This document shows, in pieces, positions 1-44,437 of a stretch of 44,437 nt of DNA; the stretch's first letter is position 1; each line of letters starts with the position of its first letter. The stretch is from Oceanobacillus senegalensis (GTDB lineage: Bacteria; Bacillota; Bacilli; Bacillales; Amphibacillaceae): contig NZ_LT839648.1 of assembly GCF_900176885.1 (NCBI RefSeq), positions 3,656,001 to 3,700,437 on the forward strand, written 5' to 3'. The notes below the pieces were generated by a model. The model ran no database searches. It saw nothing but the letters and a program-made list of their open reading frames with translations, and was not told the origin of the DNA. Position numbers and translations under genes: made by a program.

Positions 1-119
1 AGGACACTGCTAGACAATATATTTATATTTGGATTACTCCACATTAGCTTAACGGTTATGGTATAGACTGTTAATCGGTAGTAGCCTATTGTGGGGTTAT
101 TTTTTTGTGGAAAATAATT

Positions 120-194
120 GGCCCGTTGGTCAAGTGGTTAAGACACCGCCCTTTCACGGCGGTAACACGGGTTCGAATCCCGTACGGGTCACCA
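120..194 (+). tRNA. tRNA-Glu (anticodon TTC)
   Basis: Full cloverleaf with encoded CCA. The acceptor GGCCCGT pairs with ACGGGTC (one G-T wobble). The anticodon loop carries TTC between CCGCC and GGCGG, and the T loop reads GGGTTCGAATCCC. First of three clustered tRNA genes; short ORFs read across the cluster are spurious. Confidence 0.97.
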
Positions 195-203
195 CTATTA
201 TAT

Positions 204-279
204 GGAGGATTAGCTCAGCTGGGAGAGCACCTGCCTTACAAGCAGGGGGTCACAGGTTCAAGTCCTGTATCCTCCACCA
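204..279 (+). tRNA. tRNA-Val (anticodon TAC)
   Basis: Cloverleaf with encoded CCA. The acceptor GGAGGAT pairs with ATCCTCC. The anticodon stem CCTGC/GCAGG encloses CTTACAA, giving TAC (Val). It lies 9 bp after tRNA-Glu and is probably co-transcribed. Confidence 0.97.
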
Positions 280-301
280 TAGACTACTTTAACGAAATAA
301 T

Positions 302-378
302 GGTCCGGTAGTTCAGTTGGTTAGAATGCCTGCCTGTCACGCAGGAGGTCGCGGGTTCGAGTCCCGTCCGGACCGCCA
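302..378 (+). tRNA. tRNA-Asp (anticodon GTC)
   Basis: Cloverleaf with encoded CCA. The acceptor GGTCCGG pairs with CCGGACC. The anticodon stem CCTGC/GCAGG encloses CTGTCAC, giving GTC (Asp). Last intact tRNA of the cluster; a terminator follows about 105 bp downstream. Confidence 0.97.
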
Positions 379-423
379 TTAGTAAATAATTTAAATTAGC
401 ATTTACATATAATTTCTACTACC

Positions 424-449
424 GGCTTATTGCTAAGCTAAGAGAGCAC
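424..449 (+). pseudogene. possible tRNA 5'-half remnant
   Basis: The stretch GGCTTATTGCTAAGCTAAGA and the following GAGCAC closely follow the acceptor/D-arm of the tRNA-Val at 204-230, with one deletion and a few substitutions. No anticodon arm or T loop follows, so this would be a decayed tRNA in the same cluster. It could also be chance. Confidence 0.3.
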
Positions 450-483
450 TTTTGTTGTAGTTTAGTAGAGTCTATATTTTGTA

Positions 484-527
484 AAAAGATTACAGTTAGG
501 GAGGATACGAACTGTAATCTTTTTTAT
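484..527 (+). terminator. rho-independent terminator after tRNA cluster
   Basis: Inverted repeat AAAGATTACAGTT ... AACTGTAATCTTT with a 14-nt loop, followed by a T run. Confidence 0.9.
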
Positions 528-651
528 TACGGAAAATATAATATTTATCGTAGTTTCAGGGGCATTAATACATACCGATGGAAGATACACTTTATGGTTG
601 TGGGTTAATTTTTAACTAGAAACAGATAAATGGTATTGGTTTCTATTGAAT

Positions 652-671
652 ATATAAGCAAATAGTTATAT
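652..671. promoter_or_regulatory. candidate ArsR operator
   Basis: Inverted repeat ATATAA-N8-TTATAT about 160 bp upstream of arsR. ArsR/SmtB regulators bind AT-rich imperfect palindromes, but no clear -35/-10 pair fixes this one, so it is only a candidate. Confidence 0.2.
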
Positions 672-681
672 GATTATCGAG

Positions 682-791
682 TGATTAACTGGCTGTAAGG
701 CCCCTTAACGAGAAGAATTCGAGATACGCCAAGAAGTATAAACGGGAATCGGGCAGCTGGTAAACTCATGATTCGGTCATCTAAAATCAGT
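682..791 (+). repeat. dispersed structured repeat, copy 1
   Basis: About 110 bp that aligns almost end to end with 38892-39013. Shared blocks include TGATTAA, CTTAACGAGA, GAGATAC, GGGCAGC, TAAACTC and TGATTCG. The flanks ACTGGCTG and CAGCTGGT can pair (two G-T wobbles) and enclose the element; the second copy has full Watson-Crick pairs at those two wobble positions. No ORF is seen. It sits just upstream of arsR and could be part of that leader, or a remnant of a mobile element's noncoding end. Confidence 0.7.
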
Positions 792-831
792 GAAATTTGA
801 CTTTATAAATTGGTAAGGAAGGGGGCATTCA

Positions 832-1176
832 ATGCTAGAAACAATCGTTGACATAGAAAAGGCAGGAGCTATCTTAAAATTACTCGGAGATAAGACAAGG
901 CTAACAATGATGAAGATATTAGATAGTCAGTCCTGTTGTGTTTGTGAGTTTGTTGAAATTTTTGAAATGAGTCAGCCATCTATTAGCCAACATTTGAGAA
1001 AACTGAGGGACATTAGACTGGTTCAAGAAGAACGAAAAGGACAATGGATTTTTTATCATATTAATAAAGAGCATGAATATTATCCGTTAGTTCAGAGGAT
1101 TTTAGAACTATTACCAGATCAACGTGCAAAGTTAAAGGAATTAGAAGCAAAAGGCACACGTATTACCTGTAAGTAG
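832..1176 (+). CDS. arsR: ArsR/SmtB-family arsenic-responsive repressor
   Basis: 114-aa winged-helix repressor, normal length for the family. The metal-site helix carries Cys35, Cys36 and Cys38 (SCCVCEF), matching the CVC arsenite/antimonite site of ArsR. The recognition helix is [18 protein letters not shown], followed by a wing ([11 protein letters not shown]). Start ATG 832 is preceded by GGAAGGGGG. It is first in an arsR-arsB-arsC cluster, 22 bp before arsB, so it is expected to repress the operon and release it when As(III) binds (known for the family). The metal specificity is inferred from the motif and the neighbours. Confidence 0.93.
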
Positions 1177-1198
1177 TTCAGATTTGGAGGTATTGATT

Positions 1199-2497
1199 TT
1201 GACCGTTACATCACTTTTAGCATTCATTATTTTCTTAGCTACACTGATACTTGTCATTTGGCAACCAAGAGGATTGTCTATTGGCTGGTCAGCTATAGGT
1301 GGAGCTATTTTGGCATTACTAGTTGGAGTTGTTGATTTTGGTGATGTTATGGAAGTCACTCAAATCGTTTGGAATGCAACTCTCGCATTCGTTGCTATCA
1401 TTATTATTTCATTAATCTTAGATGAAATTGGTTTATTTGAGTGGGCTGCACTACATATGGCTCGTGTTGCAAAAGGTAATGGGGTCAGGATGTTTGTCTA
1501 TATTAGTATTTTAGGTTCCATTGTTGCAGCATTTTTTGCAAATGATGGGGCAGCACTTATTTTGACGCCTATTGTCCTAGCCATGGTAAGGAATTTGAAT
1601 TTTTCAGAAAAGACGATTTTCCCTTTTATTATGGCAAGTGGATTTATTGCTGATACCACTTCATTGCCACTAGTTGTTAGTAACTTAGTTAATATCGTAT
1701 CAGCTGACTTTTTTGGAATAGGCTTTGTTGAATATGCATCGATAATGATTATTCCAAATATATTCTCTCTTATCGCAACTATTACGGTATTATTGATTTA
1801 CTTTAGAAAAAGTATACCGAAAAACTACGATATGTCTAAATTAGATAAACCAGAACAAGCCATAAAGGATTATAAGATGTTTCGAATATCTTGGTTCGTG
1901 TTAGTTATACTATTGATTGGCTATTTAGGAAGTGAGTTCATTAAAGTTCCGGTATCCTTTGTTGCAGGGGCAGTTGCTATTTTCCTTTTAGTGATTGCAA
2001 GGAAAAGTAAAGCAGTCAACACGAAAGCCGTTGTTAAGGGCGCGCCATGGAATATTGTGTTTTTCTCCATTGGGATGTATGTTGTCGTTTATGGATTGGG
2101 GAATGCAGGTTTAACATCATTATTAGCAACTTTAATTGAGACAGCTGCTGAGCAAGGATTGTTTGTTGCTACCATTTCAATGGGATTCATTGCAGCTATT
2201 CTGTCTTCTGTGATGAACAACATGCCAACCGTTATGATTGACGCACTGGCAATCTTAGAAACTAATACTTCAGGAATCCTAAGGGAAGCACTTGTGTATG
2301 CCAATGTGATTGGTTCAGACCTAGGACCGAAAATTACACCGATAGGTTCTCTTGCTACATTAGTGTGGCTTCATGTTCTATCACAAAAGGGAGTTAGGAT
2401 TTCCTGGGGAACTTATTTTAAAACAGGGATAGTTCTTACCATCCCTATATTGTTTATCACACTTTTAGGTCTGTATATTACATTAAGGATGTATTAA
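1199..2497 (+). CDS. arsB: arsenite efflux permease ArsB
   Basis: Integral membrane protein of about 432 aa with 11-12 hydrophobic segments, of the ArsB/NhaD ion-transporter type. It exports As(III)/Sb(III) from the cytoplasm, driven by the membrane potential. Family-typical stretches include [18 protein letters not shown] and [15 protein letters not shown]. The start is chosen as TTG 1199 because TTGGAGG at 1184-1190 lies 8 nt upstream; an upstream in-frame TTG at 1184 is inside that ribosome binding site. Translation is probably coupled to arsR, and arsC follows at once. No arsA ATPase is present, so the pump is the ATPase-independent form. Confidence 0.93.
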
Positions 2498-2523
2498 CTA
2501 TACCTATGAAAGGAATTATAATT

Positions 2524-2943
2524 ATGGCTAAAAAATCAATTTACTTTTTATGTACGGGGAACTCTTGTAGGAGCCAAATGGCAGAAGGATGGGCGAAGAA
2601 ATATTTGGGAGACGAATGGGAAGTTCGTAGTGCAGGGATTGAGGCGCATGGACTGAACCCCAATGCAGTAAAGGCGATGAATGAAGTTGGCATTGATATT
2701 TCTAAGCAATCATCAGAAAAAATAGATACTGATTTTCTGAATAAAGCCGATTTGGCAGTTACGCTATGTGGAGATGCTAAAGATCGTTGTCCAATGACAC
2801 CCCCACAGGTGAAACGGGAACATTGGGGATTTGATGATCCTGCAAAGGCGGAAGGAACAGAAGAAGAGGTATGGACTGTGTTCCAACGGGTACGTGATGA
2901 AATCGGGGAAAGAATGAAGCGATTTGCCGAGACTGGAGAGTAA
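2524..2943 (+). CDS. arsC: thioredoxin-coupled arsenate reductase
   Basis: 139 aa, the usual length of Bacillus/Staphylococcus-type ArsC, with a low-molecular-weight phosphatase fold. The P-loop C10-TGNSC-R16 and the redox pair Cys82 and Cys89 (LCGDAKDRC) are all present, so the triple-cysteine relay that reduces As(V) to As(III) with thioredoxin is intact. Start ATG 2524 is chosen because AAAGGA lies 10 nt upstream; the earlier in-frame ATG at 2506 has no ribosome binding site. Its product As(III) is the substrate of ArsB, encoded just upstream. Confidence 0.94.
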
Positions 2944-2946
2944 TGA

Positions 2947-2983
2947 TCAAAGGGCTGACTTTTCATAAAGTTGGTCTTTTTTA
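2947..2983 (+). terminator. terminator of the ars operon
   Basis: The hairpin AAAGGGCTGACTTT / AAAGTTGGTCTTTT, with several G-T pairs, runs into a T run just after arsC. Confidence 0.7.
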
Positions 2984-3050
2984 CGTGTTAAATAAGGTAT
3001 AAAAAAGCCTCATCTTCAAAAACTAATTCTAAAGGAATAGGAGGTAAACA

Positions 3051-3203
3051 ATGGCCAATAGAAATCAGTCGAAAAAGAATAATCAATTTAAAGAAAACAG
3101 GAACCATGGAGAAACGAGAAATGGAAGAAAGAGCCAGTATAAAAATTCAAATCCACATGGAAATGCAACACCAAATGAATACCTAAACAGTGAGGATTTA
3201 TAA
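3051..3203 (+). CDS. small hydrophilic Asn-rich protein, unknown
   Basis: 50-aa ORF with a strong ribosome binding site (AGGAGG, 6 nt before ATG 3051) and a strong terminator 20 bp after its stop, so it looks like a real monocistronic gene. The product is very hydrophilic and rich in Asn, Lys, Arg and Gly, with no hydrophobic segment and an acidic end (NSEDL). That composition resembles minor small acid-soluble spore proteins, but I do not recognise a specific family, and the spore link is a guess. Confidence 0.65.
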   Translation: MANRNQSKKNNQFKENRNHGETRNGRKSQYKNSNPHGNATPNEYLNSEDL

Positions 3204-3224
3204 AGAGGGTTTTTCATCATATCT

Positions 3225-3268
3225 AAAAAGTCAGTGTAGCCCATGTTAAGGGATTGCACTGACTTTTT
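3225..3268. terminator. bidirectional terminator
   Basis: AAAAAGTCAGTG ... CACTGACTTTTT, a perfect 12-bp stem with T runs on both strands. It lies between the small gene (+) and the Usp-like gene (-). Confidence 0.88.
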
Positions 3269-3330
3269 AGTCCGTATTACCTAATAAAGCATAATCTACT
3301 CCCATTCTTCACCTTGGGAATAGCCTTTGG

Positions 3331-4008
3331 TTACTTCTTAACATTTGGTGGTTCTTTCATTTTTCCAGTTACTTTATCGTCTGTGACATGCACTTGACAT
3401 GTTTTTCCACGGTTATTGACAAACTTAAAAATCCCATTGTTAAAATCTGTTCCAATTTCTTTATAAAATATACCTTCATAAAGATTATCTTTTGATCGTG
3501 TAAAACGTAATCGATAGGTGTCACCGTCTTTTTGTAAAAATCCACGGACTCCCTTTTCATATGAAGTATCATCTTCACCTTTCAGTGTACGGTCAATGGA
3601 TACAATATGAATATCGATGAACGTCAATTCTCGTAATAATACATTTACAAAAGAGCCCTTCGTAATTTCTTCCCACCTGTTTTGAGGGCTTTGGCCAATG
3701 ATAATTTGAGTAATATTAAGGTTATGGGCGACTTCCTTAATAGCTTTGACGGAGGAACGACTTTCATTATCGCGAATGAGAAACTCATCTACATCTAAAT
3801 CATCACATAATTCCTTCCACCGCTCAATATATCCCGATTTCTCAGCATCAAATTCATCATAAGGTTTTTGATCAACCGTTAATACATATAATGGGCAATC
3901 CATTATTTGGGCAAGTTTATGACCACGTTTAATTAATCGTTCACCATTAGGACCATAGTAAACACACACAAGAATACTTTCGTCCATACGACCTTTTATT
4001 TTTTTCAT
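3331..4008 (-). CDS. Usp/KdpD-like cytosolic nucleotide-binding protein
   Basis: 225 aa. Residues about 8-140 form a universal-stress-protein domain of the type found in KdpD sensor kinases: an initial strand ESILVCVYYGPNGERLI, then IIIGQSPQNRWEE followed by GSFVNVLLRE, then DIHIVS. Unlike KdpD there is no transmembrane region or kinase. A C-terminal part of about 85 aa (GFLQKDGDTYRLRF ... TCQVHVTD) is strand-rich and unassigned. The start at 4008 has GAGGTGA about 10 nt upstream. It is divergently transcribed from the Mrp antiporter across a 556-bp region. KdpD Usp domains are known to sense K+ stress signals such as c-di-AMP; a role in ion homeostasis here is inference. Confidence 0.7.
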   Translation of the reverse strand: MKKIKGRMDESILVCVYYGPNGERLIKRGHKLAQIMDCPLYVLTVDQKPYDEFDAEKSGYIERWKELCDDLDVDEFLIRDNESRSSVKAIKEVAHNLNITQIIIGQSPQNRWEEITKGSFVNVLLRELTFIDIHIVSIDRTLKGEDDTSYEKGVRGFLQKDGDTYRLRFTRSKDNLYEGIFYKEIGTDFNNGIFKFVNNRGKTCQVHVTDDKVTGKMKEPPNVKK

Positions 4009-4564
4009 GACGGCAATTTCACCTCTTAAATTTCAATCCATGAATAATAGTATTTTATCAATTAAAACTGTATTAGTTTAACACGTTATTTAACTTCCGT
4101 GAACCCTCAAATTTTAACAAAAGTGTAAGTCCGTTTCTGTTAATGGATTATGTGTAATATTTTTTATCTTTTTACCTTTAAATAGTATTTGTTAATTATA
4201 TGTTTCTATAATCATAAGTGATTTATAAAATAAATACAATATTTGTGGTTTTGAATAATGCTACAAATGTGCATTGTTAAAAATACTGCGTTATAATTAG
4301 GAGTGTTGATAAAAAATATAGTTTGTCTTTTCAATAAATCCTTTAAAACTTTTTATCATTATCTCCGTGTAACTGCAAGGATAGATTCTGCGGTTAGTTT
4401 TTTGAAAAACCCCTTCAAATTTTACATTCATAAAAGTGAATTTTTTAACCATAATAATACTTAATTACTATATATGCAATACATTCTTAGATGTTATAGC
4501 GTAGGAAGTTATTGGCATTTTTATCATAATAGAATCAGACGGTTTTGAAATGGAGGATCCGATT
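4009..4564. other. divergent intergenic region, Usp-like / mrp
   Basis: Very AT-rich region of 556 bp with no coding content. It should hold the promoters of the mrp operon and of the Usp-like gene. I found no convincing -35/-10 pair with correct spacing; TTGTTA with TATAAT occurs twice (4189/4207 and 4274/4292), but only 12 bp apart. A small palindrome ATTCA-N6-TGAAT lies at 4426-4441. Confidence 0.5.
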
Positions 4565-6967
4565 TTGATCACTGTGAATTTAGCAATCATTATTCCCTTT
4601 TTAGCTGCTATATTAGTCCCCTTTTTACATAAAACAATAAAAAGGATTCATATTGGGTGGTTTGTATTCATTATTTCATCAGCACTGTTTATCTTTCTTA
4701 TCCGATACATTCCCAATATAGCTAATGGGGATACATACCTTTACACGATTCGATGGATTCCATCGTACAACATTAATTTCACCACTTACTTAGATGGCTT
4801 GAGTTTAATCTTTGCCCTATTAATTACCGGTATAGGTGCACTTGTGACCATTTACTCCATCAATTATTTGTCCAGTGATGAAAACCTCAGCCATTTTTAC
4901 TCATACTTATTATTGTTTATGGGTGCAATGCTTGGTGTTGTATTTTCAGACAATATCATGATTTTATATGTGTTTTGGGAATTAACAAGTATTTCCTCCT
5001 TCTTATTAATTGCTTTTTGGTATCATCGGAAAAGATCAAGAGAAGGTGCGCAAAAATCTTTGTTAATTACGGTTAGTGGTGGCTTTGCAATGCTTGTTGG
5101 TTTTATTATGCTTTTTGTAATGACGGAAACGATGAGTGTTCGGGAAATTATTGCAACAGTGCCAAACTTTAACGAGCATCCACTCTTCATTCCAGCTTTG
5201 ATATTGATTTTACTTGGTGCATTTACCAAATCCGTACAATTTCCTTTCCATATTTGGCTACCAACTGCAATGGAGGCACCGACTCCTGTTAGTGCTTATT
5301 TACACTCAGCTACAATGGTGAAAGCAGGGATTTATTTAGTTGCTAGGTTTACTCCTGTTTTTGGTGGAGAACTAACATGGTTTTGGCTCGTTACTGGAAT
5401 AGGTTTATTGACAATGTTTTGGGGGTCATTTAATGCCATTAGGCAAACGGATCTTAAAGCACTTTTGGCCTATTCAACAATTAGTCAGCTTGGCATGATC
5501 ATGAGTATGTTTGGTATGAGTTCAGCTGCATTGCAAAATGGTTATTCCCTTGATTCTGTCGTTTATACACAAGCAGCATTCGCTGCATTATTCCATTTAA
5601 TGAATCATTCCACATTTAAAGGTGCATTATTTATGGTTGTAGGTATTGTTGACCATGAATTAGGAACACGTGACATACGAAGACTAGGTGGATTAGCCAC
5701 GTTGATGCCTATCACCTTTACCATAGCTATAATAGGAAGTTTTTCTATGGCGGGCCTCCCACCGTTTAATGGTTTCTTGAGTAAGGAGATGTTTTTTACA
5801 GCAGCATTAAATATAAGTAATCTCCAATTTTCTTCAGAAACATGGATGAATTTGATTCCAATCGTTGCTTGGGTAGCTAGTATATTTACGTTTGTTTATT
5901 GCATGATTTTTGTTTTCAAAACGTTTCTTGGTAACTATCAGGAAGAAAAATTGGAGCATCCTGCATATGAAGCACCTTTTGGTATGCTTATATCTCCTGC
6001 AATTCTAGGGGCGCTCGTTATATTGATTTTCTTCTTTCCAAATGTACTTGGCGAATATGTACTTACACCTGCTATGTATAGTATTTTTCCATATATGAAT
6101 GGGGAACTTGGTCTACATATAAACCAATGGCATGGATTTAATACTGAATTAATGCTAACAATAGGAGTTATTATTTTAGGTACACTCTTATATATTTCCC
6201 TCCGTCACTGGAAAAAAATATACCGGCTCCTACCAGAAAAATGGTCGTTTAACACGTTGTATGGAAATGTTTTAGAGAAGACAGAAAGTATATCAAACGC
6301 AGTTACTAATTCCTATATGACTGGGTATCTTCGGGACTATATGGTTTATATTTATCTTTTCTTTATCATTGCAGTAGGTGGAACATTATTCCGTACTCAG
6401 TCGTTTTTATTTAATATCGAGGGCAACTCTGAAATTACGGGATTTGAATTGCTAATTACATTAGCAATGATGATTGCTGCTGTTGCTATTCTATTAGCGA
6501 AGTCACGCTTAACAGCTATAATATTGAATAGTGTAATAGGATACGGTATTGCTATTCTATTTGTAATATTTCGTGCTCCAGATTTAGCATTAACTCAAAC
6601 CATTATAGAGACTGTTACTACGGTCTTATTTTTGGCTGCTTATTATTTTCTACCAGAGTGGAAAAAGGAAGAAAGTAAAAAGCGTTCCAAAGGGGTAAAT
6701 GCTATTATTTCTGTTGCTGTCGGAGTGATCTTCACAACGATTGCATTAGCTGTTCAAAACGGAAAGTTATTTGAAAGTATCTCTTATTTCTATGAGAATT
6801 CCTATGAACTTGCTGGTGGTAATAATATTGTGAATGCAATTCTTGGAGATTTTAGAGCGTTTGATACAATGCTCGAGGTTGTTGTGCTACTCATTGCAGG
6901 TCTCGGTGTTTATACTTTTATCAAATTGAAGGCAAGAAAGGGGGATAAACCCCTTGAAGACAAATAA
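4565..6967 (+). CDS. mrpA: Mrp Na+/H+ antiporter subunit A
   Basis: 800-aa multi-spanning membrane protein, the largest Mrp subunit. The N-terminal part is NuoL-like, with the complex-I antiporter signature PTPVSAYLHSATMVKAG and a conserved LxKE (GFLSKEMFF). After about residue 630 comes the MrpA-specific extension (DUF4040/MrpB-like). With MrpB-G it forms the hetero-oligomeric antiporter that extrudes Na+ and imports H+. The start is chosen as TTG 4565 because GGAGG at 4552-4556 is 8 nt upstream; an in-frame ATG at 4550 overlaps that site. It overlaps mrpB by 14 bp. Confidence 0.94.
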   Translation: MITVNLAIIIPFLAAILVPFLHKTIKRIHIGWFVFIISSALFIFLIRYIPNIANGDTYLYTIRWIPSYNINFTTYLDGLSLIFALLITGIGALVTIYSINYLSSDENLSHFYSYLLLFMGAMLGVVFSDNIMILYVFWELTSISSFLLIAFWYHRKRSREGAQKSLLITVSGGFAMLVGFIMLFVMTETMSVREIIATVPNFNEHPLFIPALILILLGAFTKSVQFPFHIWLPTAMEAPTPVSAYLHSATMVKAGIYLVARFTPVFGGELTWFWLVTGIGLLTMFWGSFNAIRQTDLKALLAYSTISQLGMIMSMFGMSSAALQNGYSLDSVVYTQAAFAALFHLMNHSTFKGALFMVVGIVDHELGTRDIRRLGGLATLMPITFTIAIIGSFSMAGLPPFNGFLSKEMFFTAALNISNLQFSSETWMNLIPIVAWVASIFTFVYCMIFVFKTFLGNYQEEKLEHPAYEAPFGMLISPAILGALVILIFFFPNVLGEYVLTPAMYSIFPYMNGELGLHINQWHGFNTELMLTIGVIILGTLLYISLRHWKKIYRLLPEKWSFNTLYGNVLEKTESISNAVTNSYMTGYLRDYMVYIYLFFIIAVGGTLFRTQSFLFNIEGNSEITGFELLITLAMMIAAVAILLAKSRLTAIILNSVIGYGIAILFVIFRAPDLALTQTIIETVTTVLFLAAYYFLPEWKKEESKKRSKGVNAIISVAVGVIFTTIALAVQNGKLFESISYFYENSYELAGGNNIVNAILGDFRAFDTMLEVVVLLIAGLGVYTFIKLKARKGDKPLEDK

Positions 6968-7376
6968 TGTAATTTTAAGAGCAGTTGTAAAAGTAGTTGT
7001 ATTTATTATCCTAACATTGGCTGTATATTTATTCCTTACTGGGCACCACAGTCCTGGTGGTGGGTTCAGTGGTGGCCTAGTTTTGGCATCGGCTTTTGTT
7101 TTATTATTTATCTCCTTTGATATTGAAACAATTCGACAGGCAATACCCTTCGATTTTAAAAGGGTCGCAGCATTAGGAGCATTTATTTCCGTTTTAACAG
7201 GTTTTGGGTCGTTTATATTTGGTGAGCCATTTTTATCGCAATCCTTTGCTTACTTTGACCTTCCCTTTTTTGGAGAAACGGAACTTACTACTGTGACTAT
7301 ATTTGAAGCGGGAATTGCTCTTGTTGTCGTAGGTGTAGTTGTAACAATCATTTTAAGTATAGTTGAGGATGTGTAA
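6954..7376 (+). CDS. mrpB: Mrp antiporter subunit B
   Basis: 140 aa, about four transmembrane segments, MnhB domain. The GHHSPGGGFSGGLVLA stretch is typical of MrpB. TTG start at 6954 with AAAGGGGG upstream, overlapping the end of mrpA by 14 bp and implying coupled translation. Small subunit of the Mrp complex; required for Na+/H+ exchange in characterised Bacillus systems. Confidence 0.93.
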   Translation: MKTNNVILRAVVKVVVFIILTLAVYLFLTGHHSPGGGFSGGLVLASAFVLLFISFDIETIRQAIPFDFKRVAALGAFISVLTGFGSFIFGEPFLSQSFAYFDLPFFGETELTTVTIFEAGIALVVVGVVVTIILSIVEDV

Positions 7377-7379
7377 TCT

Positions 7380-7721
7380 ATGGAAACTATCATCACCATC
7401 CTGACAGGTGTTTTGGTAACGGTGGCCACATATTTAATACTCTCTAGGAGTGTGCTTCGGGTTATATTAGGAACGGCTGTTCTTTCACATGCAGCCCACT
7501 TACTAATTATGACGATGGGAAGAGGGCTTAAGAATGGTACGGTCCCAGTTTTAGGAGAAAAAGGGACCACATTTGTCGATGCACTTCCTCAAGCACTTAT
7601 TTTAACTTCTATTGTCATCAGTTTTGCTGTGACAGCCATATTATTAGTTCTGGCTTATCGTACATACCGTGAAACAGGAACAGATAATCTATTTGAATTG
7701 AGAGGTTTTAAAGATGAATAA
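7380..7721 (+). CDS. mrpC: Mrp antiporter subunit C (NuoK-like)
   Basis: 113 aa with three transmembrane segments, homologous to complex I NuoK (VILGTAVLSHAAHLLIM; DALPQALILTSIVISFA). Starts at ATG 7380, three bases after the mrpB stop, and overlaps mrpD by 8 bp. Membrane subunit of the antiporter complex. Confidence 0.94.
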   Translation: METIITILTGVLVTVATYLILSRSVLRVILGTAVLSHAAHLLIMTMGRGLKNGTVPVLGEKGTTFVDALPQALILTSIVISFAVTAILLVLAYRTYRETGTDNLFELRGFKDE

Positions 7722-9192
7722 TATGATTGTCTTACCAATGGCTATTCCTGTTTTAGCAGGTATCCTTTTCATTTTCTTTCGTAACAACATTTATTTACAA
7801 AGATGGATTAGCCTATTCGTGATGGTCGCTAACATAGGAATCGTTGCTTACTTATTAAATCGAGTCCAAACAGAAGGTGTTTTGAGATTGGACTTTGGGG
7901 GCTGGGAGCCTCCATTTGGCATATTATTTGTTGCAGATTCCTTCTCACTTATTCTTGTGATGACAACTAGTATCGTTGCAGCGATTTGCTTATTATATTC
8001 CTTTTCGTCCATTGGAAAAGCCCGTGAAAATATGTTCTTTTATTCCTTTGTGAACTTTTTAGTTGCGGGTGTGAATGGATCATTCTTAACAGGAGACTTG
8101 TTTAATCTATATGTTTGTTTTGAGATTATGTTGCTTGCATCTTATGTTCTTATTGCACTAGGAGGCAAAAAAGCGCAATTAAGAGAATCCATCAAATATG
8201 TGATAATTAATGTATTATCATCTTGGTTTTTCCTTGTTGCAATTGCTTTTCTATACGGTTCAGTTGGAACACTAAATATGGCACATATTTCAGAGCGGAT
8301 TTCTGAGTCGGGACAAACCCCGCTGTTAACAGTTATTAGCATTGTATTTCTAACCGTTTTTGCCCTAAAAGCAGGACTATTACTTTACTTTTGGCTTCCA
8401 GGTTCATATAGTGTTGCTCCAACGGCAGTTGCAGCTCTGTTTGGAGGACTTTTAACAAAGGTTGGAATCTATGCTATGTTTCGTGTATTTACGTTATTCT
8501 TTTATCATGAACCGTCCATCACGCATACATTTATTGGGGTATTGGCAGCATTAACCTTGATAGGCGGAAGTATTGGAGCAGTTGCCTACAAAGATATAAG
8601 GTTAATTGTGACGTATAATGTAGTGATTGCTGTTGGCTTTATTCTAGTAGGGCTAGCTGTTGCAACGCCGGAAGCAATGGAAGGGTCTATCTACTACCTT
8701 ATACATGACATGATTGTAAAATCACTATTGTTCTTATTGGCCGGTACGATGATTACAGTGACTGGTACCACTAAAATCGACGAGATGAGTGGTTTGATAC
8801 GAAATTATCCTCTAATGGGCTGGATGTTCTTTATTGTAATGTTATCTTTAGCAGGTATTCCACCATTAAGCGGCTTCATTGGAAAAGTATTGGTAGGCGA
8901 AGGAGCAGTAAATGCAGGATCTTATATTTTACTAGCATTGGCTTTCCTATCAAGTATCTTTGTTCTCTATTCTCTTCTTCGTGTTTTTCTTCAATGCTTT
9001 TGGGGAGAAACCATCATTAGTACAGAAGATGAAGTACCGGTGAAAAAAGGCTGGATGATTCCGTGCGCTATACTGACTATAGCTACGATTGGAATAGGTT
9101 TAGGCGCAGAATCACTTTATTTATATGTTAGTGATGCAGCTAATACATTATTAAACCCGCAAATTTATATTGATGCTGTTCTATATGAGTAA
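7714..9192 (+). CDS. mrpD: Mrp antiporter subunit D (NuoM/N-like)
   Basis: 492 aa, about 14 transmembrane segments. Antiporter-like domain with FEIMLLASYVLIALGG (the conserved membrane Glu), the Lys-containing SVAPTAVAALFGGLLTKVG and LAGIPPLSGFIGK. Second large ion-translocating subunit besides MrpA. The start ATG overlaps mrpC by 8 bp. Normal length for the family. Confidence 0.94.
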   Translation: MNNMIVLPMAIPVLAGILFIFFRNNIYLQRWISLFVMVANIGIVAYLLNRVQTEGVLRLDFGGWEPPFGILFVADSFSLILVMTTSIVAAICLLYSFSSIGKARENMFFYSFVNFLVAGVNGSFLTGDLFNLYVCFEIMLLASYVLIALGGKKAQLRESIKYVIINVLSSWFFLVAIAFLYGSVGTLNMAHISERISESGQTPLLTVISIVFLTVFALKAGLLLYFWLPGSYSVAPTAVAALFGGLLTKVGIYAMFRVFTLFFYHEPSITHTFIGVLAALTLIGGSIGAVAYKDIRLIVTYNVVIAVGFILVGLAVATPEAMEGSIYYLIHDMIVKSLLFLLAGTMITVTGTTKIDEMSGLIRNYPLMGWMFFIVMLSLAGIPPLSGFIGKVLVGEGAVNAGSYILLALAFLSSIFVLYSLLRVFLQCFWGETIISTEDEVPVKKGWMIPCAILTIATIGIGLGAESLYLYVSDAANTLLNPQIYIDAVLYE

Positions 9193-9239
9193 TTCGAGAT
9201 ATGCTAATCCTTAAAGTACATTTTTAGGAGGTACTTATC

Positions 9240-9722
9240 ATGCCCGCCCAGTTTATCATGAATTTAGCCATCGCATTCTTGTGGACCTTTTTCCAAGATG
9301 AAGACCAGTTTTATGTTACAACATTTGTTACTGGTTACCTTGTTGGACTAGGTATTATTTATTTAATGCATCGTTTTTTTGGGGAACGTTTTTATTTAGG
9401 ACGATTGTTTGCTTTCATCAAATTGATTTTCATATTTATTTCAGAGCTAATGCAATCTAGTGTTCAAGTTCTAGCGAAGATAGTAAGCCCTAAAATGAAT
9501 ATTAATCCAGGAATAATAAGATATGAAACAGAGTTAAGAGGAGAATGGGAGGTTCCCCTACTAGCCCTTCTTTTGATTTTAACACCTGGATCTGTTGTTA
9601 TTGAGGTTACACCTGAAGGAGATGCATTTTATATTCACGCCATTGATGTTAAGGAATCACGAGAGAATTTAATTAAATCATTAGGTAAATTTGAAAGAGC
9701 GATTATGGAGGTGACTAGGTAA
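9240..9722 (+). CDS. mrpE: Mrp antiporter subunit E
   Basis: 160 aa with two or three N-terminal membrane segments and a cytoplasmic C-terminal half carrying the typical LLALLLILTPGSVVIEV stretch. AGGAGG lies upstream of ATG 9240. The 47-bp gap after mrpD is the only sizeable gap inside the operon. MrpE is needed for assembly and full activity in characterised systems. Confidence 0.93.
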   Translation: MPAQFIMNLAIAFLWTFFQDEDQFYVTTFVTGYLVGLGIIYLMHRFFGERFYLGRLFAFIKLIFIFISELMQSSVQVLAKIVSPKMNINPGIIRYETELRGEWEVPLLALLLILTPGSVVIEVTPEGDAFYIHAIDVKESRENLIKSLGKFERAIMEVTR

Positions 9723-10006
9723 TGATAGATGCCATGCTATATGCAGCACTTACATTATTTGGTGTTGCCATCGTCATAACATTATATCGTATTGTTGTCG
9801 GACCAAGTTTACCCGACAGGATTATTGCCTTGGACATGATAGGAGTAAATCTTATCACAGCCATTGCTATTATCTCGGTTATCTTGGGTACAAAGGCCTT
9901 CCTTGATGTTATCCTTATTTTGGGAATTTTGGCGTTTATTAGTACGATCGCTTTCTCTAAATATATTGAGAGGGGCGTTATTATTGATCGTAAACGAGAT
10001 GATTGA
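9722..10006 (+). CDS. mrpF: Mrp antiporter subunit F
   Basis: 94 aa with three transmembrane segments and the family-typical RIVVGPSLPDRIIALDMIG. The start ATG overlaps the mrpE stop (TAATG). Subunit of the Mrp complex; MrpF homologues are also linked to cholate/Na+ efflux. Confidence 0.93.
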   Translation: MIDAMLYAALTLFGVAIVITLYRIVVGPSLPDRIIALDMIGVNLITAIAIISVILGTKAFLDVILILGILAFISTIAFSKYIERGVIIDRKRDD

Positions 10007-10373
10007 ATTTATAGCAGCGTTATTTATTTTAATCGGTTCTATATTGGCTGTTATTAGTGCGATAGGAGTAATCCGTTTTCCTGATGTATATTCACGCTCA
10101 CATGCCGCAACCAAATCTTCAACACTGGCTGTATTAATAACCTTATCTGGAGTCTTTGTATACTTCTGGATAACAGAATCTTTCTTTAGTGTTCGGATCA
10201 TTTTAGGAATTCTTTTTGTGTTTTTAACTTCCCCTGTATCGGGACACTTAATATCACGAGCGGCATATAGAGGAAAGGTGAAAATGACAAAACAAACGTA
10301 TGAAGATGAATTGATGGTTGCCATACGGAAGAGAAATGCGGATAAAGATTATGAAGGCGGAAATCATTCCTGA
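9999..10373 (+). CDS. mrpG: Mrp antiporter subunit G
   Basis: 124 aa, the usual length, with three transmembrane segments and the conserved GVIRFPDVYSRSHAATKSST. ATG 9999 is chosen: it overlaps mrpF by 8 bp and gives a family-length protein; longer readings upstream lie inside mrpF. Last gene of the operon; its stop is inside the following terminator hairpin. Confidence 0.93.
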   Translation: MIEFIAALFILIGSILAVISAIGVIRFPDVYSRSHAATKSSTLAVLITLSGVFVYFWITESFFSVRIILGILFVFLTSPVSGHLISRAAYRGKVKMTKQTYEDELMVAIRKRNADKDYEGGNHS

Positions 10374-10384
10374 TTTCCGCCTTC
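10353..10384. terminator. terminator between mrpG and lrgB
   Basis: GAAGGCGGAAATCA-ttcc-TGATTTCCGCCTTC is a perfect 14-bp stem with a 4-nt loop. It overlaps the mrpG stop and lies 10 bp from the end of the convergent lrgB. The T tails are weak on both sides. Confidence 0.7.
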
Positions 10385-10394
10385 ATTTGCTTCA

Positions 10395-11087
10395 CTATAA
10401 TAGGTTAATTAATATAGGGGTAATAATGGAAACGACTACTGCACTAATAATCATGGCAATGGAGCTAATGGAACCTTCAATATCGCTATTTTCTAGGGCG
10501 GTTGCGGTTCCGATAGCGTGAGAAGCACTACCTAATCCTATGCCTTTGCCAACATAATGATTGATTTTGGATAGCCTAAAAATATATTCACTTAATACAC
10601 CACCAAAAATACCTGCAATCATAACAAATACGGCGGCTAGAGATGTGATTCCTCCAACTGACTCGGTTATGGCCATCGAAACAGGGGTAGTAACGGATTT
10701 GGAGCTGATTGTATAAATAACCTCCGATTCAAAACCTGCCCATTTAGCAAGTAATATACCTGAGGTAACCCCAACAAATGCCCCGATTAATGTTCCGCTA
10801 ATGATGGGAATAACCAGTTTTTTTAATAAATGTCTTTCTTTATATAAAGGATATGCTAGGGCAACAACTGCAGGTCCAAGTAGTTCACTAATCCAACCCC
10901 CACCAGTCATATACGTTTCATATGAAATACGAAATAGGCTTAACAGAAGGATAATAACTACCGTTGATATAAGAATGGGGAGTGTGAATGGATTATCCAT
11001 TTTTTTATGAACCTTTACAGTACCAATATAAATAAGTAGTGTAGCAATAATTATAATAACCTCAATGAAAAAGTTAATCATGTTCAT
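10395..11087 (-). CDS. lrgB: LrgB/CidB-family membrane protein
   Basis: 230 aa, about seven hydrophobic segments. Conserved features include PTYKER-like PLYKERHLLKK, SSKSVTTPVSMAITE and GSASHAIGTATA, diagnostic of LrgB/CidB. It acts with the holin-like LrgA encoded just upstream; in Firmicutes this pair modulates murein hydrolase activity, pyruvate uptake and programmed lysis. AAAGGA lies 7 nt before the start at 11087, inside the end of lrgA (14-bp overlap). Whether the pair is the Lrg or Cid type cannot be decided from sequence alone. Confidence 0.9.
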   Translation of the reverse strand: MNMINFFIEVIIIIATLLIYIGTVKVHKKMDNPFTLPILISTVVIILLLSLFRISYETYMTGGGWISELLGPAVVALAYPLYKERHLLKKLVIPIISGTLIGAFVGVTSGILLAKWAGFESEVIYTISSKSVTTPVSMAITESVGGITSLAAVFVMIAGIFGGVLSEYIFRLSKINHYVGKGIGLGSASHAIGTATALENSDIEGSISSIAMIISAVVVSIITPILINLL

Positions 11088-11451
11088 GCTTGATTTCCTT
11101 TCTTCTAGCCATGGATTGGCTTATTAATCCAGAGCTAATCATTACTAAGAGAGTACTAAAAATAACAATGACGACGAGAAGGAAACCTTTACCTTTAAAT
11201 AATTCAAAGTAATTGATAATCCCTACAGTAACGGGGATGAAAAATAAGGTAAGGTGTTTATTCATAAATACTAACCCATCCTCCAACCACGATACTTTTA
11301 CGATATTGGTAAAAAGGAATAGAAAGAGCAGAACCATTCCTATAACACTACCGGGAATGAATAGATTAAAAGTTTGCTGGATAAAGTTCCCTAATTGATA
11401 GAAACAATATAAGATTGCAACATGCAACGTAATTTTAATGAATTTCAACAC
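11074..11451 (-). CDS. lrgA: LrgA/CidA holin-like protein
   Basis: About 125 aa with four hydrophobic segments. PGSVIGMVLLFLFLF and the small size match the CidA/LrgA family. The start is taken as GTG 11451 because AGAGG at 11460-11464 lies 8 nt upstream; an in-frame GTG at 11460 overlaps that site. It forms a two-gene operon with lrgB. No lytSR-type two-component pair is adjacent; the only LytTR regulator in the window is far away at 22133. Confidence 0.88.
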   Translation of the reverse strand: MLKFIKITLHVAILYCFYQLGNFIQQTFNLFIPGSVIGMVLLFLFLFTNIVKVSWLEDGLVFMNKHLTLFFIPVTVGIINYFELFKGKGFLLVVIVIFSTLLVMISSGLISQSMARRKEIKHEHD

Positions 11452-11460
11452 TACGTACAC

Positions 11461-11805
11461 CTCTAAGTTTATTAATAAATTCTAGTATAGCAATAAAAAA
11501 ACACAAAAAGAAGAAGTTTAGTAGATAGAATATGACGTTTCCTAGGAAATAATAAAGGTTTCAAAATAAAGATAGAAAATACACTTCATAAAAGTAGTTC
11601 ATACTTCCCAATTTGTTGACAGAAAAAACAATTATTCATGGTCGTTTGACATTTTTCTTTATAAATTCCTAAGACAAAATAATCAAATTTACAAAATCTT
11701 AACATGCACATCATACTCCCTTTACATTGAACCACTATACTATGAATTGTAACGGGGAAAACTCGTTAATAAATTTAAAGTTCATATTCGGGGAGGACTT
11801 GTAGG
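11461..11805 (+). other. intergenic region lrgA / pstS
   Basis: 345 bp without a gene. It should contain the lrgA promoter on the left. On the right it contains the Pho-type control region of pstS, listed separately. Confidence 0.6.
11688..11741 (+). promoter_or_regulatory. PhoP-type Pho box and -10 of the pst operon
   Basis: Four hexamers are spaced 11 bp apart: TTTACA (11688), TTAACA (11699), ATCATA (11710) and TTTACA (11721). A -10 TATACT follows at 11736. Bacillus PhoP binds TT(A/C/T)ACA direct repeats with 5-bp spacers, and three of the four hexamers fit well. Located about 65-118 bp upstream of pstS, so phosphate-starvation induction is expected. Confidence 0.8.
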
Positions 11806-12807
11806 ATGAATTTCAAAAAGTATCTGATGTTACTAGTCGTAGCTATGATTGCTGTCGTACTTGTAGCATGTGGTGGGGGAACAGAAGAGGGTAGTACAGA
11901 AGGCTCAGAAGATAATACTTCAGGTGAACAAGCAGATGGAGAGACGGAAGAAGCTTCAGAAGAACTTGAAGGAAGTGTTGTAATTGATGGATCTGGTACA
12001 GTTTATCCGTTAATGGCAAGATTAGCTGAAGAATATATGATTAATGAACAACCAAATGTATCTGTTGAAGTAAGTCGTGCAGGAACAAGTGCTGGTTTTC
12101 AAAAATTCCTAGCAGAAGATGGTACAGATTTCAATGATGCATCTCGTCAAATTAAAGAAGAAGAACAAGCAAAAGCAGATGAGTTAGGTATTGAAGTAAT
12201 GGAATTAAAAGTTGCATTAGACGGTTTAACTATTGTTGTTAACCCTGAAAATGATTGGGCAACAGAATTAACAGAAGATCAAGTAAAAGGAATTTTCTTA
12301 GGTGAATATACAAAATGGTCTGATATTAATCCAGAATGGCCTGACGAAAAAATTCAAACGTATGGTCCAAATGAAAACCATGGTACGTATGAATTCTTCT
12401 ATGAAACTATCTTAGAAGAACAAGATTTAGTTAGTGACATCAACCTTCAACAAGAATATTCAACACTTGTTACATTAGTAGCTGAAGATAAGAATGCGAT
12501 TGGTTTCTTCGGATTTGGTTACTATGACAGTAACAAAGACCAAGTACAAGCTGTAGAAATCGACTTTGGTGAAGGACCAGTGGTTCCATCTCTAGAAACT
12601 ATCGATGAAGAAGGTCCTTATGCTAATTTCACTCGTCCAGTATTCACTTACTTAAATGTAAATAATGCAAAAGAAAAAGCCCAAGTTTTTGATTATGCAA
12701 CGTATGTACTTGAAAACATGAATGATTTTGCAGGAGAATCTGGTTTCGCACCAATTCCTGAGGAAGAAGCTCAGGCACAACTAGAAGAGCTTCAATCTAT
12801 TCAATAA
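11806..12807 (+). CDS. pstS: phosphate ABC transporter substrate-binding lipoprotein
   Basis: 333 aa. The N-terminal signal has the lipobox L19-V-A-C22, followed by a Gly/Glu/Ser/Thr-rich linker. The phosphate-binding domain shows IDGSGTVYPLMARLAEEY, SRAGTSAGFQKF and DFNDASRQIK, which line the phosphate site in PstS. Anchored on the outer face of the membrane, it delivers phosphate to PstCA. GGGGAGGA lies before ATG 11806. First gene of pstSCAB; the acidic surface (many Glu/Asp) fits a salt-tolerant organism. Confidence 0.95.
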   Translation: MNFKKYLMLLVVAMIAVVLVACGGGTEEGSTEGSEDNTSGEQADGETEEASEELEGSVVIDGSGTVYPLMARLAEEYMINEQPNVSVEVSRAGTSAGFQKFLAEDGTDFNDASRQIKEEEQAKADELGIEVMELKVALDGLTIVVNPENDWATELTEDQVKGIFLGEYTKWSDINPEWPDEKIQTYGPNENHGTYEFFYETILEEQDLVSDINLQQEYSTLVTLVAEDKNAIGFFGFGYYDSNKDQVQAVEIDFGEGPVVPSLETIDEEGPYANFTRPVFTYLNVNNAKEKAQVFDYATYVLENMNDFAGESGFAPIPEEEAQAQLEELQSIQ

Positions 12808-12835
12808 TATGGAAACAATGAAACTTTGAAACTTT

Positions 12836-12869
12836 CATAAGATGAGGGCCCCGAAGCTCTCATCTTATG
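12836..12869 (+). terminator. partial terminator/attenuator hairpin after pstS
   Basis: CATAAGATGAG ... CTCATCTTATG with a GC-rich apex but only a short T tail. It sits between pstS and pstC, where it would lower transcription of the permease genes relative to the binding protein. Confidence 0.65.
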
Positions 12870-12905
12870 TTTGGGTTATAAGTCTCGGAAGGAGTCACAA
12901 GGATA

Positions 12906-13862
12906 ATGCTAAATAGCAACGAAGCAAAGCATGAGAAAACAGTAAACGTCAGTGAAATGATAGCACAGAATAAGAAGAAAAAAAGTATATCCAATATAAC
13001 AGAAAAACTGATTCCTACCATCTTATTTCTTCTGGCATCCATTACTATTTTAACAACCTTAGGTATTCTATTTACGTTATTAAGTGAAGCTATTGAGTTC
13101 TTCAAACGAGTACCCATTTGGGAGTTCTTCACTGGTACAGTTTTAAAACCATTAAGTCAAACCCCGGAGTTTGGTATATTGCCTCTAATCACTGGAACAC
13201 TTTTTTCAACGGTTATTGCAATGCTAGTTGCAGGGCCAATTGGTCTCATGTCCGCGATTTATTTAAGTGAGTATGCATCAGATAGTGTAAGGAAAGTATT
13301 AAAGCCATTATTAGAAATTTTAGCTGGTATTCCGACGATTGTTTATGGATTTTTTGCGTTTACATTTGTTACACCTCTTATTCGTTCGATTTGGCCTGAA
13401 GTGGGTGCGACTAACATTTTAAGTCCTGGGCTTGTCATGGGGGTTATGATTATTCCAATGATAGCATCACTTTCGGAGGATGCTATGAATTCTGTACCAA
13501 ATGCAATGAGGGAAGGCTCACTTGCGATGGGAGCAACGAAATTGGAAACAACCTTTAAAGTAGTCATTCCAGCAGCGTTTTCTGGAATTATTGCATCCTT
13601 TGTCCTTGGTATTTCCCGTGCAATTGGAGAAACAATGATTGTAACGATTGCTAGTGGAAGCTCTAAAAACTTTACGTTTGACATTACACAATCAATGCAA
13701 ACCATGACTGCATATATTGTTGAAGTCTCTGGTGGGGAAGCCCCTGCTGGATCGACGATATATTATAGTTTATATGCTGTTGCATTAACACTATTTGTTT
13801 TTACGTTAATCATGAATTTACTTGCGCGTTACATCTCTCGTAAGTTTAGGGAGGAATATTAA
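12906..13862 (+). CDS. pstC: phosphate ABC transporter permease PstC
   Basis: 318 aa with six transmembrane segments and a 45-aa basic N-terminal tail. The EAA-type loop MREGSLAMGATKLETTFKV contacts the ATPase. GGAAGGAG lies 10-12 nt upstream. The stop overlaps the pstA start (TAATG), implying coupled translation. Forms the channel with PstA. Confidence 0.95.
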   Translation: MLNSNEAKHEKTVNVSEMIAQNKKKKSISNITEKLIPTILFLLASITILTTLGILFTLLSEAIEFFKRVPIWEFFTGTVLKPLSQTPEFGILPLITGTLFSTVIAMLVAGPIGLMSAIYLSEYASDSVRKVLKPLLEILAGIPTIVYGFFAFTFVTPLIRSIWPEVGATNILSPGLVMGVMIIPMIASLSEDAMNSVPNAMREGSLAMGATKLETTFKVVIPAAFSGIIASFVLGISRAIGETMIVTIASGSSKNFTFDITQSMQTMTAYIVEVSGGEAPAGSTIYYSLYAVALTLFVFTLIMNLLARYISRKFREEY

Positions 13863-14749
13863 TGATTAAACAAGTCGATGCTACACAACTAAAACGCAGA
13901 ATGAATGCTCGCATTCGGAAAAATTTAATCTGGAGATCTATTTTCCTCCTATCTACTTTATTTGGCTTACTTGTCCTCGCCGTTTTAATTATAAGAGTAG
14001 TTTCACAAGGTGCTAGCTGGATTGATTTAGACTTCCTAACTGGAAGACTTTCTACAAGTGCTGAGCGTGCGGGAATTATGGGTGCACTGCTTGGTACGGT
14101 TTGGGTCATGCTTGTTGTTATCCCTGTTACATTAATTATTGGGGTAGGGACGGCAATATATTTAGAATTGTATGCGAAGAAGGGTAAATTTCAAACCTTT
14201 ATTGAAACCAATATCTCTAATTTAGCAGGAGTACCCTCTATCGTGTATGGTCTCTTAGGTTTAACGGTATTTGTTCGTTTAATGGACTTTGGAAATGTTG
14301 TATTAGCCGGTGGATTAACATTGTCACTTCTCGTATTGCCTATCCTAATCGTGTCGGCTCAAGAGGCATTACGGGCAGTTCCAGCTCATCTTTCTGAAGC
14401 ATCGTATGGGCTAGGGGCTACAAAATGGCAAACCATTAGAAGAGTGATTTTACCTGCAGCATTACCAAGTATTTTAACGGGATCAATTTTGGCATTGTCA
14501 CGTGCTATTGGGGAGACAGCTCCATTAACTGTGTTAGGAATACCTGCATTACTTATTCCTTTCCCGAATGGTTTGTTTGACACATTCACAGTATTACCAA
14601 TGCAAATCTATTATTGGACATTGGATTCTTCGTTGGTAGCAGAATATGCAAATCTAGCTGCTGCAACTATCGTAGTTCTATTATTATTATTATTCATCTT
14701 AAATTCAGTAGCGGTGTTTATTCGAAACAAATTTCAACAGCGTTATTAA
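13862..14749 (+). CDS. pstA: phosphate ABC transporter permease PstA
   Basis: 295 aa with six transmembrane segments. The EAA loop is LSEASYGLGATKWQTIRRV, and the family-typical SRAIGETAPLTVLG follows. Start ATG 13862 overlaps the pstC stop, with AGGGAGG upstream. Second half of the phosphate channel. Confidence 0.95.
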   Translation: MIKQVDATQLKRRMNARIRKNLIWRSIFLLSTLFGLLVLAVLIIRVVSQGASWIDLDFLTGRLSTSAERAGIMGALLGTVWVMLVVIPVTLIIGVGTAIYLELYAKKGKFQTFIETNISNLAGVPSIVYGLLGLTVFVRLMDFGNVVLAGGLTLSLLVLPILIVSAQEALRAVPAHLSEASYGLGATKWQTIRRVILPAALPSILTGSILALSRAIGETAPLTVLGIPALLIPFPNGLFDTFTVLPMQIYYWTLDSSLVAEYANLAAATIVVLLLLLFILNSVAVFIRNKFQQRY

Positions 14750-14789
14750 ATAAAATTTTTAGAAGGCATAATTATTAAGGAGTGGAAAA

Positions 14790-15632
14790 ATGAATACTCT
14801 TATAAATGATAAAATGGGTGCACAGCTTCAAACGAATACAACTGGAAAGACAATAAGTGCTACAAGTGTGGAAGCGAGTAGTGTCGTTTATGATACAGTG
14901 GATTTAAATCTATGGTATTCAGATACCCATGCATTAAAGAATATTAATTTAGATATTCATGAGAAGGAAGTTACAGCGATTATCGGCCCATCTGGTTGTG
15001 GTAAGTCAACCTATATAAAAACTCTAAATCGCATGGTGGAATTAGTACCAGGTGTTCGAACAACTGGAAGTATTTCTTATAAAGGGAAGAACATCTTAGA
15101 TAAATCCTTTAAGGTTGAGGATTTACGGACACAGGTAGGAATGGTTTTTCAAAAGCCAAATCCTTTTCCAAAGTCCATCTATGAAAACATTGCATATGGG
15201 CCTAAAATTCATGGGATTCGTAATAAGAAGATCTTAGATGAAATTGTGGAGAGAAGCTTGCGTGGAGCATATATTTGGGATGAAGTAAAGGATCGTTTGA
15301 ATGAAAATGCATATGGACTTTCAGGTGGACAACAGCAGCGTCTTTGTATTGCGAGAGCTCTTGCTGTTCAACCAGATGTTATTTTAATGGACGAGCCAAC
15401 TTCTGCATTGGATCCTAAATCGACATTAAAAATTGAAGAATTGGTTCAGGAATTGAAAAACGAATTTTCCATTATTATTGTAACGCACAATATGCAACAA
15501 GCTGCCAGAATTTCAGATAGAACAGCCTTTTTCCTAGATGGAGAGGTTGTGGAATACAATAACACAGACTCTATCTTCACGAATCCGAATGATAGTCGAA
15601 CAGAAGATTATATATCAGGAAGATTTGGTTAA
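14790..15632 (+). CDS. pstB: phosphate ABC transporter ATPase PstB
   Basis: 280 aa. Walker [10 protein letters not shown] (66-74), signature LSGGQ (177-181), Walker B ILMDEP (198-203) and the PstB-typical [18 protein letters not shown]. There is a polar N-terminal extension of about 30 aa. AAGGAG lies before ATG 14790. Only one pstB is present, unlike the two in B. subtilis, and no phoU follows. Confidence 0.95.
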
Positions 15633-15718
15633 ATTAGGGTGATGAAGACCGGATGAGTATGAAAGGTTGGAAAATATAAGCTAATACCATCTAAAATAGA
15701 GTAAAAAATGTTTTTCAT

Positions 15719-15761
15719 TCAAGCAAAAAGTCCACCAAAAAATGGTGGGCTTTTTGCTTGA
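15719..15761. terminator. bidirectional terminator pstB / GtrA-like gene
   Basis: TCAAGCAAAAAGTCCACC-N7-GGTGGGCTTTTTGCTTGA is a long near-perfect stem containing T runs on both strands, between convergent genes. Confidence 0.88.
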
Positions 15762-15778
15762 GCATTCTGATACTATTG

Positions 15779-16303
15779 TTATTTATAAGAATCTAGCTTA
15801 GCTTTTTTACTTTGTCTGATGGAAGGATGATGTCTTCTCAAATTGACCTTGTTGATATTTAGTTTTTTTCTGTTTTTTTGGAACACAAAATAACGCATAA
15901 AGATAAAGCTTGCTGCAGAGGAAATTACCATGGCAGCACCTTTTGCAATGTTTTGCTCTGCAATAGTTGGGACAGGTAAAATTCCCAATATAAAGGAGCC
16001 TCCTACGAAAACAATATTACTAATAATTAAACTAACCACAGCCTGTATGAGAAAGTAAACGGCTTCTTTTTTATTTTTCGTGGAAGTTTTACGGAAGGTC
16101 CAATTGGAATTCCATAGGTAGCTATTTGTTATGGCAAGGATGTATGCAATCGTATTAAATAATAATAAAAATAAGCTATTTTCTGTTGGCCAAAGAAATA
16201 AAAGTAAGTTTAATGAGCCAATATCAATTAACGCATTGAGACCGCCAATGAGGCTGAATTGGATAATTTGTATGATTAGCTCGCGATTTTTTAGTTGTGG
16301 CAT
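15779..16303 (-). CDS. GtrA-family membrane protein
   Basis: About 174 aa with four hydrophobic segments. FSLIGGLNALIDIGSLNLL near the N terminus and NSYLWNSNWTF are characteristic of the GtrA/DPMS family (PF04138), whose members help move lipid-linked sugars across the membrane. The tail is basic (KNRKKLNINKVNLRRHH). Start ATG 16303 is preferred because AGGTG lies about 9 nt upstream; an upstream in-frame GTG at 16315 overlaps it. No glycosyltransferase is adjacent, so the substrate is unknown. Confidence 0.8.
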   Translation of the reverse strand: MPQLKNRELIIQIIQFSLIGGLNALIDIGSLNLLLFLWPTENSLFLLLFNTIAYILAITNSYLWNSNWTFRKTSTKNKKEAVYFLIQAVVSLIISNIVFVGGSFILGILPVPTIAEQNIAKGAAMVISSAASFIFMRYFVFQKNRKKLNINKVNLRRHHPSIRQSKKAKLDSYK

Positions 16304-16342
16304 TATCCATAGCACCTAAATTCTAAATAAAGTAATGGAAAA

Positions 16343-16357
16343 CTAAAACGCTTTTAG
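16343..16357. promoter_or_regulatory. palindrome, possible LacI-family operator
   Basis: CTAAAACGCTTTTAG, a perfect 6-bp-arm palindrome with a central CGC, lies about 40 bp upstream of the GtrA-like gene. It resembles LacI/CcpA-type operators but fits the cre consensus only partly. Confidence 0.3.
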
Positions 16358-16460
16358 TAGTATTATTTTGTCTTTTTGTAAAGAATTTATTACCCCACTA
16401 AAGCCATCCTTTTTAAGTTTATCATATCTGGTTAAGTATAACGAGATGACGAAGAAAATT

Positions 16461-16646
16461 TTACCTTTTTTCAACATTGTCAAAGTAATAATCATAGACA
16501 ATTAAATACTGATATCCACATTGGGTGAAGGACAAGAGAGTTGATTGATGCATATCATTTATAGAATGGCAAGTAACCTGCTGGGGATGATTAGAGGATG
16601 AATACCTTTGCGGAAATACATTAGGCGCACTAAAGGTGCTGTGCAT
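16461..16646 (-). CDS. doubtful small ORF in a 505-bp gap
   Basis: 61-codon ORF inside the 16304-16808 intergenic region. The product is rich in Ser, His, Gln, Tyr and Cys and ends VYDYYFDNVEKR, a composition loosely like small spore-coat proteins. No good ribosome binding site precedes the ATG, and no terminator is obvious. I would not rely on it being a gene; otherwise I see nothing in this gap. Confidence 0.2.
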   Translation of the reverse strand: MHSTFSAPNVFPQRYSSSNHPQQVTCHSINDMHQSTLLSFTQCGYQYLIVYDYYFDNVEKR

Positions 16647-16808
16647 TTTCTTGCTGGTACAACACACAAAAAATACAAATTACCAAAACAGTCTTAATCA
16701 ATGTCTTTCCTACTTATCGCTATTATCATTCAAGGCAATAATTTTGCTAATTCCCCCCCTTTTTGGAACAATAAAAGATATGGAGAATAGGAAAGGGGTT
16801 TTGGACAG

Positions 16809-17456
16809 GTGAAGGTGTTTTTAATTGGTGCGAATGGGCAAATTGGGAAGCATTTGGTAAAATTGCTTCAGGATAGTCAAAAACATACATTAAAGGCAAT
16901 GGTACGGAGTGAAGAACAAGCTGCTGCGTTAAAAGAGTCTGGTGTGGATGCGGTTGTTGCAAATTTAGAAGGTAGTGTGGATGAACTAGCAGCTGCTATG
17001 AATGGTTGTGATGCTGTTATTTTCTCTGCTGGTTCTGGTGGAAAGACTGGTCCAGATAAAACATTGCTTGTCGACTTAGATGGTGCTGTAAAATCAATGG
17101 AAGCAGCAGAAAAGGTTGGAGCTAATCGTTATGTTATCGTAAGTGCCGTTCAAGCACATAACCGTGATAGCTGGAAGGATAGCCCAATCAAACCATATAT
17201 GGTAGCTAAACACTATGCGGATCGCATGCTAACTGCAAGTAATCTAAATTACACGATTGTTCGACCTGGTGGGTTATTAAATGAACCCGGTACGGAAAAT
17301 GTAAAAGTCGCAGAAGATTTAGAAGCAGGTACAATTCCTCGTGAAGATGTTGCTAAAACAGTTATAGCTACATTAGACAATGAGAACACGTTTAAACGCT
17401 CATTTGATTTAATGTCTGGGGAAAGTGTAATTGATAAAGCGTTAAAAAGTTTATAA
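16809..17456 (+). CDS. NAD(P)-binding atypical SDR-family protein
   Basis: 215 aa, Rossmann fold. The N-terminal dinucleotide motif is FLIGANGQIGKHL, followed by RSEEQ after strand 2, an acidic VVANLEG turn and SAGSGG, with YMVAKHYAD as the candidate YxxxK. It resembles the YhfK/YwnB-type NAD(P)H-binding proteins of B. subtilis (NmrA-like/atypical SDR), whose substrate is unknown. GTG start at 16809 with AAAGGGG upstream. Monocistronic; a terminator follows. Confidence 0.85.
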   Translation: MKVFLIGANGQIGKHLVKLLQDSQKHTLKAMVRSEEQAAALKESGVDAVVANLEGSVDELAAAMNGCDAVIFSAGSGGKTGPDKTLLVDLDGAVKSMEAAEKVGANRYVIVSAVQAHNRDSWKDSPIKPYMVAKHYADRMLTASNLNYTIVRPGGLLNEPGTENVKVAEDLEAGTIPREDVAKTVIATLDNENTFKRSFDLMSGESVIDKALKSL

Positions 17457-17464
17457 TTAGAAGT

Positions 17465-17502
17465 AAAATGAGCTCTTTCATGATGGAGAGCTCATTTTTT
17501 TA
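17465..17502 (+). terminator. terminator of the SDR-like gene
   Basis: AAATGAGCTCT ... AGAGCTCATTT stem followed by a T run. Confidence 0.9.
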
Positions 17503-17661
17503 GTATCTGATCGGATATATGCGTCTATTTTGTTGACAAAAGCTGGTAATAATAGGTTGCATTGTAATCTCCATAAAAGCCTCTATCATAGAATGGACGT
17601 TATATTAATTTACCTTTAAAGGCTAAAATAGAAAAAATAAATAAAAAATTTAAAAAAACAC

Positions 17662-17696
17662 TTGAATTATTATGCATAATGATGCATAATAATTCA
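17662..17696 (+). promoter_or_regulatory. argGH promoter inside a perfect palindrome (ARG-box-like operator)
   Basis: TGAATTATTATGCAT (17663-17677), a 4-bp spacer and ATGCATAATAATTCA (17682-17696) form a perfect 15-bp inverted repeat. The ends TGAAT/ATTCA match ArgR/AhrC half-sites. A -35 TTGAAT (17662-17667) and -10 CATAAT (17685-17690), 17 bp apart, lie within it, so a bound repressor would block RNA polymerase. Confidence 0.75.
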
Positions 17697-17729
17697 TTAA
17701 TAGGACATATTCGAGAGGGGAAATCATTG

Positions 17730-18983
17730 ATGAAGGATAAAATTGTTTTAGCATATTCAGGTGGACTTGATACTTCTGTAGCAATTAAATGGTTACAAGA
17801 TAAATATAATTACGATGTTATTGCAGTAGCGCTTGATGTTGGGGAAGGAAAAGACCTTGACTTCGTAAAGAAAAAGGCAATTGATGTTGGTGCAATTAAA
17901 TCATATGTAATAGATGCCAAAAATCTATATTCAGAGGAATTTGTATTACCGGCATTACAAGCTAATTTATTATATGAAGGAAAATATCCATTAATTTCAG
18001 CATTATCACGTCCGTTGATTTCTAAAATTCTAGTGGATATTGCGGAAGAAGAAGGTGCGGTTGCTGTTGCACACGGATGTACAGGTAAAGGAAATGACCA
18101 GGTTCGTTTCGATGTTTCCTTTACAGCCTTAAATCCTAATCTTAAAATCGTTGCTCCTGTACGTGAGTGGGCAATGTCCCGTGAGGAAGAAATTGAATAT
18201 GCAAAAGATCATGGAATTCCAATTCCAATTGATTTAGATAATCCATTCAGTATTGACCAAAATCTATGGGGACGTAGTAATGAATGTGGTGTGTTAGAAG
18301 ACCCTTGGGCAGAACCACCAAAAGAAGCATATGAATTAACACAGGATCCAGTGGATGCTCCAGATGAGCCACAGGTTGTTCAAATTACCTTTGAAAAAGG
18401 AAAACCTGTATCACTTGATGGAAAAGCACTTCCACTAGACGAGTTAATTTTAGAGTTAAATGAAATTGCTGGTAAGCATGGGGTTGGACGTATTGACCAC
18501 GTGGAGAACCGTTTAGTAGGTATCAAATCTCGTGAAATTTATGAAGCTCCTGCTGCAATGACGTTGATTTCTGCACACCAAGAGATAGAGGCGTTAACTC
18601 TACCAAGAGAGGTTGCAGAATTTAAGCCAGTTGTCGAGCAAAAGTTTGCACAGGCTGTTTATTATGGCCAGTGGTATTCTCCATTGACTGCAGCACTTCA
18701 GGCGTTTGTAAAAGAAACGCAACAACATGTGAATGGTACAGTGAAAGTGAAACTTTATAAAGGTCAGGCACAAGTAATTGGACGTGAATCCGCTAATTCA
18801 CTTTATGACTTTGATCTTGCAACGTATAACAAAGAAGATTCGTTTGATCATGAAGCAGCATTAGGATTTATCAAACTATGGGGATTACCAACAAAAGTTC
18901 ATTCATCCGTGAATAAAACTCAAGCAACATTCAAATCTACGGAAAAAGTAAAATTAGAAGTAAAGGATGCTGTTAAATCGTGA
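17730..18983 (+). CDS. argG: argininosuccinate synthase
   Basis: 417 aa. It joins citrulline and aspartate with ATP to give argininosuccinate in arginine synthesis. The ATP-pyrophosphatase P-loop [10 protein letters not shown] is at residues 8-17, followed by [13 protein letters not shown] and WGRSNECG. Start ATG 17730 has GAGAGGGG 9 nt upstream and gives the family N terminus; an in-frame ATG at 17679 lies inside the operator. It overlaps argH by 4 bp (GTGA). Confidence 0.97.
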
Positions 18984-20407
18984 AACTATGGGGCGGACGA
19001 TTTACTAAACCAACAAATGAACTAGTAGATGAATACACTGCATCGATTTACTTTGATAAAAAACTAGCAAAATACGATATTCAGGGAAGTCTCGCCCATG
19101 TAGAAATGTTAAAGGTCTGTGAGATTATTCCAGCAGAAGATGCGGATAAAATTGCGGAAGGTTTAAGGAATGTAGCCAAGAAAATTGAAAGTGGAGAAGC
19201 AGAATTATCAGCGGAAAATGAAGATATTCATATGAACGTTGAAAAGCTTTTGTTGGAGGAAGTTGGGCCAGTAGGTGGGAAACTACATACTGGACGTAGT
19301 AGAAATGACCAGGTTGCATTAGACATGCGGCTTTACCTAAGAGAGGCTCTCGTTGATTTAACAGAGCTTCTTGTAAAGGTTCAGCAATCCCTATTAAATC
19401 AAGCAAAAGCAAATTTAGATACGGTTATGCCAGGTTACACTCATCTGCAGCGGGCACAGCCTGTATTATTTGGACATCATATGATGGCATATGTATTCAT
19501 GTTCCAACGTGATGTGGAACGTTTAACGGGAAGCTTTAAACGAGTAAATAAATCACCACTAGGTGCGGGGGCATTAGCTGGCACAACTTTTCCGATTGAT
19601 CGAGAATTAGTAGCGGATCAATTAGGGTTTGAAGGAATTAGCGAAAACAGTTTAGATGCTGTAAGTGATCGTGATTTTGTTGTAGAATTTTTAGCCAATG
19701 CATCCCTTATTTCTACGCATTTATCTAGACTTTGCGAGGAGATTGTGCAATGGTCGAGTGCCGAATTTAGTTTTGTGGAATTGGATGATGCCTTTTCAAC
19801 CGGAAGTAGCATGATGCCACAGAAAAAGAACCCAGATGTAGCAGAACTGGTTCGTGGAAAAACTGGACGTGTGTATGGACATTTAATGGGCATGCTGACA
19901 ACTTTAAAGGGATTACCACTAGCCTATAATAAAGATATGCAAGAAGATAAAGAAGGTATGTTTGATACGGTAGAGACCATAAAAGGTGCCTTAGCACTGT
20001 TTGCACCAATGATTGAAACGATGCAAGTAAAGAAAGAGAATATGTATAATGCAGTACGTGAAGACTTTTCTAATGCAACAGATTTAGCGGATTACCTTGT
20101 AGGAAAAGGAATGCCTTTTAGGGAATCACATGCTGTTGTTGGTCAAGTTGTTCTACATTGCATTAAACATAATAAGTATTTACTGGATGTAACTGTTGAG
20201 GAATTTCAATCATTTACTGAGCTAATAGAGGACGACATCTTTGATGCACTAACTCCAGAAACGGTTGTAAATGCTAGAAACGTAGCAGGAGGTACAGCCA
20301 AAAATAGGGTAGAAGAACAGATAGAAACAGCAGTTGGATTTATGAATGCTACAGAGGATTGGATAGAGCATCAAGGGAATTTAATAAATGGGAATCTGAA
20401 TAATTGA
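18980..20407 (+). CDS. argH: argininosuccinate lyase
   Basis: 475 aa, fumarase/aspartase superfamily. It cleaves argininosuccinate to arginine and fumarate. The signature loop [12 protein letters not shown] is at 275-286, with [14 protein letters not shown] and [12 protein letters not shown] also present. GTG start overlapping the argG stop (GTGA) gives tight translational coupling. Slightly longer than the usual 460 aa because of its C-terminal tail. Confidence 0.97.
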
Positions 20408-20417
20408 GAAGTGATAG

Positions 20418-20449
20418 ATAAGGCTCACGGATTCGTCCGGGGGCTTTTT
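20418..20449 (+). terminator. argGH terminator
   Basis: AAGGCTCACGGA-ttcg-TCCGGGGGCTTT stem with one mismatch and a T run. Confidence 0.85.
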
Positions 20450-20476
20450 TATGTAAGATAATGTGCTGTGTTGTGA

Positions 20477-20701
20477 GACTTATCTAATTGGATAGTAACG
20501 AGGGTTTCAGAAGAACCAGAGCAGAGCAAAAATGAAACTTACGCAAAGTTTGAACAGAAATCTCATCCTTTTGCACCTCCAGCACGTATTCAGTTATAAG
20601 TATACTGAAAATTTATTAAGTTACTGCAAGAGGATGATGAAGGTATTGTAAATAATGGCGACTGGATAGGGACGCTGGTAAGTATAGAGGAACGTGGGTA
20701 A
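20477..20701 (+). pseudogene. decayed small gene of unknown family
   Basis: One reading frame stays coding-like across 225 bp but holds two internal stops (TAA 20597 and TGA 20606). Before them it reads EEPEQSKNETYAKFEQKSHP then FAPPARIQL. After them it reads KFIKLLQEDDEGIVNNGDWI then GTLVSIEERG. There is no ATG at its left end. It occupies the 415-bp gap after argH. The family is not recognised. Confidence 0.5.
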
Positions 20702-20756
20702 GGGAGAAGACTATGGATCGACGGATGTGCTCTCTTTAAATGGAACACGCATTAAT

Positions 20757-20798
20757 TAAAAAAAGGAACGCGGAATGATATTTTGCGCGGTCCCTTTA
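20757..20798 (-). terminator. terminator of the NDH-2-like gene
   Basis: Read on the minus strand, AAAGGGACCGC ... GCGTTCCTTT is followed by a T run, 25 bp after the stop of the oxidoreductase. Confidence 0.8.
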
Positions 20799-20822
20799 AG
20801 AATGATCGTACGATATTTGTTT

Positions 20823-21884
20823 TTAGTGACGTTTGCTTAACCAAAGCACCCCTGATTTAGCTAACCTAGGTAGAAATCCTATCATCGGATATTTCATCAT
20901 ATTACCGAATCCATCACTTTTACCTAAGGACCCTAATGTTCCTTTTAGCTTAATTTCTTTAGGTTTTTTCGGCTGCTTATCATGAAGGACTGACAATAAT
21001 ATTTCAGCAATTTGTTCTCCCTGTTGCATGGCAAGCTGAGCACTAGGTGAGTGCTCGGAAGAAACACAGTCCCCCAACACATAAATGTTCGGTTGTTCTG
21101 GAACTTGATAGTATGCATTTGTGATAATCTTTTGGTGGCGATCTTTTTTAAATGGCAGTTCTCTAATTAAATAATTAGGTTGAACACCAGCTGTCCAGAT
21201 CGTAACATCATTCAGATAACAAACCCCATTATTACACACGCCATCTTTTTCCACATATTCTACATTGGAATGGTGAATGACATCTACATTATTAGCTACA
21301 AACCATTTTTCAACATATTCCTGAATTTTGGAATCGAATGCTTTGAGCACAGTTGGACCACGGTCTAGCAGTCTGATATTTAAGTCTGGTCTACTTTCTC
21401 TAATTTCTGACGCAACTTCAATGCCGCTAAGTCCTGCTCCAACAATGGATACTTTTCCATATGCTTTCAAGTTCGATACGGCTAGCCCTGCCTGACGTGC
21501 TTTAGCAAATGTTTGAACACTCTCTGTATATTCCTTGGCCCCTGGAATCCCGTGATAACTATCTTCACAACCAAGGCCGATAATTAAATAATCAAATGGA
21601 AGAATATCTTCTTCCTCTTTAAATTGAATTTGTTGTTTTTCTGTATCAATCTTCGTAATTTCCCGAAACAGATATGTGACACGTTCATCATCAGGAAACG
21701 CAACACGCACATCGGTTTCTGCGGAAGTGCTTGCAGCAATTGCGTAAAATTCTGTCTTAAGTGAACGAAATGGATTGCGGTCAACTACAATTATCTGAAG
21801 ATCCTCTGGTAATTGGTAATTTAATATACCATTAAGTACCTTTATACCGCCATAACCCCCACCAAGAATGACAAGCCTTTTCAT
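20823..21884 (-). CDS. FAD-dependent NAD(P)H oxidoreductase (NDH-2-like, YutJ type)
   Basis: 353 aa. Two dinucleotide-binding motifs are visible: FAD-type VILGGGYGGIKVL at the N terminus and NAD(P)-type VSIVGAGLSGIEVA near residue 150. The C-terminal IYVLGDC (FAD contact) and SAQLAMQQGEQIA are also present. This is the pyridine nucleotide-disulphide oxidoreductase/NDH-2 fold, most like the YutJ/YumB group. Start ATG 21884 has GGGGGT 7 nt upstream, so the in-frame ATG at 21899 is not used. Its role as a respiratory NADH dehydrogenase is probable but not proven. Confidence 0.85.
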   Translation of the reverse strand: MKRLVILGGGYGGIKVLNGILNYQLPEDLQIIVVDRNPFRSLKTEFYAIAASTSAETDVRVAFPDDERVTYLFREITKIDTEKQQIQFKEEEDILPFDYLIIGLGCEDSYHGIPGAKEYTESVQTFAKARQAGLAVSNLKAYGKVSIVGAGLSGIEVASEIRESRPDLNIRLLDRGPTVLKAFDSKIQEYVEKWFVANNVDVIHHSNVEYVEKDGVCNNGVCYLNDVTIWTAGVQPNYLIRELPFKKDRHQKIITNAYYQVPEQPNIYVLGDCVSSEHSPSAQLAMQQGEQIAEILLSVLHDKQPKKPKEIKLKGTLGSLGKSDGFGNMMKYPMIGFLPRLAKSGVLWLSKRH

Positions 21885-22132
21885 GTAAAATACCCCCATA
21901 ATCCCATAATTAAAACACCATCAATATGATACCATTTATAGATTATCAGAAGTGGGGATGACTGTCACTCCCCGAAATTTGTCGAAGCTTTTATTTCTTG
22001 CTATACTAAATGGGAAAATTAGTATATACCGTTAAGGGAAATAGTATGTAGTATTCAACGTCCTAATTTGGCGTAAAAATAAAAGGATAGGGAGCTTTTA
22101 GAATGCACCTATACTTAAAAGGAGGGGACTTT

Positions 22133-22777
22133 ATGCAGAATCTTTCTTTTCCTTCCCTTTTAGATGTGATGGGTGAGCTTTTTTCTGGTGAGATATCTAT
22201 TGCTGTTGCTGATAGGTCGGAGTATATATATTACCGTAGAAGTAAGCGAATTGATCTCAAAATAAAACCAGGGGATCCTATTAAAGAAGGAACCATTGCC
22301 CATAAGGCGATAACAACAGGTCAAAAGGTCTCAGAATTTATCCATCGAAATATATACGGCATCCCGTATCATGGGATGGCTGTACCTTTCCATGATAATC
22401 ATAAACTGGTAGGATGTGTTTTGGCAATATATCCGGCTTATACAGATGGAAAGTCTGTAGTTACCATTAAGAAAAGTGATGGCTGGGAACCCATACCTTT
22501 CCAAGAAATAAGGTTTTTAGAAACAAAGGACCGTAAAACGCATGTTTTTACAGAAGAGCATGTTGGAAGCCACTCTGACCCTCTACAGGAGTTTGAGTAT
22601 ATTTTACCGAGGAAATATTTTATACGGTGCCATCGCTCCTTCATTGTTAATGTGAATTATATCAAGCACATTTTTCCTGACATCCATTCTACTTTTATAT
22701 TGGAGATGGATAGTGGTGCAAAGGTTCCTGTTAGCCAATCTTATTCCAGCTATTTTCGCAAGTTATTAGGTTTTTAA
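22133..22777 (+). CDS. LytTR DNA-binding regulator with N-terminal sensor-like domain
   Basis: 214 aa. Residues 1-105 look like a small GAF/PAS-type ligand domain (ISIAVADRSEYIYYRR; GIPYHGMAVPFHDNHKLVGC). Residues about 108-214 are a LytTR DNA-binding domain (QEIRFLETKDRKTHVFT; KYFIRCHRSFIVNVNYI). No receiver domain, so it is a one-component regulator rather than a response regulator. Start ATG 22133 has AAAGGAGG upstream. The CoA-transferase gene follows on the same strand after 157 bp with its own promoter; regulation of that gene is a fair inference. Confidence 0.82.
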   Translation: MQNLSFPSLLDVMGELFSGEISIAVADRSEYIYYRRSKRIDLKIKPGDPIKEGTIAHKAITTGQKVSEFIHRNIYGIPYHGMAVPFHDNHKLVGCVLAIYPAYTDGKSVVTIKKSDGWEPIPFQEIRFLETKDRKTHVFTEEHVGSHSDPLQEFEYILPRKYFIRCHRSFIVNVNYIKHIFPDIHSTFILEMDSGAKVPVSQSYSSYFRKLLGF

Positions 22778-22848
22778 ACAGAAGTGATAGCTAAAGAGCC
22801 AGAAATTTTCTGGATTAACCCACTTTTTGATGCAGTTAGACAATATTC

Positions 22849-22877
22849 TTGTCTTTCACTCCGAGTTTTCCGATAAT
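22849..22877 (+). promoter_or_regulatory. candidate sigma-A promoter of the CoA-transferase gene
   Basis: TTGTCT (22849-22854), 17-bp spacer, GATAAT (22872-22877). The start codon is about 58 bp downstream. Confidence 0.55.
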
Positions 22878-22934
22878 TCCCGCTTATCGCTTATAATAAA
22901 TAATATAAGTCTATGTATAAGGGGGATTTATTAC

Positions 22935-24446
22935 ATGGAGGAGAAAATAGAACTTTTAAAAGCCCCTCAGTTACGAGAACGTGTCGTTTCTGCTGAAGAG
23001 GCAGCATCATGGATTAAACATGGTATGACATTGGGCTTAAGTGGTTTTACTCGTGCAGGTGATGCGAAAGCGGTACCAACTGCACTCGTTAAAAGGGCAG
23101 AAGAGGGTGAGCAGTTTAAGGTAAACGTCTTTACTGGTGCATCCTTGGGTTCAGATATTGATAAAATGTTTGCAGAAGCTGGAATTGTTCATAAGCGACT
23201 TCCATTTCAAGCAGAGCCAATTATGAGAAAGAAGATTAATACAGGGGAACATTTATTTGTGGACCAGCACTTATCTCATACAGCTGAGATTCTTAGAGCG
23301 GATGTTATGGAAACAATTGATTTTGCAATTTTGGAAGCGATTTCTGTGACGGAGGACGGTTTATTAATACCTAGTACGTCTGTCGGGAACTCCCAAGCTT
23401 TTGCGGAATTTGCTGAGAATATTATTATTGAAGTCAATACAGCACAACCACAAACTTTAGAGGGGGTCCATGATTTATATAGCCCTAGTAAACAAGGGGA
23501 GCGTGAACCGATTCCACTAACAAAAGCAGATCAACGTATTGGGGAAATTGGTATTCCAATTGATTTAAATAAAGTAAAAGGGGTTGTATTTACACATCAA
23601 GTGGATTCAGCATCTACAATCGTTCAACCGGATGAAGAAACAAAAATGATGGCCAATCATCTATTAAATTTCTTACGAGAAGAAGTGAAGTCTGGTAGGT
23701 TAACAGAAAGCCTAATGCCACTACAATCTGGAATTGGCTCTGTTGCTAATGCAGTATTACATGGCATGATTGATTCAGAATTTAACGACCTTGTTGTATA
23801 TTCAGAAGTACTTCAGGATGCGGTGTTTGATCTAATGGATGCAGGGAAAGTTAACTTTGCTTCCGCATGCTCTATCACGCTGTCAGAGGAAAAAATGAAG
23901 CAAGTGTTTAATAACTTTGAGAAATACCGCAATAAATTAGTTCTAAGACCACAAGAAATATCTAATCAGCCTGAAATTATCCGTCGACTCGGGATAATTG
24001 CTATTAACACGGCATTAGAATTTGATATTTATGGAAATGTCAATTCTACTCATGTTAGTGGAACGAAGATGATGAATGGTATTGGGGGATCTGGTGATTT
24101 TGCACGTAACTCTAGACTCGGAATCTTCGTAACGAAGTCGATTGCAAAAGATGGGGATATTTCTAGTATTGTTCCATTTGTTTCCCATGTGGATCATACT
24201 GAACATGATGTGGATGTAGTTGTTACAGAGCAGGGCTATGCTGACTTACGGGGATTAGCACCTAGAGAACGTGTACCACTCATCATCGAGAATTGTGCAC
24301 ATCCAATGTACCGTGAGCAGTTATGGGATTATTATAAAGAAGCACTTGAACGGGGTGGGCAGACTCCGCATGTGTTAGAAAAAGCATTCGCATGGCACAC
24401 TAATTTTAAAGAACATGGTACCATGCGCCAAGTTGTGCGTCAGTAG
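22935..24446 (+). CDS. acetyl-CoA hydrolase/CoA-transferase (succinyl-CoA:acetate type)
   Basis: 503 aa, normal for the Cat1/AarC/Ach1 family of class I CoA-transferases. Seen are an N-terminal SGFTRAGDAKAVPTAL, the VVTEQGYADLRGL block near the C terminus and the oxyanion region GIGGSGDFARNSRLG. It would move CoA between succinyl-CoA and acetate, or hydrolyse acetyl-CoA. Start ATG 22935 is set by AAGGGGG 9 nt upstream; the frame is open further upstream but carries no signal and includes the promoter. The adjacent LytTR regulator is a likely controller. Confidence 0.88.
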   Translation: MEEKIELLKAPQLRERVVSAEEAASWIKHGMTLGLSGFTRAGDAKAVPTALVKRAEEGEQFKVNVFTGASLGSDIDKMFAEAGIVHKRLPFQAEPIMRKKINTGEHLFVDQHLSHTAEILRADVMETIDFAILEAISVTEDGLLIPSTSVGNSQAFAEFAENIIIEVNTAQPQTLEGVHDLYSPSKQGEREPIPLTKADQRIGEIGIPIDLNKVKGVVFTHQVDSASTIVQPDEETKMMANHLLNFLREEVKSGRLTESLMPLQSGIGSVANAVLHGMIDSEFNDLVVYSEVLQDAVFDLMDAGKVNFASACSITLSEEKMKQVFNNFEKYRNKLVLRPQEISNQPEIIRRLGIIAINTALEFDIYGNVNSTHVSGTKMMNGIGGSGDFARNSRLGIFVTKSIAKDGDISSIVPFVSHVDHTEHDVDVVVTEQGYADLRGLAPRERVPLIIENCAHPMYREQLWDYYKEALERGGQTPHVLEKAFAWHTNFKEHGTMRQVVRQ

Positions 24447-24579
24447 GTCTAGTATAGTCTAAAAGGGGATGAACAGGACTTTGTGAAAATTTGTTAAAAA
24501 GAATATGCGGGGCAGCATACCATTAAAGGATAGGCGAAGAGGTGTTAACGAAATAACATATCGCCTTAGAATTTGGTAG

Positions 24580-24621
24580 AGCATAACGAATTAGATGTCT
24601 AAGTCGTTTGTCCGTTATGCT
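24580..24621 (+). other. hairpin in the intergenic region after the CoA-transferase gene
   Basis: AGCATAACG ... CGTTATGCT, a 9-bp stem with a 24-nt loop, followed by TTAACTC. It could be a weak terminator or an mRNA stabilising stem. Apart from this and the next two entries, 24447-24908 holds no gene. Confidence 0.4.
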
Positions 24622-24669
24622 TTAACTCAAGTTCTTTTATAATCAAAAGGGGTTTAATATACGAGAAGG

Positions 24670-24706
24670 CCGATGTTCTCTTGGGGGAGGGAGCATCGGT
24701 TTTTTG
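24670..24706 (+). terminator. terminator downstream of the CoA-transferase gene
   Basis: CCGATG-TTCTC ... GAG-GGAGCATCGG stem followed by a T run. Confidence 0.85.
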
Positions 24707-24734
24707 TTTGGATGTTTTAAACGTCTAATCTAAT

Positions 24735-24894
24735 GGTGCTGGAGCAGAGGATTTTATCCGAACGTTGGCATATAACCCCAATAGAAGGGAAATTGGCCCA
24801 ACATCAGCCTTAAGGTGCGCCACATATTTTCGGAGCGGCTTTTCGTACCGATTATGTTCGGATTTGTATTGACAAATACTCTTGTTCCAGCCCC
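24735..24894. repeat. 160-bp foldback element with nested inverted repeats
   Basis: The outer arms GGTGCTGGAGCA (24735-24746) and TGTTCCAGCCCC (24883-24894) pair with one mismatch and one G-T. The inner arms ATCCGAAC (24756-24763) and GTTCGGAT (24856-24863) pair perfectly, and CCAAT/ATTGG lies further in. It begins 15 bp downstream of the MFS gene and could be a MITE-like intergenic repeat or the structured 3' end of that mRNA. The minus-strand ORF across it is a by-product. Confidence 0.6.
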
Positions 24895-24908
24895 TATAAA
24901 AAATTAAA

Positions 24909-26135
24909 TTACTGATACCATTCTCTAATTTTCCCATCAGTTGGTAGTAAATAGGTTAAGAAGCCTAATAAAGGCAACAATGAAATAGTGATCATTGTCG
25001 GTGTTAAGCCGAACCAGTCAATCAATGAGCCAAGTGCAACAGATCCAACCGCCCCCATTCCAAATGCTAACCCGACGATTAATCCAGACATAGTGCCTAT
25101 TTTATTTGGGCTTAGTTCTTGAGCATAAACAACGGTAACAGAAAAGCTGGACATTAAAATAAGCCCAATAATAGCGAGTAAAATAATAGCGACGATGGGG
25201 CCAACATATGGCAGCAATAGAGCTAATGGTGCGGCTCCTATTAGTGAGAATAAAATAATATTCCTTTTTCCAAATCGGTCTGCTAATGGGCCACCCAAAA
25301 ATGTTCCAACTGCCCCCATCGCTAGAAATGTAAATATGTATACTTGAGATGTTGAAATGGAAAGTTTATAGTTTTCAATTGCATAAAAGGCATAGAAGTT
25401 TGAAATAGCTGCAGCATACCAGGAACGTGCAAATACGATGAAAACAAGAACCGTTAAGGCAGCTTTAATGGATTTAGATAAATCCGGGTTCACTTTGGTG
25501 GCATGATTTGTTTTTTTCATACGTTGAAATGCCTTAATTTGAATATTATACCATTTGGCGATATAGGTTAGAAAACAAACGGCAATGGCAGCAATAATAG
25601 TAAACCAGATGGCTCCGAACTGCCCCAGTGGTACAAGAACCAATGCTGTTATAACAGGTGCTAAGGCTTGACCGGAGTTTCCCCCAACTTGGTAGATGGA
25701 TTGGGCTAATCCTCGTTTATTTCCAGCTGCTAAGTATGCAACACGTGACCCTTCAGGATGAAAAGTAGCAGATCCAAATCCAATAAAAATAACACTAACA
25801 AGAATGAGCCAGAAATTAGGAGCTAAAGCTAATCCTAGCATTCCCAACATGCTGCTTGTAAGACCAATAGGCAATGCATATGGCATTGGACGTTTATCAG
25901 TATACATACCGATTACAGGCTGCATCACAGAAGCGACCATATTCAATGTAAATGTAATGAGCCCAAGCTGTGTGAATGTTAGCCCTAAGGAATTTTCCAA
26001 GATAGGAAACATAGCTGGGATAACCGCTTGTAGAGAATCGTTTAATAAATGGCATAATCCAATAATAAATAAAATAGAATAGACGGTTTGATTACTGGAT
26101 TGAGCCTGTGTTTCATTCTTAAGGGCGTTTTCCAA
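24909..26135 (-). CDS. MFS exporter, fosmidomycin-resistance (Fsr) type
   Basis: 408 aa with 12 transmembrane segments. GLCHLLNDSLQAVIPAMFPI near the N terminus, YTDKRPMPYALPIGL between helices 2 and 3, and FHPEGSRVAYLAAG followed by RGLAQSIYQVGGNSGQALAP closely follow Fsr of E. coli. A proton-driven drug exporter is likely; the real substrate is unknown. TTG start at 26135 with GAAGGGA upstream. No regulator is adjacent. Confidence 0.85.
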   Translation of the reverse strand: MENALKNETQAQSSNQTVYSILFIIGLCHLLNDSLQAVIPAMFPILENSLGLTFTQLGLITFTLNMVASVMQPVIGMYTDKRPMPYALPIGLTSSMLGMLGLALAPNFWLILVSVIFIGFGSATFHPEGSRVAYLAAGNKRGLAQSIYQVGGNSGQALAPVITALVLVPLGQFGAIWFTIIAAIAVCFLTYIAKWYNIQIKAFQRMKKTNHATKVNPDLSKSIKAALTVLVFIVFARSWYAAAISNFYAFYAIENYKLSISTSQVYIFTFLAMGAVGTFLGGPLADRFGKRNIILFSLIGAAPLALLLPYVGPIVAIILLAIIGLILMSSFSVTVVYAQELSPNKIGTMSGLIVGLAFGMGAVGSVALGSLIDWFGLTPTMITISLLPLLGFLTYLLPTDGKIREWYQ

Positions 26136-26290
26136 TACATTCCCTTCTTTCCCTATTTTTAAAAATATTTAAATAATACTATATCTCCCATTGTACAACT
26201 AGAAAAATAATTATCAATGATTTTTTACAATGGATTTAATCGTAAAATTAGTCAGTTTATTGCTTTGAATTTTTTAATAGGATGTGCAAA

Positions 26291-26381
26291 AGGGTAAATC
26301 AGTAGGAGAGCTGATAAACGTGGGGAATGCCGATAAACCAGGGGGAGAGCTGATAACCGAGAGGGAACACTGATAAATAGA
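26291..26381 (+). repeat. tandem 20-bp repeat with GATAAA core
   Basis: CTGATAAAC (26311), CCGATAAAC (26330), CTGATAACC (26350) and CTGATAAAT (26370) recur every 19-20 bp with G-rich connectors such as GTGGGG, CAGGGGG and GAGAGGG. A weaker first unit (GTAAATC) lies near 26294. Two helical turns per unit. No ORF is involved; it sits in the 369-bp gap between the MFS and helicase genes. Confidence 0.7.
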
Positions 26382-26411
26382 GAAAGTCTACCTTAAGCGA
26401 GTGGACTTTCA
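26382..26411. terminator. hairpin next to the 20-bp repeat
   Basis: GAAAGTCTAC-N9-GTGGACTTTC pairs throughout (one T-G). It lacks a long T run, so it may be a structural part of the repeat rather than a terminator. Confidence 0.4.
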
Positions 26412-26504
26412 TATAATAGCTTTTACTATTCGTTTGATTACCACATTTTAATAAATCATGCTACGATTATAATTTAAGTCAACGAAATGGAAGAGGAGTT
26501 AATG

Positions 26505-28430
26505 ATGACAAGAAGAAATTCACTGCCATTTACTGTTTCAAAAACGGAGAACTTTTTCGAACGATTAGGTGACTATGTCGGGGATGTTTTTTATGACATA
26601 TTACCTGAACAAGGATATGAATTACGGGATGAGCAGATTTATATGGCATTCCAGTTGGAACAGGCGTTCAAAAATAAACGAACCATTTTTGCTGAAGCAG
26701 GGGTAGGTACTGGAAAAACCTTCGTCTACCTGCTATACGCATTATGTTACGCACGATATAAAGGAAGACCGGCGATTATTTCTTGTGCGGATGAAACATT
26801 GATTGAACAACTTGTCAAAAAGGATGGAGATATAGAAAAGCTTGAAAATGCATTAGATATTAAGATAGATGTTCGGCTAGCGAAATCCCGGGAACAATAC
26901 GTTTGTGTTCGGAAATTGGATGCTTTGACGGATAAAACAAGTGATTCAGATATTTCAAAGGTATATGATGCTATACCTGATTTTGTTTTTCATCCAGGGA
27001 GTCAAGTGAAGAAATTTGAACGATATGGCGATCGGAAGGAATATCCCTGGGTTTCCAATGAAACATGGGAGAAAATAGCATGGGATCCACTGCAGCAGTG
27101 TTCCACATGTGAATGGCGCCATCGTAGCGGGCAAACATTAAATCGTGAATATTACCGACATGCTAGCGATATAATCGTTTGCTCTCATGATTTTTATATG
27201 GAACATATTTGGACAAAGGAATCACGGAAGCGAGAAGGTCAAATGCCTTTATTACCAGAGGCAAGCTCGGTTATTTTCGATGAGGGCCATTTGCTGGAAT
27301 TTGCTGCACAAAAGGCTTTAACCTACCGATATAATCTCGATACGCTAACAAAAGTCTTAACAGGCTTTATGGGACAAGATGTGCGGGAAGAATCACTTCT
27401 GTTGGTAGAGGATATTTTGATGGTAAATGATGATTTATTTGATATCCTTACAGATGTATCTTGTGTTGTGGAGGGTTCAAACCGTCGGGAAATTACTTTA
27501 ACAAAAGAAGTCATCCATTTAATTGAAAAGCTTTATGAAAAGGTGAATAAACTATTAGAGGAGCTTGTGTTTGATTCTGAATTATTTACGATAGATGGAT
27601 ACTACATAAAAATCATGGAAGAATACCTGGAATTTTATTTAAATGGGTTATCGATTCTGTTAAAAGACAATGAAGGGATATACTGGTTAGAGATGAGTGA
27701 GAATACGACGAGCCTTGTCATTATGCCACGCTTGGTGGAGGATGTTTTGAAGAAAGAGGTATTTTCTAAGGATATTCCATTTATCTTTTCTTCAGCTACT
27801 TTATCGCAAAACAGTAATTTTTCCTATATTGCTAATAGTCTAGGTATCGAAAAGTTTGATTCATTTTCTGTTGATTCCCCATTTCATTATGAAAAGCAAA
27901 TGGAGATGATAGGGCATATCGATCAAGAGCAGAAGTGGACTAAAATGTCAGATATGCTCCGTGAAAATAATGGTCGCAGTCTAGTGTTATTTTCATCAAA
28001 AGAAGAAATGGAGCAATTCCGAGAAACGGTGATTCAAGAGGAATATTCATTTCCTATTCTTTTTGAAGGGGATCAAGAAATTAGTGAAACGGTAAGAAGG
28101 TTTCAATTGGATGAGGGGACTGTTTTATGTGCGTATCATTTGTGGGAAGGGTTGGATGTTCCTGGAGGGGCATTAACCCAAGTTATCCTGTCTTCTCTTC
28201 CATTTCCTCCAAACGACCCGGTTTTCAAGGCTAAGCGTAAACATGCTGATAATCCGGAAAGAGAAGTGGATTTACCATATATGTTATTAAGACTAAGACA
28301 GGGTATGGGACGCTTGATTCGTACGAGAGAGGACCATGGAAAAGTGCATATATGGCTGAGTGAAATGGAATTGGAACGGTATAAGGATGTTATATCTGAG
28401 GTACTTCCAGTTGAAATGAAAATGGAATAG
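26505..28430 (+). CDS. DinG/YoaA-type Fe-S ATP-dependent DNA helicase
   Basis: About 641 aa, superfamily 2 helicase of the XPD/DinG group. Walker A EAGVGTGKT (64-72), a DEGH-type box VIFDEGHLLEF and the C-terminal GRLIRTREDHG motif VI are present. Four cysteines (YVCVRK, CSTCEW, IIVCSHDF) between motifs Ia and II fit the 4Fe-4S site of XPD-like helicases. It lacks the N-terminal exonuclease of Bacillus DinG. GAGGAG at 26493-26498 favours ATG 26505 (or 26502) over the in-frame ATG 26487. Predicted 5'-3' helicase acting in repair or on R-loops. Confidence 0.85.
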   Translation: MTRRNSLPFTVSKTENFFERLGDYVGDVFYDILPEQGYELRDEQIYMAFQLEQAFKNKRTIFAEAGVGTGKTFVYLLYALCYARYKGRPAIISCADETLIEQLVKKDGDIEKLENALDIKIDVRLAKSREQYVCVRKLDALTDKTSDSDISKVYDAIPDFVFHPGSQVKKFERYGDRKEYPWVSNETWEKIAWDPLQQCSTCEWRHRSGQTLNREYYRHASDIIVCSHDFYMEHIWTKESRKREGQMPLLPEASSVIFDEGHLLEFAAQKALTYRYNLDTLTKVLTGFMGQDVREESLLLVEDILMVNDDLFDILTDVSCVVEGSNRREITLTKEVIHLIEKLYEKVNKLLEELVFDSELFTIDGYYIKIMEEYLEFYLNGLSILLKDNEGIYWLEMSENTTSLVIMPRLVEDVLKKEVFSKDIPFIFSSATLSQNSNFSYIANSLGIEKFDSFSVDSPFHYEKQMEMIGHIDQEQKWTKMSDMLRENNGRSLVLFSSKEEMEQFRETVIQEEYSFPILFEGDQEISETVRRFQLDEGTVLCAYHLWEGLDVPGGALTQVILSSLPFPPNDPVFKAKRKHADNPEREVDLPYMLLRLRQGMGRLIRTREDHGKVHIWLSEMELERYKDVISEVLPVEMKME

Positions 28431-28447
28431 ATAATTCAATGAATCAT

Positions 28448-28482
28448 AAAACGAGCATTCAAATGAAAATGCTCGTTTTATT
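28448..28482. terminator. bidirectional terminator helicase / NUDIX gene
   Basis: AAAACGAGCATT-N8-AATGCTCGTTTT perfect stem with T-rich ends on both strands. Confidence 0.88.
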
Positions 28483-28520
28483 CGTTTTTAACATAATCCA
28501 ACAGAACTTGGGGAGTGGAC

Positions 28521-29135
28521 TTATTTAATAAGTGTTAGGAAATGGTTTAGTATTTTTGCGGTTAATCCCCAGACAGCCCTGTCTTCATATTTGTAAAAGA
28601 GTTCGTTAATATGCCGCATTTGCCATTCATAGTTTTCCCCACCACTAATTAAATCGAATGGGAAGTTATCCTCTGGAACAACCTTAAAATGAACCTTGTA
28701 CACCTCTGGTACAGTTTGAATGAGATAATCTAATGGAATGGTAAAGACTTCCCCTACCTCATCTTCGTTAGGAACAATAGCTTCTGGATGTTTGATATAA
28801 CCAACATAAGGATAAATCATTCTCCCCATATCGGTAGCAACATAATCTAGTGGAATAACGTTTTCTATATCTGTCTCGCCAATTCCTAGTTCTTCTGATG
28901 TTTCTCGGATAGCACAGTGTTTGGGAGTTTTATCTTCGTTATCAATCCTTCCGCCCGGAAAACAGATATCACCTGGTTGTGTACGTAGCTTTATTGATCG
29001 TACCTCAAATAAAACATGTGTCTTGTTCTCGATTTCAACAAGCGGAAGCAGCACAGCTGATTTAAAATAATTTTCTTCTCCCAGAATGGAAGGTGTACGA
29101 CCTTCTAATTTCTGAATGACGTCGGATATCTTCAT
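28521..29135 (-). CDS. NUDIX hydrolase, CoA pyrophosphatase type
   Basis: 204 aa. The CoA-specific block before the Nudix box (VLFEVRSIKLRTQPGDICFP, fitting LLxxRSxxxRxxxGxxxFPGG) is followed by a Nudix core GGRIDNED ... AIRETSEELGI. This places it in the NudL/YeaB family, which splits CoA or oxidised CoA into phosphopantetheine and 3',5'-ADP. The Nudix box differs from the strict consensus at the first Glu, as in other NudL proteins. Monocistronic. Confidence 0.85.
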   Translation of the reverse strand: MKISDVIQKLEGRTPSILGEENYFKSAVLLPLVEIENKTHVLFEVRSIKLRTQPGDICFPGGRIDNEDKTPKHCAIRETSEELGIGETDIENVIPLDYVATDMGRMIYPYVGYIKHPEAIVPNEDEVGEVFTIPLDYLIQTVPEVYKVHFKVVPEDNFPFDLISGGENYEWQMRHINELFYKYEDRAVWGLTAKILNHFLTLIK

Positions 29136-29383
29136 TTTGCCACCTCCAATGGTCTAATGGTTACTGTCTATTATACAGAATATACGTTAAAAACATGATT
29201 GATATGATAGAATGATAGAGAATATAAGAACATATAGGAGAAATACGATTTATATACTTGGGCATAAGAAATAGATGTTTAAGTTAAAAAAGTCTAAAAA
29301 TACCAGTGACATATAGCAAAACCTATGTAATAATAAAAAAAGATTACTATCAATGCTAACTTAGAGGTAAAGAGGTGCCTTAG

Positions 29384-30064
29384 TTGAAACATTTATACTC
29401 TGGTAAGACAAAAGATGTGTACGAATTAAAAGATGGGAATTACCTATTAAAATTTAAAGATGATGTTACAGGGGAAAACGGTGTATTTGACCCAGGAGCT
29501 AATTCAGTCGGACTATCTATTGAAGGAGCAGGTAAAGCTGGGTTGAAACTAACACAATTTTTCTTTGAAAAGCTTAAGGAAAAAGAAATCCCTACGCATT
29601 ATGTAGATGCGAATATAGAACAGCAGGAAATGAAGGTTACTCCTGCAACAGTGTTTGGAGAGGGATTGGAAGTAATTTGTCGTTTCCGAGCGGTAGGAAG
29701 CTTTTTAAGACGCTATGGTAAATATGCAAAAGAAGGACAAGCACTTGATTCATTTGTTGAAGTAACATTGAAGGATGATGAGAGAAACGATCCACCTATT
29801 GGACGTGATGCTTTAGATATGCTAGGAATCCTAACGAAAGAAGAATATGAAGTCTTGGAAAACCTTACAAAGGAAATAGCTCAGGTAGTCAAAGATGAAT
29901 TAGCGAAAAAAGATATCGAGCTATATGATATTAAATTAGAATTTGGTAGAAATAAGAATAACGAGATTATCTTAATTGATGAAATCTCCGGTGGAAATAT
30001 GCGTGCGTATAAAAGTGAACAATACATTGAACCATTGGAATTAGAAAAGCTAATGTTAGATTAA
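29384..30064 (+). CDS. purC: SAICAR synthetase-like (PurC) protein, divergent
   Basis: 226 aa, slightly short. The fold is PurC-like: LYSGKTKDVYELKDG, KFKDDVTGENGVFD, RFRAVGSFLRRYGK and LYDIKLEFGRN. PurC joins aspartate to CAIR in purine synthesis. It stands alone, far from any pur operon. The usual SPDTCR segment after the DE(I/V) pair reads SGGNMR here, so substrate handling may differ. TTG start with AAAGAGGTG upstream. It is either the only PurC, relocated, or a paralogue with a changed role; the family assignment is firm, the reaction less so. Confidence 0.75.
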   Translation: MKHLYSGKTKDVYELKDGNYLLKFKDDVTGENGVFDPGANSVGLSIEGAGKAGLKLTQFFFEKLKEKEIPTHYVDANIEQQEMKVTPATVFGEGLEVICRFRAVGSFLRRYGKYAKEGQALDSFVEVTLKDDERNDPPIGRDALDMLGILTKEEYEVLENLTKEIAQVVKDELAKKDIELYDIKLEFGRNKNNEIILIDEISGGNMRAYKSEQYIEPLELEKLMLD

Positions 30065-30093
30065 AGGATGGTTTAATCATTATAGTTTGAAGG

Positions 30094-30126
30094 AAAACCG
30101 TAATTCAATAGAGTTACGGTTTTTTT
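30094..30126 (+). terminator. terminator of the purC-like gene
   Basis: AAAACCGTAA-N10-TTACGGTTTT stem with a run of seven T. Confidence 0.9.
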
Positions 30127-30179
30127 GACGTAACAATTTGGAAAAATATGGTATGTACATCAAAAAATGGCCTTCTATG

Positions 30180-30222
30180 TGACAGTTGTCATGTTGAATT
30201 CTTGACGTTTATGACTTATATT
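30180..30222 (+). promoter_or_regulatory. des promoter with DesR-like palindromes
   Basis: -35 TTGAAT (30194-30199), 17-bp spacer, -10 TATATT (30217-30222). The palindrome TGACAGTTGTCA (30180-30191) abuts the -35, and a second related site TTGACGTTTATGAC (30202-30215) lies in the spacer. DesR of B. subtilis activates des from sites just upstream of the -35, so the first palindrome is the likely target. Confidence 0.55.
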
Positions 30223-30282
30223 TTTTGCCCATTCTTTTTAAACTAAATAGTAATTAGGTAAAGTACTATTTAGGAGGATAAT

Positions 30283-31335
30283 ATGAGTAAACAAAAACAA
30301 GCACAATTACGAAAAAGCGTTGCACCGTTTGCAACATCCGATACAAAAGTAAGTGTCATTCAAATCCTTAATTCCTTTCTGCCATTTTTCCTTCTTTGGT
30401 TCTTGGCATACCAAAGTCTATCCGTTTCCTTTTGGTTAAGCCTGCCTTTCTCTATAGCAGCAGCAGGGTTTGTCGTTCGAATCTTTATTATTTTCCATGA
30501 CTGTACACATATGTCCTTTTTTAAAAGTGGTAAAGCCAATCGTGTATTAGGAACGATTTCGGGAATTATCACGCATTTTGCTTTTGAAAAATGGAAACGA
30601 GATCATGCGATTCACCATGCAACTAGTAGTAACTTAGATAAGAGGGGAACCGGTGATGTATGGGTAATGACGGTGGATGAGTATACAGAGGCATCTTTTT
30701 GGGGGAAACTTGCTTATCGATTGTACCGCAACCCATTCATCATGTTTGGATTAGGTCCACTTTATCTTTTCTTACTATCGAACCGTTTTAATCGTAAAGG
30801 AGCGAAACGTAAAGAGCGCCTCAATACTTATCTCATCAATGTATCCATTGTTGTCATTTATGCAATATTAATAGGGGCTATTGGGTGGCAAGCATTATTA
30901 CTTATTCAACTTCCCATATTATTTGTTGCTGGCTCTTTAGGTATTTGGCTTTTTTATGTTCAGCATCAATTTGAGGATTCCTACTTTGAGAATGAGGAAA
31001 AGTGGGATTACGTGAAGGCGGCTGTTGATGGCAGCTCGTATTATAAACTTCCGAAAGTATTACAATGGTTGACAGGGAATATTGGATTCCATCATGTGCA
31101 TCACTTAAGCCCAAGAGTTCCGAACTATCAGCTAGAAAAAGCACATGAATCGACACCGCCATTACAGAACGCAACAACCATTACATTGAAAACCAGCTTA
31201 CAATCGATTCGCTTCCGTCTATACGACGAAGCAAGTCGTAGTTTTGTAAGCTTTAAAGAGTATAAAGCCATGCAAAAGCAAGAGAGATTAAATATAAAAA
31301 TCAAAATGAGCGGAGCAAAATTTCAAGAAGAATAA
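30283..31335 (+). CDS. des: membrane fatty-acid (phospholipid acyl) desaturase
   Basis: 350 aa integral membrane di-iron desaturase. The three histidine boxes are H72DCTH76, H108AIHH112 and H270HVHH274, with four or more membrane segments between. In B. subtilis, Des inserts a delta-5 double bond into membrane lipids after a cold shift. AGGAGG lies before ATG 30283. desK and desR follow immediately, as in B. subtilis, which supports the assignment; a terminator separates them. Confidence 0.92.
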   Translation: MSKQKQAQLRKSVAPFATSDTKVSVIQILNSFLPFFLLWFLAYQSLSVSFWLSLPFSIAAAGFVVRIFIIFHDCTHMSFFKSGKANRVLGTISGIITHFAFEKWKRDHAIHHATSSNLDKRGTGDVWVMTVDEYTEASFWGKLAYRLYRNPFIMFGLGPLYLFLLSNRFNRKGAKRKERLNTYLINVSIVVIYAILIGAIGWQALLLIQLPILFVAGSLGIWLFYVQHQFEDSYFENEEKWDYVKAAVDGSSYYKLPKVLQWLTGNIGFHHVHHLSPRVPNYQLEKAHESTPPLQNATTITLKTSLQSIRFRLYDEASRSFVSFKEYKAMQKQERLNIKIKMSGAKFQEE

Positions 31336-31340
31336 CAAGC

Positions 31341-31374
31341 AGAACCCTTCATCAGAATGTGAAGGGTTCTTTTA
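31341..31374 (+). terminator. des terminator
   Basis: AGAACCCTTCA-N8-TGAAGGGTTCT perfect stem followed by TTTTAT. desKR must therefore have its own promoter or rely on read-through. Confidence 0.9.
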
Positions 31375-31452
31375 TAGTACATCATAAAAACATCATAAAA
31401 TCTGTTATACTTATTAAAAACGAACGCAATTAAATGGAATTGAGGTACAAAT

Positions 31453-32586
31453 ATGCAAAATTGGTATCAGCTTTTTCCGAAAAACACAGGACTTAGTTTA
31501 TATGCATGGATTATTTTCTGTGTTCTCCCATTTTATTTTATATTCAGGACCGCTCAATGGGTGGAAATTTCAATTGGCCTTTTGATGGTTGGCATATTTT
31601 TTACTACTTATCGGCTGGCATTCATCAAAAAGGGATGGACCGTATATGTGTCTGTTGGAATCCAAATGGCTATTAGCATAGGAATGACCTTGTATTTTGG
31701 ATATGCATATTTTTCCTTATTTCTAGCCTTTTTTATTGGAAATATTCAGCATAGAGCAGGATTTATTACGCTCTATATCGTACATCTAGTTACAACACTT
31801 GCAGCAGTTATAATTGGGTTTGCATTGCAAACATCAACTTTATTGACACAGTTACCCTTCATAATTGTCAGTATTATTGGTGTCATTCTTTTGCCGTTTA
31901 ATATGTATAATCGAAATAAGCAGGAGATGCTTGAAAATAAATTACAAGATGCAAATGAACGAATCTCCGAATTATTAGTAGCAGAGGAACGTCAACGGAT
32001 TGCACGTGATTTGCATGATACGCTAGGACAGAAGTTATCTTTGATCGGCTTGAAGAGTGATCTTGCAGGGAAGTTGATTGATCATGATTTGGATAATGCC
32101 AAAAGGGAAATAACGGACATCCACCATACGGCAAGGACAGCTTTGAAAGAGGTAAGGGAGATTGTTTCCACAATGAAAAATAATAAGTTAGAGGATGAGT
32201 TGGTTCATATTCAGCAAGTACTTCGGGCTGCGCAGATTGATGATTCTATTAGTGGAAGTCCACATTTATCAGATACTCCTTTATTAGTTGAAAATGTACT
32301 AAGTATGTGTTTAAAGGAAGCGGTAACGAATGTCGTCAAACATAGTGAGGCAACAGTTTGTAAAATATCCATTATACAGTCACAAAGTGAAATAACGATT
32401 ACCGTATGGGATAATGGAATTGGAATGAAAAGGCATGAAAATTCGATTGGAAATGGGCTACGTGGTATGAGGGAAAGATTAGAATTTGTGAATGGGAATT
32501 TGGAAGTGGAAGCGTTAGAGGGCACGGTGGTTACTATTCAGGTGCCTAAAATAATCGGACAAACCAAACAGGAGGAGGTATTATGA
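31453..32586 (+). CDS. desK: membrane-thickness sensor histidine kinase DesK
   Basis: 377 aa. Five hydrophobic segments occupy residues about 15-150, followed by a linker helix and the HisKA_3 dimerisation helix with phospho-acceptor H188 (RDLHDTLGQKLSLIGLKSDL), the same residue number as B. subtilis DesK. The ATP domain shows KEAVTNVVKHS, WDNGIG and GNGLRGMRERLE. It senses membrane ordering at low temperature and phosphorylates DesR. It overlaps desR by 4 bp. Confidence 0.93.
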   Translation: MQNWYQLFPKNTGLSLYAWIIFCVLPFYFIFRTAQWVEISIGLLMVGIFFTTYRLAFIKKGWTVYVSVGIQMAISIGMTLYFGYAYFSLFLAFFIGNIQHRAGFITLYIVHLVTTLAAVIIGFALQTSTLLTQLPFIIVSIIGVILLPFNMYNRNKQEMLENKLQDANERISELLVAEERQRIARDLHDTLGQKLSLIGLKSDLAGKLIDHDLDNAKREITDIHHTARTALKEVREIVSTMKNNKLEDELVHIQQVLRAAQIDDSISGSPHLSDTPLLVENVLSMCLKEAVTNVVKHSEATVCKISIIQSQSEITITVWDNGIGMKRHENSIGNGLRGMRERLEFVNGNLEVEALEGTVVTIQVPKIIGQTKQEEVL

Positions 32587-33182
32587 TTCGTATTGTCATT
32601 GCGGAAGATCAAGGAATGCTACTTGGTGCCCTTGGAGCTCTCCTCAATTTAGAACCAGATATGGAAGTTGTAGGCAAGGCAAAAAATGGTGAAGAAGCAT
32701 TGAAGCTGGTTCATCAGCTTCAGCCAGATGTTTGTATTATGGATATTGAGATGCCCGTTAAAAGTGGATTAGATGCAGCAGAAGAATTGATTAAAGATCC
32801 TTGTAAAGTGATTATTTTAACAACATTTGCGCGGTCCGGTTATTTTGATCGTGCAAGAAAAGCAAAAATAAATGGTTATTTATTAAAAGATAGCCCTAGT
32901 GAGGAATTGGCTAATTCCATTCGAGTGATTATGGATGGAAGAAAAGTATATGCACCTGAGTTAGTTGATATGGCTTTTGAGGAGGAGAACCCTCTTACAG
33001 AAAGAGAAGAGCAAGTCATTAAATTAATTGCAGATGGGAAGAACACGAAAGAAATTGCTAATCAGTTATTCCTCACTACTGGTACCGTTCGCAATTATGT
33101 ATCTGTTATATTGGATAAATTGAATGTCAGCAATCGAATTGAGGCCATCGCACGGTTTAAGGAAAAGGGATGGTTTAATTAA
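32583..33182 (+). CDS. desR: response regulator DesR (NarL/LuxR type)
   Basis: 199 aa. The receiver domain has phospho-acceptor D54 (VCIMDIEMP) and acidic pocket E8/D9; the LuxR-type helix-turn-helix LTEREEQVIKLIADGKNTKE is near residue 138. It activates des when phosphorylated by DesK. GGAGGAGG lies before ATG 32583, inside the end of desK. Confidence 0.93.
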   Translation: MIRIVIAEDQGMLLGALGALLNLEPDMEVVGKAKNGEEALKLVHQLQPDVCIMDIEMPVKSGLDAAEELIKDPCKVIILTTFARSGYFDRARKAKINGYLLKDSPSEELANSIRVIMDGRKVYAPELVDMAFEEENPLTEREEQVIKLIADGKNTKEIANQLFLTTGTVRNYVSVILDKLNVSNRIEAIARFKEKGWFN

Positions 33183-33217
33183 CTTAAATGATAAAGTAAG
33201 GATGGGGAGGAATAGTT

Positions 33218-34006
33218 ATGAAACATGCTATTTATCAGATGGATATTGTTGCTGGGAAGCCGGAGGAAAATAGAAATAAAGTAGAAGCATGGGTAAAGGA
33301 AACGGTTAAGCGGGAAAATCCAGATAGTGTGGTCCTTCCAGAAATGTGGACGACTGCCTATACCTTGCCGGAACTAGAACAACTTGCAGATAAGGACGGG
33401 GAACCTACGTCATCCTTTTTACAGGATTTAGCGAAGACCTATGAAATAAATATTATTGGTGGTTCTTTTGCCAATAAAAAAGATGGCGCCTTTTATAATA
33501 CGAGTATTGTTGTTAATCGTAGTGGAGAAGTCGTTTACACCTATGACAAGGCCCATCTTGTACCAATGTTAGATGAACCCAAATATTTGACCGGTGGTAA
33601 AAAGAAGGCAGAGGTATTTGAACTAGATGGTGTAAAAATGGGAATCATCATCTGCTATGATTTACGTTTTCCTGAGCTAGCCAGAAGTTTAGCACTGGAT
33701 GGTGCACAGATTTTATATGTTGTTGCGGAATGGCCAACCGTCAGAAAAGAGCATTGGAAAGCATTACAAATTGCTCGTGCAATTGAAAATCAATTTTATG
33801 TAGTTTCTTGTAATCAGATGGGAGAATATGATGGAGAAGACTTTGCCGGTACATCCATGGTGATTAATCCATGGGGGGATATTTTAAAAGTAGGGAGTGA
33901 AAACAAAGAGGAAACTGTCGTTGCATCCCTTTCTCTTGAAAAGGTCCCCCAAATTAGAAAAGACGTTCCGATATTCTCGAGCCGTAGACCGGAGTTATAC
34001 ACGTAG
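33218..34006 (+). CDS. nitrilase-family carbon-nitrogen hydrolase
   Basis: 262 aa with the full Glu-Lys-Cys triad: E42 (VVLPEMW), K111 (TYDKAHLVP) and C146 (IICYDLRFPEL). This matches omega-amidase-type members such as MtnU/YkrU, which hydrolyse 2-oxoglutaramate or 2-oxosuccinamate. No methionine-salvage genes are nearby, so the substrate remains open. GGGGAGG lies before ATG 33218. 35 bp after desR without a clear terminator, so it may be transcribed with desKR. Confidence 0.88.
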   Translation: MKHAIYQMDIVAGKPEENRNKVEAWVKETVKRENPDSVVLPEMWTTAYTLPELEQLADKDGEPTSSFLQDLAKTYEINIIGGSFANKKDGAFYNTSIVVNRSGEVVYTYDKAHLVPMLDEPKYLTGGKKKAEVFELDGVKMGIIICYDLRFPELARSLALDGAQILYVVAEWPTVRKEHWKALQIARAIENQFYVVSCNQMGEYDGEDFAGTSMVINPWGDILKVGSENKEETVVASLSLEKVPQIRKDVPIFSSRRPELYT

Positions 34007-34014
34007 AGAATGTT

Positions 34015-34060
34015 AAGCTGATGGACAATGGGGTTACTTTTGTTCATCAGCTTTTTAGTG
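34015..34060 (+). terminator. terminator of the nitrilase-family gene
   Basis: AAGCTGATG ... CATCAGCTT with partial pairing inside the loop, followed by a T run. Confidence 0.8.
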
Positions 34061-34068
34061 CTTTTTGG

Positions 34069-35094
34069 TTAATCCATTAATTCAGAAATGATTTCATAGG
34101 AACGCAGTCGATCTTCAAGATGATAGATTTGCGAACTGATGATAAGCTCATCTGCTTGGGTTACTTCTTGAATTTTCTCTAGCTTTCTTTTCACTGTTTC
34201 AGGTCCACCAACAATAGTGGTGTTCGGGTCTAGTGATTCCTCTACTGCTGCTTTTTCCAATGGTGTCCAAATTTCATCCATGTTTTCAACAGGTGGTTGC
34301 AATTTAGATGAAATCCCTTTACGTATATTTAAAAATTGCATTTGGTGTGAGGAAGCAATCATTTTAGCCTTTTCATCGGTATCAGCAGCAATAACGTTCA
34401 CACCAACCATCGCATATGGTCTATCAAGCGCTTCAGAAGGCTTGAAATTGTCACGGTATAGTTTTAATGCATGTAATAGGTATTGAGGTGCAAAATGACT
34501 AGCAAAAGAAAAGTACAGTCCTTTTTCAGCGGAAAGTCTTGCACTGAAATCACTGGAACCTAGAAGCCAGATTGGAATATCAAGTCCTTGGCCAGGTATT
34601 GCCCGCACACGCGATGTAGGCTTATCTTTAAAGTAATCTTGTAATTCATTTACTTGCATTGGGAAATCCTCAGGTCCCATATGTAAAGTGCGTCTTAAGG
34701 CATATGAGGTTGCCTGGTCGGTTCCTGGTGCACGACCTAATCCAAGATCAATCCGTCCAGGGAATAGGGATTCCAATGTACCGAATTGTTCAGCAATGAC
34801 AATCGTAGCATGGTTAGGTAACATAACCCCTCCAGACCCGATACGCATATAATTGGTCTTCTCTGCAATATGTCCGATCAGAACAGATGTTGCGGAACTT
34901 GCAATTCCTGGCATGTTGTGATGTTCTGCCAGCCAATAACGATTAAATCCCCATTTTTCAGCATGCTGTGCTAATTTTACACTTTCCTTGAATGAGTCAC
35001 TAGCAGTACTTCCTTCGATAATAGGCGCTAAATCAAGTATGGATAAAGGAATACTGTTAAACCTTCTTGCTTTATCATGTGTATGTTTAGCCAT
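34069..35094 (-). CDS. LLM-class (luciferase-like) flavin-dependent oxidoreductase
   Basis: About 341 aa, single-domain TIM-barrel luciferase-like monooxygenase. Typical features are [20 protein letters not shown] at the N terminus, [37 protein letters not shown] and [20 protein letters not shown]. It belongs to the group-1 bacterial LLM proteins (MsnO8-like, YhbW type) that use FMNH2 and oxygen; the substrate is unknown. Start ATG 35094 has AAGGAG 8 nt upstream; the in-frame GTG 35103 is inside that signal. Confidence 0.87.
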
Positions 35095-35335
35095 TTTGGT
35101 CACTCCTTATAAAAGGTTCTTCTTAATAAGCAATAATAATGTGTTTGAAGACTGGAGTCCAATTTTTAGTTTTATATAGTAGTATTGTAATGGCAGTAAA
35201 TCAATGGCAAGCATCTAATGAACATAATCCCTCTAATAAGACGTAAACTAAATACCACTATTTTCAATTTGATTCAAAACTTCACATAGAGTATGATATC
35301 TATTAGAGTGATTTGAAACGAAATGAGGGTTTATA

Positions 35336-36403
35336 ATGAGTAAAACATCCATTTACGGGTTAACCTTTGGACAATTAGAGGATTGGCTTGTGGAACGTGG
35401 AGAAAAACGATTTAGAGCAAATCAAGTATGGGATTGGTTATACAAAAAGCGTGTAAATCATTTTGATGAGATGAGAAACGTAAATAAAGAGACGATTGCA
35501 TTATTGGAAGATAACTTCGTCCTGCATACATTAGGTGAAGAAATTAAACAGGAATCCAAAGATGGAACGATTAAATTCCTATTTAAGCTTGAAGATGGTA
35601 ATTTAATAGAGACTGTCTTGATGCGCTTTAATTATGGTTTATCTGTCTGTGTAACGACACAGGTAGGCTGTAATATTGGCTGTTCTTTCTGTGCTAGTGG
35701 ACTTTTAAGAAAGAGCAGAGATTTAGACAGCGGTGAAATCGTTGAGCAAATTATGAATGTCCAAAAACACTTAGATAGTGTTGGCAAAGATGAACGTGTT
35801 AGCCATATCGTTGTGATGGGGATTGGTGAGCCATTAGATAACTACGAGAACCTTATGGATTTCCTTTATGTTGTAAATGATGATAAAGGTCTGAACATTG
35901 GTGCCCGACATATTACCGTGTCGACTAGTGGGCTTGCTCATAAAATTTATGATTTTGCAGATGAACCAATTAATGTGAATCTAGCTATATCTATACATGC
36001 ACCAAACAATGAGCTACGTTCAAGCATTATGAAAATAAATAAGGCATTTCCATTAGAGAAACTAATGCCATCTATAAAGTACTATTTGGAGAAGAAAAAC
36101 CGGCGTATTACGTATGAATATATCATGCTTCGGGATATCAATGATCATAAGGAAGAGGCGATACAGTTAGCTAACTTGCTTAAGGATCATCGTCACTTAG
36201 CCTATGTCAACTTAATTCCATATAATACAGTAGATGAACATATCCAATATCAGCGCAGTGAATCCTCCGCTATACAAGCATTCTTTGAAACGCTAAAAGA
36301 GCACGGGATAAATTGTGGCGTTCGTTGGGAAAATGGTGCAGACATTGATGCTGCTTGCGGACAATTAAGAAGTAAGCAAATGAAGAAAACAAAAGCCGTT
36401 TAA
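35336..36403 (+). CDS. rlmN: 23S rRNA A2503 / tRNA A37 C2-methyltransferase
   Basis: 355 aa radical-SAM enzyme. The cluster motif C112-x3-C116-x2-C119 (GCNIGCSFC), the [10 protein letters not shown] block and the resolving cysteine C341 (DIDAACGQL) are all present. It methylates C2 of A2503 in 23S rRNA. ATG 35336 follows ATGAGGGT. Monocistronic with its own terminator. The Cfr-type resistance paralogue is less likely given the length and the core-gene setting. Confidence 0.93.
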
Positions 36404-36409
36404 TACGAG

Positions 36410-36442
36410 AAAACAGCGTTCCATTTGGGCGCTGTTTTTTTG
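36410..36442 (+). terminator. rlmN terminator
   Basis: AAACAGCG-N11-CGCTGTTT stem followed by a T run. Confidence 0.88.
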
Positions 36443-36606
36443 ATTATATCTGGCATTTTCTTCTTATTGTTATATCTTTGGACAAAGGTATAGTGCTTTT
36501 CAGTAATCTTTATTTGGAGGCCGATATGGTTAACACAGTAAAAAGATAGTAGGCATAAACATTCCTTTTTAGGAAAAATTATCTATATAAAAGGAAGGAA
36601 AGGAAA

Positions 36607-38658
36607 ATGTTTATGCATGAGAAGGATCATATTAACGAGAAAAGCAAGCAAGAGCAGCTAAAATCCTTTAAGGTAGATGATTCGAAAAAGAATATGACGA
36701 CGAACCAGGGGCTTAAAGTTTCGGAGGATGAGCTATCTTTAACAGCGGGAGAACGTGGCCCGACTCTTATGGAGGACTTTCATTTTCGTGAAAAGATGAC
36801 ACATTTTGACCATGAAAGAATTCCAGAAAGAGTAGTTCATGCAAGAGGATTTGCAGCACATGGTGTGTTTGAAACATATGAATCGATGAAGCAGTATACA
36901 AAGGCAAAGTTTTTATCTGAGGCAGGAAAGAAAACGCCGGTATTTACTCGTTTTTCAACGGTAGTAGGTAATCGGGGATCCGCTGATACGGTTCGAGATG
37001 TGCGGGGTTTTGCAACAAAGTTTTTTACGGAGGAAGGAAATTACGATTTAGTTGCCAATAATATGCCTGTATTTTTCATTCAAGATGGAATGAAGTTCCC
37101 CGATGTAGTTCATGCTCTTAAACCCGAACAGCATAATGACATCCCACAGGCATCTGGAGCACACGATACGTTTTGGGACTTTGTTGCCAACAATCAAGAA
37201 TCAGCGCATCATGTTATGTGGTTGATGTCTGGCCGTGCTGTGCCTAGAAGTTATCGAATGATGGAGGGTTTTGGGGTTAATACGTTCCGATTTGTAAATG
37301 AACAAGGAGTATCCCACTTTGTTAAATTTCACTGGAAGCCAAAACTTGGTGCGCATTCTCTTGTTTGGGATGAGGCACAAAAAATAGCAGGGAAGGATCC
37401 GGATTATAATAGAAGGGATCTATATGATGCCATAGAGATGGGGAACTTCCCTGAGTGGGAATTAGGTGTACAAATCATCGAGGAAAAGGATGAGTTTGCC
37501 TTTGATTTTGATATTTTAGACCCAACAAAGATTTGGCCAGAAGAGGATGTACCAGTTAAACGGATTGGTAAGCTTACTCTCAATCAAAATGTCGATAATT
37601 TTTTTGCTGAGACGGAGCAAGTGGCCTTTCATCCAGGGCATGTTGTGCCAGGAATTGATTTTACGAATGACCCATTATTACAGGGTCGGTTATTTTCCTA
37701 TACAGATACACAATTAATCCGTCTTGGTGGTCCGAACTTCCATGAGATTCCAATTAATCGCCCCGTTGTGCAGTTTTACAATAACCAAAGGGAAGGCTAC
37801 CACCGTCAGACTATTAATAAAGGAAAGGTATCCTATCATAACAATTCTTTAGCAGGGAATACTCCGTCTCCTGTTAGCGAGGAGAAAGGTGGCTATTCAC
37901 ATTATCAGGAAAAAGTAGACGGAAAGAAAATACGTAAAAGAAGTGTAAGCTTTCAAGACCATTTCTCACAGGCAACATTGTTTTGGAATAGCATGAGTGG
38001 TCCTGAGAGACTGCATATTATTGATGCTTTTAGCTTCGAAGTAGGTAGTGTAAAGGATAAGGTGCTTAGGCAGCAAGTTGTAGATATGTTTGCGAATGTT
38101 GATATGGAACTAGCTACAGCCTTTGCTCAAAATATTGGGGCAACACCACCAAAAGGGGAGGGGACCTCTGTAACCAAAAGTTCTCCAGCTCTAAGTCAAT
38201 TGAATACGGTAAAAACAGCCAAAACGCGCAAGGTTGGGATTATATTAGATAATGGATTTGAGGATAAGAAGATAAAAGATATACTACACGGATTGAATGC
38301 AGAGGGTGTAACATACGAAATCATTAGTGAAAAACAAGGGATAATTAAAGGATTAGGTGGAGAAGAACTAATGGTTGATCATACGTTTACAACTACAGAT
38401 CCCGTGCTTTATGATGCTATCTACGTTGGTGGTGGTGCAGCATCAAGTAGGTTATTCCATAAAAAAACCACGTACTACCTAAAAGAAGCGTTTAAACATT
38501 ATAAGCCAATTGGTGCAACAGATACAGGAGTAACTTTTCTAGAAGATAACAATTATATAGGGAGTCTAGGTGTGGTAGATGGCACAAATACATCCTTTGT
38601 AAAAGACTTTGTTCAAGCTATAGCTGAACATCGTCATTGGAATAGGCAAGTGATGTAG
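36607..38658 (+). CDS. katE: large-subunit (clade 2, HPII-type) catalase
   Basis: 683 aa, the long form. The catalytic His78 is in RVVHARGFAAHG, the distal Asn in VANNMPVFFIQDG, and the heme ligand Y365 with R361 in RLFSYTDTQ. Residues from about 535 form the extra DJ-1/flavodoxin-like C-terminal domain (RKVGIILDNGFEDKKIKDIL ... LEDNNYIGSLGVVDGTN). Destroys hydrogen peroxide in the cytoplasm, often in stationary phase or spores. AAGGAAGGAAAGG lies before ATG 36607; a second ATG two codons later is possible. A decayed copy of its 3' end lies 1.3 kb downstream. Confidence 0.95.
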   Translation: MFMHEKDHINEKSKQEQLKSFKVDDSKKNMTTNQGLKVSEDELSLTAGERGPTLMEDFHFREKMTHFDHERIPERVVHARGFAAHGVFETYESMKQYTKAKFLSEAGKKTPVFTRFSTVVGNRGSADTVRDVRGFATKFFTEEGNYDLVANNMPVFFIQDGMKFPDVVHALKPEQHNDIPQASGAHDTFWDFVANNQESAHHVMWLMSGRAVPRSYRMMEGFGVNTFRFVNEQGVSHFVKFHWKPKLGAHSLVWDEAQKIAGKDPDYNRRDLYDAIEMGNFPEWELGVQIIEEKDEFAFDFDILDPTKIWPEEDVPVKRIGKLTLNQNVDNFFAETEQVAFHPGHVVPGIDFTNDPLLQGRLFSYTDTQLIRLGGPNFHEIPINRPVVQFYNNQREGYHRQTINKGKVSYHNNSLAGNTPSPVSEEKGGYSHYQEKVDGKKIRKRSVSFQDHFSQATLFWNSMSGPERLHIIDAFSFEVGSVKDKVLRQQVVDMFANVDMELATAFAQNIGATPPKGEGTSVTKSSPALSQLNTVKTAKTRKVGIILDNGFEDKKIKDILHGLNAEGVTYEIISEKQGIIKGLGGEELMVDHTFTTTDPVLYDAIYVGGGAASSRLFHKKTTYYLKEAFKHYKPIGATDTGVTFLEDNNYIGSLGVVDGTNTSFVKDFVQAIAEHRHWNRQVM

Positions 38659-38661
38659 AAT

Positions 38662-38700
38662 AAAAAGAGGGTGAGGGATCATTTCTTATCCTCTTTTTTT
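38662..38700 (+). terminator. katE terminator
   Basis: AAAAAGAGG ... CCTCTTTTTTT, with GGGAT/ATCC pairing inside. A diverged version recurs at 40021-40050. Confidence 0.8.
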
Positions 38701-38701
38701 G

Positions 38702-38870
38702 ATGTTTACAATAATGTACACGCGTGTACAAAAATGTAACGATTATGTACTTTTATGTATGCATGTATACAATGTTGTTTACATGTTGATTTTACGATGA
38801 ATACATAGGTGTAAACATGTGTACATAAAAGAATACATGTATACGTAAAAGTATACATGTATTCATATGG
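38702..38870. repeat. TGTATAC array 1 (parC-like candidate)
   Basis: Words of the type TGTATAC/TGTACAC/TGTTTAC begin at 38704, 38715, 38725, 38735, 38746, 38756, 38764 and 38776, i.e. mostly every 10-11 bp, one helical turn. Palindromic forms follow at 38809-38870 (GTACAT, ATACATGTATAC, GTATACATGTATTC). No ORF. Its layout resembles the iterated sites bound by RHH ParR proteins. It starts right after the katE terminator. Confidence 0.65.
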
Positions 38871-38891
38871 TTGGGGAGGGCCTTGTCACAT

Positions 38892-39013
38892 GATTAATCT
38901 GGCTGAAAGTCTCTTAACGAGAGGAATTTGAGAGAATTTGAGATACTAGAAGAATGATACATGCGGGCCGGGCAGCCAGTAAACTCTTGATTCGTTTATC
39001 TACCAACCAGTGT
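38892..39013 (+). repeat. dispersed structured repeat, copy 2
   Basis: Aligns with 682-791 along its whole length. The flanking stem CTGGCTG (38899-38905) / CAGCCAG (38973-38979) is perfect here. A 10-11-bp direct duplication (GAATTTGAGA twice near 38928-38945) makes it longer than copy 1. It lies 20 bp after array 1, in a decayed region. Confidence 0.7.
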
Positions 39014-39230
39014 GGGATAAAAGAACCTCAATGATTGAAGGGTACTTTATTGTATAAGGTTAACGGGAATGAAGAGAGGAACATCTGTATCGTAATATTT
39101 GGTATTAGCTTTTTTTGTAGGTTGAAAGCTTGCATTTCCCAAATGTACAATAACACCTCTTAATGAAAAATATGGTTTTAGGGAATTGGCAAAAGGAGTT
39201 TAAAAATATTGTCTTTTATGCAAAGTGAAG

Positions 39231-39935
39231 ATGAGTAGAAAACAGATAAATGGCCGCTATTGAAATAATTGATGCATATTCAGAAAGCGGCTTGTATTGT
39301 TGATCATATTTCTAAAATAGAGATCTTAATCACTCAAAGGTAGCACATTACAGACTACCAGGCTTATATATATGAAATCGCATCGTGAACTACATCATTC
39401 ATGCTTAGGGCGATGCAAGATATTCGGATGAAAGATTTGTAGAACGGAGAAGAATAATAAAGATATAGAAGAGGTTTAATTAATCCTTTTTAGTGGAGTT
39501 TTGCAACTAGAAAATGTAATTGAAAGTTAATATAACTCTGCTGGAGAGCAATTAACAGCAATAGGTGAAACTTGCATCGGATGGTAGTACACACCATTCG
39601 ATGTATTAGCACACTTGAATTTGTTTCACACAAATAACATGCATCAACTTGCAATGTTAGTGAAAATAAAATCAGTGACGTTTAATATGAAAAGGATTCA
39701 ATGGTAGATAGGTAATATGGATGAAATAATTGGTATGATTTTATCGGAGGTTAAGGAGCAGTATTACTCACACCTCGAAAATGGAGGGAAAACGAATCCA
39801 TTTAGACGGGGAGGATGAAAGCAGGGTGATTGTTATGGATCTTAATTCTCATATGCATGTTTCTCATTTTAAATATGTGAGTCAGTTCGTGTTAACAAAA
39901 TGGAAGGAATGCAGGGACGGAATGACTTTCCTAAC
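39231..39935 (+). pseudogene. decayed gene remnant(s) of unknown family
   Basis: Coding-like frames broken by stops. From 39480 to 39818 one frame reads SGVLQLENVIES, stop, GEQLTAIGETCIGW, stop, YTPFDVLAHLNLFHTNNMHQ then LAMLVK, stop, and NMDEIIGMILSEVKEQYYSH. A +1 shift near 39800 then continues LDGEDESRVIVMDLNSHMHV up to VLTKWKE. Weaker fragments (QKAACIVDHISKIEILITQR) lie upstream from about 39250. The stops are mostly TAG/TAA point changes. I do not recognise the family. Confidence 0.6.
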
Positions 39936-40012
39936 GTTTCAATAGTAAAGGGGTTAGGTGTAGTTGTTATTGTACAGGAATTTGTTCAAGCTAAAGCAGA
40001 ACTTATGTAGGG
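39936..40012 (+). pseudogene. decayed copy of the katE 3' end
   Basis: One frame reads KGLGVVVIVQEFVQAKAELM then stop, matching the katE end (GSLGVV ... FVKDFVQAIAEH ... M, stop). The DNA match TTGTTCAAGCTAAAGCAGAA differs from katE by only two bases. GGAATGACTTTCCTA just upstream corresponds to katE GGAGTAACTTTTCTA, out of frame with the rest. The following terminator and array also match those after katE. Confidence 0.7.
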
Positions 40013-40017
40013 GTAAC

Positions 40018-40051
40018 TGAGAGTGAGGGGATGATTATCCTACTTTTTTTA
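40018..40051 (+). terminator. decayed duplicate of the katE terminator
   Basis: GAGTGAGGGGATGATTATCC then TACTTTTTTT, aligning with the katE terminator. The stem AGGGGAT-gatt-ATCCT is still possible. Confidence 0.55.
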
Positions 40052-40074
40052 ATAGGAACGAGAATGATTTTTAA

Positions 40075-40200
40075 TGTATACAATAAAGTTTACATGTATA
40101 CAAAATTGTTGTAGTTGTATACGGTAAATGAATACATGTATATTAATATGTATACATATGGATTTTAAGGTGTTTTCATAAATGTATGCAAGTATACATA
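40075..40200. repeat. TGTATAC array 2 (parC-like candidate)
   Basis: TGTATAC-type words at 40075, 40086, 40095, 40107, 40116, 40129, 40137, 40149, 40183 and 40191, again about 10-12 bp apart over the first half. Blocks match array 1: 40076-40110 to 38704-38739, and 40131-40161 to 38832-38870 (AATACATGTATA ... GTATACAT ... ATGG). It lies 140 bp upstream of the actin-like gene. Confidence 0.65.
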
Positions 40201-40218
40201 AAAGAATACTACTAAAGT

Positions 40219-40248
40219 TTGATTGTAATATGATGCAAAAACTATTAT
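40219..40248 (+). promoter_or_regulatory. candidate promoter of the ParM-like operon
   Basis: TTGATT (40219-40224), 18-bp spacer, TATTAT (40243-40248). It lies just downstream of array 2, so a protein bound to the array could repress it, as ParR does at parC. Confidence 0.45.
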
Positions 40249-40341
40249 TCTAGTATAGGGAACACTTTTAATAGAATGAAAGCAGATGGAAAAATCATCC
40301 TAATAGAATGAAGGTTTATTTAAGAGAGGAGTTTTTTATAC

Positions 40342-41517
40342 ATGACAATATCAAGAGTGGCGGCCGTTGATGTAGGAAATGATGCTTTGAAAGGAATGTT
40401 CGGAAAGCTAGAAAATGAATTATACATTCCTAATATTATTGCACCAGATTTAGAAGACCGTCCTGTTATCGGTATAGAGGAATTAGATAAAAAGGAAGTG
40501 CTAGATAATATACATATTCGTATCCATTCACCAGCACTTGAAGAAAATAATGTAATTTATCGCGTTGGTAACTTAGCAGCAAAAACAACTAATTCTCAGG
40601 AACTAGATCCTGGTAGCAGCAAATCTGAAGAGGATCAAACATTAGTTATGTTATTTGCTGCATTGGCGTTAGATGCAGTTGATACATCAGATTTTAGACA
40701 AAGAAATGATGTAATTGAAGCGAATTATACACTTGGTACAGGTTTACCACTTCGTGAGGTGAAGGAAGGTAAGGATGTTGGTTATCGCTCTCAATTACTT
40801 GGTTCTGTACACCAAGTAGAATTTCTCGTTACCCCTAAACATCAAGGGAAAAAGGTTAACTTGAAATTTGATCAAGTAAAAGTATATCCAGAAGGCTTTG
40901 CTGCATATGTAAATCTCGTTATGGATAATGATTTAAAAGTAATTAATAAAGAATTAATGGATAAACAAATTCTGATTCAAGATATTGGTGGTTTATCTAC
41001 AGATATTGCCGTAATTAAAAATCGTAATGTAGATGATGATAAGGCACAAGGATTTAACTTAGGGGTATCTGAGTCTTTAGAACAAATCCGTGAAGAAATA
41101 CGATCTAAACATGGAGTGGAACTAGATAGCCGCCGTGATGTAGTAGATATTATTACTCGTAAAAATGACCGTAACCACATTATGGTAAAGGGTAGCAGAA
41201 CGAATGTTCATGATATTACAGATCACATCCTATTAGAGCTTGCCAAAAAGGAGTACCGCTTCTTACGTAATGTATGGGCGAAGAACTCTCAATCCGAAAT
41301 CTGCTATTTCATTGGTGGCGGATCTGCTGTCTTAAAAGATTATATTAAAGCTTTAAATAATAAATTAGATGGATTTAATATTGAGTTCTTTGAAGATGAA
41401 CAGGAAAGTATTTGGATGATGTCTAATGCATATTATAAATTAATCAACCAATTTATTGCGTCTTCAAAGAAACCGCATGAGAAAAAGGAAGAAAAACCTG
41501 CTGCTCCAGCAAAATAA
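40342..41517 (+). CDS. ParM/StbA-type actin-like ATPase
   Basis: 391 aa, actin-fold protein of the plasmid-segregation ParM/Alp kind. Phosphate-1 loop D10-VGNDALK17, phosphate-2 loop D214-IGGLSTD221 and adenosine loop G325-GG327 (CYFIGGGSAV) are present and intact. The tail is Lys/Pro/Ala-rich (KKPHEKKEEKPAAPAK). It should polymerise with ATP into filaments that push DNA bound through a ParR adaptor. GAGAGGAG lies about 10 nt before ATG 40342. The next gene encodes the likely adaptor; its ribosome binding site overlaps this stop codon. No replication or conjugation genes are nearby. Confidence 0.88.
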   Translation: MTISRVAAVDVGNDALKGMFGKLENELYIPNIIAPDLEDRPVIGIEELDKKEVLDNIHIRIHSPALEENNVIYRVGNLAAKTTNSQELDPGSSKSEEDQTLVMLFAALALDAVDTSDFRQRNDVIEANYTLGTGLPLREVKEGKDVGYRSQLLGSVHQVEFLVTPKHQGKKVNLKFDQVKVYPEGFAAYVNLVMDNDLKVINKELMDKQILIQDIGGLSTDIAVIKNRNVDDDKAQGFNLGVSESLEQIREEIRSKHGVELDSRRDVVDIITRKNDRNHIMVKGSRTNVHDITDHILLELAKKEYRFLRNVWAKNSQSEICYFIGGGSAVLKDYIKALNNKLDGFNIEFFEDEQESIWMMSNAYYKLINQFIASSKKPHEKKEEKPAAPAK

Positions 41518-41528
41518 GGTGATATGAG

Positions 41529-42113
41529 GTGAAAAAAGGTATTGAACGGGGGCAATCTATTACATTTCGGATTCCTTCCGATACACCCGATTATCTATTA
41601 AAGCAATTATCAAAATTAAAAGAGACAGAGAAAAGGAATTTTTCAAGTACCATTGCTAGTTTTGTGCTAAAAGGTGTGAATGAGACGTTTGCAAAGGAAC
41701 GTGAGGTAGTAACGATTCCACTACCAAAAAGGTTAACCAAAGAGCAAAAAAGCTGGTTAAAGCATGAACATTCAGAAGCAATGATAGGAACCATTCTGTA
41801 TCAATTGCTAAGTGACCCAATGCGTGCTACGACATTATTATCTTCTTTAAATAGTAATTCTAGTGATATAAATGAAGTTCTATCGTTTGAAGAAGCATCT
41901 GTGACGACAGAATTCGAAACAGATAGCACAAAGGAAACAGAAACAAATCGTGAAGCTGCGTTTGAACCTGAATTGGAAACCAAGAAATTAGATGAAGGTT
42001 TAGATGATGTGGATATCGACATGCTAGATGTACATGCTGAAAGTGAAGAAGCAATTGAAGAGGAGGAGGAAGACGATCCACTTGGTGACTTTTTCTCCAG
42101 TATGAATAAGTAA
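41529..42113 (+). CDS. ParR-like ribbon-helix-helix DNA-binding adaptor
   Basis: 194 aa. Residues 10-54 look like a ribbon-helix-helix unit (strand SITFRIP, helices 19-32 and 37-54). Residues 60-95 look like a second one (strand VVTIPLP, two helices). Then come a Ser/Thr/Glu linker, a very acidic stretch (160-183) and a short tail DDPLGDFFSSMNK. Known ParR proteins combine RHH DNA binding with a C-terminal peptide that binds ParM filament ends. GTG start with AAGGTGA 6 nt upstream. The ParR identity is inferred from operon position and fold, not from recognised sequence identity. Confidence 0.7.
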   Translation: MKKGIERGQSITFRIPSDTPDYLLKQLSKLKETEKRNFSSTIASFVLKGVNETFAKEREVVTIPLPKRLTKEQKSWLKHEHSEAMIGTILYQLLSDPMRATTLLSSLNSNSSDINEVLSFEEASVTTEFETDSTKETETNREAAFEPELETKKLDEGLDDVDIDMLDVHAESEEAIEEEEEDDPLGDFFSSMNK

Positions 42114-42120
42114 AAAAATG

Positions 42121-42161
42121 AAACGGCCAAAAGACAATGAATCTTTTGGGCCGTTTTTTTG
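42121..42161 (+). terminator. terminator of the ParM/ParR-like operon
   Basis: AACGGCCAAAAGA ... TCTTTTGGGCCGTT stem followed by a T run. Confidence 0.9.
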
Positions 42162-42302
42162 TATGCTAATTTTATAAAATAAATGGAACGAAAAGAAGTC
42201 GCCCATTTTACAAAAACCCTCAAAAAATAATGTTTCCATAAAACTTTTTTAACCGTGCAAAGGTATTTATATAGAAAGCAACAAAAGAAGGGGGGATACC
42301 CG

Positions 42303-42839
42303 TTGCAGGATAGAAAAACAGTTAAGCTTATTAAGAAGGTGAAAAAAGGGAATCAGCAGTCCTTTAAACAACTTTATGATTTGTATGCTGATTATTCGTT
42401 AAGAACAGCATATGGAATTACAGGGAATATAAGTGATGCAGCAGATATTGTTCAAGAGACATTTATAAAAGTGTATCGCCATATCGACTCCTATGACAGT
42501 GAAAAACCGTTTAAACCGTGGTTTTATCGTATTTTAATAAATGAGAGCAGACGTCTATTGAAAAAGAGGTCTAAAGATGCAATTAGTGTCGAATCAGAAC
42601 AAATGCTGGATTCTCTACATGGGCATGAAACGAATCAGCTGGATTTAGATAGTCTCCATGATGCTATTGAACAACTGGATGCTAAACATCGAACAATCAT
42701 CATACTAAAGTATTTGAATGGATTTAAAGAAAAGGAAATCGCTGAAATATTCGATATGAATGTAAATACGGTTAAATCAAGGTTATATCAGGCAAGGCAA
42801 CGGCTGAAGGAAATTTTAGGAGGTGGCAAGCTTGAGTAA
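42303..42839 (+). CDS. ECF-family RNA polymerase sigma factor
   Basis: 178 aa. Region 2 (FKQLYDLYADYSLRTAYGI; DAADIVQETFIKVYRHIDSY) and region 4 (YLNGFKEKEIAEIFDMNVNT then VKSRLYQARQRL) are joined by a short linker with no region 3, as in ECF factors such as SigW/M/V. TTG 42303 is chosen because GGGGGG at 42290-42295 lies about 7 nt upstream; an in-frame GTG at 42255 has no such signal. It overlaps the next gene by 8 bp, typical of a sigma/anti-sigma pair. Confidence 0.9.
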   Translation: MQDRKTVKLIKKVKKGNQQSFKQLYDLYADYSLRTAYGITGNISDAADIVQETFIKVYRHIDSYDSEKPFKPWFYRILINESRRLLKKRSKDAISVESEQMLDSLHGHETNQLDLDSLHDAIEQLDAKHRTIIILKYLNGFKEKEIAEIFDMNVNTVKSRLYQARQRLKEILGGGKLE

Positions 42840-43596
42840 ACAACCATTTGATGAAGAACTGAAAAAGCAGCTCAGGCGACAGACGAAAACAGCTGTTCAA
42901 GAAAAAGAGGCCGTATGGAATAACATTAATAATCAATTATTTTCGTCCTCGAAACAAAGGCAGAAACAAAAGCGAATACAAGGATGGATGGTTGGTGTCG
43001 GTTCAATAGCTATCGCATTCGTTTTATTTGTTGGGATATTTATAGATAGTGGGATGGAAAAAGGGCAAGCTATGTTTCAAAGCCTGAGAGAGATATTTAT
43101 GGAAGAGAAGGACGTGGAAATAGAGGTAGAAGGCCATAAAGAAGATACGAATGTTCAATTGGAAGTTAATGAGGAGCTTCGTTATATCATTTATATTGAT
43201 GAAGAAAGATATAAAATGGTTAAAGGTGAGGAAGTAGATCGTATTGAGACGATGGAGCCGTTACCTGAGAGATATCCTGAGGTCTATATGGAGATCTTTC
43301 AAGAAGCGAACACAACTACAGAGGAAGTTATGGCCCGCTTAAAACAAGATATTGAAAAAGACCCTGAAATGGAAGTAAGGGAAATAAAAAGTGTTTCAGA
43401 ACCAATTGAAGCACAGACAATACGAAGTATCGGGAAAGAACATTTCAATTGGGATACCCCGATTAATCAGTACTATGTCACAGATGAAATAGATGGTAGG
43501 GTGTTTGTGATTAAACAGGTTTATTTCCTAGAAGCAGCAGAAGGACATGGTGCCCGCTTCCACCATATGTTGAAGAGTTTTGAAGTCATAAAATAG
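42832..43596 (+). CDS. probable membrane anti-sigma factor
   Basis: 254 aa. A basic, Gln-rich cytoplasmic part (1-50), one membrane helix (about 51-72, WMVGVGSIAIAFVLFVGIF) and a Glu-rich outer domain of about 180 aa. No HxxxCxxC zinc anti-sigma motif is seen. TTG 42832 is chosen because AGGAGG at 42818-42823 lies 8 nt upstream; an in-frame GTG at 42823 overlaps that signal. Position and topology point to control of the upstream ECF sigma; the inducing signal is unknown. Confidence 0.75.
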   Translation: MSKQPFDEELKKQLRRQTKTAVQEKEAVWNNINNQLFSSSKQRQKQKRIQGWMVGVGSIAIAFVLFVGIFIDSGMEKGQAMFQSLREIFMEEKDVEIEVEGHKEDTNVQLEVNEELRYIIYIDEERYKMVKGEEVDRIETMEPLPERYPEVYMEIFQEANTTTEEVMARLKQDIEKDPEMEVREIKSVSEPIEAQTIRSIGKEHFNWDTPINQYYVTDEIDGRVFVIKQVYFLEAAEGHGARFHHMLKSFEVIK

Positions 43597-43632
43597 GTCC
43601 CCAAGAACGTTGGAGACCTTCTTTTATTTTTA
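43595..43632 (+). terminator. terminator of the sigma/anti-sigma operon
   Basis: AGGTCCCCAA-gaacg-TTGGAGACCT stem with one mismatch, then a T-rich tail. Confidence 0.85.
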
Positions 43633-43726
43633 TTCATTGAATGATAAATAATCTCTTTTTTTAAGATGTTTCTAAGTATAAGAATACGTTCGCATGTAAA
43701 ACTAGGGGGAAAGAGGAGGTCATTCA

Positions 43727-44368
43727 ATGGATTGGGATTTACTATGGAAAGCGGTCATTATTGTTATCGGTGGGACCTTTCTTCTTCGGTTTGCTGGAAG
43801 GAAATCCATCTCACAAATGACGCTTACGCAAACAGTGATTATGATTGGGATTGGTTCCTTATTAATCCAACCAATAGCTGGTGAGAATGTTTGGACTACT
43901 TTATTGGTAGGGTTATGTTTAGTATTAACGTTAATAACCATGGAGTTTGTACAAATTAAAGGGGATTTTTTGGAAAATCTAATCACAGGGAAGTCTAAGG
44001 TTCTGATAGAAAATGGACAGATACAAGAAAAGAATCTTAAAAAACTACGAATAACTGTAGATCAATTGGAAATGAATCTAAGACAACAAAGCATACAAAG
44101 GATTGAAGATGTTCAATGGGCGACATTGGAAGCAAATGGTCGAGTAGCAATAGCTTTAAAAGAGGATGCACAGCCTGTAACGAAAAAGGAATTTAAGCAG
44201 TTGACTCATCTCATGCAGCAATATTTAAACCAACTTAACGAGAATAAGGAGAAAGGGAAAGTCGAACAATTAAATAGTCCTACCATTCCAGAAGAACACC
44301 AGGAAACTCTTTTTGCAGAAATTCAACGGAAAGGCCATAAAAATAAACCGCCAAGTCGCTTACAATGA
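43727..44368 (+). CDS. DUF421 (YetF-like) membrane protein
   Basis: 213 aa. Three N-terminal membrane segments (about 6-24, 36-52 and 56-75) with RFAGRKSISQMTLTQTVIMI, the hallmark of DUF421/YetF. The cytoplasmic part reads GKSKVLIENGQIQEKNLKKL and RIEDVQWATLEANGRVAIAL. The C-terminal 50 aa are charged and low complexity. AGAGGAGGT lies before ATG 43727. YetF-type proteins are membrane proteins of uncertain role; B. subtilis paralogues are induced in spores or under stress. Confidence 0.88.
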   Translation: MDWDLLWKAVIIVIGGTFLLRFAGRKSISQMTLTQTVIMIGIGSLLIQPIAGENVWTTLLVGLCLVLTLITMEFVQIKGDFLENLITGKSKVLIENGQIQEKNLKKLRITVDQLEMNLRQQSIQRIEDVQWATLEANGRVAIALKEDAQPVTKKEFKQLTHLMQQYLNQLNENKEKGKVEQLNSPTIPEEHQETLFAEIQRKGHKNKPPSRLQ

Positions 44369-44383
44369 TTGGCGGCTTTTTTT
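44346..44383 (+). terminator. terminator of the DUF421 gene
   Basis: CCGCCAA (44349-44355) ... TTGGCGG (44369-44375) then a T run; the left arm lies inside the coding end. Confidence 0.85.
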
Positions 44384-44400
44384 AATGGTTTTTAAATAAG

Positions 44401-44433
44401 AAAAACCGCCAAAACATATGTAATGGCGGTTGG
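44401..44433 (-). terminator. terminator of a minus-strand gene beyond the window
   Basis: On the minus strand, AACCGCCA ... TGGCGGTTTTTC forms a stem with a T tail, so a convergent gene probably ends just right of the window. Confidence 0.6.
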
Positions 44434-44437
44434 GGGG

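Follow-up and report, generated by a model that had tools for sequence, protein, structure and literature searches.

Plasmids use sets of ParM/ParR-type genes and repeats to push their copies apart, and on chromosomes the ParABS system (Soj/Spo0J-parS) relies on a centromere near the origin and an adaptor. On pSK41 the parC region of 10-bp repeats lies upstream of parM-parR, and the C-terminus of ParR is thought to recruit ParM (PMC4911067). Chromosomal ParMs have already been described by Ali et al. (2025, J Biol Chem, PMC12270681), namely Dh-cParM1 of Desulfitobacterium, Cb-cParM of Clostridium and Bt-cParM1/2 of Bacillus tropicus (WP_001968526.1 and WP_000025611.1). Two of these cParMs polymerise into filaments, and Cb-cParR binds a palindromic repeat adjoining its operon; a legend in the same paper reports that a conserved cparC was not identified among Clostridium strains, and a role of cParMR in plasmid segregation is left open there.

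The parM-parR locus of Oceanobacillus senegalensis, located in the stretch of 44,437 nucleotides that was analysed (the window; Table 1), resembles the cParMR systems in being a chromosomal cassette conserved within genera, as are some of those described (PMC12270681), and part of the present group may already be listed by Ali et al. as Bt-cParM1/2. Dh-cParM1 is only distantly similar to the present ParM (E 1e-4, profile A3), and the origin linkage found in the present group was not seen in the available text of Ali et al. (PMC12270681). Our results add the scale of conservation, the shared array and the linkage to the origin. Judged from sequence, an iterated centromere-like array stands beside an operon in which parR accompanies the parM-like gene, and we consider it probable, with some reserve, that the locus is a complete ParMRC partition system of type II (actin-type), encoded in the chromosome and acting on its own origin-proximal centromere.

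Table 1. Features of the parMR locus and its surroundings (positions in the window)
Feature	Position	Strand	Remarks
katE 3' end and terminator	38597..38701	+	adjoins distal array; katE intact
Distal centromere-like array	38702..38870	.	9 strict TGTNNAC(A) sites at 38707-38854 (centres 38707, 38719, 38727, 38768, 38780, 38814, 38822, 38842, 38854); adjoins intact katE
Inverted repeat in distal array	38831..38864		14 pairs
Relic of katE 3' end	39970..40060	+	33 bp at 85%; before proximal array
Proximal array, parC-like	40075..40199	.	6 strict sites (centres 40079, 40091, 40099, 40120, 40153, 40195); position conserved in relatives
Possible promoter TTGATT-18-TATTAT	40219..40248	+	between array and parM; weak evidence
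parM-like gene, Alp7A-like actin ATPase	40342..41517	+	391 aa; Pfam, alignment, profiles
parR-like gene	41529..42113	+	194 aa, starts at GTG; N-terminal part and C-terminal tail conserved, acidic linker between them variable
Intrinsic terminator after parR	42127..42157	+	stem 42127-42149, then T-rich tail

The ParM-like protein matches the Pfam family Alp7A_like_C with 126.6 bits (cut-off 22) and also MreB-like_C and ALP_N, and the closest solved structure by profile is 6izr (E 3e-12), the ParM of pCBH, which we take to be a plasmid system. The original prediction of three actin-fold nucleotide loops is borne out by an alignment with five plasmid ParMs, where D10/G12/N13, positions 214-217 and 219-221 (DIGG.STD) and the GGG at 325-327 are invariant; by sequence and profiles, the phosphate-1, phosphate-2 and adenosine loops of an actin-fold ATPase are present. 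The terminator predicted behind the operon was likewise found. As for the small gene called RHH-type, a ParR homologue does follow parM, whereas the ribbon-helix-helix fold is putative, being suggested by a pattern seen by eye and a weak model, and neither profile searches nor a fold search returned a confirming match. The AlphaFold2 model of ParR (pLDDT 62, weak) has helices at 21-33 and 38-55 and zero strands, and that of ParM (pLDDT 43) is too poor for use; the low quality of both is probably due to alignments that are too uniform. Matches of ParR to Pfam were weak and scattered (best E 0.0076; DUF4349 in 16 of 47 members, best E 0.011) and are taken as chance.

Among plasmid systems, the ParM/StbA type of Bacillaceae and Paenibacillus (e.g. 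Bacillus methanolicus pBM69) shares the parM-parR order in all five plasmids examined, their ParMs being 42-43% and their ParRs 32-42% (over 91-132 aa) identical to the present proteins; a ParR homologue is encoded on each of the five, and 22 plasmid records match ParR (best E 2e-18). Four strict TGTNNAC sites lie just upstream in one of them, and related GCATAC/TGTATGCA words were seen by eye in others. These systems differ from the present one in being plasmid-borne, in their few sites and in the long branch that separates them from it. The Pfam family is named after Alp7A of pLS20, where an actin-like gene is also followed by a small gene; however, BLASTP between Alp7A and the present ParM was insignificant (24%, E 0.07), the A3 profile misses Alp7A at E 1, no homology to ParR was found in the protein at the Alp7R position, and no TGTATAC array was seen by eye upstream of alp7A. 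Direct kinship to pLS20 Alp7AR is not supported. The ParMs of pCBH and pSK41 were unmatched by single sequence at E 0.01, and pSK41 ParMRC differs from the present system in being plasmid-borne. ParABS differs in its ATPase, since ParA is of the Walker type and the present locus encodes an actin-type ATPase.

The comparison across relatives that the original prediction called for reveals parM orthologues (73-91% identity): 201 of the 397 genomes sampled from the order have one, as do 73 of the 159 from the family, and parR follows parM in all 80 named loci. In the order sample roughly half of the genomes are without the locus, so it is dispensable in general. Where present, both genes are under strong purifying selection, the median dN/dS being 0.019 for parM and 0.081 for parR (43 overlapping pairs). 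The parM tree keeps Halobacillus (as two groups), most Lentibacillus and Neobacillus together but splits Oceanobacillus, Virgibacillus, Metabacillus, Pontibacillus and Thalassobacillus; with 28 of 81 forks open, bootstrap unsettled and the tree viewed apart from a species tree, it informs only partly on a putative vertical descent. Recent transfer from plasmids was rejected, because a long branch sets the five plasmid copies apart from the chromosomal group.

In O. senegalensis the contig carrying the locus (4,275,839 bp) makes up 99% of the genome (4,300,368 bp), and the locus is therefore chromosomal; that the region might really be a plasmid had been named as a possible refutation. Many of the relatives are drafts, and their chromosomal placement rests on long contigs and 56 near-closed genomes. 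In all 56 the locus lies on the left arm, co-directional with replication, at 37-497 kb from dnaA in 55 and at 871 kb in one. This constant place near the origin could simply mean that an ancestral site has been inherited. Near dnaA this genome has two genes of the ParB family, presumably spo0J and noc, elsewhere than parMR, which is therefore probably not the sole partition system.

An actin-like filament may help to move or place the chromosome itself. In the mechanism that we infer, the TGTNNACA array upstream of parM would be occupied by ParR dimers, and the resulting segrosome would also repress the parMR operon; the C-terminal tail of ParR would capture the ends of ParM filaments, and ParM polymers would separate or position both sister copies of the origin-proximal locus by pushing, and hence the origin regions, alongside the ParB-type system of the same genome. 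The wider proposition, that much of the Bacilli segregates or places its origins by a dedicated spindle of actin filaments, an ancient chromosomal ParMRC whose own centromere is near oriC, linked to the spore-forming life cycle and beside the ParB-type system, is offered tentatively and may well claim too much. If the system moves the chromosome, the known mechanisms of chromosome partition would include an actin-type spindle besides ParABS, and this might shed light on how origins arrive at the poles in sporulating species. With its intact and strongly selected genes, its conserved centromere-like array, a side and vicinity of the origin that are constant in the genomes tested, and many environmental species, this group is well suited as a natural test case.

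The stage of the life cycle at which the system would act leads to a narrower explanation. In Bacillus subtilis RacA/DivIVA and Soj/Spo0J help to bring origins to the poles by anchoring or pushing, and parMR could be restricted to sporulation, giving similar help when the chromosome is stretched from pole to pole before asymmetric division. Taking two samples together, the orthologue is present in none of 18 genomes that are without both SpoIVA and SpoIIIAB and in 264 of 521 others; in one family of the order sample (f7) it is carried by 14 of 14 genomes with SpoIVA and by neither of the two without. By the first marker alone there were two exceptions in the family sample (G065 and G017), which the second marker identified as genomes with sporulation genes. 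On the other hand, the locus is missing from 257 of these 521 genomes, all of which have a sporulation marker, and sporulation therefore does not depend on it; the 18 marker-less genomes span only eight genera and the counts ignore phylogeny, another family (f35) has the orthologue in zero genomes of either kind, and wider gene loss may simply accompany the loss of sporulation. We regard a restriction to sporulation as rather unlikely. The original suggestion that the system may be adapted to a chromosomal task, such as origin positioning or sporulation, is partly supported: it fits the position on the origin-proximal left arm, the sole above-chance arrays of the genome and the absence from the 18 marker-less genomes, but about half of the sporulation-marker genomes are without the locus.

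The two arrays of TGTNNACA palindromes upstream of parM, as predicted, hold nine and six strict sites, compared with at most two per 200 bp elsewhere in the window and at most four in 30 first-order Markov windows. The helical spacing that had been claimed stands insofar as intervals are near helical multiples (8, 12, 20-21, 33-34 and 41-42 bp), but there is no single fixed period; spacings of 8, 12, 20-21 and 42 bp turn up repeatedly, those of 14-17 bp hardly at all. The distal and proximal arrays are 71% alike over 142 bp, a likeness missed at first. Of the 81 loci counted, 80 have strict sites upstream, at 2-17 per 450 bp with a median of 8, compared with an average of 0.52 over 1,538 background bins; one locus (L062) has zero in 450 bp, with related GCA-type words seen by eye, and another (L075) has only two. 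When this genome was searched by doublet, triplet and BLAST, no other arrays above chance emerged outside the locus, at a stringency that more degenerate words could escape; the triplet search gave three places elsewhere against six in the reversed control, and a BLAST match 19 kb from dnaA (E 0.34) was rejected, as on reading the array was absent.

This confinement to one locus would also suit an actin-like cytoskeleton that serves a different cargo or purpose (envelope, stress, another replicon) and whose array is a mere operator for self-repression by ParR. The array adjoins the operon, and parR of pSK41 is autoregulated via parC (PMC4911067). However, the phased sites (median 8, at most 17), together with the extra array copies that 5 of the 81 loci have 0.9-1.9 kb upstream, seem excessive for simple repression, and on this argument we find such an explanation unlikely.

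Still less probable is a chromosomal parMR directed at plasmids, which would stabilise, or compete with, low-copy plasmids carrying like arrays. Homology links the proteins to plasmid pairs, one plasmid with TGTATACA sites belongs to B. subtilis, and Ali et al. leave open that cParMR might segregate plasmids (PMC12270681), but the array sits on the chromosome itself. Moreover, the C-terminal tail of the present ParR is DPLGDFFSSMNK, whereas four of the five plasmids have a ..FLNFD.. region, which suggests separate partners.

A captured plasmid remnant, presently functionless, is so improbable that we reject it: a plasmid-type system does sit in a chromosome with some duplicated debris adjoining, but the dN/dS values, the 201 orthologues in the order, a best identity below 60% in each of 82 matches among 72,556 plasmid records and the genomic context all argue against it. 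The neighbours are those first named, namely katE, rlmN, an ECF sigma gene, the gene following it, which belongs to no family known, and, at a distance of about 20 kb, argGH. Genes for replication, conjugation or integrases had been noted as absent, and accordingly none of 39 ORFs scanned with Pfam, out of 45 in the window of at least 100 aa, matches such plasmid families, the other six overlapping a scanned ORF on the opposite strand. Within 36000-44437 zero Rfam families reached the gathering score.

The 3' end of katE is duplicated at about the same offset as the distal and proximal arrays; the relic is displaced by 1373 bp, equal to the offset of one array repeat pair. That the 1.1 kb between the arrays is a decayed katE copy was rejected, support being limited to its last 33 bp. 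Promoter-like sites of the kind listed in Table 1 number 10 in the region and are rarer than in its shuffles (mean 17.5). Near the promoter place, a ctgattg/attgact word is, by eye, kept by many relatives.

The ParMRC-like locus is genuine, intact, under selection and chromosomal. The window comprises bases 3656001-3700437 of contig C4, and since C4 accounts for 4,275,839 bp of the 4,300,368 bp genome, the chromosomal location put forward in the original prediction is confirmed. The actin-like nature proposed for the first gene is borne out by its Pfam match, which lies far over the cut-off (table). A profile that included five plasmid homologues, compared with solved structures, matched pCBH ParM at E 3e-12 and the chromosomal Dh-cParM1 at E 1e-4, and a profile built solely on the uniform chromosomal group gave no match to solved structures at E 0.01. 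Median dN/dS over 43 close, overlapping pairs amounts to 0.019 (parM) and 0.081 (parR). One parM orthologue (G157:C12:10971-12122) has two in-frame stop codons and is either a pseudogene or affected by sequence errors.

The product of the second gene (41529-42113) has no significant match in Pfam, NCBIfam or PHROG; it is homologous to the gene located after parM on plasmids, and parR comes after parM in each of the 80 named loci, which supports its proposed designation as parR-like. The terminator noted after this gene was found at the operon end. In an alignment of 47 ParR members, the first ~110 residues are well conserved; then comes an acidic linker that varies, and the C-terminal tail is conserved again, with L185, F188 and N193 invariant. 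This layout resembles that of ParRs such as the one of pSK41, whose C-terminus is thought, according to PMC4911067, to recruit ParM.

Features of the locus and extra upstream arrays in relatives (L numbers are parM loci fetched from genomes; likeness is to the proximal array)
Feature	Location	Detail
Distal array	window 38707-38854	9 strict TGTNNAC(A) palindromes
Proximal array	window 40079-40195	6 strict TGTNNAC(A) palindromes
Alp7A-like actin ATPase	window 40342-41517	Pfam Alp7A_like_C 126.6 bits, cut-off 22
Intrinsic terminator	after parR-like gene	closes operon
Extra upstream array	Oceanobacillus caeni L042:4138-4200	74% over 214 bp
Extra upstream array	O. rekensis L047:4508-4610	83% over 180 bp
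Extra upstream array	Sediminibacillus L075:4135-4273	66% over 112 bp, weakest likeness
Two extra upstream arrays	Neobacillus rhizophilus L108:4150-5130	74-77%

The iterated words that had been noticed upstream of the operon do form two clusters, compared with no more than 2 strict sites in any 200 bp of the rest of the window and never more than 4 in Markov windows (n=30). In the own locus and those of 80 named relatives (81 loci), the 450 bp upstream of parM contain 0-17 strict sites, with a median of 8; the background mean is 0.52 per bin (1,538 bins; the fullest bin holds 8, and the far clusters include upstream arrays of other species). L062, with no strict site, and L075, with two, are the exceptions. 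The centre-to-centre distances concentrate at 8, 12, 20-21 and 42 bp, with 329 site pairs at 8-13 bp apart and 3 at 14-17 bp. In the own genome, pattern and BLAST searches brought up no additional array beyond chance expectation. Judged from sequence, the best explanation, and a reasonably probable one, is that the ParMRC-like locus works on its own chromosomal, putative centromere.

The two arrays of the window are 71% identical over 142 bp, and 33 bp of the katE 3′ end are repeated at 85% before the proximal array; the katE piece and one array repeat pair share the same offset of 1373 bp. The 1.1 kb between the arrays (38870-39969) has no ORF of note, and its only match among the other fetched loci is a 44-bp stretch in L003/L031, which belong to one genome. 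Given the extra arrays in the window and in L042, L047, L075 and L108, the centromere-like array is multiplied in at least 5 of the 81 loci, with copies 0.9-1.9 kb upstream of parM. Beside the copies in L108 the neighbouring gene recurs as a frameshifted duplicate and as a 48-bp relic; the coding DNA copied along with the array is decayed there, while the array words remained recognisable. The window presents the same decay beside kept array words, insofar as can be judged from the short katE relic. Far clusters in L052 and L079 look unlike the other extra arrays. At the locus edge, L079:185-248 holds four AGTTCACA words spaced by exactly 21 bp, unlike parM arrays.

Counting a genome's best match below 1e-150 as an orthologue, parM is present in 73 of the 159 family genomes (79 with weak matches included) and in 201 of 397 of the order sample (220 with weak matches), where the E values leave a gap from 5e-192 to 3e-21. 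Among the 398 genomes sampled from the class (E limit 1e-40), orthologues have at least 73% identity and the next matches at most 44%. On plasmids, 82 of 72,556 records match parM, all below 60% identity and at about 40-43% in the 20 of these 82 that were listed; phages gave two poor matches. In the parM tree, whose bootstrap had not settled, a long branch sets the five plasmid copies apart; many congeners cluster, and several genera are split. The parM of L103, labelled Chryseobacterium sp. ISL-80, groups with Bacillus sp. ISL strains, and this label looks wrong.

The chromosomal position was compared in 56 orthologue-bearing genomes of the family and order samples that consist of no more than 4 contigs and were listed with a position. 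dnaA was located in every one of them, and the locus always lies on the left arm, co-directional with replication, 37-497 kb from dnaA (871 kb in one genome); 21 of these distances are rough, as they wrap round the contig end with genome size rounded to 100 kb, and for the remaining 35 the median is 168 kb and the largest value 497 kb. The distance in the own genome is 165 kb. This constant place is explained equally well by inheritance of one ancestral site and by selection on position. Upstream of the array, rlmN is found in 28 loci, a GGDEF gene in 17 and katE in 9 in all (two from other genera); the loci with recurrent neighbours (L031-L057, L079-L081, L087 and L088) belong to Oceanobacillus, Virgibacillus and Lentibacillus, and in other genera the neighbours differ. 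Synteny across relatives, raised in the original prediction, therefore holds for the parM-parR order and the array and does not hold for the gene neighbours among genera: the operon retains its centromere-like array yet not its surroundings. Elsewhere in the window, 29384-30064 encodes a SAICAR synthetase (purC-like), and no other gene of the purine pathway was recognised in the ORFs that were scanned.

Actin-like proteins were reportedly surveyed by Derman and colleagues in 2009. According to Ali et al. 2025 (PMC12270681), Bt-cParM is conserved on several Bacillus chromosomes. Judged by titles and the opening lines of abstracts, no other paper among those listed from mostly non-subscription literature deals with this Bacillaceae group, its array or its origin linkage. 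Therefore, the machine type is already known, and order-wide conservation, the common array and origin linkage are added here.

SpoIVA is present in 382 of 397 order genomes and in 155 of the 159 genomes of the family, 153 of them scoring over the cut-off. A recheck of the 20 doubtful genomes for SpoIIIAB reduced those with neither marker to 18; G065 and G017, two genomes that both carry the orthologue, proved SpoIIIAB-positive. Across the union of both samples (539 genomes, 17 shared), the orthologue occurs in none of the 18 marker-less genomes, which represent 8 genera with kinship ignored, versus 264 of the remaining 521. The 257 genomes that have a sporulation marker and lack the locus indicate that any link to sporulation is not a requirement. 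In the own genome, two genes scoring over the cut-off for the ParB family, presumably spo0J and noc, lie 10-12 kb from the dnaA start; judged by these genes, the ParMRC-like system does not look like a ParABS replacement.
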